Source of the DNA: a virus
Strand: one strand, 5' to 3'
DNA: 48,268 nt
IMG/VR virus record: IMGVR_UViG_3300043172_000805
Coordinates: 1 to 48,268 of that record
Part shown: one piece after another, positions 1 to 48,268 of the stretch
How the letters are laid out: each line of letters begins with the position of its first letter
How positions within the stretch are numbered: position 1 is the first letter of the stretch
Translations under genes and position numbers: made by a program
The notes under the pieces: model-generated
The model's input: the letters and a program-made list of their open reading frames with translations, nothing else
What the model was told of the DNA's origin: nothing
The model's database searches: none

Positions 1-77
1 CCCCTAGTGTTTGGGGGGCTTTTTGCGCGCGGAGGTGAAATTCGCGCTTCTTCTTCCATTCTGCTTCTTGAGGCCGT

Positions 78-578
78 ATGAAGATCCAGGACCGTATCAG
101 GTCGTTTCGTCGGGTCCCTGCGAAGGACCTGCTTCCGAACCCGCGTAATTGGCGGACGCATCCGACGGCGCAGCGAGAGGCGTTGCGGGGGATCTTGGCG
201 GAGGTTGGTTTCGCCGACGCCTGTCTGGCGCGTGAGTTACCCGACGGCACGTTACGTTTGATCGACGGCCATTTGCGTGTGGAGGAATCGCCCGACGCGA
301 AGATCCCGACGCTGATCCTCGACCTGACCGACGAGGACGAGTTGAAGCTCTTGGCGGTCGTCGATCCACTGGCGGCGATGGCCGAGACCGACGCCGACGC
401 CCTCTCGGCGCTGGCCTCCGAGCTCGACTTCCAGAGCGAAGCCCTATCGACGCTCGTCGAGGGCCTGCTCCCCGCCGCCGATACGGTCAGTGCGGATGGG
501 CAAGGGGGTGACGACTCGTGCGACGATAGTGCGGGGATGACGGAGTGCCCGAGCTGCGGCCACAGGTTTCCAAAATAG
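78..578 (+). CDS. ParB-like nuclease-domain protein with C-terminal zinc finger
   Basis: The 166-residue product has a ParB/sulfiredoxin-like N-terminal half: a PNPRNWRTHP segment at about 16-25 and LIDGHLRVE near 61-69, the signature loop of this fold. The C-terminus holds a CPSCGHRFPK zinc-knuckle remnant. Phages often place such genes just before the terminase, where they may bind DNA or support packaging; no ParA is seen. The start follows a weak GAGG motif. It is the first gene of the packaging run and follows the terminator that forms when the window ends are joined. Function beyond the fold is not known. Confidence 0.75.
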   Translation: MKIQDRIRSFRRVPAKDLLPNPRNWRTHPTAQREALRGILAEVGFADACLARELPDGTLRLIDGHLRVEESPDAKIPTLILDLTDEDELKLLAVVDPLAAMAETDADALSALASELDFQSEALSTLVEGLLPAADTVSADGQGGDDSCDDSAGMTECPSCGHRFPK

Positions 579-587
579 GCTCGACGC

Positions 588-1028
588 ATGACCCGCAAGA
601 AAACCAAACCGGCCCCACCGAAGAAGCCGCCCGCTGCCCCGCCCCCGTTCGACGTCTCGCTGGTCAAGCGGCTCACGCCCGGTGGCTCCGACGATCCGGT
701 CGAGATCATCAAGGCCCTGGCCGCCCTCGGCCTGGCGATCCCCACGGCGGCCGCCCTGGTCGACATGGCCCCGGACGACTTCGCCGATCTCTTGAAGAAC
801 ACGGAGCTGGGCCGCGCGTGGAAGCAATCGGCCGCGCTGGTCGACGCCCTGGTCTCCCAGGCCCTCTTGAACAAGGCCAAGGCGGGCCACGTCGGGGCCT
901 GTCAATTCTGGTTGACGAAGCAACTGCCCGAGGTCTTCGACGCCGGCAAGTCGTCCGGCAAGCCCGCCGAACCGCCGGCCGAGCCGGCTTCCCCCTTATC
1001 CGACCTGAAACTGAAAGTCGTCGGATGA
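588..1028 (+). CDS. Small helical packaging-associated protein
   Basis: A 146-residue protein with a Lys/Pro/Ala-rich N-terminal tail (1-24), then predicted helices. The stretch VSQALLNKAKAGHVGACQFW at about 97-116, continuing into LTKQLPEVFDAG, resembles the conserved AAIFWLKNR region of phage helix-turn-helix proteins linked to the small terminase. It lies between the ParB-like gene and the small terminase and overlaps the latter by ATGA. It is probably a DNA-binding packaging accessory; the role is inferred from pattern and position. Confidence 0.6.
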   Translation: MTRKKTKPAPPKKPPAAPPPFDVSLVKRLTPGGSDDPVEIIKALAALGLAIPTAAALVDMAPDDFADLLKNTELGRAWKQSAALVDALVSQALLNKAKAGHVGACQFWLTKQLPEVFDAGKSSGKPAEPPAEPASPLSDLKLKVVG

Positions 1029-1771
1029 CTAGCGACGAACTGGCCAAAGCGTTGGGCGTCAACCGCCAGCAGGTCGGCAAATGGGTCAAGCGCGGCATGC
1101 CGCACAGCCGCAACGGCCGCGTCTACGTCTTCGACGACGAGGCGGTCCGCGAGTGGCTCTTGCGCAAGGGCATCGTCGAGGCCGAAAACGTCGTCGGCTC
1201 CTACGGCGACGTGGCCAATCACTTCGGCGTCAGCGAGCGGACCGTTCAATACTGGAAGAACAAGGGCATGCCGGGCGAGCCGGGCTACTTCAACCTCGAC
1301 GCCGTCAAGCTGTGGCGCGAGGAACAGGGCCAAACGTCCGGCACATCGACGACCACCTCGCAAGCCCGCGAGCGGCTGATCGAGATCGAGGTCGAAACGA
1401 AGGCCCTGCGTCTGGCGATACTTCAGGGCAACCTGGTCGAGCTCGACCAGGTCCGCCGGCTCTTGGTTCGTCACGTCCACGAAGCGAAGTCCGTTCTGGA
1501 GCGCGTCCCCGACCTGGTCCTGGCCGAGTTGCCCGTGAAGACGCCCAAGCGAATCAAGCGGCGCATCCGTGCCACGGTCACCCGGCTGCTGGACGACGCC
1601 TGCGAGCTGTTGGCCGATATGTGCCGAGCCGGCGAGGTCCAGGGCGCCGACAAGCTGACCCGGGCCCACCGGCTGGACCTGATCCGCGCCGCCACGGCCG
1701 GCCTGGCCGACAAGACCCGACAATCCGTCCTCCGCGAGGTCCTCGACTGCGAGGCACCGCAAGCCGCATGA
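1025..1771 (+). CDS. Terminase small subunit-like, double helix-turn-helix
   Basis: This 248-residue protein has two Nu1-type winged-helix/HTH units: residues 1-45 (ELAKALGVNRQQVGKWVKRG) and about 58-100 (VANHFGVSERTVQYWKNKG). A long helical region follows, as in terminase small subunits or Nu1-like proteins, which recognise packaging sites and recruit the large subunit. The ATG at 1025 overlaps the upstream stop, and its own stop overlaps the large terminase start; both are ATGA couplings. An in-frame upstream extension would run through the preceding gene and is not credible. Confidence 0.75.
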   Translation: MTSDELAKALGVNRQQVGKWVKRGMPHSRNGRVYVFDDEAVREWLLRKGIVEAENVVGSYGDVANHFGVSERTVQYWKNKGMPGEPGYFNLDAVKLWREEQGQTSGTSTTTSQARERLIEIEVETKALRLAILQGNLVELDQVRRLLVRHVHEAKSVLERVPDLVLAELPVKTPKRIKRRIRATVTRLLDDACELLADMCRAGEVQGADKLTRAHRLDLIRAATAGLADKTRQSVLREVLDCEAPQAA

Positions 1772-3774
1772 TCCGCCACCTGCTTATGGTCGCCATTGCC
1801 CTGCTACCCTACGCCGATCTGCTCGCCGCCGGCGCCGAGGCCTGGACCCCGGCGCCCCGTCCGATCCGTTGGCAATGGTGCGAGCAGAATCTGCGGATCC
1901 CGTCCGAGACGGCCGCCACGCCAGGCCGCTTCGACGTCCAGCAGGACCACGCCTTCCTGTTGGATATCTTCGAAGCGATCGACGACCCCGACATCCGCAA
2001 GGTCACGATCATCGGTTGCAGCCAGATCGGCAAGACCGAGTTCATTCGAGCCATCGCGCTAAGCCAGGCCGAGGTGGCCCGCGCGCCGATGATGCTGGCC
2101 GGGCCCGACGAGATCTACTCGACCGAGCAACGCGACGAGATCTACGCCCGGGCCCTGGCCTCGCCCGCCCTGCGCGACCGCGTGCCCGAGCGGGCCGCCT
2201 GGAACAAGCGGATCATCGACCTCGAAAAGTGCCGCATCTTCCTGGCCTGGTCGGGCAGCTCGCAACGCATGAGCGGCCGGGCCTGCCGGATCGTCTTGGC
2301 CTCGGAGGCCGACCGCTGGCAGAAGTCGCCCGCCTTCGTGGAAGAGCGCGTCAAGGCCTTTCCCGGCGGCACGACGATCATCGTCGAGGGGACGCCGGTC
2401 GGCGCCTCGCCCTACCTCGAGGCGTCCTACCAGCAATCCGATCGCCGCACATTCGAGGTGCCCTGCCCGGTCTGCGGTCACCATCAAGAGTTGCGGATGT
2501 TCCCGCACCGCCACGGCCCCTACGCGGGCAACGGCGGCGTGGCCGGCATGAAAAACGATGCCGACAAATGGCTTTCCCCCGAGGAAGCTCGTCTTAACGC
2601 CTACTACCTATGTGAAAGGGGCTGCCGGATCGAGCCCGATCAGAAACACGACATGGTCCGTCGCGGCGTGTGGGCGGCCGAGGGCCAAACCGTCAACAAG
2701 GCGGGCAAGCGGGTCGGCAATCCGACCTATCCGGGCCGACACGCCGGGTTCCGGTTGAATTCGCTGATGAGCTCCACGATCGGCTTCGGCGACATGGCCG
2801 AGAAGTGGCTGACCGTCCGCGACGATACCGAGTTATTGTGCCGCTTCTGGAACGACTGGCTCGGCCGGGCGTTCATCCCCCGCGGCAAGACGCCCCGCTG
2901 GAAAGACCTGGGGATTCGTCTGGCCGGCAGCCACGCCCGGGGCACGATCCCCGCGTGGTGCTATTTCCTCACCGCCGCCTCCGACGTCCAAGAGCGAGGT
3001 TGCTACTGGATCGTCCGCGGCTGGGGCGACGGCAAGACGTCGGCCCTGGTCGACTTCGGCTACCTGCCCAAAGACTTATTGGGCGGCGAGGAAGACAGCG
3101 ACGCGACCGAGGCCCGCCTGGCCAGCGACCTGGCCAAGATCGATCCGGTCCTGTTGCAACGCCGCTTCCCGGTCGACGGCGTCAACCCGGGCGGCTTCGA
3201 GCAGTTGGCCGTCCGGATGTTGGGTATCGATCGCGGCTACCGGCAAACCGACGTGGCCACCTTCCTGGCCGCGCACCCGGGCCCCCGCGTGCTGGCCGTT
3301 TTCGGCGACCCTCAAATAACGCCTGGCAGCCTCTACCGGCCCATGAAGACCCAGCGCGACGTACATACCGGCCGGATCGACGAAGACGACCCGCGAACCT
3401 GGGGACTCGAAACCAACGCCTTCAAGTCCGAGATCGCCGATCGCTGGATGATGGCCGACCCGACCCAACCGGGCGGCTGGTGGCTCCCGTCCGACATCCT
3501 CCAGACGGACCACGGCGAAGACTACCTGCGCCAGATCACCGCCGAAACCAAGTCCCTCGAACTGGTCAACGGCCGCAAGGTATTGCGCTGGAACCTGATC
3601 AGCCACAACCTGCCGAACCATTACTTCGATTGCGAGGTCTACGCCAACGCGATCGCCGAGATGATCACCGGCGGCGACTGGGACGCCAGCCATTGGCGAA
3701 TGCCCGTGCGGAGGCCACCGGTCGACGCGGATGTGTCGGTGAGGGAACCGCAGGAGGGGTTTGCTGCGCGGTGA
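1768..3774 (+). CDS. terL: Phage terminase large subunit, GpA family
   Basis: A 668-residue GpA-type packaging motor. A P-loop GCSQIGKTE lies near residues 82-91 and an ATPase Walker B-like IVLASEADRW near 174-183. A CPVCGHHQE zinc-ribbon cysteine pair near 232 is typical of the GpA subfamily, and an RNase H-like nuclease half follows. The start is the ATG at 1768, coupled to the small subunit stop; the N-terminal hydrophobic stretch (MIRHLLMVAIALLPYADLLA) is unusual and may mean that initiation is slightly downstream. The stop codon lies in the first unit of the octamer palindrome after the gene. Confidence 0.92.
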   Translation: MIRHLLMVAIALLPYADLLAAGAEAWTPAPRPIRWQWCEQNLRIPSETAATPGRFDVQQDHAFLLDIFEAIDDPDIRKVTIIGCSQIGKTEFIRAIALSQAEVARAPMMLAGPDEIYSTEQRDEIYARALASPALRDRVPERAAWNKRIIDLEKCRIFLAWSGSSQRMSGRACRIVLASEADRWQKSPAFVEERVKAFPGGTTIIVEGTPVGASPYLEASYQQSDRRTFEVPCPVCGHHQELRMFPHRHGPYAGNGGVAGMKNDADKWLSPEEARLNAYYLCERGCRIEPDQKHDMVRRGVWAAEGQTVNKAGKRVGNPTYPGRHAGFRLNSLMSSTIGFGDMAEKWLTVRDDTELLCRFWNDWLGRAFIPRGKTPRWKDLGIRLAGSHARGTIPAWCYFLTAASDVQERGCYWIVRGWGDGKTSALVDFGYLPKDLLGGEEDSDATEARLASDLAKIDPVLLQRRFPVDGVNPGGFEQLAVRMLGIDRGYRQTDVATFLAAHPGPRVLAVFGDPQITPGSLYRPMKTQRDVHTGRIDEDDPRTWGLETNAFKSEIADRWMMADPTQPGGWWLPSDILQTDHGEDYLRQITAETKSLELVNGRKVLRWNLISHNLPNHYFDCEVYANAIAEMITGGDWDASHWRMPVRRPPVDADVSVREPQEGFAAR

Positions 3775-3841
3775 CGGGGTGAGGGGGTGACGGGGTGACG
3801 CAAGCGATTGTCACCCCGTCACCCCGTCACCCAATCACCCT
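3771..3841. repeat. Octamer-armed palindrome A
   Basis: Tandem TGACGGGG/TGAGGGGG units run into a core CGCAAGCGAT (3799-3808) and then into inverted TCACCCCG units. The arms can pair into a long hairpin. The same architecture and core recur at 4331-4400, 20640-20715 and 40938-41010. The repeat supplies the stop codon of the large terminase gene. It could act as a transcript stabiliser or terminator, or be a mobile palindromic repeat. Confidence 0.8.
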
Positions 3842-3855
3842 AACGGAGAACCGAT

Positions 3856-4323
3856 ATGGCCAAGAAGAAACCGAACCAACCGACCGCCACGAAGCCGGAA
3901 CCACTGCCCCCTCACACGCTGGGGAGCCAGCAAGCCGGCAAGTCGATGGAGAACCTTGTTGACGAGACGCCTGTCGAGCCCGAAGAGCAGGTCGAGACGG
4001 AGACGGCCGAGCCCGAGACGGTCCAGCCGCGGCCCGGGCAGACGTTTTGCGAGGCGTGCGGCGGGCCGATGACGGTCCGATCCACGACGGCCGAGCGCCG
4101 CTATTACAAGTGCGACGCCTGCGGGGCCACGAGCAACCTCGACCGCCCCCCGCGCGTGCCCCGGGAAACGGCCACCTGCCCCTACCACCCCAAAACCAAG
4201 TGCAAGCGCGAGGCCCGATCCGGCATCGTGGTCGATCGCTGCCCCGTACCCGGCTGCAACTACCGCCAACCCTACATCCCGGCCGGCTATCAACCCCCGC
4301 CGGATGACTTTTCCGCCCGGTAG
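3856..4323 (+). CDS. Zinc-ribbon protein of unknown function
   Basis: A 155-residue protein with a charged, Glu/Pro/Thr-rich N-terminal half (1-63). The C-terminal half has paired cysteines: FCEACGGPM (about 66-74), YYKCDACGAT (about 86-95), then CPYHPKTKC and CPVPGCNY. It looks like two zinc-binding ribbons, the first close to an ordinary RNA-polymerase-like ribbon. It lies between terminase and portal, flanked on both sides by octamer palindromes, which suggests it moved as a separate cassette. It may bind nucleic acid; no specific function is recognised. Confidence 0.7.
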   Translation: MAKKKPNQPTATKPEPLPPHTLGSQQAGKSMENLVDETPVEPEEQVETETAEPETVQPRPGQTFCEACGGPMTVRSTTAERRYYKCDACGATSNLDRPPRVPRETATCPYHPKTKCKREARSGIVVDRCPVPGCNYRQPYIPAGYQPPPDDFSAR

Positions 4324-4330
4324 GACGGAA

Positions 4331-4400
4331 CGGGGTGAGGGGGTGACGGGGTGATCGCTTGCGCGTCCCCTCACCCCCTCACCCGATCACCCCGTCCCCT
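4331..4400. repeat. Octamer-armed palindrome B
   Basis: GGGGTGAGGGGGTGACGGGG arms face CCCCTCACCCCCTCACCC arms across the core ATCGCTTGCG (4354-4363). This is the reverse complement of the core in copies A, C and D, so this copy lies in the opposite orientation. It follows the zinc-ribbon stop directly. Confidence 0.8.
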
Positions 4401-4402
4401 CG

Positions 4403-4473
4403 TTTTTACAGATCCTGTAAAGACCTCCAAGAATTCCCGAAAATCTTCGCCCCGTTTTACAGATCCTGTAAAG
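4403..4473. promoter_or_regulatory. Twin operator-like palindromes
   Basis: Two identical sites TTTACAG-ATC-CTGTAAA (4405-4421 and 4456-4472) sit 51 bp apart, centre to centre, in the gap before the gpW-like gene. Each is a perfect 7-bp inverted repeat with a 3-bp spacer, an operator-like shape. The spacing is near five helical turns, which would place both on one DNA face. A related ACAGT/ACTGT pair occurs at 24559-24574 before the glycosyltransferase cluster. The binding protein is unknown. Confidence 0.5.
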
Positions 4474-4514
4474 CGTCCCATTTCGATCTGGCCTGCCCGG
4501 CCTAATTTGCGGGT

Positions 4515-4745
4515 ATGGCCATTCTCACGACCACGCAACTGATCGAACTGATCGACGCCGTCCTGGCGAACCGGGGCGGCGCCGACTTCTATGAAGCCTA
4601 CGGCGAAGCGGGCAACACGTTCCGCGGCATGAAGGTCTCCGAGTTGTTCGAAGAGCGGCGAAAGCTGACTCAGCAACTGGCCGCTGAAACGGGCGCCGGT
4701 ATCGGCGCTCCGCGCTTCTCTCTGGCGGAGATCATCGACCAATGA
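4515..4745 (+). CDS. gpW-like head-tail joining protein
   Basis: A 76-residue protein whose size, position (between terminase and portal) and pattern fit lambda gpW. It has a helical start TTTQLIELIDAVLAN, a central short hairpin region, and a C-terminal helix VSELFEERRKLTQQLAAE. gpW binds the connector after DNA packaging to stop leakage and allow tail attachment. Its stop overlaps the portal ATG (ATGA). Assignment rests on pattern and synteny. Confidence 0.65.
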   Translation: MAILTTTQLIELIDAVLANRGGADFYEAYGEAGNTFRGMKVSELFEERRKLTQQLAAETGAGIGAPRFSLAEIIDQ

Positions 4746-6358
4746 CGATGCTCGTCCGCCAACAGTCGACCGTCATCCAACGCGCCCGCCGCTGGGTCGC
4801 CTCGGCCATTGCCGGCAACCAGTCGCGCCGCATCGAAGCCGTCGCCGGTCCCTATCAGGGCGGCGATCGCACGCGGCTGACCAAGGGCTGGCAACCGGCC
4901 CGCTACAGCGGCGATCGGGCCATCGGCGAGGGCTGGGACCTCCTAACCGATCGCATTCGCGACCTGCAACGCAACGCCCCGGCCATCATCGCCCTGCGCC
5001 GCACTCTGGTCGACCATATCTTCGCCCTGGGAATCGGCATGACGGCCAACGTGACGATCGCCGGGGAGCTCGAGGACCAGTTCAACGTCGCCACCGACGA
5101 GAAATTCGAGTGGTGGGCCGAGCACGAAGCCGACGTCCGCGGCAAAACGTCCTGGTACGACCAGCAGCGGCAGTTCGGCGGCGAGGTCTTCGACGCGGGC
5201 GAGTGCCTGCTGTTGCGGTGCCACGTCACGGGCCGCCGGGCCCGCAATCGCCAGGTCCCCCTGGCCTACCAGGTGGTCGAGGCCGAGCAGATCGATTCGT
5301 CGAAGGACTGGCTCGCGGGCAATGGTCGCGGTAGTGACCGGCGCAATCGCCGTGAAGTCCGACGCGGCATCGAAGTCGATCGCGACGGTTTTCCGACCGC
5401 CTATTACCTGTTCGATGTCCACCCGGGCGACGGTCACGCCATAGGCCGCGCCTCGGTCCGCGTGCCGGCTGAGTACATCCAACACGTCATTCTGCCCGGC
5501 CGCCCCAGTGCGACCCGCGGCATTTCTTTATACGCAAGCGTGACACAGCCAATTAGAGACACGGACACGTACCTCGGGGCCGAGCTGACGGCCGCGAATA
5601 TCGGGGCCCTGTTCACGCTGGTCTTGAAAACAGAGAACCCCGGTGCCGGCTTCGGATTCGTCGGCGACGGGACCGACGAGACGCCCGGCGCCGACGGCCA
5701 TGGCAACCCGACCGTGAAGCTGGGCCACGGCATCGTCTCGGAAATCGGCCGCAAAGACGACATCGAGCAGGTCTCGGCGAACCGGCCCAACAGCAACGCC
5801 GGCCCGTTCCTGGACCTGTTAACCCAGCAGATGTGCATGGCCGGCAACGTCTCGCGCTATCGCATGACCCGCGATTATCGCGCCACCACCTACGTTTCGG
5901 CCCGCGCAGCCCACCTCGACGACCAAAGGGCCTTCGAGCCGATGCAGCGGTACTTCGGCCGCACGCTCTGCAAGCCGGTCCGCTACACGTGGATCGAGCA
6001 AATGGTCGCGATCAACGGCATGGGCGGGCTCATCACGGCCTCGCATTTCGCCAAGCAGCGGCGCCGTTGGCTGGCCACCGAGTTGGAGTTCGGCGGCCTG
6101 ATGCAGATCGACCCGGACAAGGAAACCAACGCCGACCGCAAGGCCGTGGAGGCATGCTTCACCACGCAAAAGGCCGTCTGCCGGCGGCGCGGCGAAAACT
6201 GGCGTCACGTCTACAAGCAGCGCCAGCGCGAGCAAGAGTACGCCGCCGAGCTGGGCATCGAGCCCGCGTACGGAGTGAACGACGCGCCCGCCCTGGCGGA
6301 AACCGACTACGAATCGGCCGTCCCCGACAAGAAGGAGACGACCGATGCCGGCCAGTAA
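4742..6358 (+). CDS. Portal protein, lambda (gpB) family
   Basis: The 538-residue product forms the dodecameric connector at one capsid vertex. Typical lambda-portal features are YSGDRAIGEGWDLLTDRIRD near 56-75, RDLQRNAPAIIALRRTLVDH near 73-92, and the long helical YVSARAAHLDDQRAFEPMQR stretch near 384-403. Length is normal for the family. It is translationally coupled to the gpW-like gene and overlaps the protease-capsid gene by 14 bases. Confidence 0.9.
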   Translation: MTMLVRQQSTVIQRARRWVASAIAGNQSRRIEAVAGPYQGGDRTRLTKGWQPARYSGDRAIGEGWDLLTDRIRDLQRNAPAIIALRRTLVDHIFALGIGMTANVTIAGELEDQFNVATDEKFEWWAEHEADVRGKTSWYDQQRQFGGEVFDAGECLLLRCHVTGRRARNRQVPLAYQVVEAEQIDSSKDWLAGNGRGSDRRNRREVRRGIEVDRDGFPTAYYLFDVHPGDGHAIGRASVRVPAEYIQHVILPGRPSATRGISLYASVTQPIRDTDTYLGAELTAANIGALFTLVLKTENPGAGFGFVGDGTDETPGADGHGNPTVKLGHGIVSEIGRKDDIEQVSANRPNSNAGPFLDLLTQQMCMAGNVSRYRMTRDYRATTYVSARAAHLDDQRAFEPMQRYFGRTLCKPVRYTWIEQMVAINGMGGLITASHFAKQRRRWLATELEFGGLMQIDPDKETNADRKAVEACFTTQKAVCRRRGENWRHVYKQRQREQEYAAELGIEPAYGVNDAPALAETDYESAVPDKKETTDAGQ

Positions 6359-8969
6359 GACACCTACCAAGAAACATCAGATTCGGCACGTTATGGCGGC
6401 CGTCTACGACACGCCCTGGGCGATTACGCAGGCGAAGCTGGACGAGATCACCGACCTGCTCGAACTCCGCCGCAGCGGGCACCTGGGCGAAGAAGAGATC
6501 CAAAACCGCCTGGCCGCCCTGGGTCCCGACCGGCCTCGCGAAGGCGACGACGAGCCCTACCGCCTGATCGGCGGCGTGGCGGTCGTCCCGCTCTACGGCG
6601 TACTGGCTCCGCGCATGAACATCGTGATGCGGATCAGCGGCGGCACCTCGACCCAGCAATTCGTCGCCGCCGTCAACCAGGCCGTCGACGACCCGGACGT
6701 CAAGGCGATCGTCATCGACATCGATTCCCCGGGCGGCAGTGTGCTGGGCTTGCCCGAAGCGGCCGACGCCGTTCGCCAGGCCTCGACCGTGAAGCCGATC
6801 GTCTCGGTCGCGACCGGGCAGATGTGCTCGGCCGCCTACTACGTCGGCAGCGCCGCCGGCGAAGTGATCGCCACCCGGTCCAGCCAGGTCGGATCGATCG
6901 GCACGATCGGATTCCATTGCAACCATCAGGCGGCCGACTTGAAGGAGGGCGTCGAAAAGACGGTCATCTTCGCCGGCCCGCACAAGGCGGACGGCAGCAC
7001 GCACGCGCCGCTGAACGACCAGGGCCGCGCCACGCTCCAAGAGCAGGTCGACGCCTACTACGCTCAATTCGTCACCGACGTCGCCCGCTTCCGCGGCATC
7101 ACGCCGGCGGCCGTCGAGAACCGTTTCGGCGGGGGCAAGCATTTCATTGCCGCCGAAGCCCTCACCCGCGGTCTGATCGATCGGATCGCCACTCTCTCCG
7201 AAGTCGTCGCCGAACTCGATTCGGCCGGCTCCTCTACCAACGAACCAACTTTTTCCGCTCTCGGAAAGGACATTACTATGAACCCGATTCTCGAACAACT
7301 TATCAAGATGGGCCTCATCGCGGCCGACGCCAACGACACGGCGCAAGCCGCCCAATTGCAAAAGATGGGCATCTTGGCCGACGTCAACGACACGGCGGCG
7401 CGAGCCATCATCGGCGGCTGGTACGGCGCCCAGGGCCGCACGGTCCCCACCGGCGAGAAGGCCGACGCCCAGATCCTGGCCGACCTCGAGGCCGGCCCGG
7501 TCCGAGCCCCAGCGGCCATCGCACCCGAACCGGTGAGGCACTCCGCAGGAACCGGTACGCCCATGACGCCGGTCGCCGGCAACCAGATCACCAGCGCCCA
7601 GATCGTCGGCATTGTCGAGAGCACGCCCGCGCTGGACGCTTCGGCGATCGCCGCGGCCGAACGGCAGCGGATCGCCGACATCCAAGCCAGCGCCGAATTG
7701 CTCGCCGGCGACGACATCGACCCCGACTTTATTCAGGGCCACGTCGACGCGGGCACCGACCTGAACGCCTTCCGCAAGCAACTGGTGGAACACGTCGGCA
7801 AGCGGCGCAACACGCCCGGCAACGGCCGCCCGGTCGGCCCCATCCCGGCCGGCGCTTCGGCGGACCGTTTTGGCGAGGCGGCCGTCGAGGCCCTCTTGCA
7901 TCAAGCCGGCCAGGCTTCCGGCGAAATGAGCCAAGGCGCCCGCGAACTGCGCTATCACGGCCTGTTGGAAATGGCTCGCGAGTCGTTCCGCGTCCGCGGC
8001 ATCCGCGGCGCCGGTTCGCCCGACGACTTCGCCCGGGCCGCGTTGGGCGACCCCGAGGCACTGCGCATCCTAGGGGCCGATCAGCCCTACCAGACGCCCG
8101 GCGACTTCCCCAACATCCTCTCGAACCTGGCCAACAAGAGCCTCGAGGCCCCACCGGAATACGTCAGCACGACCTACCAGTTTTGGGCCCACAAGCGTTC
8201 CCCCTTGGCCGACTTCAAGCCGGCCACGCTGATCCGCGTCGGCGAGTTCGGCCTCTTTCCCGAGCACATCGACGGCGACGACTTCGAGCAATCGAAGCTG
8301 GCCACGGACCGCGCCTGGATCAAAATCGACGGCTACGGCGACGAGTTCGGCCTGACGCCACAGATGATCATCGACGACGACCTGGACGCCTTCATGACGG
8401 CGCTCAAGGACAAGCGGGCCGCCCACGATCACACGCTCAACGCGCTGTGCGTCGATCTCCTCACGGGCAACGTCCCGGTCGTCGACGGGATCGACCTGTT
8501 CGATAGCGAAGACCACGGCAACGACATCACGTCCGGCGCCGCGCCGACCACGACGCAGTTGTCTGCTATGCGGTTGACGCTCCGCAAGCAGACGGGCGTC
8601 GGAGGGCAGCGGAAGCTCAACCAGACGCTCGGGCGCCTGCTGATCCCCGAGGACCTCGAGACGACCACGCAACAGTTGTTGGCAGCCACGTTGAGCATCA
8701 CCCCACACGTCGAAACGGAGACGCCCGTCTTCAAGGGCTCGGTCGACTGGCATGTCGAGCCGCGTCTGGCCGACCACTCGACCGCGAAATACTACGGCTT
8801 CTCGAAGGGTAGCCGGGCGATCGTCTACGCCCACCAACGCGGCTTCGAGAACATGGTCACCCGCAACTACTTCAACCCCAAGAACAACTGCCGGACCTGG
8901 CAGTTTGAGGGCCGTTTTGCCGCCGCCGTGAACAACTACCGCGAAATCGTCCGCAACGCGGGCGAGTGA
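6345..8969 (+). CDS. SppA/ClpP-type prohead protease fused to major capsid protein
   Basis: An 874-residue fusion. Residues about 60-290 form an S49 (SppA, lambda gpC-like) serine peptidase. Ser162 in QMCSAAYYVG and Lys214 in GPHKADG are 52 residues apart, as in the SppA Ser/Lys dyad. A scaffold-like Ala/Gln-rich and helical region spans about 312-500, and the capsid domain runs from about 560 to the end (YVSTTYQFWAH, RNYFNPKNNCRTWQFEG). The protease would cut the scaffold during head maturation. An internal Shine-Dalgarno and ATG at 7278 could yield scaffold-capsid separately. Such single-gene fusions are known in some phages. Confidence 0.9.
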   Translation: MPASKTPTKKHQIRHVMAAVYDTPWAITQAKLDEITDLLELRRSGHLGEEEIQNRLAALGPDRPREGDDEPYRLIGGVAVVPLYGVLAPRMNIVMRISGGTSTQQFVAAVNQAVDDPDVKAIVIDIDSPGGSVLGLPEAADAVRQASTVKPIVSVATGQMCSAAYYVGSAAGEVIATRSSQVGSIGTIGFHCNHQAADLKEGVEKTVIFAGPHKADGSTHAPLNDQGRATLQEQVDAYYAQFVTDVARFRGITPAAVENRFGGGKHFIAAEALTRGLIDRIATLSEVVAELDSAGSSTNEPTFSALGKDITMNPILEQLIKMGLIAADANDTAQAAQLQKMGILADVNDTAARAIIGGWYGAQGRTVPTGEKADAQILADLEAGPVRAPAAIAPEPVRHSAGTGTPMTPVAGNQITSAQIVGIVESTPALDASAIAAAERQRIADIQASAELLAGDDIDPDFIQGHVDAGTDLNAFRKQLVEHVGKRRNTPGNGRPVGPIPAGASADRFGEAAVEALLHQAGQASGEMSQGARELRYHGLLEMARESFRVRGIRGAGSPDDFARAALGDPEALRILGADQPYQTPGDFPNILSNLANKSLEAPPEYVSTTYQFWAHKRSPLADFKPATLIRVGEFGLFPEHIDGDDFEQSKLATDRAWIKIDGYGDEFGLTPQMIIDDDLDAFMTALKDKRAAHDHTLNALCVDLLTGNVPVVDGIDLFDSEDHGNDITSGAAPTTTQLSAMRLTLRKQTGVGGQRKLNQTLGRLLIPEDLETTTQQLLAATLSITPHVETETPVFKGSVDWHVEPRLADHSTAKYYGFSKGSRAIVYAHQRGFENMVTRNYFNPKNNCRTWQFEGRFAAAVNNYREIVRNAGE
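7278..8969 (+). CDS. Possible internal start: scaffold-capsid product nested in the fusion
   Basis: An in-frame ATG at 7278 (MNPILEQLIKMG) is preceded by GGAAAGGA (7263-7270) at ideal spacing. It falls exactly between the protease domain and the scaffold-like region. Lambda makes its scaffold Nu3 from an internal start inside gene C in the same way. The 563-residue product would supply excess capsid-scaffold relative to protease. This is inference from the ribosome-binding site and domain boundary. Confidence 0.45.
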   Translation: MNPILEQLIKMGLIAADANDTAQAAQLQKMGILADVNDTAARAIIGGWYGAQGRTVPTGEKADAQILADLEAGPVRAPAAIAPEPVRHSAGTGTPMTPVAGNQITSAQIVGIVESTPALDASAIAAAERQRIADIQASAELLAGDDIDPDFIQGHVDAGTDLNAFRKQLVEHVGKRRNTPGNGRPVGPIPAGASADRFGEAAVEALLHQAGQASGEMSQGARELRYHGLLEMARESFRVRGIRGAGSPDDFARAALGDPEALRILGADQPYQTPGDFPNILSNLANKSLEAPPEYVSTTYQFWAHKRSPLADFKPATLIRVGEFGLFPEHIDGDDFEQSKLATDRAWIKIDGYGDEFGLTPQMIIDDDLDAFMTALKDKRAAHDHTLNALCVDLLTGNVPVVDGIDLFDSEDHGNDITSGAAPTTTQLSAMRLTLRKQTGVGGQRKLNQTLGRLLIPEDLETTTQQLLAATLSITPHVETETPVFKGSVDWHVEPRLADHSTAKYYGFSKGSRAIVYAHQRGFENMVTRNYFNPKNNCRTWQFEGRFAAAVNNYREIVRNAGE

Positions 8970-9038
8970 TCCGGCCGCGTCGGTTCGCGTCCTTCACCCA
9001 ACCAACCAACCAACCAAAACCTTTGCGGGAGTTCTATC

Positions 9039-9761
9039 ATGCACACTCAGATCCTCGATTATCCGTTCGTCGGCGCGCAAGACCCGCCGGACGTTGGCAG
9101 CCGCGATAGCGGTCCCTTCTGTCAAGCGACCGTGGCGTCGGGCGGCTCTCCGCACGTCAAGGCGGTCGGCGGCTTCATGGAGCTCTACCTCGACACGACG
9201 CTGGAGAACCAACTCGCCTGCTTCTACCAGGGCGACGTCCTGGGCCTCGACATCGACCGGATCAAGCAGGTCGACTTCTGGTGTAAGCTGGCCTCCGCCT
9301 CGGTCCATGCGTCGATCTCGCTGAGTTTCGGCGTGGTATCCGCCCGGGCGAACGATCCCGACGACATCACCGCCCTGGCCCTCTTCCGGCTGTACGGGTC
9401 GGGCGCTGTCAACTGCGAGACAGACGACGGCACGAACAACAACGACGACGTGGCGACCGGCGTCACGTTGGGCTCGACGTTGAAGCGGTTCTCGATCAAC
9501 TTCGCCAGCGGCGTCAAGACGGTCAGCCCGCCCAGCCCGAGCGTCGGCGGTAAGAGCAACGTTCTCTTTTCGTGCGACGCCGGCGACAACGTGCTGCGGC
9601 CCGTCTGCCGAAATACGTTGTTCGACATGGGCAACTACGGGGCGAACCTGCAACTGTTCGCCCAGATCCAGAAGGGTGCGTCGAGCAGCGTGATCGACAC
9701 GTCCGCCTCGGCCAAGCTCAAGATCGAGCGGATCCGCGTCAAGTACCAAACCGGCGAGTGA
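9039..9761 (+). CDS. Virion structural protein candidate after the capsid gene
   Basis: A 240-residue, probably beta-rich soluble protein without signal or membrane segments. It lies directly after the capsid gene, where decoration or stabilising proteins are often coded. The LDIDRIKQVDFWCKL segment near 70-84 and long alternating hydrophobic stretches suggest a beta-sandwich. No family is recognised. The leader has (ACCA)n tandem copies (8998-9016) before a GCGGGAG ribosome-binding site. Confidence 0.6.
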   Translation: MHTQILDYPFVGAQDPPDVGSRDSGPFCQATVASGGSPHVKAVGGFMELYLDTTLENQLACFYQGDVLGLDIDRIKQVDFWCKLASASVHASISLSFGVVSARANDPDDITALALFRLYGSGAVNCETDDGTNNNDDVATGVTLGSTLKRFSINFASGVKTVSPPSPSVGGKSNVLFSCDAGDNVLRPVCRNTLFDMGNYGANLQLFAQIQKGASSSVIDTSASAKLKIERIRVKYQTGE

Positions 9762-9840
9762 TCGCCGCGCACCGGGTCGCGCGGACCGGTTCGTCTCCTA
9801 GCCGGCTCGCGCGGCCGCTGTTCCCCCCGAGGAAACCGCC

Positions 9841-10245
9841 GTGCCCGTGACCAGTTTCAAGGAAGCGCGACGCCAGCATGCCGAGTCCGGCCGGATCTTC
9901 GGCAACGTCTCGCATTTCGGCGAGACGGTTACGTATCGTCCGGCCGGCGGCGGGGGCGAGCGGCAGATCGACGTGACGATCGCGTCGGTCGAGCTCGACT
10001 TCGTGTCGACCGAGTTCGGCGAAAACCAAAAGGAAATGATCTGGGTCAAGGCGTGCCGCGATCTGGACTGCACGCGCGGCGGCATCGATACGCCGGCCCG
10101 CGGCGACGTGATCCTCCGGGCCGACGACGCGCCGGACGCCCCCTGGACCTTTAAAGGCAGCCGGCAGAACGTCACCCCGGCGGAGCATGAGTTGTTATTC
10201 GGCCGCATCCGGCCGACCCGATACGGACCGCAACGCGAGCGATGA
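9841..10245 (+). CDS. Head-tail completion protein candidate
   Basis: A 134-residue protein starting with GTG, preceded by CGAGGAAA at good spacing. It has a short helical start (FKEARRQHAE) and a beta-rich body (GETVTYRPAGGG, IDVTIASVELDFV). Size and position (two genes after capsid) fit a lambda gpFII-like or similar joining protein. The family is inferred only from location and shape. Confidence 0.55.
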   Translation: MPVTSFKEARRQHAESGRIFGNVSHFGETVTYRPAGGGGERQIDVTIASVELDFVSTEFGENQKEMIWVKACRDLDCTRGGIDTPARGDVILRADDAPDAPWTFKGSRQNVTPAEHELLFGRIRPTRYGPQRER

Positions 10246-10248
10246 TGG

Positions 10249-10749
10249 ATGGAACTCTCTCAACTCGAAACGGCCCAGGGCATGGTCGCCGTCCCCGTGG
10301 TGGAGGTGGCCCGGTTGCTGCTGGAGTGCCCCGCCTTCCTGTCGCGCATCAAGGCGGCCAACGCGGCGGAGGCCGTCAAACGGGTGCATCTGTTCGACCT
10401 CGAAGAGGAGCCCGAGACGCTCAAGGGGATGCGGCCTTTCGCGGCGATCTGGCCGAAGCAGCTTTCGGCCGACGGCAACTTCCTGCGGTGCAAGGGCTCG
10501 GTCGCACTGATCCTGAGCGATCACGAGCGTTACCCAAACGACCGCAACCGCTCGGCGTTGGACTTCGCCACCTTCGTCGGCGAGGTTTTCGATTGGCTCC
10601 GAACGATGTCGGGCGTATCGGACCGGCTGCCGATCCGGCAAATCGTCCAGGCGGAAGACGGCCCGCACCGCAACCCGCCGCAAGACGACGCCTCGGCCGG
10701 CAGCTACTGGTGGACCCAGTTCCTCGTGCATTGGGACCAAGACGCATGA
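10249..10749 (+). CDS. Tail completion or minor tail protein candidate
   Basis: A 166-residue protein with mixed alpha/beta content: VVEVARLLLECPAFLSRIK near 17-35 and LLPIR-like stretches towards the C-terminus (GSYWWTQFLVHWD). It is coupled to the next gene by overlapping ATG/TGA. Three ATGs lie at 10242-10251; the third is the one in the coding frame. Its order in the head-tail run fits a tail terminator or completion protein; no diagnostic motif is seen. Confidence 0.55.
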   Translation: MELSQLETAQGMVAVPVVEVARLLLECPAFLSRIKAANAAEAVKRVHLFDLEEEPETLKGMRPFAAIWPKQLSADGNFLRCKGSVALILSDHERYPNDRNRSALDFATFVGEVFDWLRTMSGVSDRLPIRQIVQAEDGPHRNPPQDDASAGSYWWTQFLVHWDQDA

Positions 10750-11264
10750 TCCCGATCTACACGAAGATCACGTTCTCCCCGCCCGCCTCGAAATACGGCC
10801 GCAAGCTGCCCGAGATCACCCGCGAGGCCCACCGCCAGGTCCTCCTGGCCTGGTGGAAGAAATACTGCCACCGCCACTTCACGCTGCGCGCCAGCAACCG
10901 CTACGGCTACAAGCCCCGCTCGGAGAAGTACCGCTGGCGCAAGGGTCGCCTGATCCAGGCCGGCGCCTCGGAGGCCCTGAACTCGAAGCACGACCTGGTA
11001 CTGACGGGCCTGACCCGTGCCAAGTCGATGGGCAGCTACCCGTGGATCAAGGCCTTCCCGACCCGCGCCAAGCTGACGATGTTCACGCCAAGCTACATCA
11101 CGATGAAGCCCAACCTCACCAAGCGCAACGCGCCGTATCTCTCGGACGAAATCCTGCGAATCATCCCCGAGGAGAAGGCCGAGCTCGATCGGATCTTGCA
11201 GCGTGTGATCGAGCAGGGTCTTCGCGCCATCAAGGACAAACGAACCGTCATCATTACCGGCTAA
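10746..11264 (+). CDS. Basic phage tail-assembly candidate protein
   Basis: A 172-residue, strongly basic protein. Notable patterns are EAHRQVLLAWWKKYCHRHF near 27-45 and an Arg/Lys/Tyr-rich YGYKPRSEKYRWRKG. The C-terminal half ends in EEKAELDRILQRVIEQGL, a helix. Start at ATG 10746 is coupled to the upstream stop. Position before the tail tube candidate fits HK97 gp10-like or minor tail roles; this is inference. Confidence 0.55.
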   Translation: MIPIYTKITFSPPASKYGRKLPEITREAHRQVLLAWWKKYCHRHFTLRASNRYGYKPRSEKYRWRKGRLIQAGASEALNSKHDLVLTGLTRAKSMGSYPWIKAFPTRAKLTMFTPSYITMKPNLTKRNAPYLSDEILRIIPEEKAELDRILQRVIEQGLRAIKDKRTVIITG

Positions 11265-11292
11265 GCCCGTCACGGGCCACGGAGCAAATCCC

Positions 11293-12216
11293 ATGATCAC
11301 CGACAGCTACCATCTTTGGGCCATTTCGCTGCCCAACGCCACGTGGATTACGGAGTTCTCCGACGTCACGCCGTCGATGAACGCGAAGTATATCGACGGC
11401 TTCTCGCCGGGCGGCCTGGTGCCCGACTTCCGAGGCGGCCACGGCCTGGAGCCGCGGATCGACTTCTCCACCCCGCAACTCAAAACGATTCTCGACGCCT
11501 GCGGTCTGGACGCCTACGACGCCTCCGGCGGCAACGTCGACCTCTACTATCAGAAGGACGTCAACCTGGGAACCCGACTCTCGGAAAACGACGAGAGCCA
11601 CCTGCGGCTGCGCTACCTCCGCAGCATGCTCACCTGGGACCGGATCACGGCCTCGCAAGGCTCCACGGCCGAGATCTCCTGCTCGCTGGTCCCGACGTTC
11701 TTGGCGAACGTGCCGCTGACGCCCGAGACGGGCGTGCCGATGCCCAGCAACGCGGCCCTTGGTTCCGAGTATTTCGGGCTCGGACCGGTCAAATGCAACG
11801 GCGATTTTATCGGCGGCATCAGCGACAACACCCTGGCGCTGGGGGCCGCGCTCAACACCCAGGCCGCCGACGGCGAGGACTTCCCGTCGTTCGCCGGGAT
11901 CGGCCAAATGAACCCGATGATTACGCCGACCACCGCCAGCCTCGAAAACTGGGAGGCCCTGGGCGTCGACGGCGTGCTGCTGACTTCGTGGTCGTGCTAT
12001 TTCCGCCGCAAGAAGCCCGACCTGCCCATCAGCTACGCCGACGGCGACCAGCAGCACATCAAGTTCAGCGGCGGATCGGGCCTCTGGACGATCGACAGCA
12101 GCAGCGGCGGCCTCGGCGCCGGCCCGGCGGCTGCCCAATTGCGAATCGCGCCGCGCCGCGGTGCCCCCAGCGACATTCACGTCATGTCCCTATCCACGGC
12201 CTCGGCCATTACCTAA
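11293..12216 (+). CDS. Major tail tube protein candidate
   Basis: A 307-residue, beta-rich protein starting after CGGAGCAAATCCC. Placement three genes before the tape measure and just before the gene with the slippery run matches the tail tube gene of siphoviruses. Repeated Gly/Ser-rich turns near the end (FSGGSGLWTIDSSSGGLGAG) could be surface-exposed. The stop codon leads directly into a TCACCCCC tandem tract. Family not recognised by motif; the call rests on synteny. Confidence 0.55.
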   Translation: MITDSYHLWAISLPNATWITEFSDVTPSMNAKYIDGFSPGGLVPDFRGGHGLEPRIDFSTPQLKTILDACGLDAYDASGGNVDLYYQKDVNLGTRLSENDESHLRLRYLRSMLTWDRITASQGSTAEISCSLVPTFLANVPLTPETGVPMPSNAALGSEYFGLGPVKCNGDFIGGISDNTLALGAALNTQAADGEDFPSFAGIGQMNPMITPTTASLENWEALGVDGVLLTSWSCYFRRKKPDLPISYADGDQQHIKFSGGSGLWTIDSSSGGLGAGPAAAQLRIAPRRGAPSDIHVMSLSTASAIT

Positions 12217-12252
12217 TCACCCCCTCACCCCCTCACCCCCTCACCCCCTCAC
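12217..12252. repeat. TCACCCCC octamer tandem tract
   Basis: About 4.5 head-to-tail copies of TCACCCCC fill the whole gap between two tail genes and occupy the place where a Shine-Dalgarno would be expected. Unlike copies A-D it has no inverted arm and no CGCAAGCGAT core. Confidence 0.8.
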
Positions 12253-12256
12253 TAAA

Positions 12257-13120
12257 ATGGCCCCCCCGATCTACTTTTTCCCGAAGCGAACGCTTGCCCA
12301 GGTCGCCCCCCAGGGTCGCCTGCTGCGGTCGTTGTTGCAAGACGTCCAACTCGACCGGGCGTGGTGCGATGTCGAGATCATCCCGCGCGATGCGTCCTGT
12401 TTCGAGTCGGTCGTCGCCGGCCCGGGCGGCGCCAGCGGCGTCATGCTCTGCGCGATCCCGCCGGGTCAAACGCCGATCCGGGTCGGTTACGCCCCCGAGT
12501 TCCAAGAGTGGACCGAGGCGATCCCCGACAAGCTCTGGATCGGCACAGACACCGAACATCCGATCGAGCCGGCCGATCTGGCACGCGCCGTGCAAATGCC
12601 CGGCTATCCGGTCGAGCTGGCCGGTCAAACGTGGACGATCCCGGTCATCCGCGACTATTTAGGCGGCACCGGCCTGCCGTGCGATTGGGACGTCGGGCCC
12701 GGCGGCGAGGTGACCGAGCGGATTGCCGAGAAGTACCGCGATCTGTGGGAGCGTTGGGTCTCGGTGGTCGACATCTACTTCGACGAAGACGACCCACGCC
12801 CGGCCGGCGTCTTTGATATCCCGAATTCCGAGGCGATGGCCCGAGGCGTTGACGTCCTGTCGATCAACTATCGCTTCGGCCAGGCCATGCAGAACGTGTT
12901 GCACCTGATCGGCGGCGACACGTGGACCCCGCTTCTGTTCATGTCGATCGACGGCCCGACGCACCGCGACGTGTGGGAGGCGGTCGTGCAAAAAAAAACA
13001 CTACGCGACCTGGCGCTCGCGGCCGAGTCATCCGCTACCTCGCCTGGGCCGGCGGCCGACTGCCCGGCCACCGACCCAGCCGAGCCGACCTCGAACTGTT
13101 CGCCCGCGGCATCGGAGTAA
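12257..13120 (+). CDS. Tail protein upstream of the tape measure, with slippery A9 run
   Basis: A 287-residue protein starting at ATG 12257; an in-frame extension upstream would only translate the octamer tract. The core has FDEDDPRPAGVFDIPNSEAM near 174-193. Nine A residues at 12990-12998 are placed 40 codons before the stop, a striking homopolymer in GC-rich coding DNA. Zero-frame translation after it is low-complexity Ala/Ser/Pro. The -1 frame is open to 13128 and looks more protein-like (RVIRYLAWAGGRLPG). Position before the tape measure is where siphoviruses code frameshifted tail-assembly chaperones. Confidence 0.6.
   Translation: MAPPIYFFPKRTLAQVAPQGRLLRSLLQDVQLDRAWCDVEIIPRDASCFESVVAGPGGASGVMLCAIPPGQTPIRVGYAPEFQEWTEAIPDKLWIGTDTEHPIEPADLARAVQMPGYPVELAGQTWTIPVIRDYLGGTGLPCDWDVGPGGEVTERIAEKYRDLWERWVSVVDIYFDEDDPRPAGVFDIPNSEAMARGVDVLSINYRFGQAMQNVLHLIGGDTWTPLLFMSIDGPTHRDVWEAVVQKKTLRDLALAAESSATSPGPAADCPATDPAEPTSNCSPAASE
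12989..13000 (+). promoter_or_regulatory. Candidate programmed frameshift or transcriptional slippage site
   Basis: CAA-AAA-AAA-ACA in the zero frame fits an X-XXY-YYZ type A-AAA-AAA slip. A -1 shift gives an alternative C-terminus of about 43 residues ending at 13128, five bases before the tape-measure ATG. Polymerase slippage on nine A residues is equally possible, and a sequencing error in the homopolymer cannot be excluded. Confidence 0.4.
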
Positions 13121-13132
13121 TACGCTAGACCC

Positions 13133-14698
13133 ATGGCCATCGACCAAAAACTGACCGCCGACGAGTCCGACGTCATGCGTGCCATGAAGAACATGGAGAA
13201 GGCGCAGACGAAGCTGATCGAGCAGCAGCGCAAAATGGCCCGCGCCAGCGCCGAGGCCGGCCTCAAGTCCCGCAGCGGCTTCTCGCAGATGAGGCGAGAC
13301 GCGCTCGGCGCCGCTAAGGCCTACATCGGCATCCAGGCCGCCATCCAAGCCGTCACGCAAGCGCTCAAGCAAAAAGAAGAGCAAGAGAAGCGATCGGCCG
13401 ATCATTTCATTTCCTTGGCCGGCGTCCAAGAGAACGCGATTATCAACCTGGGCGACGTGACCGCGAAGCAGCAATCCACGTTCTTCGCCAACGTCAAGCG
13501 GCTCGCGGCGAACGAGGGCCTCGGCCAGGCCGTCGCCTTGCAGGCCGCGTCCGAAGGTCTGTCGGCCGCCCAGGGGGACCGACCGGGAACGCTCGCCGCG
13601 CTGCGAAGTTCGGCCCGACTCCAAGCGGCCAACCCCGAGAACATCCCGACGCTCACGGCCGGCGCGCTCGATATCCGCAAAATGACCGGCAGCCAGGATG
13701 CCGACGCGAATCTCGGCCTGCTGCTGACCATGCAAAGCATGGCACGCGGGACCACGTTGCAGCAGTTGGCCGAGTTCGGCGTGAAGAATGCCGTGAACGT
13801 CCACGCCTACGGAGGCACGCCCGCCGAGTCCTTTGCGCTCATCAGTGCGTTTTCCCAGTCGATGACCGACCCTAAAATGCGCATGTCCGGCACGGCCGCC
13901 GCCGACATGGCGAAGCGCCTGGCCGACTTCCTGCCCGAGCAGGATCGGTACGACTTCAAGGACGGCAGGCCGTTTGTCGCCCGGCCGGGCACCGGGTTGA
14001 AGTCGACCACCGAGCGGATGGCGTTTCTGCGGCGCGAGGAAAACGAGATGCTCTCGCGCGAGTACTACGCGAAGAATCCGGCCTCGACGGGTGCCAACGC
14101 CACCGTGCTGGGCATGATTGGGATCGAAGGTTTCAGCAACATGCCCTTCGAGCAATTCGGCACCGCACTGGGGGCCTTCCCCACAATGGACGAAGCGGCC
14201 GCGCTGACCCGGCGCATGCAGGCCGGCACCCGCAGGCTACCCGCACAACAAATTGCCGCGGCCGAGCGAGCACGCATCGCCTCGACCGAAAGCCAGCAGA
14301 CCAACATCTCCGGCCTACGCTCTGCCGCGGACGCGCAGTACACGCGGAAGAACATGGACCAGTACCTCAAAGACATCGGCGTCGGCTACCTCGACCGCCT
14401 CGGCGAGGACATCGACTGGTGGACTGTGCGGGGGAAGCGCAAGGAGCATTTCGAGCGGACGCTGCGCAACTACGCCGATCGCGACGGCTACTTCCTGCCG
14501 TGGCACACCGGCCCGATCCCGCTCGATCGACCCGGGATCGACCCCGAACGGCAAGAGAAAGTCGAGGCGGTCGAGCAGTATCTGGGCCGGGCAGCGGACG
14601 CTCAAGAGGCCGTCCTGGAACAGGTCCGGGCCCGCCGCCGCGAGGCCCAACGCACCCCGGCCGCCGTCGGGGCCGCCTTACATCAACACGGGGAATAG
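13133..14698 (+). CDS. Tape-measure-like tail protein (short)
   Basis: The 521-residue protein is highly helical. A coiled-coil start (SDVMRAMKNMEKAQTKLIEQ, about 13-32) is followed by an Ala-rich hydrophobic helix AAKAYIGIQAAIQAVTQALK near 59-78, features of tape-measure proteins. The C-terminus is again a charged coiled coil (about 470-515). It is much shorter than most tape measures, implying a short tail or a different tail component. Position after the slippery-site gene supports the call. Confidence 0.6.
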   Translation: MAIDQKLTADESDVMRAMKNMEKAQTKLIEQQRKMARASAEAGLKSRSGFSQMRRDALGAAKAYIGIQAAIQAVTQALKQKEEQEKRSADHFISLAGVQENAIINLGDVTAKQQSTFFANVKRLAANEGLGQAVALQAASEGLSAAQGDRPGTLAALRSSARLQAANPENIPTLTAGALDIRKMTGSQDADANLGLLLTMQSMARGTTLQQLAEFGVKNAVNVHAYGGTPAESFALISAFSQSMTDPKMRMSGTAAADMAKRLADFLPEQDRYDFKDGRPFVARPGTGLKSTTERMAFLRREENEMLSREYYAKNPASTGANATVLGMIGIEGFSNMPFEQFGTALGAFPTMDEAAALTRRMQAGTRRLPAQQIAAAERARIASTESQQTNISGLRSAADAQYTRKNMDQYLKDIGVGYLDRLGEDIDWWTVRGKRKEHFERTLRNYADRDGYFLPWHTGPIPLDRPGIDPERQEKVEAVEQYLGRAADAQEAVLEQVRARRREAQRTPAAVGAALHQHGE

Positions 14699-14714
14699 TC
14701 AGTCCTGAACGACC

Positions 14715-15152
14715 ATGGCCGAAAACCGAATCGGACAATTCGATTTCCTTACGCTGTACGGCGCTCCCCACGGGCTGTCGGAGCAACTCCTCGTCGATCG
14801 CCGCGCGGCCGTCGCCGGCGTGGCAATCTGGAAGCAGGGCCTTTCGGGCACACCGTTTCAATTGCAATCCTACGTCGACGCCCCCGACTTCGCCGAAGCG
14901 AGGGCCTATCACGACCAGTACCTGGGCCTGAAGGGCGCCGACCCGGTCGACCTGGTCTACGGCGGTATCGCACTAACGTCCGCCAGCCTGCTGGTCGCCG
15001 TGCTCGACGTCCGCCTGATCCGCGTGCAGAGCCTGGCCATTATGGTCGGCGGCCTGAATCCGCCTTCACGCGGCGCGATCCGCTGCAACTGGCAACTCAT
15101 CGCCATTTCCATCGCCCCGGACGAACAGGCGGCCGAACCGCCGGCCGAGTAA
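14715..15152 (+). CDS. Small tail-region protein
   Basis: A 145-residue protein with beta-strand-rich body: VAGVAIWKQGLSGTPFQLQS near 34-53 and a hydrophobic ALTSASLLVAVLDVRLIRVQ near 86-105. It starts 16 bases after the tape-measure candidate and probably belongs to the distal tail. No motif identifies it. Confidence 0.5.
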   Translation: MAENRIGQFDFLTLYGAPHGLSEQLLVDRRAAVAGVAIWKQGLSGTPFQLQSYVDAPDFAEARAYHDQYLGLKGADPVDLVYGGIALTSASLLVAVLDVRLIRVQSLAIMVGGLNPPSRGAIRCNWQLIAISIAPDEQAAEPPAE

Positions 15153-15201
15153 TCCCTTTTGGTATTCCCCGACTTTTCAACCCAAACCCCCCAACCCCAA
15201 A

Positions 15202-15672
15202 ATGACCATACAAGCCAGCTTACAACAGGCGCTCACGGTCGTGGAGACCAAGTCGGCCGCCGATCTGCCCGCCGCGGGCGATCGCTCGATGACCTACGAC
15301 CAGTTCAACGTCCGCAAGACGCTCAACACCGCCAGCACGCCGGCCGGCACCCAGTTCCTGGCCAAGCAGTACGCCAGCGGCCAGACGCTGGACTTCACCG
15401 CCCTGGTCAACGACTTAGGCGAGACGATCGACGCGACCGGCCTAAAGCTCCAGGCCATGTTGCTGGTCAATCCGTCGTCCTCGGCCAACGTCGACTGGGC
15501 CGACGGCGCAAGCGACGCCTACTCGATCAACAACGCTGAGGGCCTGCGCATCCCGCCCGGCGGCTCGGTCGAACTCTACTTCCACGGTCAACTGGCCGAC
15601 GTGGCCGCCGGCGTCAAAGACGTCGACATCACGGCCACCGACGCGTTTCAACTGATTTTAGTATTCGGATAA
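15202..15672 (+). CDS. Small structural protein, beta-rich
   Basis: A 156-residue protein. The central part (about 60-150) alternates hydrophobic and polar residues, with IPPGGSVELYFHG near 119-131, a turn typical of beta-sandwich virion proteins. No clear Shine-Dalgarno precedes the ATG; the leader is C-rich. Its place in the distal tail run suggests a virion component. Confidence 0.5.
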   Translation: MTIQASLQQALTVVETKSAADLPAAGDRSMTYDQFNVRKTLNTASTPAGTQFLAKQYASGQTLDFTALVNDLGETIDATGLKLQAMLLVNPSSSANVDWADGASDAYSINNAEGLRIPPGGSVELYFHGQLADVAAGVKDVDITATDAFQLILVFG

Positions 15673-15682
15673 AGCACGCATC

Positions 15683-15994
15683 ATGGCCATCAACGACACG
15701 TTAAACGCGATCGGTCGCAAGCTCGACACGCACGGGGAGAAGCTGGGCGACATCGGCGAGTCGATCGCCCGGATCGAGGCGGTCTGCCCGACCTGCCAAG
15801 ACCGCATTAAGCACATTGAAACGGCGGTCGGCGGCAACGGCGCCGGGTTGCGTAGTCGCGTTGCCCGGCTCGAGGAAGCGAAGCGCGCCACGCGAACGCA
15901 ACTGGAAGACACCCGACGAATCGGCAGCATACGGCTGGCAGCCATCTGCGCCGTCGTGGCGGCCATCGGTACGCTGATCGGATTGGCGCTGTGA
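15683..15994 (+). CDS. Coiled-coil protein with C-terminal membrane segment; holin/XhlA-like candidate
   Basis: The 103-residue product has heptad-like charged helices (about 5-75, with a CPTCQDRIKHIE segment) and one C-terminal transmembrane helix (RLAAICAVVAAIGTLIGLAL). This is the layout of hemolysin XhlA-like and other small phage membrane proteins that assist lysis, or of a tail-anchored protein. It is coded inside the tail region, away from the candidate lytic enzyme at 47.1 kb, so the role is uncertain. Confidence 0.5.
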   Translation: MAINDTLNAIGRKLDTHGEKLGDIGESIARIEAVCPTCQDRIKHIETAVGGNGAGLRSRVARLEEAKRATRTQLEDTRRIGSIRLAAICAVVAAIGTLIGLAL

Positions 15995-16040
15995 GGGATT
16001 AGGGGATAGGAAAGAACTTTCACGAAAAGGAACAAACGCT

Positions 16041-16388
16041 ATGGGAACTCAGTTACGAGTAAGAACACGAACCGCCAACGAACGCAAGCGAGCGGCACTC
16101 GAAGGGTCAAGGGCAGCGGGGGCGCGAACGCCGATCGGTGAGGGCGAGCGTTTCGCAGTCCCGGCCGTCATTGTCGACCAGACTGTTATCGAGACGATGG
16201 AAGCCGAGGGCAAGGACTGGAAGTTCGAGCTGGCCGACAGCATGTTGGCCTTGCCCCTTGTAGTCGGCGTCGACCACGATGCCATCCTGGACACCGAGGT
16301 CCTGACGAACCTCCCGGACAACTCGGTCAACCAGTTGGCCATCGAGATCAAGACAAAGTCCAAGCGAATCACCGCACCCCCGGAATAG
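16041..16388 (+). CDS. Small hypothetical protein before the adhesin gene
   Basis: A 115-residue protein with a basic N-terminus (about 1-25, RVRTRTANERKRAALEGSRA) and an acidic, beta-rich remainder. It follows AAAAGGAAC at good spacing. It lies four bases upstream of the large adhesin and could be its assembly helper. Nothing in the sequence gives a function. Confidence 0.45.
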   Translation: MGTQLRVRTRTANERKRAALEGSRAAGARTPIGEGERFAVPAVIVDQTVIETMEAEGKDWKFELADSMLALPLVVGVDHDAILDTEVLTNLPDNSVNQLAIEIKTKSKRITAPPE

Positions 16389-16392
16389 ACTC

Positions 16393-19300
16393 ATGGCGAT
16401 CATCACACCATCGGCCATCAGTGGCGAAACGAGCGGCGTTGTCGGCGACTTGGTGGCCGATGATGCGTCTTACGTTATCTGTGCCGAGACGACCACGACG
16501 CCGGGCTTCGCACTGACCGTGACGTACACTGGCGTGGGTGCCGGGCCGTATGATGTGATCTTCAACGGCCGGTACTCACACAGCGCTTCGCATGGCGCTG
16601 AACTTGAGATATGGAACTTCTCCGGTACTCCGGCATGGGATGACGTGGATGCCGACGCCGATGACTTCACCCATGTGGGCGGTGGCGCCGATGAGGACTT
16701 GCGGTTCTCGCTGCCGAACCCGCTGGCCGACTACGTCAGTGGCGGTGAGCTGCGGCTGCGGATTATTCACAATGATCTAGGCCAGGTAAGTGCTGAGTCG
16801 CTGAAGGTTGACCGGCTCGTCCTCGACGACGATTCGACTCTCTATTGGGTCGGTGCCGATACGTCGTGGAATACCAGCACAAACTGGGCTACGACGGCAG
16901 GCGGCGCAGGTGGCGAGGGTGGCGCCGATGTGCCGGGTGACGGCGTATTGGTCGACTTCGATGGGACTGACGATACGAACTGCACCATGGACGTTGCGCC
17001 GGCGGTCTTGGCTGGATTTACTGCCCAGGTGGGGTATGCGGGTGTATTCGACCTCGCCACGTTCGACCTGACCATGGACGACGGTGCCTCGATTGTCCTC
17101 GACATGGCTGGCGAGTTCGACATGGGGACGGGGACGCTCACCACGACGAACTTCGATAACGCGAGTGTGGGAACGTTCACCGAAGGTTCCTCTACCTTGA
17201 TCATGCGGGGTACGGGGGACATCGTTAGCGCGAGCGGCAATGGGTTGTTCAACCTCACGATAGACGTTGGTGCCACGACAACCGTCACTACATCCTTTAC
17301 GAAGTTCGCCGGGCTTGTGACGGTGAATGGCACGCTATCTCTTGATAGTGGCAAGATCGCAAAGACGGTTGGAGCGGGTGATGTAGTTATCGGACCTGGT
17401 GGCCTTCTTACGGGCGATGGTCACTTTCAACTTGAGTTGCCAGGAAGCGGGAAGGGCATATCGTCGTTTGATCCGACGGGAATGATTGACGTTGCTACGC
17501 TGACTATCGTGCAGCCGACTGCCGCATCCGTGGTCGCGGCTGGCTTGTACGACTCATTGTTGACGATTGTCAATAATGTCAGCGGCAACGCTCGTGTCCT
17601 TACTCTATCGAGCGGCGACTACACATTCGGCGGCAATCTCGAATTTGAGAACACTGGAGCCGGCTCCCTCACCATCGCCAACAACACCAACAACCCAAAC
17701 ATTGAACTCCAAGGCAACCTGATCTGGACCGAGACGGCCGGCACCCTCACCTACACCAAGGGCACCGGCGACATGACGCTGTCGGGCCTGAGCAATCAGA
17801 ACATCGAGCTGGGCGACAATGCGAGCGAAAACCTCACGATCAGTAAGCCCACTGCCGGCGACGTGACGCTGGTCGACGTGGACCTGACCATCGACCACAT
17901 CAACATGGCAGATAACTTTTTCGCGACGAGCGGTGACGTGCTTACTGACACAAACGCGACTTGCAGCATCGGTGGGGATATGCTCCTCGATAATAACGCA
18001 TTTGGCATGGGTACGGATACTGGCTGGGCGGTAGGCGGAGACTTCGATAATTCTGGGGTGACGACGTTTGATGGTGGTACTTCGGGGCTCATAATGACGG
18101 GGACGGCGGCCCTAGTCGCGAAGCATAACGCGGCCCTGTTCAATGTTACGATTGCAGCGGGCGCTACGATCACCGCATCGGCCGTCGGTGGTACCGCGAT
18201 CCTCACCGAGGGGACGACGCTGGTCGACGGTGAGCTGGTCGTTACGGTCGATGATGAATACAACGTCTCGGGTGCCGAGTTGCGGTTGGGGAGTGACGGC
18301 GTGATCAGTGGCGACGGCCACCTGTTCGTCGAAGATGCCGCCAGTGGAGAGGGGATCACGGTATTCCCCGCGAGCGCGAACATCACCGTGGCCAACATGT
18401 GGCTGCGATACTGGGAGACCGGTGCGATACTTGCCGAAGGAACCTACGAGCCGACTGCCCAGCTATTATTCTACGCCGATAGTGCCGCGGATTCCGCCGT
18501 CTTCGATGCACTCGATGGCACTTACATTTTCAACACGCCACTGGTGAGCGTCCAGGCCGGCGTGAATGGCGACGCGACGCTCGACTGGGATCTGTCTGCC
18601 AACAACCCGGCGATCCTATGCACGGGCAATCTGGAACTCGTGTCGGCAGACGGCTCAGGTACGCCGTCCGTCCTAACAATTACGCTGGGCGACGTGCCGA
18701 TCGAAGTGCGTGGTGACATCGTCCTAGATGCGACCGGCACGTTGAACTTCACGTCGGGGGCCAATGCCGACTTCAACATGACCGGCACCGACAACGTGTT
18801 CATCGACACCGATGCCGTGGCCATTGGCAGCATTACGATCAATAAGCCGGACGGCGGCAACGTGGAGTTTACCTTGGTTGATCTGACCATCGGCGGTATC
18901 GTCATGGCGGGCCTTCTTCAGGTGACCAGTGGCGACGTTGATACGGCTGACGCCGCGGTGATCAACATAGCGAACGACGTGCTCCTCGACAATAACGCCT
19001 TTGATATGGGAGATGGATCAACCTGGATCGTCGACGCCGAATTCGATAACAAAGACGTCACCAGTTTCGAGCCAGGCACATCGAGTCTCTTCCTGACCGG
19101 TGCCTCGGGTTCGATTCGCAGTGCAGTCGGGAATGAACTGAACGCCGTGACGATCGCCACTGGGGCCCTTGTGACGACCTTGACTGACTTCGGTGCCGAG
19201 ACACTGACCGTCAACGGCACACTGCAAATGGGCGGCGATACCGTCACGTTTGAGGATGGCCTGGTATTCGGGGCTGCTGGCATTATCGCCGGTACGAGTG

Positions 19301-20154
19301 GCACGCTGGTGTTCAATGAGCCAACGGGAGCCAATGCTGTCGTATTGGCAGCCGCGACAAACATCCAGGTGGATGTCTTCCAGATCCTCGACCCCGATCC
19401 GACGGCCACGCCATTGCCGCCGGGAACCTACGACACTTGGCTCCAGATTATCGGTACCCAAGCCGGTCGGGTAATGCAGTTCGATTCAGGCACCTACAAC
19501 GTCATAGGCCGCCTGGAATACGAGACGACTGCGGGCGATCTGACTATCGATAACTCGGCGAACGACCCAGATTTCGTAATCGGTGGCAGTGGATTCTCGG
19601 ACCTGATATTCACACCCACTGGCGGCTCTCTCGTTTACACGAAAGGCGATGGCAGCTATACGCTCACGGAATCGATGGCCGTCGAGTCCAAGGGCTACGA
19701 CTTAGAAGCTATTGTCGTGGCTGCTGGCACGTTCACGCAATCTGACGACCTCGACACGGTCGATGGCCTGACAATCCAGAGCGGCGCGACGTGGGACTGT
19801 GCCGGGTTCGATGTGGTGATAGCGAACGGCGGGGACTTGGTCGTCAGCGGAACCATGGTAGGGGCTAGCCTGGATGCCGCGACGTTTACCGTATCGGGCG
19901 ATTGCACTCTTCGGGGTGTCGATACGTCCGCCTCGACAGCCGAGTGGTTCATCAACGCCACCGGTAACCTCGTCGCCTACAACGTCGACCTGAAGAACAG
20001 CAACGCCAGCGGAACGCCCGGCATCGCCTACAACTCGACCGACAGCGGTGGCAACACCAACTGGACGTTCCGAGAGCTACCCAGTGGCGGTCCCCAAGGC
20101 GGACCGATATGGCGAGAAGTGCCTGGAAAACAAACTCCATTTCTGAGTTATTAG
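16393..20154 (+). CDS. Large beta-helix-like adhesin or tail fibre, three-module
   Basis: A 1253-residue protein rich in Gly, Thr, Asp and Val, with no membrane segment. A YWVGADTSWNTSTNWATTAG motif near 152-171 resembles linkers in bacterial repeat adhesins. Three diverged modules of roughly 280-330 residues begin near 218, 496 and 830. Each shows DLTxD, a D-M-G-W/T stretch, FDNxxVTxF, GTSxLxxTG and a closing LPxGTYD-type motif. Codon choice is less GC-biased up to about 17.6 kb than in neighbours, suggesting a recombined origin. It is probably the receptor-binding fibre. The C-terminal FRELPSGGPQGGPIWREVPG is a distinct tail. Confidence 0.7.
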   Translation: MAIITPSAISGETSGVVGDLVADDASYVICAETTTTPGFALTVTYTGVGAGPYDVIFNGRYSHSASHGAELEIWNFSGTPAWDDVDADADDFTHVGGGADEDLRFSLPNPLADYVSGGELRLRIIHNDLGQVSAESLKVDRLVLDDDSTLYWVGADTSWNTSTNWATTAGGAGGEGGADVPGDGVLVDFDGTDDTNCTMDVAPAVLAGFTAQVGYAGVFDLATFDLTMDDGASIVLDMAGEFDMGTGTLTTTNFDNASVGTFTEGSSTLIMRGTGDIVSASGNGLFNLTIDVGATTTVTTSFTKFAGLVTVNGTLSLDSGKIAKTVGAGDVVIGPGGLLTGDGHFQLELPGSGKGISSFDPTGMIDVATLTIVQPTAASVVAAGLYDSLLTIVNNVSGNARVLTLSSGDYTFGGNLEFENTGAGSLTIANNTNNPNIELQGNLIWTETAGTLTYTKGTGDMTLSGLSNQNIELGDNASENLTISKPTAGDVTLVDVDLTIDHINMADNFFATSGDVLTDTNATCSIGGDMLLDNNAFGMGTDTGWAVGGDFDNSGVTTFDGGTSGLIMTGTAALVAKHNAALFNVTIAAGATITASAVGGTAILTEGTTLVDGELVVTVDDEYNVSGAELRLGSDGVISGDGHLFVEDAASGEGITVFPASANITVANMWLRYWETGAILAEGTYEPTAQLLFYADSAADSAVFDALDGTYIFNTPLVSVQAGVNGDATLDWDLSANNPAILCTGNLELVSADGSGTPSVLTITLGDVPIEVRGDIVLDATGTLNFTSGANADFNMTGTDNVFIDTDAVAIGSITINKPDGGNVEFTLVDLTIGGIVMAGLLQVTSGDVDTADAAVINIANDVLLDNNAFDMGDGSTWIVDAEFDNKDVTSFEPGTSSLFLTGASGSIRSAVGNELNAVTIATGALVTTLTDFGAETLTVNGTLQMGGDTVTFEDGLVFGAAGIIAGTSGTLVFNEPTGANAVVLAAATNIQVDVFQILDPDPTATPLPPGTYDTWLQIIGTQAGRVMQFDSGTYNVIGRLEYETTAGDLTIDNSANDPDFVIGGSGFSDLIFTPTGGSLVYTKGDGSYTLTESMAVESKGYDLEAIVVAAGTFTQSDDLDTVDGLTIQSGATWDCAGFDVVIANGGDLVVSGTMVGASLDAATFTVSGDCTLRGVDTSASTAEWFINATGNLVAYNVDLKNSNASGTPGIAYNSTDSGGNTNWTFRELPSGGPQGGPIWREVPGKQTPFLSY

Positions 20155-20170
20155 AAGAGAGGAACCCGTC

Positions 20171-20494
20171 ATGGGACAAATCACAAACCAAGGAACCGGG
20201 CACGTGACCGATGCCACGCTGAAGTGTACCGGCTGGGAGACGATCAGCGTTACCGCCCTCGCGGTGGCCGAGCTGGACCCGGACAAATACGACGGGGCGT
20301 CGATGGCGCACATCCAAGTCCTCACCCAAAACCTCCGGCAACGACACGACGACGGGGACGATCCGGAGTCGGCGGTCGGGACACAGTGGGCCGCCTCGTC
20401 CGAGCGGTGGTTTACGGCCCACTTTGATCTACTGAAGATGATCGCCGAGACGGGAACCGCCGAAGTCAACGTCCACTATTACAAGCGGCCGTAA
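20171..20494 (+). CDS. Small hypothetical tail-region protein
   Basis: A 107-residue protein starting after AGAGAGGAACCCGTC. It has helices near 28-60 and a charged stretch RQRHDDGDDPESAVG. It follows the adhesin directly and may be a fibre chaperone or a small virion protein. No family recognised. Confidence 0.45.
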   Translation: MGQITNQGTGHVTDATLKCTGWETISVTALAVAELDPDKYDGASMAHIQVLTQNLRQRHDDGDDPESAVGTQWAASSERWFTAHFDLLKMIAETGTAEVNVHYYKRP

Positions 20495-20496
20495 CC

Positions 20497-20664
20497 ATGA
20501 TCGTACCCGGTCCCTATCGCGTCACCCATCAAACCGTCCAGAAGGCCGGCGCGAGCCACCAAAGCGTCCGCACCGCCGGCGCGACCCAGCAAACGGTTCG
20601 CAACGCCGGCGCGACCCGGCAAACCGTCCAGAAACCCCGAGGGGGTGACGGGGCGACGGGGTGA
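20497..20664 (+). CDS. Small decapeptide-repeat protein
   Basis: A 55-residue open frame: after MIVPGPYRVT come four decapeptides, HQTVQKAGAS, HQSVRTAGAT, QQTVRNAGAT and RQTVQKPRGG, coded by 30-bp tandem repeats (20527-20646). It starts two bases after the previous stop. Its C-terminal residues and stop codon come from octamer palindrome C, so the gene may be truncated by that repeat. The function is unknown; regular 30-bp units suggest slippage-driven length change. Confidence 0.45.
   Translation: MIVPGPYRVTHQTVQKAGASHQSVRTAGATQQTVRNAGATRQTVQKPRGGDGATG
20527..20646 (+). repeat. 30-bp tandem repeat, four units
   Basis: Four imperfect 30-bp units with the shared run GCCGGCGCGA (three units) encode decapeptides in frame. 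The last unit diverges into the octamer palindrome. Confidence 0.7.
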
Positions 20665-20715
20665 CCCGCGCAAGCGATTGGCTGTCCCCCGCCCCCTAAC
20701 CCCCACCCCCTATAC
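20640..20715. repeat. Octamer-armed palindrome C
   Basis: GGGGGTGACGGGGCGACGGG leads into core CGCAAGCGAT (20669-20678) and a decayed C-rich arm (GTCCCCCGCCCCCTAACCCC). The second arm is less regular than in copies A, B and D. It fills the gap between the decapeptide-repeat gene and the next tail gene. Confidence 0.75.
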
Positions 20716-20720
20716 CGAAA

Positions 20721-21110
20721 ATGTTCACCCAAGACACCTACGAAATCTGGGAAGACGACGGGCTGGTCGCCCTGGTCCGGATCGTCGGCTGGGACGCCGT
20801 CGCGATCACCCAGGCGACCATCGACTCGATCGAGTATCACGTCTTCGACATGGACGACAACAACAAGCAGACCAGCCCCGAGTCCAACTCGCTTGACCCG
20901 GCCGACGTCATTTACGACACGCCGCAAGTCGACAACGGCTGGCCCTACGACGACGGCTTTAATATGCGCCACCTGGTGCCGGCCAGTTGCTTTCCAGTCG
21001 GCGGCCACACTTACCGCTTGCGCTATCGCTTGACACCCACCGGCGCCGAGCCGCAGACCTTCTCGGTCGTTTACAAAAAGATCTTCGCCCACGACTTACT
21101 TCAAAGGTAG
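20721..21110 (+). CDS. Beta-sandwich tail protein candidate
   Basis: The 129-residue product starts with TYEIWEDDGLVALVRIVGWD and ends with HTYRLRYRLTPTGAEPQTFS and VVYKKIF, the strand pattern of an Ig-like or BppU-N-like domain that adjoins baseplates. It lies just upstream of the 747-residue tail-tip protein. The fold is inferred from strand pattern only. Confidence 0.5.
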   Translation: MFTQDTYEIWEDDGLVALVRIVGWDAVAITQATIDSIEYHVFDMDDNNKQTSPESNSLDPADVIYDTPQVDNGWPYDDGFNMRHLVPASCFPVGGHTYRLRYRLTPTGAEPQTFSVVYKKIFAHDLLQR

Positions 21111-21125
21111 CCACCTAGTCCAAAA

Positions 21126-23369
21126 ATGCCCGACCCCGTCACGACACCGAACGAACTACTGGCCGACGTGCGAACGTCGATCGTCTATACCAAAAAACGG
21201 TGGGCGGACGACTGGACCGAGCGGCCGTTCTTGTTCTGCGACTTCGCGACGTTCACGGCCAGCCCGCAAGTCGCCTCGGCCGGCTTCTCGCGTCGTTACG
21301 GCGTGGGGATGCGGCAGGGCGAGCAGCAATTCGACCAGGTCGATGCGCTGGACCCGATCGGCCATTGGGTCAAGGTGGCCATCGACTGCGGCGGCGACGA
21401 GCCGAGGAATTGGTACGGCCGGATCGGCGAGGACGTTCGCAACGTCGCCGGCGCGACGTTTGGCAACGACGACGAGCGAGTCCCCCACGGCGCTCAGGGT
21501 TTCATTGCCTACGGCCTCGAAGCGCTGCTGATGCGTCAGCCGATCGTCGACTGCTGGGTCCTTCAATCCGACCGCTCCGAGAAGCGGCTCGGCCGGGCGA
21601 TGGAGATCAACGCGCCCAACGCGGTGGCCGACGTGGGAAATTGCAGTAAGCAGCCCGGCCCCCGCGGTACACGCATCTTCGCCCAGTCCCACTCGGCCGA
21701 GCACGCCGTGGCCTGGTCCACCCGCAAGATCCTCTGGTATCTTTTGCGATATCACACGCCGCTGGCCATCGACGGGCCCGGCGCCCAGCAGGAGATCGAG
21801 TGGGGCATCGACATGACCGACGCCTCCTACCGGTACTTGTCCGACAGCGACGGTCCGCGGGTCCGCCTGCACGGCCGCACGGTCAAGCAAGTGCTCGACG
21901 AGCTGCTGGATCGCCGCCGCGGGCTCGGCTACACGGTCCGGATCGATCCGAACAACGACAAGGCGGTTGTGATCCGGCCCTTCACGTTCGCCGAGCAGGA
22001 TATTGACCTGCCCGGGGGCGAGGTCCTCGAGGCCAACCGCTCGCAGAAGACGATCGACTTCGACCGGTCGATCGACGTCGACCTGGCGTCGATTCGCAAG
22101 TCGTCGGCCCAGACCTACGAGCGGGCGATCGCCGTCGGTCAGCGGGTCCGTTGCGTGGGCACCTTTTCCAAGCTCGACGAGAACCTCGATCAGGATTGGA
22201 CCGCCGCAACGGCGCAACTCTACAACGCGGGCAGCCCGGCCGCGGCCGACCCGGACGTCGCCACCGATTTCGACCAGAAGATGAACCTCCACCGCGACTA
22301 CCGGGCCGGCGACCAGTTCACCCGCGTCTACAGCTACTTTCGGATCCCATCGGATTGGGACGGCCAGGTCAACGACGGCGAGGACGGCCGTGGCGGCGGC
22401 GATCTGTTTCCCTATGTGTCGCTGGGCGTCGACCAGAAGACCGAGGCCGTCTGGTACGTTCCCGAGCTACGGGTCGAGCAGGACTTGCCGCTATGGGAGG
22501 GCCGCGACTACTCGGACGTGGCCGTGCTGCAGGGCGGCGACGGCGACAACCCCGACTCTGCCGGCGACGAGAGGCTCCCGCCGCTGGTCTTCTTAAAACA
22601 GGCCGATTCCCTGCACGCCGACCCGTCGACGGAGACCAACCCGGACGGCCCGTGGCCCTACGTGCAGGTCGAGCTGATGGCCGCCGCGAACGAGATCCCC
22701 GGTATGGGCGACGACGAGGGCCGCAAGTTTTGCTGCTCGGTGCGTCCCCAGCAATCGGCCCCGGGCCTGGTCTTAAAAGTCATGGGCGCGCCGCAATACG
22801 CGATCGCCTCGGCCGACTTTAGGCCGGCCGACGACTCGGACGAGCTCTACGGCGATTACGACTGGCAAGACAACCTCATGGCGACCGTCAGCCTGGCGGC
22901 CGATTACCACATCACGGCGACCTGGCCCAAGGGAGCGCCGCAAGGGATCGACGCCTTGCGCACGCTCACGATCGACGCTCGTGCCGTGGCCGGTTGCACG
23001 TGGATCCAACTCCACACGGTCGTCGGCCTCGACGATCAGGGGTTCCCCAAACGGGCCGAGAACGGCGCCTTCCTCCGCGACGATCGGCCGATCTTGCGAG
23101 ATATCGCCCGCCTGGCGTTCGAGTGGTACGGAACCGAGCGACAAATCTTAACCTTCGGCGTGAAGCGTTTGACCGACATGCTGGACGTCGGGGACCTGAT
23201 CACCGAAGTCGGCGCCGACGAAACCCTCGAACCGATCCGGACCGTCGTGACCGAGGCCCGCTACGACTTCGCCCAGAACGAACGCGACATTAACCACACC
23301 ACGTTCCAAACGCAATGGGCCGAGTTGGACGTCCTGCAACTGGCCACCCAACAGACGGGAGGCTTTTAG
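21126..23369 (+). CDS. Tail-tip or baseplate hub protein candidate
   Basis: A 747-residue soluble protein. The middle (about 255-330) includes VRLHGRTVKQVLDELLDRRR and a strand pattern typical of gp27/baseplate hub-like domains. The C-terminal RLTDMLDVGDLITEVG near 682-697 resembles hub-protein endings. Placement between small baseplate candidates and a fibre fits the distal tail. No enzymatic motif is seen. An internal Gly/Asp-rich loop (about 415-425) may be exposed. Confidence 0.5.
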   Translation: MPDPVTTPNELLADVRTSIVYTKKRWADDWTERPFLFCDFATFTASPQVASAGFSRRYGVGMRQGEQQFDQVDALDPIGHWVKVAIDCGGDEPRNWYGRIGEDVRNVAGATFGNDDERVPHGAQGFIAYGLEALLMRQPIVDCWVLQSDRSEKRLGRAMEINAPNAVADVGNCSKQPGPRGTRIFAQSHSAEHAVAWSTRKILWYLLRYHTPLAIDGPGAQQEIEWGIDMTDASYRYLSDSDGPRVRLHGRTVKQVLDELLDRRRGLGYTVRIDPNNDKAVVIRPFTFAEQDIDLPGGEVLEANRSQKTIDFDRSIDVDLASIRKSSAQTYERAIAVGQRVRCVGTFSKLDENLDQDWTAATAQLYNAGSPAAADPDVATDFDQKMNLHRDYRAGDQFTRVYSYFRIPSDWDGQVNDGEDGRGGGDLFPYVSLGVDQKTEAVWYVPELRVEQDLPLWEGRDYSDVAVLQGGDGDNPDSAGDERLPPLVFLKQADSLHADPSTETNPDGPWPYVQVELMAAANEIPGMGDDEGRKFCCSVRPQQSAPGLVLKVMGAPQYAIASADFRPADDSDELYGDYDWQDNLMATVSLAADYHITATWPKGAPQGIDALRTLTIDARAVAGCTWIQLHTVVGLDDQGFPKRAENGAFLRDDRPILRDIARLAFEWYGTERQILTFGVKRLTDMLDVGDLITEVGADETLEPIRTVVTEARYDFAQNERDINHTTFQTQWAELDVLQLATQQTGGF

Positions 23370-23370
23370 T

Positions 23371-24564
23371 ATGGGAACGGCTCGCACACGGACAGCCGAT
23401 CCGCGTTGGGTGGAAGAGACCGAAGCGGAGATCGCCGCTCTGAGCGCCCGGATCAGTGCGCTGCTGCGCGACCCCCGCCCGGCCGGGGCCCGACAGACGC
23501 GGCTGGCCATTACCGTGCGCGACCCGGACGACAAGACCTACCCCAAGGCGGCCGACAATCCGAACACCTACTGGATCGTCCCGGTCGACGGGCAGTATTT
23601 CCTCGACCACGGCAAACAGGACCACAGGTTGCAGCGGCTGCACGCGCTCGACGCGTCGAGAACCCTGGCCCACAACATCATCGACAACGCCTATGTACCA
23701 CTGTTTACTCTGCTTATTGTCCATTGTGAACTACGCGGCTACGTCGGCCGGCCCCAATGGTGGTTTCATTATTGCTGCACGCCGGCGTCGACCGGCTCGT
23801 CGTCGTCCGGATCCAGCGGCCCGGACAGCTCGGCGCCCGATTCATCGGCCCCCGACAGCAGTGCCCCGGACTCCAGTGCCCCGGACTCCAGTGCCCCGGA
23901 CAGTTCGGCGCCCGACTCCAGCGCCCCGGACAGTTCGGCCCCGGACAGCAGTGCGTCGGATTCCTCGGCGCCCGATAGCAGTGCGCCGACCGCCTATCTC
24001 GACGTGATCGGCACGGCGATCGAAAACGAATGCACGCAGAACCTGGTCTTCCCGAAGTATCGCCTCTGGTTGCCCCCGGGCGTGACGGTCGAGTCGTTGG
24101 GCAATCTCTACGTCCCGTTGCAGCAATGCACCACGTCGAGCTCGGCACCCGACAGCAGCGCCCCGCCGGACAGCTCGGCCCCGGACGAGGGAAGCAGCGC
24201 GCCCGACTCGGGCAGCGATAGCAGTGCCCCCGACTCCGGCAGTGGCAGCGGCGCCAGTAGCGAGGGCGTCGGCCCGCGCTACGTGACGAGCCTTTCGACC
24301 GGGATCGATCCCGACGCCGAGGGCACCTACAACTACAGCGGCGAGTATGGCGGGGAGCATTACTGGACCCGCGAGGACGACGCCTACTACCTCTGGACGG
24401 ACGGAGTCTACTGGTATCTGTCCGACACGGCGCCGGGTGAAGTGCTCAACGGCAACTGGTGGGAACACGATCGGCTCGACCTCGATTCGGAGATCGCGTC
24501 GGATTACGACCCGGGCAGCGGCTCCGGTAGCAGCAATACGGCCGTGGTGAGCGATTCACAGTAA
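23371..24564 (+). CDS. Fibre-like protein with serine-rich PDSSA repeat linkers
   Basis: A 397-residue protein. Residues 1-145 are a folded head with a short coiled helix (VEETEAEIAALSARISALLR). About 147-207 is a linker of PDSSA units (about eleven). A folded block near 208-252 follows, then a second S/P/D/G-rich tract (about 253-305) and a C-terminal domain with YYLWTDGVYWYLSDTAPGEV, ending in another Gly/Ser tract. The start follows GGGAGG at 23355-23360. The Ser/Pro/Asp tracts resemble O-glycosylated serine-rich adhesin linkers. The next genes encode glycan enzymes. Confidence 0.7.
   Translation: MGTARTRTADPRWVEETEAEIAALSARISALLRDPRPAGARQTRLAITVRDPDDKTYPKAADNPNTYWIVPVDGQYFLDHGKQDHRLQRLHALDASRTLAHNIIDNAYVPLFTLLIVHCELRGYVGRPQWWFHYCCTPASTGSSSSGSSGPDSSAPDSSAPDSSAPDSSAPDSSAPDSSAPDSSAPDSSAPDSSASDSSAPDSSAPTAYLDVIGTAIENECTQNLVFPKYRLWLPPGVTVESLGNLYVPLQQCTTSSSAPDSSAPPDSSAPDEGSSAPDSGSDSSAPDSGSGSGASSEGVGPRYVTSLSTGIDPDAEGTYNYSGEYGGEHYWTREDDAYYLWTDGVYWYLSDTAPGEVLNGNWWEHDRLDLDSEIASDYDPGSGSGSSNTAVVSDSQ
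23815..23985 (+). repeat. 15-bp minisatellite encoding PDSSA units
   Basis: Imperfect 15-bp units built on CCGGACAGTTCGGCG or CCGGACTCCAGTGCC run in tandem and keep the frame. Synonymous differences between units show that the peptide, not just the DNA, has been kept. Confidence 0.75.
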
Positions 24565-24588
24565 AAACACTGTAAAAGGAGAACTCAG

Positions 24589-25746
24589 TTGGAACCCATC
24601 TTTGTGGTCGGCTTTCCCGGCCCGATCGGCGGCGCCTGCACGGAACTCTGGCACGTGCTGAAACTCTGGCGTCGGTTTGGACTCGAGGTGCATCTGATCC
24701 CAAGCTGGTCCAGCCCGCCGAAACTCTGGAGGCAGCGAGTCAAGGCGATCGGCTGCACGATCCACCGGGCCAATCCCAACCAAGACGACCTCGGCGCGAT
24801 CGACGGACTCCGCGACGGCCTGGTCGTCAGCTTCTGCAACGCGGCCTTCCTAGGTGAGGCGGATCAGTTCCACCAGCTCGGTTGCCGCGTCGTCTGGGTC
24901 AATTGCATGAACTGGCTGCACGAGCACGAGCGGCGACTCTACGCCGTGCAGGGGCCGTTCGACGCCTACGTCTGCCAGTCGCAATTCCAACGCCGGCGGC
25001 TGGCCTCCGAGCTATCCGGCTTCGGCGTCCGATCCGCGCAGTTCCATCACGTCCCCGGGTTCATCGACGTCGACGAGTTCGAGTTCGCCCCGCAAGAGCG
25101 CACCGCCGGCGACCCGTTCGTCATGGGCCGGCTCTCCCGCGCCAGCCCGGCGAAGTTTTCCACCAACACCTGGCCGATTCTCCGGCGGGTCGATTACGAA
25201 AACAAGCGATATCGCGTGATGGGCTACAACGACGCCGTCACCAAGACGATCGGCCAGCCCCCGGCCTTCGTCGAGACGCTGGCCGAGTGCGCCGAGGATA
25301 CCCCGGCGTTTCTGGCATCGCTGCACGCCTACTGCCAGATCAACGGCGTCGAGAATGAAAACTGGCCGCGGACGGGCCTCGAGGCGATGGCCTCCGGCGT
25401 ACCCATCGTCGTAGAACGCCGCGGCGGCTGGCCCGAAATGATCGACCACGGCCGCACCGGCTTTACATGTGAATCGGATGGCGAAATGGCCCATTGGCTG
25501 GCGCACCTGGCCTACGACGAAACCTTCCGCCTCGAAATGGCTCACCGCGCCTACCATCGGCTGATCCACACGCTGAGCGACCCCGAGGACCTTTGGGCCC
25601 GCTGGTGCCGGGTCTTCCGATCGATACCCAAAAAAGGAGAACCAAGTGGACGCAACGGAAAAACTCGGCATCGTCGTGGCGGCCGTCGGAATGGACGACG
25701 CCCTGGTCGATCGGTTCGTCGGATGCCTGCAAAGGTCGGCGCCTGA
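24589..25746 (+). CDS. Glycosyltransferase, GT4-like (GT-B fold)
   Basis: A 385-residue enzyme starting at TTG after AAAAGGAGA. The acceptor-side glycine loop GFPGPIGGACTELW lies near 8-21. The donor-side GT4 signature NENWPRTGLEAMASGVPIVV (about 257-276), carrying the E-x7-E pattern, is followed by RRGGWPEMIDHGRTGF. It should transfer a sugar from a nucleotide donor. The last ~35 residues are Arg/Gly-rich and translate the 5-prime end of the next gene in another frame, a 101-base overlap. The true end may have been near the IPKKGEP segment. Confidence 0.8.
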   Translation: MEPIFVVGFPGPIGGACTELWHVLKLWRRFGLEVHLIPSWSSPPKLWRQRVKAIGCTIHRANPNQDDLGAIDGLRDGLVVSFCNAAFLGEADQFHQLGCRVVWVNCMNWLHEHERRLYAVQGPFDAYVCQSQFQRRRLASELSGFGVRSAQFHHVPGFIDVDEFEFAPQERTAGDPFVMGRLSRASPAKFSTNTWPILRRVDYENKRYRVMGYNDAVTKTIGQPPAFVETLAECAEDTPAFLASLHAYCQINGVENENWPRTGLEAMASGVPIVVERRGGWPEMIDHGRTGFTCESDGEMAHWLAHLAYDETFRLEMAHRAYHRLIHTLSDPEDLWARWCRVFRSIPKKGEPSGRNGKTRHRRGGRRNGRRPGRSVRRMPAKVGA

Positions 25747-26989
25747 TACGGCCTATCGGCTGCACGTGGAGCGGGAGTCGACCGGCGAGACGCTCTGCCG
25801 GTCGATGGCCCGCAATCGCGGGATCACGGCCCTCTTGCCCCATTGCCGCGTGATCGTCTGCGTCGATCTCGATTGCCTGATTCCGCCGGGCCTAGTTGAG
25901 GCCACCCTGGAGACCGTCGCCGACGGCCGGGCCGTCTGGTGTCTCTGCCGCAATGTCGAAGTCGACCGGGTCGGCAACCCGATCGACTTCGACCAGCTCT
26001 GGTTCCTCCCAAAGCGAACCGCCGGCTTCGGCTCTTGGGTGGGCATGACCGCGGCCGATTGGATCCGGATCGGCGGCTGGGACGAACGCCTGACCCAGTG
26101 GGGCGGCGAGGACGAGCTGGTCAAGGAACGCCGCGCGGCGATGAACATCGAGACCAGGCTGCTGGACTTCCCGCTGTTGCATGTGAACCATCCGGCTCGC
26201 GACGGCGACCCGGGCTGGCGATTGTCCGGCAATATGAAAAACCTCGAAATCGGCCGGCAGCCGGCGCCGCGGAACTGGCTGACCGCCCGGCTTCCGGTCG
26301 ACCCGTACCACAACCATTTTAGTCTGTTCGTGACGGGCTCCTGCAATCGGGCCTGTCCCCAGTGTTCGCAGCGGGGACTGATGCGGGCCGATCCGACCTA
26401 CCAGATGGGACTCGAAGAGGTCGAGGCCTTTATTATCGCCACGCAGGCGTCGGGTTACCAAAAGTACCGCAGCCTGATCATCACCGGCGGCGAACCGCTG
26501 CTCTGGAAACACATCGAGCCGGCCCTGGAGATGCTGTGGGAGGCCGGCCTGGCCGAGCAGATCAACGTCTTTTCCAACGGCCAGGCCCACCAGCGGGTGA
26601 CCCGCCATGTGATGGACCACATCACCACCTTGAGGCTCTCGCGCTACGCGGACAACGCCGAGTCAATCAGCGTCCTGCAAGCCGCGTACGGCGCGAAGAT
26701 CAGAGTCGTCGATCAACTCAGCCACTTCGATCTCCCGACGGCCCTGCTGCCCGAGAGCGTGCTGCCGGCGAAGTGCGTCTGCGAGGGCTGGGCGCTCTAC
26801 AACGGGCGGGTCTACGGCTGCCCGAACCTGCTGGCCGTCTCTCGCGAGCAGGGCGTCGAGCTGACCGAGGAAAGCGTTTGCCCGTTGCGGGTAGGTTACC
26901 GCGAGCTGCTGGCCCGCTTTCCTCGCACGACCCACCCGCTGTGCCGAGCGTGCATCGGCAACGAGAAAGTGAGAAACTATGCTAGCTGA
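25646..26989 (+). CDS. Glycosyltransferase (GT7C-like) fused to radical SAM/SPASM domain
   Basis: A 447-residue fusion starting at GTG after AAAAAAGGAGA. Residues about 1-215 look like a GT-A transferase: VCVDLDCLIPPGL carries the acidic metal-binding motif, and SWVGMTAADWIRIGGWDERL then WGGEDEL match the galactosyltransferase C-terminal motif. From about 228, GSCNRACPQC gives C233, C237 and C240 (CxxxCxxC), and LIITGGEPLL fits radical SAM. Later cysteines (CVCEGW, YGCPN, CPL, CRAC) resemble a SPASM/twitch auxiliary cluster. The fusion suggests glycosylation and radical modification of one target. Confidence 0.8.
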   Translation: MDATEKLGIVVAAVGMDDALVDRFVGCLQRSAPDTAYRLHVERESTGETLCRSMARNRGITALLPHCRVIVCVDLDCLIPPGLVEATLETVADGRAVWCLCRNVEVDRVGNPIDFDQLWFLPKRTAGFGSWVGMTAADWIRIGGWDERLTQWGGEDELVKERRAAMNIETRLLDFPLLHVNHPARDGDPGWRLSGNMKNLEIGRQPAPRNWLTARLPVDPYHNHFSLFVTGSCNRACPQCSQRGLMRADPTYQMGLEEVEAFIIATQASGYQKYRSLIITGGEPLLWKHIEPALEMLWEAGLAEQINVFSNGQAHQRVTRHVMDHITTLRLSRYADNAESISVLQAAYGAKIRVVDQLSHFDLPTALLPESVLPAKCVCEGWALYNGRVYGCPNLLAVSREQGVELTEESVCPLRVGYRELLARFPRTTHPLCRACIGNEKVRNYAS

Positions 26990-27947
26990 AGACGCAAGGA
27001 AACTATTGTTTCGCGTGGCCGACGTGCTGGACGAGGTCGGCCTGCGATTCTTCTTGGCCTACGGCACGGCGCTGGGCGCGATCCGCGAGGGCCGAATCAT
27101 CGCCCATGACGACGATCTGGACATCGGCTGCCTGGCCGAAGACTTTCAGCCGCTGGCCCCGCTGATCGCCTTGGAGCTGCGCCAGCGGAACCTGTTCAAA
27201 CAATGGATCGACCACCGCCACACGCGGCCCTGGTCGGGCGGCGTCTACGCGATCAAGTTCGGCGACCACCTGGGCAACACGGGTGACCTGGCCGTCTGGT
27301 TTCCGTGCGTCTACAAGCGATTTCAACCGGGGCACGCCAACGATCAATCGATCGTCTACCCCCACGAGATCTTCGAGAATCTCACAGGGGTAGACTTCTA
27401 CGGCCGTCGGTTCCTGATTCCGGCCGAGAAGAAACGCTACCTCGAGCTGACCTACGGGGCGAATTGGCGGACGCCGCTGCGCCGCGGAAAGTACAGCCTG
27501 CCGGCGATCCGCCAGGAATCCGCGACCACGCCGATGGTCTACGTGGCCATGTGTGCCGACCCGCTGCACCGAGGCCATATCAGCGTGCTGCGGCAAGCGG
27601 CCTGCTACGGCGAAGTGGTCGTGGGCCTCTTGACGGACGAGGCGATCGCCCAATACAAACCCCACCCGCCGGCGTGCTGCTTCGCCGACCGCCTGGCCGT
27701 GCTCTCGGCACTGGACGGGGTCCGGCTGGTGATCCCGCAGACGACGCTCGACTACCGGCCGAATCTGCAACGGCTCAAGCCGGACATCGTCGTCCACGGC
27801 GACGACTGGCACGAGGGGCCACAACAACAGGCCCGGCACGAAGTGATCGACACCCTGGCGACGTGGGACGGGCAGCTTGTCGAGGTGCCTTACACCCCGG
27901 GGATCAGTTCTACACAAATCAAGGAGCGACTATGCGCTGGGCGGTAG
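26979..27947 (+). CDS. LicD-like phosphotransferase fused to cytidylyltransferase
   Basis: A 322-residue bifunctional protein. Residues 1-180 have the LicD/fukutin motif AYGTALGAIREGRIIAHDDD, followed by LDIG, used to attach phosphocholine-like groups to glycans. Residues about 184-322 form a nucleotidyltransferase with HRGH near 197 and the VHGDDW and GISSTQIKERL motifs of PEP-mutase-associated cytidylyltransferases. The protein could activate a phospho-alcohol with CTP and transfer it to a glycan; substrate unknown. It overlaps the genes on both sides and is co-transcribed with them. Confidence 0.8.
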   Translation: MLAEDARKLLFRVADVLDEVGLRFFLAYGTALGAIREGRIIAHDDDLDIGCLAEDFQPLAPLIALELRQRNLFKQWIDHRHTRPWSGGVYAIKFGDHLGNTGDLAVWFPCVYKRFQPGHANDQSIVYPHEIFENLTGVDFYGRRFLIPAEKKRYLELTYGANWRTPLRRGKYSLPAIRQESATTPMVYVAMCADPLHRGHISVLRQAACYGEVVVGLLTDEAIAQYKPHPPACCFADRLAVLSALDGVRLVIPQTTLDYRPNLQRLKPDIVVHGDDWHEGPQQQARHEVIDTLATWDGQLVEVPYTPGISSTQIKERLCAGR

Positions 27948-28609
27948 GAATGACGGCGGCACCGCGGCCCGGCGGGTCGACGGCTTCGGAGACGCTGGGG
28001 AGCCTGGAGGCGGCCGGCTTCGAGGGCGTCCACGTCTTCGCCGAGCCGGAGACGCGGTTCGACTCGATTCCCGGCGGCGGGACGGTCCACTGCAACGATC
28101 ACCAAAAGGGCGCCTGGCGAAACTGGATCGAGGGGCTCCGCTGGCTGTTGAATTCCGCCACCGACGTGGACGCCTTTCTGATGGTCCAAGACGACGTCGT
28201 CTTCTGCCGCGGGATCCGCGAGCTGATGGAGCGGGTGCTCTGGCCGTCGCCGCACGTGGCCTTCGCCTCGCTCTATACGCCGGCCGCGTTCAAGTTTCCC
28301 ACCGGCTGGAACCTCTTAAATCACGGCTGGTATCACTGCGGCGCGTTGGCCTGGATCATGCCTCCGGCGCACGCCCGCGGGATGGTCGCCGCCCTGGGGG
28401 ACGTCCAGGCCGATAAGCAGATCGATGCACGTGTCGGCAAATGGGCGCTTGACAAGGGCCTTCGAACGTGGACCATCTACCCCAGCCTCTGCGATCACAC
28501 GGGCGTCGGGAACTCGGCGCTCGATAATCACGAGACGGGCGTCGGTCGACGGTCCGGGTCGTTTCCCGGGCCGGAGTTCGACGCGAGGACGCTGGTCTAC
28601 CCAAGATAA
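27932..28609 (+). CDS. Glycosyltransferase-like protein (GT-A type)
   Basis: A 225-residue protein starting at ATG 27932 after AAGGAGCGAC. The segment VDAFLMVQDDVVFCRG near 85-100 has the acidic DDV motif of GT-A nucleotide-sugar enzymes. Conserved-looking HCGALAWIMPPAHARGM and a C-terminal NHETG follow, as in small GT25- or GT2-like transferases. Its start overlaps the LicD-fusion end by 16 bases. The donor is not predictable. Confidence 0.6.
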   Translation: MRWAVGMTAAPRPGGSTASETLGSLEAAGFEGVHVFAEPETRFDSIPGGGTVHCNDHQKGAWRNWIEGLRWLLNSATDVDAFLMVQDDVVFCRGIRELMERVLWPSPHVAFASLYTPAAFKFPTGWNLLNHGWYHCGALAWIMPPAHARGMVAALGDVQADKQIDARVGKWALDKGLRTWTIYPSLCDHTGVGNSALDNHETGVGRRSGSFPGPEFDARTLVYPR

Positions 28610-28626
28610 AGGACAAGGAACCGCGA

Positions 28627-28869
28627 ATGGACGCGAATCAACGCGAAGAAAAACGCCGAGTGCAGGTTTGCTGTTTTGACTGCGGGCGACGTTACGGGGA
28701 TGAGTATGGTTTTCCAGATTTAGTCGTGCCGAATGACGTGTGGGCCAAAATTGCACCCCTGAACGACGAAGGCGGTTTATTGTGTCCGAGTTGCATGTGT
28801 CGCAGGCTTTACCTACTGGGCATTCGCACTACTGGAGAATTTAGGTCTGGCCCACTCTGCAGCAACTGA
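28627..28869 (+). CDS. Small cysteine-rich zinc-ribbon protein
   Basis: An 80-residue protein with CCFDCGRRYGDEYG near 15-28 and LLCPSCMCRRLY near 51-62, a CxxC...CxxC ribbon. The N-terminus (MDANQREEKRR) is coded by a dispersed repeat with units like ACGCGAAT, so the start region may have been supplied by that repeat. It interrupts the glycosyltransferase run. Composition is less GC-biased than its neighbours. Function unknown. Confidence 0.5.
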   Translation: MDANQREEKRRVQVCCFDCGRRYGDEYGFPDLVVPNDVWAKIAPLNDEGGLLCPSCMCRRLYLLGIRTTGEFRSGPLCSN

Positions 28870-28900
28870 CGCGTTTCCCGTCCAAACCCTGGAGAAGCCC

Positions 28901-29626
28901 ATGAAAATCGCCTGCGTCTGCGTGACCTACCTCCGAGCCCACCTGCTGGGCCGCGTCATCCGCTGCTTCCTGCGCCAGACCCACGAAGACCGGGAGCTGA
29001 TCATCCTGGACGACGCGGGCGAATACGCCTCGCAAGAGGGCGATCGCTGGCGGCTGATCTCGATCGACCAGCGGTTTCGGTCGCTCGGCGAGAAGCGCAA
29101 CGCGGCGACGGCGCTGGTCTCGGCCGACGTCGACGCCGTCCACCTCTGGGACGACGACGACCTCTACATGCCCTGGGCCCTGGAAGCGGCCGCCGAGGCG
29201 CTGGAGCATGCTGCCGTCTCGCGGCCCAGCCAGGTCCTCAACGCGACGACGCCCGATATGCGGACGTTGCAGCGTCACTACACGGGCGGCCTGTACCATG
29301 GTGGCTGGGCGTACCGGCTGGACGCCTTTCACGCGCTCGGCGGCTATCGCAACTACGACAACGGCGAAGATCAAGAGCTACTCGCGCGGTTTCCGCAGTT
29401 CGGCATATCGACGGCTGACCCGATCGAACACGGCTTCGACCCTGCCTATATCTACACGAGCGAGCAAAACAACTCCTACCGGATGAGCCATTGTGGCCCC
29501 GACGGCTGGCGCGAGCTGGGCAAGCGGAAACACGACGGAGTCAAGGCGATCGTTCCGGGCATCGAGGAGCCGCTTGGCATCGAGACGGCCACGATTAGCG
29601 AGAACGTCCTGCCGAGGACCTGGTGA
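28901..29626 (+). CDS. Glycosyltransferase family 2
   Basis: A 241-residue GT-A enzyme. The N-terminal KIACVCVTYLRAHLLGRVIR strand-helix start, the ELIILDDAGE motif near 37-46 and the VHLWDDDDLYMPWALEAA metal-binding motif near 81-98 identify GT2. GGYRNYDNGEDQELLARF near 148-165 carries the catalytic ED pair. It should add a sugar from a nucleotide donor. The start follows GGAGAAG; the stop overlaps an alternative GTG of the next gene. Confidence 0.85.
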   Translation: MKIACVCVTYLRAHLLGRVIRCFLRQTHEDRELIILDDAGEYASQEGDRWRLISIDQRFRSLGEKRNAATALVSADVDAVHLWDDDDLYMPWALEAAAEALEHAAVSRPSQVLNATTPDMRTLQRHYTGGLYHGGWAYRLDAFHALGGYRNYDNGEDQELLARFPQFGISTADPIEHGFDPAYIYTSEQNNSYRMSHCGPDGWRELGKRKHDGVKAIVPGIEEPLGIETATISENVLPRTW

Positions 29627-29637
29627 GGGGAAAGCCC

Positions 29638-30510
29638 ATGAACGTCAGACTCCGAGGGGCGATGAACCGGCCGCTGGGCGGCGGGCCGAGCAACGGCATG
29701 TATGCCCTCCAAAAGGCTCTGCGGGAGGAAGTGGCGCGGCGCGGGATCGATTGGTTCGTGATCGACGGGCCGGCCGAGCCGGATGACCTGATCTGGTTCT
29801 GGAACTGGCAAGACATCGGCGAGCTGTTGGAACACGACGCCGACGGCCGGCCGTGGGTGACCGGGCCCAATATCCTATTCGGCAATAGCCGGTGCCCCGG
29901 CGCGGGGTACGGCGAGCGGATTCTCTTGGAGTCGCCCCACTGCCGGCTGATCTTCACCGAGTCGGCCTGGTACGAGCGGCTGATCCGCCGGCACCGGGGC
30001 TCGGCGAACACCGCGCCGATCGTCTTGTGGCCCTATCCGATCGACCCGCAACCCGCCGGCCCGCTGCCGGCCCGTTACGACGTGCTGATCTACGCCAAAA
30101 GCGGTCCGGAGGGCCTGGCCGAGGAAATCGCCGCCCGCTACGCCCGCTCGAAGATCCTCCGCTACGGCCAGTTCTCCCGCGAGGAACTCTACGCCGCGGC
30201 ACGGCGCAGCCGCAGTTGCGTCTATCTGAGCGACGACGATCGGGGTCCGCTGGCGTTGGCCGAGATTCTGCTGTCCGGCTGCCCGGCCGTGGGCATCGAA
30301 CGAGGCGCCCCGTTCGTCGAGCCCGGCCGCAGCGGCATCCGCGTCGACCGCCTCGAGGTAACCCCGATCGTCGAGGCCCTGGAGGATTTGTTGGAATGGG
30401 ACCGAACGGCCGTCCGCCGTCGAGCGTTGGCCGTCTGGGATGCCCAAGCGATCGCCGAGACCGTGCTGGACGCGCTGGATGACGTCCGGACGTCCGTGAC
30501 GGCAATCTAG
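29638..30510 (+). CDS. Glycosyltransferase-like protein (GT4/GT-B type)
   Basis: A 290-residue protein. GGGPSNGMYALQKALREEVA near 14-33 is a GT-B acceptor-domain start. CVYLSDDDRGPLALAEILLS near 197-216, then GCPAVGIERG, resembles the GT4 donor-site E motif. ATG 29638 has a GGGGAAAG ribosome-binding site, so it is preferred over the GTG at 29623. It is the last gene of the glycan cluster; the region up to the BRCT gene contains a possible promoter. Confidence 0.7.
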   Translation: MNVRLRGAMNRPLGGGPSNGMYALQKALREEVARRGIDWFVIDGPAEPDDLIWFWNWQDIGELLEHDADGRPWVTGPNILFGNSRCPGAGYGERILLESPHCRLIFTESAWYERLIRRHRGSANTAPIVLWPYPIDPQPAGPLPARYDVLIYAKSGPEGLAEEIAARYARSKILRYGQFSREELYAAARRSRSCVYLSDDDRGPLALAEILLSGCPAVGIERGAPFVEPGRSGIRVDRLEVTPIVEALEDLLEWDRTAVRRRALAVWDAQAIAETVLDALDDVRTSVTAI

Positions 30511-30641
30511 GCAAGCCCTCCCCCCCTCGGGAATCTTTTTCCGGAAATCCGACGAAATAGCCGGCTTTAGGCGTTGACTTTTCGGCTGATATACGAATAA
30601 TAGATATAGACGCGGGGGGCCGAAACACAAAGGAGAAACCG
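30511..30641. promoter_or_regulatory. Intergenic region with possible promoter
   Basis: An AT-rich island in GC-rich DNA (ATATACGAATAATAGATATA at 30588-30607) follows TTGACT (30575-30580), with TAATAG 18 bases further on as a weak -10. It separates the glycan cluster from the BRCT/ligase module. The promoter call is tentative. Confidence 0.35.
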
Positions 30642-31013
30642 ATGCACGCGACAACCGACACGCTGAACCGAATCCGGCTGGCCGCCCGAGCCCGACTTGG
30701 CATCGACGACGCCGAGCAAGACGTCGACGGCCCGACCACGCTCGATGGCAAGACGGTAGTTGTCGCCGGGCTGCTGCCGAAATGGCACGGCCAGATCGCC
30801 GACCTGATTCGCCGCCACGGCGGCCGAGTTGCCGCGAGGGTAACCCGCGCGACCGACTACGTGGTGGCCGGCTGTTGGCCCGGCACGCGGGGGCTGGCGG
30901 CCGAGCGGCTCGGCGTAACGATCCTCTCGGAGAACCAGTTCCTGGCCCTGGTCGACGCCCCGGCGTTGCCGCGGCCCAGCCTCTTCGCCCCCTACGCCTA
31001 TCCCGGAGAGTAA
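30642..31013 (+). CDS. BRCT-domain protein
   Basis: A 123-residue single-BRCT protein. LDGKTVVVAGLLPKWHGQIA near 34-53, GGRVAARVTRATDYVVAG near 61-78 and LGVTILSENQFLALV near 89-103 follow the NAD-ligase-type BRCT pattern. It starts after AAAGGAGAAACC. It lies just upstream of an ATP-dependent ligase that lacks a BRCT domain, so the two may act together at nicks. Its last third was copied to 31453-31558. Confidence 0.8.
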   Translation: MHATTDTLNRIRLAARARLGIDDAEQDVDGPTTLDGKTVVVAGLLPKWHGQIADLIRRHGGRVAARVTRATDYVVAGCWPGTRGLAAERLGVTILSENQFLALVDAPALPRPSLFAPYAYPGE

Positions 31014-31015
31014 CC

Positions 31016-31159
31016 ATGGACATCTACACCACCGACCTGGACTTGACCGGCTGCCTGATCTCGGAGAAGCTCGACGGCGTGCGGGCGATCTGGGACGGCC
31101 GGAGCCTGACCAGCCGCGACGGTCACAAACGCAAAGGAGAAAACGATGGCGATCGATAA
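31016..31159 (+). pseudogene. Truncated DNA ligase N-terminal fragment
   Basis: The 47-residue frame begins MDIYTTDLDLTGCLISEKLD and keeps the nucleotidyl-lysine motif EKLDG, but leaves ligase homology after SRDGH (31126) and ends in unrelated sequence. It matches the first ~37 residues of the intact ligase at 31561. It is the remnant of one copy of a tandem duplication whose remainder was replaced by the next gene. Confidence 0.8.
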
Positions 31160-31403
31160 GAACAGTAAGATCGTGGCTGTCCTCAATGCAAACCACGAGG
31201 CCGACCCGTGGATCAGCGTGGATGGCAAGAGGATGCAACTCGCGCCCTGCGAACCCGGCTACGACACGAAATGTGATCTGTGCGGCAACGCTGAACAGTA
31301 CGACGAGCGAGACGAGTGTGTCGTCGGCATTTACCACTCGATCGAGGAGGGTGACGACTTTTGTGTTTGCAGCGAGTGCCTCGAAAAACATGACATGCCA
31401 TAA
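31146..31403 (+). CDS. Small cysteine-containing protein inserted in the ligase duplication
   Basis: An 85-residue acidic protein with CDLCGN near 40-45 and VCSECLEKH near 75-83, a CxxC...CxxC zinc-binding pattern. It starts after AAAGGAGAAAACG. Its last codons (ATGCCATAA) are identical to the end of the intact ligase gene, so it seems to have replaced the body of the first ligase copy. Function unknown. Confidence 0.55.
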   Translation: MAIDKNSKIVAVLNANHEADPWISVDGKRMQLAPCEPGYDTKCDLCGNAEQYDERDECVVGIYHSIEEGDDFCVCSECLEKHDMP

Positions 31404-31411
31404 GGACAGCC

Positions 31412-31558
31412 ATGCCACGGAAGAAAAAACCACTTGGGCGGCCGCCGAAGCCGCTCGGCGTCACGATCCTCTCGGAGAACCGGTTCCTGACCCTGGTCGA
31501 CGCCCCGGCCTTGCCACGTCCCAGCCTCTTCGCCCCCTACGCCTATCCGGGAAAATAA
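31412..31558 (+). pseudogene. Chimeric HTH-start/BRCT-end open frame
   Basis: The 48-residue frame begins MPRKKKPLGRPPKPL, a copy of the XRE gene start at 32220. It switches at GCTCG (31453-31457) to LGVTILSENRFLTLVD and the remaining BRCT C-terminus. It is the novel joint of the tandem duplication, with 5-bp microhomology. It lacks complete domains and is probably not functional. Confidence 0.75.
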
Positions 31559-31560
31559 CC

Positions 31561-32211
31561 ATGGACATCTATACCACCAACCTGGACCTGACCGGCTGCC
31601 TGATCTCGGAGAAGGTCGATGGCGTGCAGGCCACCTGGGACGGCGAGAGTCTTTGCAGCCGTGACGGCCACCGCTTGGCCGCCCCCGACTGGTTCCTGGC
31701 AGCCTTACCCGAGCATCCCACTCGCGGCGAGTTGTGGGCCGGGCGAGGCCGCTTCGAGGACGTCCTTTCGGTGGTCAACTCGCCGACGGCCGGCGACCGT
31801 TGGCGGCAGATCCGGTTCGTTGATTTCGATACGGTCCCGCGTTGGCCGGCCGAGTCCCCCGAACACGTCGAGTCCGAGTTGCAACGGATCGTCGACCTCG
31901 GGGGCGAGGGGCTGGTACTACGCACGCCCGGCGGAACGGACTACAAATACACGCCGATCTCCGACGACGACGCCGAGGTGGTCGGCCACGCCGAGGGGAC
32001 CGGTCGCAACAAGGGCCGCTGCGGTGCCCTGCTGGTCCGCGATCGCGACGGCCGGAAGTTCCGCCTGGGCACCGGCCTGGACGACGCGAGCCGCCGCAAC
32101 CCGCCGCGAGTCGGCACAATCGTCAAGTACACCTACCAAGGGCGAACGAAGCGGGGATTGCCCCGGTTCGCCTCATATCTGGGCACCCGCGCCGAGCGAA
32201 CCATGCCATAA
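31561..32211 (+). CDS. ATP-dependent DNA ligase (small)
   Basis: A 216-residue minimal ligase. Motif I is SEKVDGVQATWDG near 17-29, with the adenylated lysine. ELWAGRGRFEDVL matches motif III, GGEGLVLRTPGG (about 112-123) motif IV, and YKYTP motif V. The C-terminal OB fold ends in the GTIVKYTYQGRTKRGLPRF stretch. It seals nicks during replication or repair. The ribosome-binding site is GGGAAAA, weaker than the GGAGAG of the truncated copy. A BRCT protein coded upstream may complement it. Confidence 0.85.
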   Translation: MDIYTTNLDLTGCLISEKVDGVQATWDGESLCSRDGHRLAAPDWFLAALPEHPTRGELWAGRGRFEDVLSVVNSPTAGDRWRQIRFVDFDTVPRWPAESPEHVESELQRIVDLGGEGLVLRTPGGTDYKYTPISDDDAEVVGHAEGTGRNKGRCGALLVRDRDGRKFRLGTGLDDASRRNPPRVGTIVKYTYQGRTKRGLPRFASYLGTRAERTMP

Positions 32212-32219
32212 GGACAGCC

Positions 32220-32474
32220 ATGCCACGGAAGAAACCACGACTCGGGCGGCCGACCAAGCCGCTCGACCCCAAGACGTTCGCCGAGCAGATCGGCGCGCGG
32301 ATCCGCCGCTTCCGCGAGAGGAAGGGCCTGCCGCAATCCTCGGTCGCGATCCGAGCCGGCATCGCCACGGCAAGCTGGTGCAATTACGAGAAGGGCGTTC
32401 AGATGCCGCTGAACCGCCTGCCCGCCGTCGCCCGAGCCCTGGGCTGCAAGCCCCGAGCCCTCTTGCCGCCCTGA
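32220..32474 (+). CDS. XRE-family helix-turn-helix regulator
   Basis: An 84-residue Cro/CI-type DNA-binding protein. RIRRFRERKGLPQSSVAIRA near 27-46, then GIATASWCNYEKGV, is the HTH. The basic start MPRKKPRLGRP could be an AT-hook-like tail. It ends at TGATCA, sharing that palindrome with the stop of the convergent minus-strand gene. It may control the lysogeny genes nearby; a larger CI-type repressor is not seen. Confidence 0.8.
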   Translation: MPRKKPRLGRPTKPLDPKTFAEQIGARIRRFRERKGLPQSSVAIRAGIATASWCNYEKGVQMPLNRLPAVARALGCKPRALLPP

Positions 32475-32984
32475 TCAGCGCAGGGGCCCGCGGCGCATCG
32501 GCTTTGGTGTGTTGGGCCGGATGCCCCGGGCCTGATCGCCGAAGGCGGCCGGCTCGAACTCATCGCACGTATCGGCCACGACCATGGTATCGCAAAACCG
32601 GGCGTCGGAGATCTCTTGGTCGCCCAGGTTCCATCGCTTCTTGAGGCACTCGCAGGTCAGAATCCCTTGACCGTCCGCGTCGAACAGCAGGTGTTTGCAG
32701 AGCACGCAAGTCTTGCGATTCGTCTGGCCGCCCGGCCGTGTCACGACCGGGTCGGCGGGCGGCACCCGTTTGAGTTCGAGCGTCGCCCCGATGATTGCGG
32801 CGACAATCTCGTTGACCGCTTGCGAGATCATTAGGCCGAGCACACCGAGCAGAAACATCTGCACGCCCAGCCGGATAACGATCACATCGCGTTCGCCGCA
32901 GCCGACCACCAACGTGAGGATGCCGACGCCGACGGCCGACCCGAAGGCCACGTTGCACAGCGTCCGAAAGAACGGCACCGTCAT
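32475..32984 (-). CDS. Membrane protein with C-terminal cysteine-rich domain
   Basis: A 169-residue protein on the minus strand, starting at the ATG behind GGGGGAG. Two hydrophobic segments (ASAVGVGILTLVVG-like, about 12-30, and MFLLGVLGLMISQAVNEIVA, about 43-62) anchor it. The C-terminal part has TCVLCKHLLFD, LTCECLKKRW and ARFCDTM, a probable metal site. As one of only two opposite-strand genes next to the integrase, it could be expressed in the lysogen, for example in superinfection exclusion; this is inference. Confidence 0.65.
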   Translation of the reverse strand: MTVPFFRTLCNVAFGSAVGVGILTLVVGCGERDVIVIRLGVQMFLLGVLGLMISQAVNEIVAAIIGATLELKRVPPADPVVTRPGGQTNRKTCVLCKHLLFDADGQGILTCECLKKRWNLGDQEISDARFCDTMVVADTCDEFEPAAFGDQARGIRPNTPKPMRRGPLR

Positions 32985-33071
32985 CACTCTCCCCCTGCAA
33001 GAGTCTGGACAACCGAACGCCGGCCAGACTACCAAGCGGCCGGGGGATTGTCAAATCGGGTGAGGGGGTGA

Positions 33072-33314
33072 CTACGGGTTTTTCCGGCGGTTGAGGATTA
33101 CCCGTAGGATGATATCGTCGGGCAGGTCGTAGTAGCCGTGTTTGCGGCGTACGTCGTTGCAGAACTGTTCGGCCTCCCGGGGGTGCAAGAGCAGTTCGTC
33201 GACGGTCCACCCGTCGCGGTAGATGGCCGAGAAATCGTTGACCACTTGGTCGGTGAATTCTTCTTTGGGTAGTGACACGCCGAAGTCCGACAGCTCGAAT
33301 CGCCCTCTTCCCAT
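33072..33314 (-). CDS. Small minus-strand protein, possible lysogeny gene
   Basis: An 80-residue protein starting MGRGRFELSDFGV after AAGGAG. HPREAEQFCNDVRRKHGYYD near 47-66 is followed by LPDDIILRVILNRRKNP, giving a helical pattern seen in small phage or plasmid proteins of unknown role. An upstream in-frame ATG at 33365 lacks a good ribosome-binding site. It lies downstream of a minus-strand promoter candidate and upstream of the membrane protein gene. Confidence 0.6.
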   Translation of the reverse strand: MGRGRFELSDFGVSLPKEEFTDQVVNDFSAIYRDGWTVDELLLHPREAEQFCNDVRRKHGYYDLPDDIILRVILNRRKNP

Positions 33315-33403
33315 GAGAAACTCCTTGTAGAACTGGGTTTGTGACGTCTGACATACCGTAGACATGGCGAGGCTCCCAAGGGATTCGAGTGCTGGAAACC
33401 CCG

Positions 33404-33432
33404 ATTATGGACGAACTCGACGCTTGGCGCAA
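33404..33432 (-). promoter_or_regulatory. Minus-strand promoter candidate
   Basis: On the minus strand TTGCGC (33427-33432) and CATAAT (33404-33409) are separated by 17 bases. Transcription would start near 33397 and read both opposite-strand genes. Confidence 0.4.
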
Positions 33433-33475
33433 TAGCAATTCCCCAGCCCCACCCCAGATCCTGATCCAGTACCAA

Positions 33476-33554
33476 AGTCCGGTGCGCGCCCTGGATTAAG
33501 AGTCCAGGGCGCGCCCGAGGCTGATTGTCACCGGACATGTAGTCCGGTGCGCGC
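33476..33554. repeat. Perfect hairpins and direct repeats beside the att region
   Basis: GCGCGCCCTGGA (33484-33495) pairs perfectly with 33503-33514 across TTAAGAG. CACCGGAC (33529-33536) pairs with GTCCGGTG (33542-33549). AGTCCGGTGCGCGC occurs exactly at 33476-33489 and 33541-33554. These could be integrase/accessory arm sites or bidirectional terminators. Confidence 0.6.
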
Positions 33555-33573
33555 TCCCCCCAAGAAAGCAGGG

Positions 33574-33646
33574 GCCGCCGAACGCTGAAAGCCGTGACTA
33601 AACCGCTTCGCGCATGCCCCGGTGAGGGGCTTTTCTGTTCGGCGAC
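33574..33646 (+). ncRNA. Structured RNA candidate, copy 1
   Basis: A 73-nt element with outer stem GCCGCCGAAC/GTTCGGCGAC, a hairpin AAGCCG/CCGCTT with loop TGACTAAA, a conserved TCGCG and a hairpin GCCCC/GGGGC with loop GGTGA. It closely matches copy 2 (same length), with changes that keep pairing. Strand is assigned by the shared order of motifs; either strand could be transcribed. Confidence 0.5.
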
Positions 33647-33716
33647 CCCATGGTTTCACGAAGCCCAACCCCCTAGATCGGGCCGATTTTCAGAGAATCC
33701 GAAAATAAAAGCGGGA

Positions 33717-33789
33717 GCCGCCGAACGCTGAAAGTAGTGACGAAACTGCTTCGCGTGAGCCCCCGTGAGGGGCTCTTCGTTCGACGGCC
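33717..33789 (+). ncRNA. Structured RNA candidate, copy 2
   Basis: A 73-nt element 143 bp after copy 1. The outer stem is GCCGCCGAACG/CGTTCGACGGC, the first hairpin AAGTAG/CTGCTT with loop TGACGAAA, and the second hairpin GAGCCCC/GGGGCTC with loop CGTGA. Compared with copy 1, A-T replaces a C-C mismatch in the first hairpin and the second stem is longer, so structure is retained while sequence changes. No known RNA family is recognised. Confidence 0.5.
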
Positions 33790-33811
33790 CCCATTGTGGG
33801 CCGTAAGCCAC

Positions 33812-33840
33812 GTAACTCCCCATGCTATAGGGAGTTACGC
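33812..33840. repeat. Perfect 10-bp inverted repeat
   Basis: CGTAACTCCC (33812-33821) and GGGAGTTACG (33831-33840) flank CATGCTATA, ten bases before the tRNA-like fragment. It may be a recombinase-binding site or a transcription barrier. Confidence 0.6.
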
Positions 33841-33849
33841 GACGTTAAG

Positions 33850-33896
33850 CGAGGGCGAGGGGACTCGAACCCCCAACCACCGGATCGACAGTCCGG
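33850..33896 (-). other. attP-like core: 3-prime half of tRNA-Asp
   Basis: On the minus strand the sequence folds exactly as tRNA positions 27-73. The anticodon arm is CCGGACTGTCGATCCGG (loop CTGTCGA, anticodon GTC = Asp), the variable loop TGGTT, the T arm has TTCGAGT, the acceptor 3-prime strand is CGCCCTC, and the discriminator is G, right for Asp. No CCA and no 5-prime half (D arm, acceptor 5-prime strand) is present. This is what an attP core of a phage integrating in a tRNA gene looks like; the integrase is 0.6 kb away. Confidence 0.75.
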
Positions 33897-33897
33897 T

Positions 33898-34480
33898 GAC
33901 ATATGTCTGTCATCAGTAGTCCCGACCGTTGTGGTCGGTGCATGAGGAAGAGGCGGCAGAATCATCTTGACAGGATTTACCCTAGTGGTAGATTCACGGG
34001 CCGTGACTAAAATCGTTTCGCTCGACCTCGACCTCTTGTGAGCCCAACACGACTTTCTAGCGACCCAATCAACACGACGGTCCTATCGAAGGTCTTCTTA
34101 TTGGCTCGGGTGGCCTTGGCCGCGCGATAAGCGCGGCCGGGCATTGAAACGTTGCCTGTCCGGCCTAAACCCGAGCCCTTCATGCGTCGATAACGGCCTT
34201 CGGCCTCGGTGCCTTGCGCACCGAGGTCGGAGTCCGGACGCTACCGGTATGCCCAGAACTATCCGCATAATCCCGATGCGTGCTTTCCCCGGATTCTCCT
34301 GGGGGAATTCCCCAGACTGTTTGACGGTCGTATCGGTCGTGCAGGCAATCTCCGCAATCAAACGCGAGCCATGTGGTATACTTAACCTACATTACCCAGT
34401 CCAGCTTTTCTACTTTTTCGACGGGCACTGCACGGATAGTAGCAGTGGTGCGACGGACGCCCGCACCAAGGGGGTCACCC
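33898..34480. other. Non-coding att/regulatory region before the integrase
   Basis: No credible protein gene here. It holds the palindrome GACATATGTC (33898-33907), the stem CCGACC/GGTCGG, a promoter-like TTGACA (33967-33972) with TAGATT (33989-33994) at 16-base spacing, and just after it CCGTGACTAAAATCGTTTCGC, which resembles the core of the 73-nt RNA candidates. The hairpin GGCCGCGC/GCGCGGCC with loop GATAA (34118-34138) and a further stem CCTCGGTGC/GCACCGAGG near 34212-34231 follow. A TATACT (34377-34382) may be the -10 for the integrase. Confidence 0.5.
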
Positions 34481-35401
34481 ATGATCCGAGCGATCACCGT
34501 GCGCGAATTCTATGTCCAGACCTACCGGCTCCGGAAACTGGCCGGCAGCCCGGCGACGACCAACCAGGAGTATTGCGGCTGCCTGAACCACTTGCACCGG
34601 TTCTGCGGCCACGATCCGACGCTCGGCGAATTGTCCGGGGACCTGATCGCCGCCATCATGTGGGATCTTATCGAGCGCGGCCGAACACATGCCACGGCCA
34701 ACAAGTTCCTCACGCACATTCGAGCGATCTGGGCATATGCGTTCCAGCGCAAGCTCGCGACCGAGCCCGAGCACGTCGATCGACTGAAGGAACCCAAGCG
34801 GCTGCCCAAGGCGTGGCGCGATCACGAAATGGCTCGGATTCTTCAGTCGGCCGCCCAGCAGCCGGGCGAACTGTGCGGCACGCCGGCCAACTTCTGGTGG
34901 TGTGCCCTGCTGGGCACGCTCTACGAGTCGGGCCTACGGATCACCGCCACGATGCGGAGCCGCTGGGAACACTTCGACCTGATCGACCGGCGGATTGTCG
35001 TCCCGGCGGAGGTCCAGAAACACGGGGTCGAGGAGTCCCATCCGCTCTCGGAACAAACGATGGAAGTCCTGCTGCGGATACGATCGCCCAAGTGGCTCTT
35101 CCCCTGGCCTTACGACCGCAATATCCGCCAGTGGAATACGTTGACCCGGCACCTGCGCAAGATCCTCGTACGGGCCGGCCTGCCGACGACCTGCAAGGAC
35201 CTCTTCCACAAGTTCCGCAAGACGAATGCCTCCTACATCAAGGCGGCCGGCGGCGATCCCACACTGCAATTGGGCCACTCGTCCCCGCGAGTCACCGAAG
35301 CCTATCTGGATCGCGGGATCACCGGCCTGGGCAATCAACTCGACCTGTTGCCGCGCACGCCCATGCCGACCTTCGGCGACACGCAACTCACGCTCTTCTA
35401 G
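34481..35401 (+). CDS. int: Tyrosine recombinase/integrase
   Basis: A 306-residue integrase. The N-terminal SAM-like core-binding domain covers about 1-95. The catalytic set is Arg153 in SGLRITA, Lys in VQKHG near 183, His243 and Arg246 in FHKFRKTNAS, His266 in LGHSSPRVT and the nucleophile Tyr275 in EAYLD. It would integrate the circular phage at the tRNA-Asp target suggested by the nearby att half. ATG 34481 is chosen because upstream codons lie in the non-coding region. Confidence 0.9.
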   Translation: MIRAITVREFYVQTYRLRKLAGSPATTNQEYCGCLNHLHRFCGHDPTLGELSGDLIAAIMWDLIERGRTHATANKFLTHIRAIWAYAFQRKLATEPEHVDRLKEPKRLPKAWRDHEMARILQSAAQQPGELCGTPANFWWCALLGTLYESGLRITATMRSRWEHFDLIDRRIVVPAEVQKHGVEESHPLSEQTMEVLLRIRSPKWLFPWPYDRNIRQWNTLTRHLRKILVRAGLPTTCKDLFHKFRKTNASYIKAAGGDPTLQLGHSSPRVTEAYLDRGITGLGNQLDLLPRTPMPTFGDTQLTLF

Positions 35402-35517
35402 CGTTACGTCACCTCGGGGGCCGCGTGCTCGCGGCGGGCCATAATCTGCCGGCCTACGTCGCGGCCGCGCCCCCGAGCTTTCTTGGACGTTGCCACCTAT
35501 ATCAAAAAGGACTCGCG

Positions 35518-35787
35518 ATGACGGCTGTGCAATTGATCGAGGCGTTGGAGGCGGGCCATGCCATTGCGTGGCGCCGCAACGAAGAGCCCAATGTGCCGTA
35601 CCTCTACTTCGAGCTGGAGAAAACGCCCTCGGGGGCTCGCGTCTTGCGGCTCGGCGGGTGGGGTGCCGCGTGTTTTGATCGCGCCCTGCGAATGCTCGCG
35701 GTGATCGAACAGCCCGAGGAATGGGTGATCGGCGAAGTGCCCGACGAAGACTTCCGCAAGTTTGCTCCGTCCACGGCGGGAAAATGA
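35518..35787 (+). CDS. Small acidic hypothetical protein
   Basis: An 89-residue protein starting after AAAAAGGA. It has MTAVQLIEALEAGHAIAWRR at the start and an Arg/Leu-Gly middle (ARVLRLGGWGAACFDRALRM), ending acidic (EEWVIGEVPDEDFRKF). It is a small alpha/beta protein typical of phage early regions. No function is recognised. Confidence 0.5.
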   Translation: MTAVQLIEALEAGHAIAWRRNEEPNVPYLYFELEKTPSGARVLRLGGWGAACFDRALRMLAVIEQPEEWVIGEVPDEDFRKFAPSTAGK

Positions 35788-35808
35788 CGCTATGACTCAA
35801 GTCGCCAT

Positions 35809-36129
35809 ATACCAAGAATACCAAAAAACACGGAAGGACCACGACAATGGGTAACTCGAATAGTAATGGCGGAGCCGGGGGCATTGGGTTCTGTGGCGTC
35901 CTGACGATTGTCTTTGTCGTCCTGAAACTGTGCGACGTGATCGACTGGTCGTGGTGGTGGGTACTCTCGCCGCTATGGATCGCACTCGCTGTCTTGTTGA
36001 GTATCGTCATGTTCCTTGTCCTGGTGATCGTCGCCATTCGGATCGGCAAGGCGGGCTGGCGGTTGGCAAGGAGTGGATCGAATAACCAATGATCAATAGG
36101 CAAAGCCACTTATACCAAGAATACCAAAA
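35809..36129. repeat. ATACCAAGA-ATACCAAAA nonamer pair, two copies
   Basis: The 18-bp run ATACCAAGAATACCAAAA occurs at 35809-35826 and 36112-36129, each followed by (A/G)ACACGGA. The copies flank the membrane protein gene. Both read YQEYQKTR in one frame. Confidence 0.7.
35847..36092 (+). CDS. Small two-helix membrane protein
   Basis: An 81-residue protein. After the Asn/Gly/Ser start come two strongly hydrophobic segments ([18 protein letters not shown], about 15-32, and [20 protein letters not shown], about 42-61), then a basic tail. It may be holin-like or an immunity protein. ATACCAAGA/ATACCAAAA repeats lie before and after it. Confidence 0.55.
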
Positions 36130-36230
36130 GACACGGATGGACCTCGCGTCGACTCGATGCGGTGGCTCTCCACGGAGGGGCCCGACGGATTTCGGGCCGA
36201 CGAGACGGATCGTAGGCACGGAGTGTCTTT

Positions 36231-36280
36231 CCCACGGATCCCGGCCGGCGGAGGGAAAACCGCCGGCCGGCTCGTGTGGG
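36231..36280 (+). promoter_or_regulatory. CsrA leader hairpin
   Basis: CCGGCCGGCGG (36241-36251) pairs perfectly with 36260-36270 and presents the loop AGGGAAAA, which contains GGA; CCCAC/GTGGG extends the base. Several ACGGA motifs lie just upstream (36185-36237), and GGA is also in the AAGGAGGG ribosome-binding site of csrA (36311-36318). This pattern of GGA in loops and at the Shine-Dalgarno is how CsrA autoregulates in known systems. Confidence 0.5.
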
Positions 36281-36322
36281 AACCACGACGTGCGATCCCC
36301 TCAGGCAATGAAGGAGGGTCCC

Positions 36323-36508
36323 ATGCTCGTCCTATCGAGGAAAGCGGGACAACGGATTCGGATCGGCGACGACATCACTGTCACGGTCATTGTGATGCGC
36401 GATCAACGCGTGCGGATCGGCATCGACGCGCCGCGGCACGTGCCGGTGCATCGCCAGGAAGTGTACGACGACATCCAGCGAAACGGCCGCCGAAGCCGAA
36501 CCGACTGA
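36323..36508 (+). CDS. csrA: CsrA-family translational regulator, copy 1
   Basis: A 61-residue Csr[21 protein letters not shown], then [20 protein letters not shown] and [12 protein letters not shown]. The RNA-binding R44-type residues in VPVHRQE and the N-terminal strand LTRK-like (LSRK) are intact. CsrA dimers bind GGA motifs at mRNA leaders. The start follows AAGGAGGGTCCC, a strong ribosome-binding site that may be its own target. A second CsrA lies 3.4 kb downstream. Confidence 0.9.
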
Positions 36509-36509
36509 C

Positions 36510-36544
36510 GGAAGCGACGGCCTCGGAAGGCCATCGTACGGAAA
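36510..36544. repeat. GGAAGCGACGGCCTCG repeat, copy 1
   Basis: A 35-bp element starting GGAAGCGACGGCCTCG and ending CCATCGTACGGAAA recurs at 45956-45990 with four differences. Here it directly follows the csrA stop; more degenerate pieces (GACGGAAGGACGGCC) continue to about 36590. Confidence 0.65.
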
Positions 36545-36655
36545 TGAAAACGACGACGGAAGGACGGCCCCGGATGGCCGCGACGGAACGACAACGACTC
36601 GAAAACGGTGCCCTCGCATCGAGCGGGGAAGCTGCGCATCAGCTACAATGCGGCC

Positions 36656-36766
36656 ATGCTCCAAGATCCCCGCGACCTACTGCCCTACCTGCTCGCCCGG
36701 CTCCTGCTGGCGATCGTCGCGGGGATTCTTCTGCTTCTCTGGTGGGCCATCGGGCAACTTCTTTAG
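36656..36766 (+). CDS. Small single-pass membrane protein (36 residues)
   Basis: A 36-residue frame MLQDPRDLLPYLLAR followed by a long hydrophobic helix (LLLAIVAGILLLLWWAIGQL). A -10-like TACAAT (36644-36649) lies only 7 bases before the ATG and there is no Shine-Dalgarno, so the message could be leaderless. The stop is followed at once by a terminator-like hairpin. Could be a toxin-like or lysis-assisting peptide. Confidence 0.4.
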   Translation: MLQDPRDLLPYLLARLLLAIVAGILLLLWWAIGQLL

Positions 36767-36788
36767 GGGCACGCGCCCCTCTTCTCTT
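36765..36788 (+). terminator. Intrinsic terminator candidate
   Basis: AGGGGC-ACGC-GCCCCT is followed by the pyrimidine run CTTCTCTTCC. It begins within the stop codon of the 36-residue gene. Confidence 0.5.
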
Positions 36789-36809
36789 CCTCAAGAAGGT
36801 CTTCTTAGC

Positions 36810-36858
36810 CTCGGCCGGCGTTCTTCGGGCACCCGCCCGACGCCGGCCGAGTGTTTTG
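36810..36858 (+). terminator. Second terminator-like long hairpin
   Basis: CTCGGCCGGCGT (36810-36821) pairs perfectly with 36840-36851; the loop holds a smaller CGGG/CCCG stem. TGTTTTGG follows. It would isolate the csrA region from the next gene, whose own -10-like TATAGA lies at 36861-36866. Confidence 0.5.
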
Positions 36859-36883
36859 GTATAGATATAGGAGGTAACGTAAT

Positions 36884-37885
36884 ATGGGTGTGGTGTTCGA
36901 CATCGGACCGATGAAGCCGGGCAACGTCGCTGAGATGCGGCGAGAGAACCAACGGCACCGCCAAAGCCTGGAGCGGTTGCTCCTCGACGGCGACAATGAG
37001 GAAGTCGTCCGGGAACTCGACCGGGTGGTGGGCGCGCTGAACCGGGACAAGCTCAGCCACCAGATTCTCTTTCACGCGATCCTCGGCGGCGTCGGCGAGG
37101 CGTCGGTCCGAGTCCATGACGTCGCGGCAAAAACCCGCTCACCCGATCCGCCCGTCGAGGACCCGGTCTGCGAGGACCCGGTCTGCGAGGAGCTCCTCGA
37201 GAATGTGATCACGCTGTTGGCGATCGCCGGCCCGGAGATAATCGAGAAAGCGTCGGCGGTGATCGACGCGATCGACACGGTCGGCCTACCCTACCGGCTC
37301 GTGCAGCTCGCGGCGAAGGCCGGCTTATCGATCGCGACCCACCGGTTCCAGGCGGCCGATCACCCGATCGCCGACGTGGATCAGTCGGTGGCGAACCTTC
37401 GAAAGGCCCTGGCCGCTGCCGAGGCGGAGATCAACGTGGAGTCGAGCTACAAGGCGGCCTTCTCCGCCGTCTGCGCGGGGGCCGGGATCGAACTGACCGA
37501 CGGCCTGGCCGTGGCCGAGGAGAAGCTGGTCGCACTGCTCAACGTCGAGACAAGCGAGTCCGAGCTGGACGACTTGAGAAAGGCCCCGGCCGACGCCGAG
37601 AAGGAGTTGAATCGGCTGACCGACGCGCTGCCGTGGACGACGGATCTCGAGTCGATCGTGCCGGAAATGGAACTCGTTTGTTCGGCCGGCGACGAAGAGG
37701 GGCTCTGGTGGTGCAGCGTCGTGTCCGTGTCGGCAACGAAAGTGAAGGTCCGAGACATCGAGGACAATGAGTATACCGTCGAGCCGGCCGCACTGACCGC
37801 TCATCCGGCGCCGGCCGCGGACCCAAAGCCCGAAAGCACCGACCCCAAAAGCCCCAGTAAAGAAACCACGGATGAACTCGGATAA
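36884..37885 (+). CDS. Coiled-coil protein with Tudor/SH3-like end, unknown function
   Basis: A 333-residue protein starting after AGGAGG. The N-terminal half is helical and charged (RQSLERLLLDGDNEEVVREL near 24-43); about 172-240 is a long coiled coil (DQSVANLRKALAAAEAEINV). Near 260-300, GLWWCSVVSVSATKVKVRDI then EDNEYTVEPAAL has the strand pattern of a Tudor-like barrel. The tail is Pro/Lys/Ser-rich. Its stop codon is in a dodecamer repeat. It lies next to the replication initiator. Confidence 0.55.
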   Translation: MGVVFDIGPMKPGNVAEMRRENQRHRQSLERLLLDGDNEEVVRELDRVVGALNRDKLSHQILFHAILGGVGEASVRVHDVAAKTRSPDPPVEDPVCEDPVCEELLENVITLLAIAGPEIIEKASAVIDAIDTVGLPYRLVQLAAKAGLSIATHRFQAADHPIADVDQSVANLRKALAAAEAEINVESSYKAAFSAVCAGAGIELTDGLAVAEEKLVALLNVETSESELDDLRKAPADAEKELNRLTDALPWTTDLESIVPEMELVCSAGDEEGLWWCSVVSVSATKVKVRDIEDNEYTVEPAALTAHPAPAADPKPESTDPKSPSKETTDELG

Positions 37886-37897
37886 ACACGGATGAAC
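37866..37897 (+). repeat. ACACGGATGA-type dodecamer repeat, copy i
   Basis: CCACGGATGAAC-TCGGATAAACACGGATGAAC supplies both the TAA of the preceding gene (37883-37885) and the ATG of the next (37892). Units are 12 bases apart and each contains CGGAT. Similar tracts occur at 40592, 41943 and 42149. Confidence 0.75.
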
Positions 37898-39004
37898 GAC
37901 GAGACGGCAAAGGTGATTCGCCAGGGGATGGCGCTGATCGATCGGGTCTGGGAGCACGACCGGATGGGATCGGCGTCGAAGCGGGCCTACGAGTGGCTCT
38001 GGCTCTTGGCAGGCTGCAAGGCGGGATTCCTGTCGATCCGATCCCGCGACCTCGGCGCCGCGCAAGGACGCACGCCCAACGCGGCGGCCAGTTGGGTCAA
38101 GGAACTGGTGAAGTACGGACTGATCAAGGTGCATGCGCGACCAAAAAAGGGCACGCTCTACGTCGAGGTGAAAGAGCCGATGCCGGGGGAAAGCTACCCG
38201 CCGCCGGACCCGCAATTGCCGTTGCCGCTTCACGACAACGCCAAACAATCCCAAGAATTTTCCGCCGAGCGAGGCGGCCAAGCGCCCCAACCCAAGCCGG
38301 GGGAAACGACCCCCGCACTCCCTTGGGCCAAGCCCCCGGACCTTCCGGTAGACCGTCCAGTTATCGCCCCGGAAACTGGACGGATAACCGGACGGCAAAC
38401 CGGAAGCGAATTGCCACAAAGCCTACAAAACAGGGTAAACCCGCCGGACCTTCCGGTAGACCGTCCAGTTATCGCCCCGGAAACCGGACGGTCCCCCCAA
38501 GAACCAAGAAAACAAGAAACAAACTCTTCCAAGTCCCAAGAACCAATCCTTGGAAGCTTGGTTAGAGGCAGCGCTTGCTCTAGCGCTACGCTGATCATCG
38601 ACGAGCCGCCGCCGGCCGCGGATCGCTACCTCAACCAGATCGGCGATCTGATCGAGCCGAGCATCGAGCAGCGGCACGTCGTTCGCGGCCGGGAAATCGA
38701 CAAGCACGTCACGGAAACCAACGAACAGGCCAGGACGCGAATCGTCACGACGGTCTTCCGAAAGGTGAGCGATCCGAAGATGGGTGCCCACTTGGCGACC
38801 TATGCGGCCGACGCCGTGCTGTTGTACGGCCTGGCCGAGTCGATGCTGAACAACCTGCTCGACGCCACCGAGCGCAAGCGGCGGGAAAACTCGATCAAAA
38901 AAACGCCGGGCGCCTACTTCAATTTCCGATTGAACGACCTATGCCTCTTGCACGCGCCGGATTGCCCGTGGCTGAAACGCAAATCCAAAGGAGACGAAGG
39001 ATGA
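37892..39004 (+). CDS. Replication initiator candidate, lambda O-like organisation
   Basis: A 370-residue protein. About 15-92 looks like a winged helix-turn-helix (RAYEWLWLLAGCKAGFLSIR, then AASWVKELVKYGLIKVHARP). A disordered Pro/Gln-rich middle (95-230) repeats PPDLPVDRPVIAPETGR twice. The C-terminal helical part (about 240-365) may recruit the helicase. Inside the gene the DNA carries five inverted/direct 10-13 bp sites and an AT-richer stretch, as lambda ori lies in gene O. It overlaps the next gene by ATGA. Confidence 0.6.
   Translation: MNDETAKVIRQGMALIDRVWEHDRMGSASKRAYEWLWLLAGCKAGFLSIRSRDLGAAQGRTPNAAASWVKELVKYGLIKVHARPKKGTLYVEVKEPMPGESYPPPDPQLPLPLHDNAKQSQEFSAERGGQAPQPKPGETTPALPWAKPPDLPVDRPVIAPETGRITGRQTGSELPQSLQNRVNPPDLPVDRPVIAPETGRSPQEPRKQETNSSKSQEPILGSLVRGSACSSATLIIDEPPPAADRYLNQIGDLIEPSIEQRHVVRGREIDKHVTETNEQARTRIVTTVFRKVSDPKMGAHLATYAADAVLLYGLAESMLNNLLDATERKRRENSIKKTPGAYFNFRLNDLCLLHAPDCPWLKRKSKGDEG
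38336..38540. other. Putative replication origin (iterons plus AT-richer stretch)
   Basis: Two 48-bp direct repeats (38336-38383, 38444-38491, one difference) hold sites of the form GATAAC(T/C)GGACGG at 38353-38365, 38374-38383, 38383-38395, 38461-38473 and 38482-38491, in both orientations. An A-rich region (38497-38530, with GAAAACAAGAAACAAAC) follows. This mirrors lambda ori: iterons then AT-rich DNA inside the initiator gene. Confidence 0.5.
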
Positions 39005-39324
39005 AAATGCAGACGCTGAACGAATTGGCCGCGGAAATTCTGGAGATCAACCGTGCCAACGGCTGGGACGTCATGGAACCCGACGATTGGTCGCTCGACT
39101 ACAAGGTGCCGGCATTCCTGGCCCTGATTCATAGTGAGATCTCGGAGGCCTTGGAGGTGTTTCGAGTCGACGACCTGCCAAACTTTGGCGAAGAAATGGC
39201 CGACGTCCTGATTCGCGTGTTCGATTGCCTATCGGGACTTGGGATCGATATCGACCAGGCCGTCAGACAAAAGCTGGAGTTCAACAAAACACGCGGATAT
39301 CGCCACGGTGGCAAGCGAATATGA
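39001..39324 (+). CDS. MazG-like nucleotide pyrophosphohydrolase
   Basis: A 107-residue MazG-superfamily protein. HSEISEALEVFRVDD near 44-58 and FGEEMADVLIRVFDCLSGLG near 62-81 hold the ExxE...ExxD metal-binding residues, followed by DIDQAVRQKLEFNKTRGYRH. It would hydrolyse NTPs or (p)ppGpp-like nucleotides, a common phage function. ATG 39001 overlaps the upstream stop. Confidence 0.8.
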   Translation: MKMQTLNELAAEILEINRANGWDVMEPDDWSLDYKVPAFLALIHSEISEALEVFRVDDLPNFGEEMADVLIRVFDCLSGLGIDIDQAVRQKLEFNKTRGYRHGGKRI

Positions 39325-39344
39325 GGCGAAAGGAGCTGAGTGCA

Positions 39345-39770
39345 ATGGACTATGGACAAGTTGGGAACAATGCCGTCGCCGCCTGCCCATGGTGTGACGA
39401 ACTGTTCGTCGCGAAGGCATGTAACATGATAGACGACATCGGGACGCTGTCACGGCTGTACGAGGAACACGTAGCGGCGACGCCCGAATGTCGCCAGCGG
39501 AGAACCGAGGCGGGGTCGGTAACCGAGGCTTTCGCCGCACTACAGCCGGCGTTCCAGGCGGAAGATGCCGCGCGGAAAGCACGTTGCGACTCCCACCCGG
39601 ACAACGGCCGGACCGGCTGGTGGCGAGTGGTCGGGATTCGCCACGAGGGCATGGCCCGAGCGAGTTCGGCGGGCGAGGCGATCGCGGCGTGTGATGCCGA
39701 CGGAATCGTCGGAACGTGGGAATGCCCCGAGGCGAAGTTTGTTGGAGCGGAGTTGCCGGACGTATTTTGA
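39345..39770 (+). CDS. Small zinc-finger-like protein, unknown function
   Basis: A 141-residue protein. ACPWCDELFVAKAC near 13-26 and HVAATPECRQRR near 41-52 resemble a C2HC-type finger. The remainder is a helical and Trp-containing module (GRTGWWRVVGIRHEG). ATG 39345 has AAAGGAG upstream; ATG 39321 overlaps the previous stop and is an alternative. It may bind nucleic acid. Confidence 0.5.
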   Translation: MDYGQVGNNAVAACPWCDELFVAKACNMIDDIGTLSRLYEEHVAATPECRQRRTEAGSVTEAFAALQPAFQAEDAARKARCDSHPDNGRTGWWRVVGIRHEGMARASSAGEAIAACDADGIVGTWECPEAKFVGAELPDVF

Positions 39771-39794
39771 CCATAGAAAGAAGGAGAAACGAAA

Positions 39795-39992
39795 ATGGGA
39801 ATGTTGGTCTTATCAAGAGAGACGGGAGAAGAGATCGTGATCGGTAACGAACCGACAGCCGTGGTGATTCGCGTGCTGAGGATCCGCGGCAATAAGGTGC
39901 GGCTCGGCATCGATGCGCCCAGGAAGGTGCCGGTCCATCGCCGCGAGGTGTTCGATATCCTGCTCGATCCGGAGGTGGACGATGCCGCGTAA
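39795..39992 (+). CDS. csrA: CsrA-family translational regulator, copy 2
   Basis: A 65-residue CsrA: MGMLVLSRETGEEIVIGNEP, VIRVLRIRGNKVRLGIDAPR, then KVPVHRREVFDILL. All strand and RNA-contact positions appear intact. It differs clearly from copy 1 (RETGEEIVIG versus [10 protein letters not shown]), so it is not a recent duplicate. The start follows AAGGAGAAACGAAA. It overlaps the HD-hydrolase start. Confidence 0.9.
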   Translation: MGMLVLSRETGEEIVIGNEPTAVVIRVLRIRGNKVRLGIDAPRKVPVHRREVFDILLDPEVDDAA

Positions 39993-40602
39993 TTCCAATC
40001 CGCCGCCCGGGCCGGGCATTATAACCCGCAGCGGAATGCTCTTTCATCCGCTGGATCCACGGCCCGAGGAAGTGTTCATTGAGGACATCGCCTTTGCGCT
40101 GGCTCACACGTTTCGGTTCAATGCCTCGACCTACTACACGGTCGCCCAACATAGCGTCGCCGTCTCGTACCGCAACGAGGGGATGCTCGCGCTGTGGGGC
40201 CTGGTGCACGACGCGCCCGAAACCTACACCGGCTTGGGCGACGTGCCCCGGCCGATCAAGCCGTTCGTGTTCTTGGCCGAGACGCTCACGGCCCATCCGC
40301 CGGTCTATCGGTCGCTCGAAGCGGTCGAGGATCGCATCATGGACGTCGTGGCCGAGGCCCTGAACCTCGCGCCGGGCGGCGTACCGGCCGAAGTCATCGA
40401 GGCGGACGGGCGCGAGTGTGCCCGAGAGGCGAGGGACCTTTTCGGCGGCAATCCCCGCCGGCCCAGCGTGACGGCCGACCCGTACCCCGAGCCGCTCGGG
40501 CTGATCTACACGAGCGAGCAGGCGGAACAGGCGTTCCTCGATCGGTGGGAGGATCTGTCGAGATGGCGGTTCCCGGTCACCGACGGAAAGAACCACGGAT
40601 AA
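39982..40602 (+). CDS. HD-domain hydrolase (YfbR-like)
   Basis: A 206-residue HD-superfamily protein. YTVAQHSVAVSYR near 47-59 supplies a metal-ligand His and LWGLVHDAPETYTGLGDVPR near 66-85 the HD pair. A later ADPYPE segment ends the fold. Such phage enzymes act as 5-prime nucleotidases on dNMPs. It starts after GGAGGTGGACG inside the csrA 3-prime end and its TAA stop lies in a dodecamer repeat. Confidence 0.8.
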   Translation: MPRNSNPPPGPGIITRSGMLFHPLDPRPEEVFIEDIAFALAHTFRFNASTYYTVAQHSVAVSYRNEGMLALWGLVHDAPETYTGLGDVPRPIKPFVFLAETLTAHPPVYRSLEAVEDRIMDVVAEALNLAPGGVPAEVIEADGRECAREARDLFGGNPRRPSVTADPYPEPLGLIYTSEQAEQAFLDRWEDLSRWRFPVTDGKNHG

Positions 40603-40624
40603 ACGCAGATGAACACGGATAAGG
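40592..40624 (+). repeat. Dodecamer repeat, copy ii
   Basis: ACCACGGATAAACGCAGATG continues with AACACGGATAAGG. It contains the stop of the HD-hydrolase gene and precedes the XRE gene; the GGATAAGGAAGGG end doubles as ribosome-binding sequence. Confidence 0.7.
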
Positions 40625-40638
40625 AAGGGAAGAAGCAA

Positions 40639-40848
40639 ATGAATCGGCGGCAAATTACGCGGAAAGTATTGGACGAGCGGCGGAAGGAACTGGGGCTGTC
40701 GAAGGCGGCGCTGGCACGTAAGGCCGGCGTGTCGCACTACGCGATCACGCGGATCTTCGACGGCCGCCTCGACCGCGTCCGGCTCGGCACGCTCTACCTG
40801 GTCGCTATCGCCCTGGGCATCGACGTCGAGTTGACGAAAATAAACTAA
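40639..40848 (+). CDS. XRE-family HTH regulator
   Basis: A 69-residue Cro-like protein: ERRKELGLSKAALARKAGVS, then HYAITRIFDGRLDRVRLGTL, with a classic HTH near 14-40. ATG 40639 follows GGAAGGGAAG; an in-frame ATG at 40609 lies in the repeat. It may control the early operon. Confidence 0.75.
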   Translation: MNRRQITRKVLDERRKELGLSKAALARKAGVSHYAITRIFDGRLDRVRLGTLYLVAIALGIDVELTKIN

Positions 40849-41021
40849 CCTACGCGCGGGCCGGCGGTGAAGGCGGGTACGACTTCAAGCCCTTGTCCTT
40901 CGGTCAACCGGCCGTCGGTCCGCGTCTTTTGGAAAGGAGGGGGTGAAAGGGTGACGGGGTGAGAAGGACGCGCAAGCGATCACCCACTCACCCCGTCACC
41001 CTCTAACCCCCGGAGAAACCC
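40849..41021. other. Intergenic region with octamer palindrome D
   Basis: GC-rich spacer. 40938-41010 carries GGGGTGAAAGGGTGACGGGG, the core CGCAAGCGAT (40971-40980) and CACCCACTCACCCCGTCACC. Before it is a stretch with GGCCGG/CCGGCC pairing potential (40860-40910). No small gene seen. Confidence 0.7.
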
Positions 41022-41930
41022 ATGAGCAAAATCGCCTGGACCGACGAGTCGTGGAACCCGGTTACCGGATGTACCAAGGTATCGGCCGGCTGCGCGAACT
41101 GCTACGCCCAGCGGACGGCGAAGCGGCTCAAGGCGATGGGCCAGGCGAAGTACGATCACGCCGACCCGTTCGCCGTGCGGTGTCATCCGGATGAGTTGGA
41201 GCGGCCGTTGCGGTGGAAAAAGCCTAGGAAGATCTTCGTGAACTCGATGAGCGATCTGTTCCACGAGGACGTGCCGTTTGAGTTTATCGATCGGGTGTTC
41301 GATGTCATGGAACGGGCGTCGTGGCACACGTTTCAGGTCTTGACTAAGCGGCCAGAGCGGATGGTTGAGTTCTTCGGCGGCACCTCTGGCACTGGTCTCT
41401 CGGCACCAGCCCTCCCAAACGTCTGGCTGGGCACGTCGGTCGAGAACCAGGCGGCGGATGAGCGGATTCCGCATCTACTGGAATGTCCGGCGGCGGTCAA
41501 GTTCCTCTCGATTGAGCCGCTGCTGGGGCCGCTGGATTTGACGAGTATCGATACGCATCGCACATGGCCCGGCAAGGGCGAAACGTCGAAGATAAACGCA
41601 CTACAAGGCTATGCCTCATCACGCAGGGAGCGGTTTGTGCTCAATGGCATCGTCGAGGAATCTGGCAATGGGTGCCGCTTTGTGGACCGCCAGTTTAGCG
41701 GCAAGATCGACTGGGTCATCGTCGGCGGCGAGTCGGGCCCCGGGGCGAGACCCATGGAAACCGACTGGGTGCGGGCCATTCGCGATCAGTGCGTCGAGGC
41801 GAAGGTGCCGTTCTTCTTCAAGCAGTGGGGAACAGCGAAGTGGGTCTCGGCGAAGTGGGTCGATATGCGACAAGACGACGGCGGCCTGCCGGTCTTGGAT
41901 GGGCGGACCTGGGCGGAAATGCCCGGGTAA
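41022..41930 (+). CDS. Phage Gp37/Gp68 family protein (DUF5131)
   Basis: A 302-residue protein. The start [20 protein letters not shown] continues CANCYAQ, with cysteines spaced as in this family and resembling a radical SAM-like FeS site. [31 protein letters not shown] and [16 protein letters not shown] then FFFKQWG are family signatures. The biochemical role is not established. It starts after CCGGAG. Confidence 0.85.
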
Positions 41931-41942
41931 CGACGGAAGGGA

Positions 41943-41974
41943 ACCACCGATGAACACGGATAAACACGGATAAG
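41943..41974 (+). repeat. Dodecamer repeat, copy iii
   Basis: ACCACCGATGAACACGGATA then AACACGGATAAGGAGAG. The last unit merges with the ribosome-binding site of the next small gene. Confidence 0.7.
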
Positions 41975-41983
41975 GAGAGAAGC

Positions 41984-42151
41984 ATGAAGTGGCCACGGGG
42001 ACGGTATAACGGGCAGCGGATCGGGGGGATTCGGATCGTCGCCGAGCTGAATCTCTGCTGGTGGACCTGGTACGTCGCGCGGAGCGGCCGCAGCCTCATG
42101 GTCCACCTCGGTCCGATCCACCTCTGGATCGAACCGTCCTGGGAACGTTGA
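41984..42151 (+). CDS. Small Trp-rich protein (55 residues)
   Basis: The frame MKWPRGRYNGQRIGGIRIVA continues with ELNLCWWTWYVARSGRSLMV and ends HLGPIHLWIEPSWER. It follows AAGGAGAGAAGC at good spacing and shows a GC-rich third-position pattern, so it looks real. Its TGA lies in the next dodecamer repeat. No family recognised. Confidence 0.5.
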   Translation: MKWPRGRYNGQRIGGIRIVAELNLCWWTWYVARSGRSLMVHLGPIHLWIEPSWER

Positions 42152-42162
42152 ACACGGATAAG
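42149..42162 (+). repeat. Dodecamer repeat, copy iv
   Basis: TGAACACGGATAAGG: one unit that carries the upstream stop and runs into the AAGGAG ribosome-binding site of the next gene. Confidence 0.6.
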
Positions 42163-42168
42163 GAGAAA

Positions 42169-42474
42169 ATGATGAGCGATGAACACGCGAGACGCGATGA
42201 GGAATTCCGCCGGCTGTTGGTCGATCCGTCTGCTACGCAGGCAGAGGTGGGCGATCGGGTCGTCGTTGCGGCCGGCTTGCTTGGGCGAGGGTGGCAATGG
42301 ATCCGAGAGGAGGCGGAGGTCATTGCCGTCGGTGAAACGTCGTACAAAGTGAGGTTTGTCGAGACTCCCGAGGACGACGGCGAACCCACCGAGCAGTGGA
42401 TCCACCCCGCGATTGTGATCGACGTCTTGGGGCCTGCCAAAGGCAACGGAAAGGACTGTTGCGATGAAAGTTAA
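42169..42474 (+). CDS. Small early protein, unknown function
   Basis: A 101-residue acidic protein starting with tandem ATGs after AAGGAGAAA. The body AEVGDRVVVAAGLLGRGWQW and VRFVETPEDDGE suggests a small beta barrel. It overlaps the ParB-like gene by 11 bases. No diagnostic motif. Confidence 0.5.
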   Translation: MMSDEHARRDEEFRRLLVDPSATQAEVGDRVVVAAGLLGRGWQWIREEAEVIAVGETSYKVRFVETPEDDGEPTEQWIHPAIVIDVLGPAKGNGKDCCDES

Positions 42475-43324
42475 GGAAATCCCGCTGAGCGGGCTGCGGA
42501 TTGCCAACGAACTGCGGGCGACCGACGACAAGGCGGTCGATGCACTGGCCGAGTCCATCTCGCGGGTCGGACTGTTGCAGCCGATCGGGATTACGGTCGA
42601 TAAGAAGCTGATCTACGGGCGCCGCCGCGTGGCCGCCTGCTCGAAGCTCGGGTACGACAAGATCCCGGCCGTCATCCTCGACGTCGACGATCTGGGCGCC
42701 AAACTGGCCGAGATCGACGAGAACCTCATGCGCTCGCCGCTGACTAAGGCCGAGCGGATCAAGGCCCTGGAGCGTCGCAAGGAAATCTACGAGGCGATGC
42801 ACCCGGAAACCAAAAAGCCCAAGGGGGGACGGCCGAAAAAGAACAGCGCAGAAACTGCGCCGTTTTCCGAGGATACGGCCAAGGCGACCGGGAAGAGCAA
42901 GCGATCGGTGCAGGCCGACGTGGCCCTCTCCAAATGCCTCGACGACTTGGCGGTGGAGATCATTGCCGATACGCCGGTGGCTAACAAGAAGACCGAGTTG
43001 GCTAAGCTGGCCGCGCTGGAGCCGACCGAGCAGCGGGAGATCGCCCAGCAGATCGTCGACGAGAAGCTCGACCGGGTGCCCGTCTGTGCGAAGTGTGGCG
43101 GCTCGGAATTCTACGACGACGGCGACTGCCGGCCGTGCTTCGACCTGGACGCGGAAGAGGAAGCGGTCGAACCAGAGAAGCCGCAAACGGAGAAGCCGCA
43201 AACGAAAGAGCCGCTGTTGGCCCAGATCGAGGCGCTGATGATCGAGTATCTCGACCAGGGCGGCCCCAAGACGCGAGCCGTCCGCGCCGCCGAAATCGAG
43301 AACCTGCTGGAGGCAAATCGGTGA
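42464..43324 (+). CDS. ParB/Spo0J-type protein with HTH and zinc ribbon
   Basis: A 286-residue protein. The N-terminal ParB/Srx domain has LAESISRVGLLQPIGITV near 28-45 and LIYGRRRVAACSKLG near 49-63. KAERIKALERRKEIYEA and TGKSKRSVQADVALSKCLDD (about 144-163) form the HTH. CAKCGG...CRPCFD near 207-225 is a zinc ribbon. The C-terminus ends AAEIENLLEANR, a segment copied twice downstream. No ParA partner is coded nearby. Confidence 0.8.
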   Translation: MKVKEIPLSGLRIANELRATDDKAVDALAESISRVGLLQPIGITVDKKLIYGRRRVAACSKLGYDKIPAVILDVDDLGAKLAEIDENLMRSPLTKAERIKALERRKEIYEAMHPETKKPKGGRPKKNSAETAPFSEDTAKATGKSKRSVQADVALSKCLDDLAVEIIADTPVANKKTELAKLAALEPTEQREIAQQIVDEKLDRVPVCAKCGGSEFYDDGDCRPCFDLDAEEEAVEPEKPQTEKPQTKEPLLAQIEALMIEYLDQGGPKTRAVRAAEIENLLEANR

Positions 43325-43767
43325 TGAGTACCAAACAAGCTCCATCGTCAATTGAAGCATATGAATGCTGGGTCGAGGGCTGCAAGCAGTCCTCGGACAC
43401 AATCTATGCGACCTCGATTGGCAAAGCAAAGTCGTTCTATTGTCTGAACGCGTCCGACTGGACTCCTGACGTGAAATATACAGACATTCGGGCTCGCCGG
43501 AATCGTCGGCGGTTCGTTACTTCCGCCGGCTTCCGGCGAATGGCGAAGTATCGTTGCATTCCGTTCGCTCGGGTCGGAATGCGGGTCCGGGTCGGCGATG
43601 AGATGGGAACGATCGTGGGTCACAACAGCTCCTCTAATCTCGATGTGCTGTTCGATTTAGGCAGTCGCTACCCGGGCGAAGTGCTTAACTGCCACCCCCA
43701 CTCCCAAGTCACCTATTTCGACGAAGACGGCGCCGAAATCGAGAACCTGCTGGAAGCGAATCGGTGA
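43324..43767 (+). CDS. Hypothetical protein ending in the AEIENLLEANR repeat
   Basis: A 147-residue protein, less GC-biased in codon use than its neighbours. YECWVEGCKQSSDTIYATSI near 13-32 and a basic RARRNRRRFVTSAGFRR near 56-72 precede a beta-rich part (MRVRVGDEMGTIVG). Its last 11 residues equal those of the ParB-like protein. It begins by ATGA overlap with it. Probably an inserted cassette. Function unknown. Confidence 0.55.
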   Translation: MSTKQAPSSIEAYECWVEGCKQSSDTIYATSIGKAKSFYCLNASDWTPDVKYTDIRARRNRRRFVTSAGFRRMAKYRCIPFARVGMRVRVGDEMGTIVGHNSSSNLDVLFDLGSRYPGEVLNCHPHSQVTYFDEDGAEIENLLEANR

Positions 43768-44582
43768 ACGCCATGCCTACGCAACAGCAATTGCCCGGGT
43801 TCTTTGCGCGGCTCTTTGACACCTCGATTGAGGCGTTGAAGATGTACGCTCCGGCTGACAACGAACCGTATTACGGCGCGTTCTCGGGTGGCAAGGATTC
43901 CGTGGTGATTAAGGAGTTGGCGAGGTTAGCGATGGTTCCAGTTCGGTGGCATTACAACGCCACGACGCTGGACCCGCCGGAGTTAGTGCAATTCATTCGG
44001 CGGCATCATCCCGATGTGGAGTTCAATAAACCGGAAAAGTCGTTCGCGCAGTGGGTACGCACGATGGGGCTGCCGACTCGCCGCGTTCGGTGGTGTTGCA
44101 AGATACTCAAGGAAGACGCGGCCTCACCGAAGGGGGCACGGCTCATCCTGGGTATCCGGGCGGCCGAGAGTCCGCGACGGGCCGCGAATTGGCAGGTGTT
44201 TACTGGCCACCGGGGGACGGGCGACTATGCCGTTTGCCCGATCCTGCACTGGCGCAAAGACGATGTCTGGCGGTTCATCCACGAGCGAGGGTTGCGGTAT
44301 TGCGAGTTGTACGACGAGGGGTTCGGCCGCCTCGGGTGCATCTTGTGCCCGATGGCTCCACCGCGGAAACGGCAGCGGGACGCGACCCGCTATCCCGCGG
44401 TGACCAGGCAGGTCTATAGGGCGGCCAAGGCGCGATTCGAGGAGCAAAAGGCGAAGGGCGTTGACACGCGAACCTATCGGGCATTCGAGACGTTCGATGA
44501 GTTCTGGGGGTGGTGGCTCGACGATCGCAAGTTACCAGGTGGGAACGACGACTGCCAGGGGCAATTGGAATTCTGGAGTTGA
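43764..44582 (+). CDS. PAPS-reductase/adenine nucleotide alpha hydrolase-like protein
   Basis: A 272-residue PP-loop protein. SGGKDS at 41-46 binds ATP; TRRVRWCCKILKED near 109-122 and RLGCILCPMAPPRK near 191-204 carry the cysteines of phage PAPS-reductase-like proteins. These relate to DndC-like and IbrA-like families rather than to sulfate assimilation. GTG 43764 has GGAAG at 7 bases; ATG 43773 is an alternative. A ParB-like gene lies close upstream, as with ibrB-ibrA pairs. Confidence 0.8.
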   Translation: MNAMPTQQQLPGFFARLFDTSIEALKMYAPADNEPYYGAFSGGKDSVVIKELARLAMVPVRWHYNATTLDPPELVQFIRRHHPDVEFNKPEKSFAQWVRTMGLPTRRVRWCCKILKEDAASPKGARLILGIRAAESPRRAANWQVFTGHRGTGDYAVCPILHWRKDDVWRFIHERGLRYCELYDEGFGRLGCILCPMAPPRKRQRDATRYPAVTRQVYRAAKARFEEQKAKGVDTRTYRAFETFDEFWGWWLDDRKLPGGNDDCQGQLEFWS

Positions 44583-44641
44583 TGGAGACGCGAGCCGTCC
44601 GCGCCGCCGAAATCGAGAATTTGTTGGAGGCGAATCGGTGA
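44582..44641 (+). pseudogene. Orphan third copy of the AEIENLLEANR end segment
   Basis: METRAVRAAEIENLLEANR and a stop: a near copy of the last ~18 codons of the ParB-like gene, attached after the PAPS-reductase stop. No domain of its own. It marks the far border of two inserted cassettes. Confidence 0.7.
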
Positions 44642-44651
44642 ATGCCTGACC

Positions 44652-44781
44652 GCCACCCGTATCGGATCCCTGAATGGGCGACGAAAAAGATGCCACCCGT
44701 ATCGGATCCCTGAATGGGCGACGAAAAAGATGCCACCCGTATCGGATCCCTGAATGGGCGACGAAAAAGATGCCACCCGTA
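44652..44781. repeat. 40-bp minisatellite, three units plus partial
   Basis: Units starting GCCACCCGTATCGGATCC and ending GACGAAAAAGAT at 44652-44691, 44692-44731 and 44732-44771 appear identical; a 10-base partial unit follows. A short frame starts at ATG 44642 (MPDRHPYRIPEWATKKMPPV) and stops at 44713. With one or four units the frame would remain open to the TAA at 44806-44808. Confidence 0.85.
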
Positions 44782-44809
44782 AACCGAGATCTTGTTTGGG
44801 CCCAGTAAT

Positions 44810-45094
44810 ATGCCACCCACCGACCGGTACCGACGCAAACGCACGATCTATCTATCTCCCAGCGACGAGGAGGCTGTCGAGACGATTCGCCGCACGATGT
44901 CGCTCAACACGCGCGCCGGCGCGCTCCGCTACGCGGTGAGACAGACCGAGCGGCGTATCGACTTCGTGCCGGACCCCACGGCGGCGTTGGCGCTGATCGA
45001 ATATGTCGAATCGTTGAAGCTGTTGCCAGAGCGTGACCTGCGCCGACTGACCACCCTCTGCCGCAAGGCACGGAGTGAGTTGACGCGACCGTAA
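44810..45094 (+). CDS. Ribbon-helix-helix-like DNA-binding protein candidate
   Basis: A 94-residue protein. KRTIYLSPSDEEAVETIRRT near 10-29, followed by MSLNTRAGALRYAVRQTERR, has the strand-helix-helix pattern of RHH/CopG-type regulators. The C-terminus LPERDLRRLTTLCRKARS is helical. It starts two bases after the stop of the minisatellite frame and may bind those repeats as an operator or partition site. Confidence 0.6.
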   Translation: MPPTDRYRRKRTIYLSPSDEEAVETIRRTMSLNTRAGALRYAVRQTERRIDFVPDPTAALALIEYVESLKLLPERDLRRLTTLCRKARSELTRP

Positions 45095-45174
45095 GTCACC
45101 CCCTCACCCGATCGCCGGCGGCTAGCGCCGTGCCGCTCACCCCCCTTGACACGTTCGCCCTGAGTGGAAATAGT
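45095..45174 (+). promoter_or_regulatory. Octamer tract followed by a strong promoter candidate
   Basis: TCACCCCCTCACCCGATC (45098-45115) leads to a stem-rich GGCGGCTAGCGCC. Then TTGACA (45146-45151), a 17-base spacer and AATAGT (45169-45174) form a good sigma70-type promoter, pointing right, with a start near 45181. Confidence 0.55.
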
Positions 45175-45212
45175 AAGGGAGACCGAAGGGCGGACAACTC
45201 GGAACGAACCCG

Positions 45213-45506
45213 ATGACCGCCGAAGCTTGTAAGCAAAATCAACCTGGCCGAGACGGCCGACGATGTAGAGCCCGCAGTGCTAGCAGTAGCGCCGCGGGCT
45301 CGTTTTGCGCGCTGCCGTCGCCCCAAGTGGTGCAGCGGGCCGCCCGGCGGGTGGCCGAGGCGGTCGAATGTCGAATTCTGATCGACCTGCTGGAACATCG
45401 CGACGAATGGCCCGAGGACGGCGGTACGACGGGCTACCGTCCACCTCCGCCGAGCCGTACGCAGTCATGGGCCGGCGTGCTCGGCCTAGCGTCCACCTGT
45501 TACTAG
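45213..45506 (+). CDS. Possible small protein over a structured leader
   Basis: A 97-residue frame. Only the middle (ALPSPQVVQRAARRVAEAVE, CRILIDLLEHRDEW, about 34-67) has a GC-rich third position and looks coding. Initiation may be further in. A hairpin GAGCCCGC/GCGGGCTC followed by GTTTT (45268-45307) lies inside. So this could be a short RNA with a downstream gene rather than one protein. Confidence 0.35.
   Translation: MTAEACKQNQPGRDGRRCRARSASSSAAGSFCALPSPQVVQRAARRVAEAVECRILIDLLEHRDEWPEDGGTTGYRPPPPSRTQSWAGVLGLASTCY
45268..45307 (+). terminator. Terminator-like hairpin
   Basis: GAGCCCGC (45268-45275) and GCGGGCTC (45294-45301) enclose a nested GCTA/TAGC stem and are followed by GTTTTG. 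With the promoter at 45146 it defines a possible ~125-nt transcript. Confidence 0.45.
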
Positions 45507-45540
45507 CCCCTAGCCCCCTCACCCTTTCACCCTTTCACAC
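45507..45540. repeat. Octamer tract TCACCCTT
   Basis: CCCCCTCACCCTTTCACCCT and TTCACAC: about three units upstream of the next gene; no core and no inverted arm. Confidence 0.6.
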
Positions 45541-45552
45541 GGAGACGAAACG

Positions 45553-45939
45553 ATGGAATTCCTGCTGATCCTGATGCCATTCCTCCTGCCAATGATCCAG
45601 GACTGCCTGGCGAAGCGCTCCTCACGGCGGGTCGAGGCGAGACTTAACGAGCCTGGCTGGATCGTGTCGCTGCTCTTGCGTCGAGCGATCAAGAGGAAAT
45701 GGGGACTCACCGGCGAGGCCTTGTGGGAGCGTCACGCCGTATGTTGGCAGGCACTGACCACGGCGTCGCCTGCGATGGTGACCGTCGCCGTCGAGGCGGC
45801 GCAGCGCCAGGGGCCGCGAGTCGACGTGCCGACCCTCATGCCGAACTCGGCCGAAGCGCAGGCGCTGGAAGAATTCGCGTCGATCGTCGACGAGGCGGCC
45901 GTCGAAGCGTTCGACTCGCCCATGGCGACGTCGGCGTGA
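45553..45939 (+). CDS. Hypothetical protein with N-terminal hydrophobic segment
   Basis: A 128-residue protein starting MEFLLILMPFLLPMIQDCLA, a short membrane or signal-like segment, then a basic (KRSSRRVEARLNEPGW) and helical, acidic body ending EEFASIVDEAAVEAFDSP. It starts after CGGAGACGAAACG. A copy of the GGAAGCGACGGCCTCG repeat follows. It lies ahead of the candidate lysis genes. Confidence 0.5.
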   Translation: MEFLLILMPFLLPMIQDCLAKRSSRRVEARLNEPGWIVSLLLRRAIKRKWGLTGEALWERHAVCWQALTTASPAMVTVAVEAAQRQGPRVDVPTLMPNSAEAQALEEFASIVDEAAVEAFDSPMATSA

Positions 45940-45955
45940 AACGCCACGTCACGCC

Positions 45956-45990
45956 GGAAGCGACGGCCTCGCAGCGCCATCGTACGGAAA
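45956..45990. repeat. GGAAGCGACGGCCTCG repeat, copy 2
   Basis: The same 35-bp element as at 36510, here 17 bases after the preceding stop. Confidence 0.65.
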
Positions 45991-46023
45991 CCCAATCCCT
46001 AGCCCCTAACCCCCCACCAAGCC

Positions 46024-47124
46024 ATGAACGCGGATACCAAGAAACCCTACACGGACTGGTACGGTAGCAAGCGGCTGCTGGTGGCCGGGCTGATGATCTT
46101 GATCGGGACCTGCACGGCGATCGCCGGGGAGCCGGCGCTGCAAGAGTATGCGTGGCTGATCGGCGGCGCGACGATCGTGACGGGGATTGCCTCGGCGATC
46201 GTCGGCGTGTTGACCAATCGGCCGCTGCGGCTGCCCGGACAAAAGGCCCAAGGCTTCGCCTTCTTCACTAACAAGTTAATGCACGACCTGGAAAGGAAAT
46301 TCGGGCTTTGCGACCCAGAGCGGCTCGATCATGCCGTCACCTCGTCACCCGATCAGCCCGTCACCCCCTCACCCGATCACCCGCCCCGGGCGTGGCCGAT
46401 CGTGTTTCTTGCCGTCGTGCTGGCAGCCGGCGGGGTTGCTCGGGCCGAGGAGCCGGCTATCGTCGGACCCGAGCGGGTGCCCGTCGGCCGGCTGGTACGC
46501 CTCGAGGCGAGGGGCATCGTGCCGGCCGTGGGCGAGTGGATCGTCCTGCCGCCGTCGGAGAACTTCGACGTGATCGCCTCGGGACAACGTGCCTATTTTA
46601 GCGGCGAACGCCCCGGGACTTACAACTTCGCTATCGTGCGATACGACGCGGCCAACGGCCAGCAACGCGTGTTGGCCTCGGTCCGCGTGATCGTGGGTGA
46701 CGGCGAGGATCCGCCCGATCCGGATGATGGGGATGACGAGGATCCAGATGACGGGGATGATGAAAACCCTCCGTTGCCGCCACCTGGGAGCAAGTACCGG
46801 GTGGCGGTTATCTTCGAGAAGGACGACTTGGACGAGATGCCCCCGGCGCAGGCGATCCTCTTGAGCAGCCTGACGTTCCGGGAGCGGCTGGAGACTGCGG
46901 GCCACAAGGTTGTAGCACTGGTGGACCAGCATATCGAGGGACCCGACGGGGAACGGCCGTCGGAATTGGCGAAGTATTTCGACGCCGTGGAAGGTGACAC
47001 CCTGCCGCGGATCTGTCTCGAGCCGATCGGCGGCGGCCAGGTGATCGATTTTCCGCTGCCGGTCGACGAGGACGCCGTGTTCGAGTTGCTTCAACGGGGA
47101 ACACAGAAGGGCGGTGGCAAATGA
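46024..47124 (+). CDS. Holin-like membrane domain joined to a secreted-type protein
   Basis: A 366-residue protein. Residues 1-75 carry two membrane helices (RLLVAGLMILIGTCTAIAGE and YAWLIGGATIVTGIASAIVG), as in small holins. HAVTSSPDQPVTPSPDHPP near 103-121 is coded by the intergenic octamer repeat. A third hydrophobic segment (WPIVFLAVVLAAGGVARAEE, 124-143) resembles a signal peptide ending AxA. A beta-rich domain, an Asp/Pro-rich linker (about 232-257) and an alpha/beta C-terminus follow. It overlaps the peptidase gene by 4 bases. Confidence 0.6.
   Translation: MNADTKKPYTDWYGSKRLLVAGLMILIGTCTAIAGEPALQEYAWLIGGATIVTGIASAIVGVLTNRPLRLPGQKAQGFAFFTNKLMHDLERKFGLCDPERLDHAVTSSPDQPVTPSPDHPPRAWPIVFLAVVLAAGGVARAEEPAIVGPERVPVGRLVRLEARGIVPAVGEWIVLPPSENFDVIASGQRAYFSGERPGTYNFAIVRYDAANGQQRVLASVRVIVGDGEDPPDPDDGDDEDPDDGDDENPPLPPPGSKYRVAVIFEKDDLDEMPPAQAILLSSLTFRERLETAGHKVVALVDQHIEGPDGERPSELAKYFDAVEGDTLPRICLEPIGGGQVIDFPLPVDEDAVFELLQRGTQKGGGK
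46330..46385. repeat. Octamer tract inside a coding region
   Basis: GCCGTCACCTCGTCACCCGA, then TCAGCCCGTCACCCCCTCACCC: units of 8 bases translated as TSSPDQPVTPSPD within the holin-like fusion. Confidence 0.7.
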
Positions 47125-47915
47125 TCCGATTGATTACCGATACGAACTGGCAGCAGGTGCCCGTCGAGGCCGGCACGATCCAGCGAGCGAAGCTCTATGG
47201 GTCGGCCGAGGCGCGGGCGATCGGCCTCGAACCGCTCGGCGAGATGGCCGATAAGCTGGTGCCAGAAGATCAGTGGAAAGAACGCATCGAAGAGGCGAAC
47301 GCCAAGAAGGCCTTTCCGATTCACCACTTCGAGCGGGCCCATGTCGGAGCCAAGAACCAAGGCGGGACCAATTACTGTTGGGCCTACGGTATAGCGAGCT
47401 GCGTCGAGGCCGCTCGGCTGTTGCAGGGCCAACCCTTTCGGCGACTGGCACCGGCCACTCTCGGCTGGCTGGTCGGCTGGAAGAACCGGGGCAACTACCT
47501 CACCTCGGCGATCGAGGGGGCCAAGGAGCGCGGCGTCGCGAGCTCGGTCTTTGCGCGGGACGGCACGACCGACCAGCGGAGCTTCAAGGAGGGCTGGGAG
47601 CGGGACGCACTGCAAAACCGGCCGCTGGAATGGTTCGATACGATCGGAGTCGATGGCCGACGACGCAACGAACACGAGCAGGTCAAGCATTGCGTAAGCC
47701 TGCTACTACAGCCGGGTGGAGGAAGCCCACTCTACATCGCCTACAACTGGTGGCGGCACGCGCTGATGATGGCCGGCCTCATCTGGGATGAGACCCAGAA
47801 ATACAACCTGCGGTGGCAGGCCTGGAACTCGCACGACGACGGACCGATCGAACTGACCGGCAGTCGGGGCGTACCCGACGAAGCCTACGGTCAGCGAGTC
47901 GTCACGTTCAGCTAA
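47121..47915 (+). CDS. Papain-like (C1) cysteine peptidase
   Basis: A 264-residue protein with the C1 signature KNQGGTNYCWAYGIAS: oxyanion Gln and nucleophile Cys86. His213 in WWRHALMMAGL and Asn236 in QAWNSHDDG complete the triad order Cys-His-Asn. No signal peptide. It overlaps the holin-like fusion (ATGA). Being next to a holin-like membrane domain it could serve as endolysin or as a protein-cleaving virion or lysis enzyme; C1 peptidases are unusual in that role. Confidence 0.75.
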   Translation: MIRLITDTNWQQVPVEAGTIQRAKLYGSAEARAIGLEPLGEMADKLVPEDQWKERIEEANAKKAFPIHHFERAHVGAKNQGGTNYCWAYGIASCVEAARLLQGQPFRRLAPATLGWLVGWKNRGNYLTSAIEGAKERGVASSVFARDGTTDQRSFKEGWERDALQNRPLEWFDTIGVDGRRRNEHEQVKHCVSLLLQPGGGSPLYIAYNWWRHALMMAGLIWDETQKYNLRWQAWNSHDDGPIELTGSRGVPDEAYGQRVVTFS

Positions 47916-47930
47916 GCAATTGAGCAAGCT

Positions 47931-48263
47931 ATGTGTAATGAAGACAAGCAACCCGTCGGGGGACTGGGTGACAACGTCGGCGATAAGATCGGTCAGCGCG
48001 TGGCCGCCGAGCTCGGTCGGCAGTTGAAGCCGCTGGTCGACGCGGGCATCGAGACCGTCAAGCAGTTCCGAGTCAACGGCGTCAAAGGCGGCATCACCAA
48101 GGCGGACGGCGAGCCCGTGGGCGGCTGGTGGTTGCAGATCCCAACCGAGCCCGCCGAGCCCGCCAATCCCATGGGCCCCCACCCGGGGGACCACCCCCCT
48201 GATAATACTCCCACCACGGAGCGGGTCCTACCCCAGGGGGGTGCGGTGGAGGGGGGCCCCTAG
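47931..48263 (+). CDS. Last gene: small protein with Pro-rich tail
   Basis: A 110-residue protein: a helical N-terminal half (VGDKIGQRVAAELGRQLKPL, near 16-35) and a Pro/Gly-rich C-terminal tail translating a C- and G-rich region. Its TAG stop is inside the 12-base end repeat. It could be a small membrane-associated or structural protein; no motif identifies it. Confidence 0.5.
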   Translation: MCNEDKQPVGGLGDNVGDKIGQRVAAELGRQLKPLVDAGIETVKQFRVNGVKGGITKADGEPVGGWWLQIPTEPAEPANPMGPHPGDHPPDNTPTTERVLPQGGAVEGGP

Positions 48264-48268
48264 TGTTT
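48250..48268 (+). terminator. Terminator half completed across the window ends
   Basis: When the 12-base end repeat (48257-48268 = 1-12) is merged, GGGGGGCCCC-TAGTGTTT-GGGGGGC-TTTTT is formed (last T run at 20-24). This is a stem with T-tract after the final gene. Neither end alone has it. Confidence 0.6.

Follow-up and report, generated by a model that had tools for sequence, protein, structure and literature searches.

Integron attC sites carry boxes of the form RYYYAAC ... GTTRRRY with inner L boxes, fold into one helix and are the substrates of an integron integrase. Small RNAs complementary to phage leaders have been described in other systems: the CI RNA of P4 pairs with seqA and seqC (PMC4825925), and the inter-inverted-repeat transcript of PLE shows antisense homology to the leaders of PLE genes (PMC7567579).

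The locus considered here lies in a 48,268-base virus record, analysed over its whole length (the window), in which terminase, portal and head protease are encoded at the left. About 1.1 kb without a convincing gene separates a 97-aa minus-strand gene (start at 33365) from a tyrosine integrase, and two structured elements are located inside this interval (Table 1). The core-binding domain is the first domain of the integrase protein and also of its relative in contig L023 (40%); a further integrase relative is present in L031 (31%) and a relative of the 97-aa gene in L029 (66%). Contig L029 also encodes, on its minus strand at 1618-1721, a phage tRNA with a very long variable region or insertion (104 nt), which was found by Rfam and missed by ARAGORN. 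Elsewhere in the window, 41022-41927 encodes a DUF5131 (phage Gp37/Gp68 family) protein with its best matches in plasmids (44-49% identity), and a direct repeat of about 30 nt (taccaagaataccaaaaNacacggaNgga) occurs at 35810-35840 and 36113-36143, between short genes that lie downstream of the integrase. Intergenic palindromes composed of GGGGTGAC/GGGGTGAG units form a family at 3761-3838, 4321-4397 and 40943-41007, the palindrome at 4321 having a T-run after it on the plus strand, and an operator-like palindrome, TTTACA-GATCC-TGTAAA, occurs twice (4405-4421 and 4456-4472), 51 bp apart.

Table 1. Features of the attP region and its neighbouring genes (positions in the window)
Feature	Position	Strand	Remarks
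97-aa gene	33072-33365	-	downstream of the elements on the minus strand; relative in L029
Second integrase core-type site	33529-33549		7-bp arms identical to those of the attP core site, spacer CATGTAG
T-run TTTCTT after copy 1 closing stem	33562-33567	-	12-mers with at least 6 T make up 2% of the window
Element copy 1, 79 nt	33571-33649	- (favoured)	closing stem 33649-33637 with 33583-33571; hairpin A 33630-33616; hairpin B 33611-33584 (stems on minus)
T-run TTTTATTTT after copy 2 closing stem	33702-33710	-	12-mers with at least 8 T make up 0.12% of the window
Element copy 2, 79 nt	33713-33791	- (favoured)	closing stem 33791-33779 with 33726-33714; hairpin A 33775-33757; hairpin B 33754-33727 (stems on minus)
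Palindrome between tRNA 3' end and copy 2	33811-33839		perfect-looking, 13-nt arms
tRNA 3' part (attP)	33850-33898	-	Rfam tRNA match at 28.4 bits, slightly below the family's gathering score (29)
attP core site (anticodon stem-loop)	33878-33898		CACCGGA-TCGACAG-TCCGGTG; 7-bp arms, 7-bp spacer
Promoter-like TTGACA-16-TAGATT	33967-33994	+	upstream of the integrase; such sites about as many as expected by chance
Third core GCCGTGACTAAAATCGTTTCGC	34000-34021	+	weak match to hairpin B of copy 1
XerC-like tyrosine integrase	34481-35401	+	without arm-binding domain

An earlier reading of the sequence alone (the sequence-only reading) had reported two copies of an element that share a common 18-mer and lie 143 bp apart, and this twin arrangement is confirmed as real and sound. 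The 18-mer, GCCGCCGAACGCTGAAAG, is present at 33574-33591 and 33717-33734; the 143 bp are measured from start to start, leaving a gap of 63 bp between the folded units. The repeat is about 90 nt long with 78% ungapped identity, while the elements themselves are about 85% identical, with 12 substitutions and two gap positions between them. The sequences that separate and flank the copies show no homology (P 0.47 and 0.28 for the flanks), and the unit therefore has sharp edges, at about AAAGC...CCCCAT. The elements are apparently non-coding, and a covariance model built on them (R1) detects only these two copies in the phage.

As the sequence-only reading had stated, the elements match no recognised RNA family: Rfam 15 gives no family over them at its gathering cut-off and nothing there at E values up to 10, and a mir-H3 match in that range to the hairpin at 33477-33520 was set aside as chance. 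Neither ARAGORN nor Rfam detects a tRNA or tmRNA over the elements, only the attP part matching tRNA. In viral contigs an exact 17-mer yielded 21 matches, all in other contexts, and degenerate hairpin-B patterns yielded 0 and 44 matches, the 44 without a closing stem; the same kind of pattern gave four chance matches, also without a closing stem, in genome contigs. Blastn against phage and plasmid records returned only the tRNA part and short chance matches. Relatives sought via the integrase, the terminase and the 97-aa gene (L023, L028, L029 and L031) contain no elements, L028 being a short, near-identical contig in which this region is not covered. As relatives of both the integrase and the 97-aa gene come without the elements, the latter are not tied to either gene. 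Model R1, which as a positive control finds both copies in the window's own record, had no match in about 1,140 genomes from three phyla: 396 from the Acidobacteria (L024), 349 from that to which L026, a Betaproteobacterium, belongs, and 396 from the Nitrospirae (L027); these phyla are those of three chance matches and may not include that of the host. With no homologue in viral contigs, genome contigs, phage or plasmid records or these genomes, there is no independent covariation, and to claim a new RNA family from two copies in one phage would be premature and unproven.

The three-stem fold that had been described is borne out by energy z-scores on both strands. Each copy forms a 13-pair closing stem that encloses hairpin A, of 5 pairs in copy 1 and 7 in copy 2, and hairpin B, whose 10 pairs are interrupted by bulges, with z-scores against dinucleotide shuffles of -3.5 and -4.2 on the plus strand and -5.8 and -5.6 on the minus strand for copies 1 and 2, respectively. 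When the whole window was scanned in 80-nt frames, copy 2 on the minus strand ranked third and the neighbouring hairpins at 33481 ranked first. The latter belong to a stretch at 33476-33554, the most significant fold of the window, which has two strong GC hairpins and a 14-nt repeat, AGTCCGGTGCGCGC, in two exact copies and one imperfect copy. Taken as a whole, 33440-33911 forms hairpins in an ordered chain, with a z of -9.25 for the minus and -8.56 for the plus strand. Hairpin A (CCCCCGTGAGGGG) may resemble type I-C CRISPR repeats. A hammerhead-like reading (CUGA ... GAAA) was dropped, there being no stem II and no Rfam match. An integron attC site was rejected by reading, since GCCGAAC/GTTCGGC break the consensus at the fourth position, L boxes are absent and the fold is a three-way junction, and the phage integrase scores 21.4 bits against the cut-off of 265 for the integron integrase model.

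The claim that differences between the copies preserve pairing stands in part. Pair 46-57, mismatched in copy 1, is A-T in copy 2, and 12 random substitutions keep equally many pairs with P 0.0017 on minus and 0.0047 on plus, for a structure drawn from the same sequences. Four pairs, in contrast, form on a single strand only: closing-stem pairs 3-77, 5-75 and 8-72 are paired in both copies only on minus, as G-U (A-C on plus), and hairpin B pair 45-58 of copy 2 is formed only on plus. With 27 of 28 pairs formed in each copy on minus and 26 of 28 on plus, the base changes do not decide the strand. The fold had originally been drawn on the plus strand; its structure holds, but we favour the minus strand, because there a T-run follows each closing stem and the elements lie downstream of the attP tRNA part. 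The plus strand is possible, and as T-rich TTTTCTGTT or TTCGTT follows hairpin A on that strand, a plus-strand terminator is possible too. The same data bear on whether the elements are neutral, a palindromic repeat like REP or MITE sequences that was duplicated within the phage or picked up from host DNA beside the tRNA gene. Such an origin would fit the sharp edges and unrelated flanks, and the phage does have a second family of this sort in the intergenic palindromes of GGGGTGAC units (3761, 4321 and 40943), but we consider it quite improbable: pairs are kept more often than under random mutation, the repeat occurs just twice in the phage, and the genomes searched, which did not include the host, gave no copy.

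That the elements lie beside attP, as previously proposed, is supported by the 3' part of a tRNA, directly downstream of which they are found on the same (minus) strand. From its anticodon GTC and G73 we read this part as tRNA-Asp. As expected of an attP, the 5' half is absent; ARAGORN finds no tRNA here. About 42 nt resemble tRNA-His genes of the Acidobacteria, Betaproteobacterium and Nitrospirae phyla (L024, L026 and L027); assignment of a host by this likeness failed, as the anticodon and acceptor end differ. The host tRNA gene was looked for and not found, and the exact attP sequence does not occur in other viral contigs. The motif CACCGGA-N7-TCCGGTG has only two exact matches in the 48 kb, at the attP core and at 33529-33549, so that the elements sit between two integrase core-type sites; five of the six occurrences of TCCGGTG in the window fall in the attP-element stretch, with a half-site at 33478. 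The spacers of the two sites differ and the sites should not recombine together by the usual mechanism, which points to a binding site or a remnant at 33529-33549. Their exact arms on either side of the elements, in a stretch that is palindromic on both strands, raise the possibility that the elements act as DNA, as folded or protein-bound attP palindromes that shape a recombination complex with the site at 33529-33549. We regard this as rather unlikely: the integrase has no arm-binding domain, the element arms are unlike the core arms, the T-runs are left unexplained, and the varying closing-stem pairs keep pairing only as G-U, which would help an RNA and not duplex DNA.

The reading that we tentatively prefer, at somewhat short of an even chance, is that the elements are structured non-coding RNA units on the minus strand that form the 3' trailer of a tRNA-Asp gene reconstituted on integration, perhaps with an added role as small RNAs. 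The XerC-like integrase would recombine attP within the anticodon stem-loop, joining the 5' half of the host tRNA and its promoter (the host promoter side is assumed) to the 3' half supplied by the phage. RNA polymerase leaving the tRNA would then meet first the palindrome at 33811-33839, next copy 2 and lastly copy 1, both with a T-run behind them; at each copy a long closing stem followed by U-rich RNA would stop transcription and define a 3' end, and this stop would keep the tRNA promoter from driving the minus-strand genes of the prophage. The sequence, the fold, the T-runs, and the position and order of these parts are read directly from the DNA; from them we infer transcription, termination and expression in lysogens only. 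The trailer reading is argued for by the 13-pair closing stems kept in both copies, by T-runs that follow these stems on minus in both copies with none on the plus side, by the elements' place immediately after the 3' part of the tRNA, in the same orientation, and by the hairpin chain of 33440-33911 with its z of -9.25 on minus. The contrast between unrelated flanks and elements of about 85% identity is as expected if only the elements are constrained, and the gene relatives without elements indicate that these are not leaders of the integrase or the 97-aa gene. A G+C-rich stem followed by a U-rich run, as in intrinsic terminators, is clear in copy 2 and weak in copy 1, where the T-run is short and 3 nt off the stem. 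Against termination as the function, a three-way junction and a conserved hairpin-B sequence exceed what a terminator needs, and a simple terminator scan of the region gave three sites where 1.4 (sd 1.5) were expected, which is not above chance; the T-rich sequence after hairpin A on plus and the base changes that fit either strand count on the same side. A terminator or trailer is nevertheless the most economical reading, a regulatory RNA being more exciting and less supported. If the elements do end or process the host tRNA transcript, they would illustrate how a proper transcript end is restored by a phage that splits a tRNA gene.

A third related core had been noted just after a promoter-like sequence. 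It is indeed present at 34000-34021, but its relatedness is only suggestive. Its alignment to copy 1 spans 22 columns with a single gap and has P 0.008 against shuffled sequence, yet a score as good is reached by 4 of 164 other blocks in the window. Overall the match is weak (P about 0.01-0.02), and the covariance model misses it even with the filters turned off and a cut-off of E 10. Were the elements RNAs of the minus strand, the third core would be complementary to hairpin B, which would make it a possible target at the integrase promoter and no copy of the element. Alternatively, the match may be due to chance. The corresponding proposal is that the elements are regulatory small RNAs on the minus strand, cut from the tRNA trailer or made from their own promoter, that silence the integrase in the lysogen in the manner of the P4 CI RNA, hairpin B pairing with the integrase leader over its first 20 nt. 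The match does reach the very start of the predicted integrase transcript, the hairpin-B loop falls inside it, the duplex energy of copy 1 with the third core is among the five best in 48 kb, and both P4 and PLE provide precedents for antisense RNAs that target leaders. We nevertheless think this unlikely, as the match is unexceptional within the window, copy 2 pairs far worse and no minus-strand promoter was found in the region. A more specific version, which we consider very doubtful, is that such an RNA would not be made in the free phage, where attP offers it no promoter, and would be switched on from the host tRNA promoter to pair with the integrase leader and lock lysogeny; integration itself would then be the switch. 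Should the elements also be small RNAs, their expression would be tied to integration without a repressor protein.

Compared with known systems, the elements would share with P4 CI RNA and the PLE transcript the character of a small phage or satellite RNA complementary to leaders of its own genes (PMC4825925, PMC7567579), although here the RNA is a prediction and the complementarity weakly significant, and the likeness is one of description. The PLE transcript also lies between inverted repeats (PMC7567579), which in this phage are the integrase core-type sites. A structured non-coding phage stretch next to tRNA sequence is likewise a feature of the GOLLD and ROOL RNAs (PMC12286853); in contrast to these, the present locus has no Rfam match, its units of 80 nt and hairpin chain of about 440 nt are far smaller, and its tRNA part is an attP and not a tRNA island. 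As at attP sites of the lambda kind, short repeats occur on both sides of the core (GTGACNAAA at 33594, 33737 and 34003), but three occurrences in the window are not significant (1.03 expected; 8 of 100 shuffles reach three), and the integrase has no N-terminal arm-binding domain, so that these repeats do not qualify as arm sites. Intrinsic terminators behind attachment-site tRNA genes show the same stem followed by a T-run, on the tRNA strand and downstream of the tRNA 3' end supplied by the phage; the elements described here differ from them in being present in two copies, in forming a three-way junction rather than one hairpin, in their conserved hairpin B and in the short T-run of copy 1.
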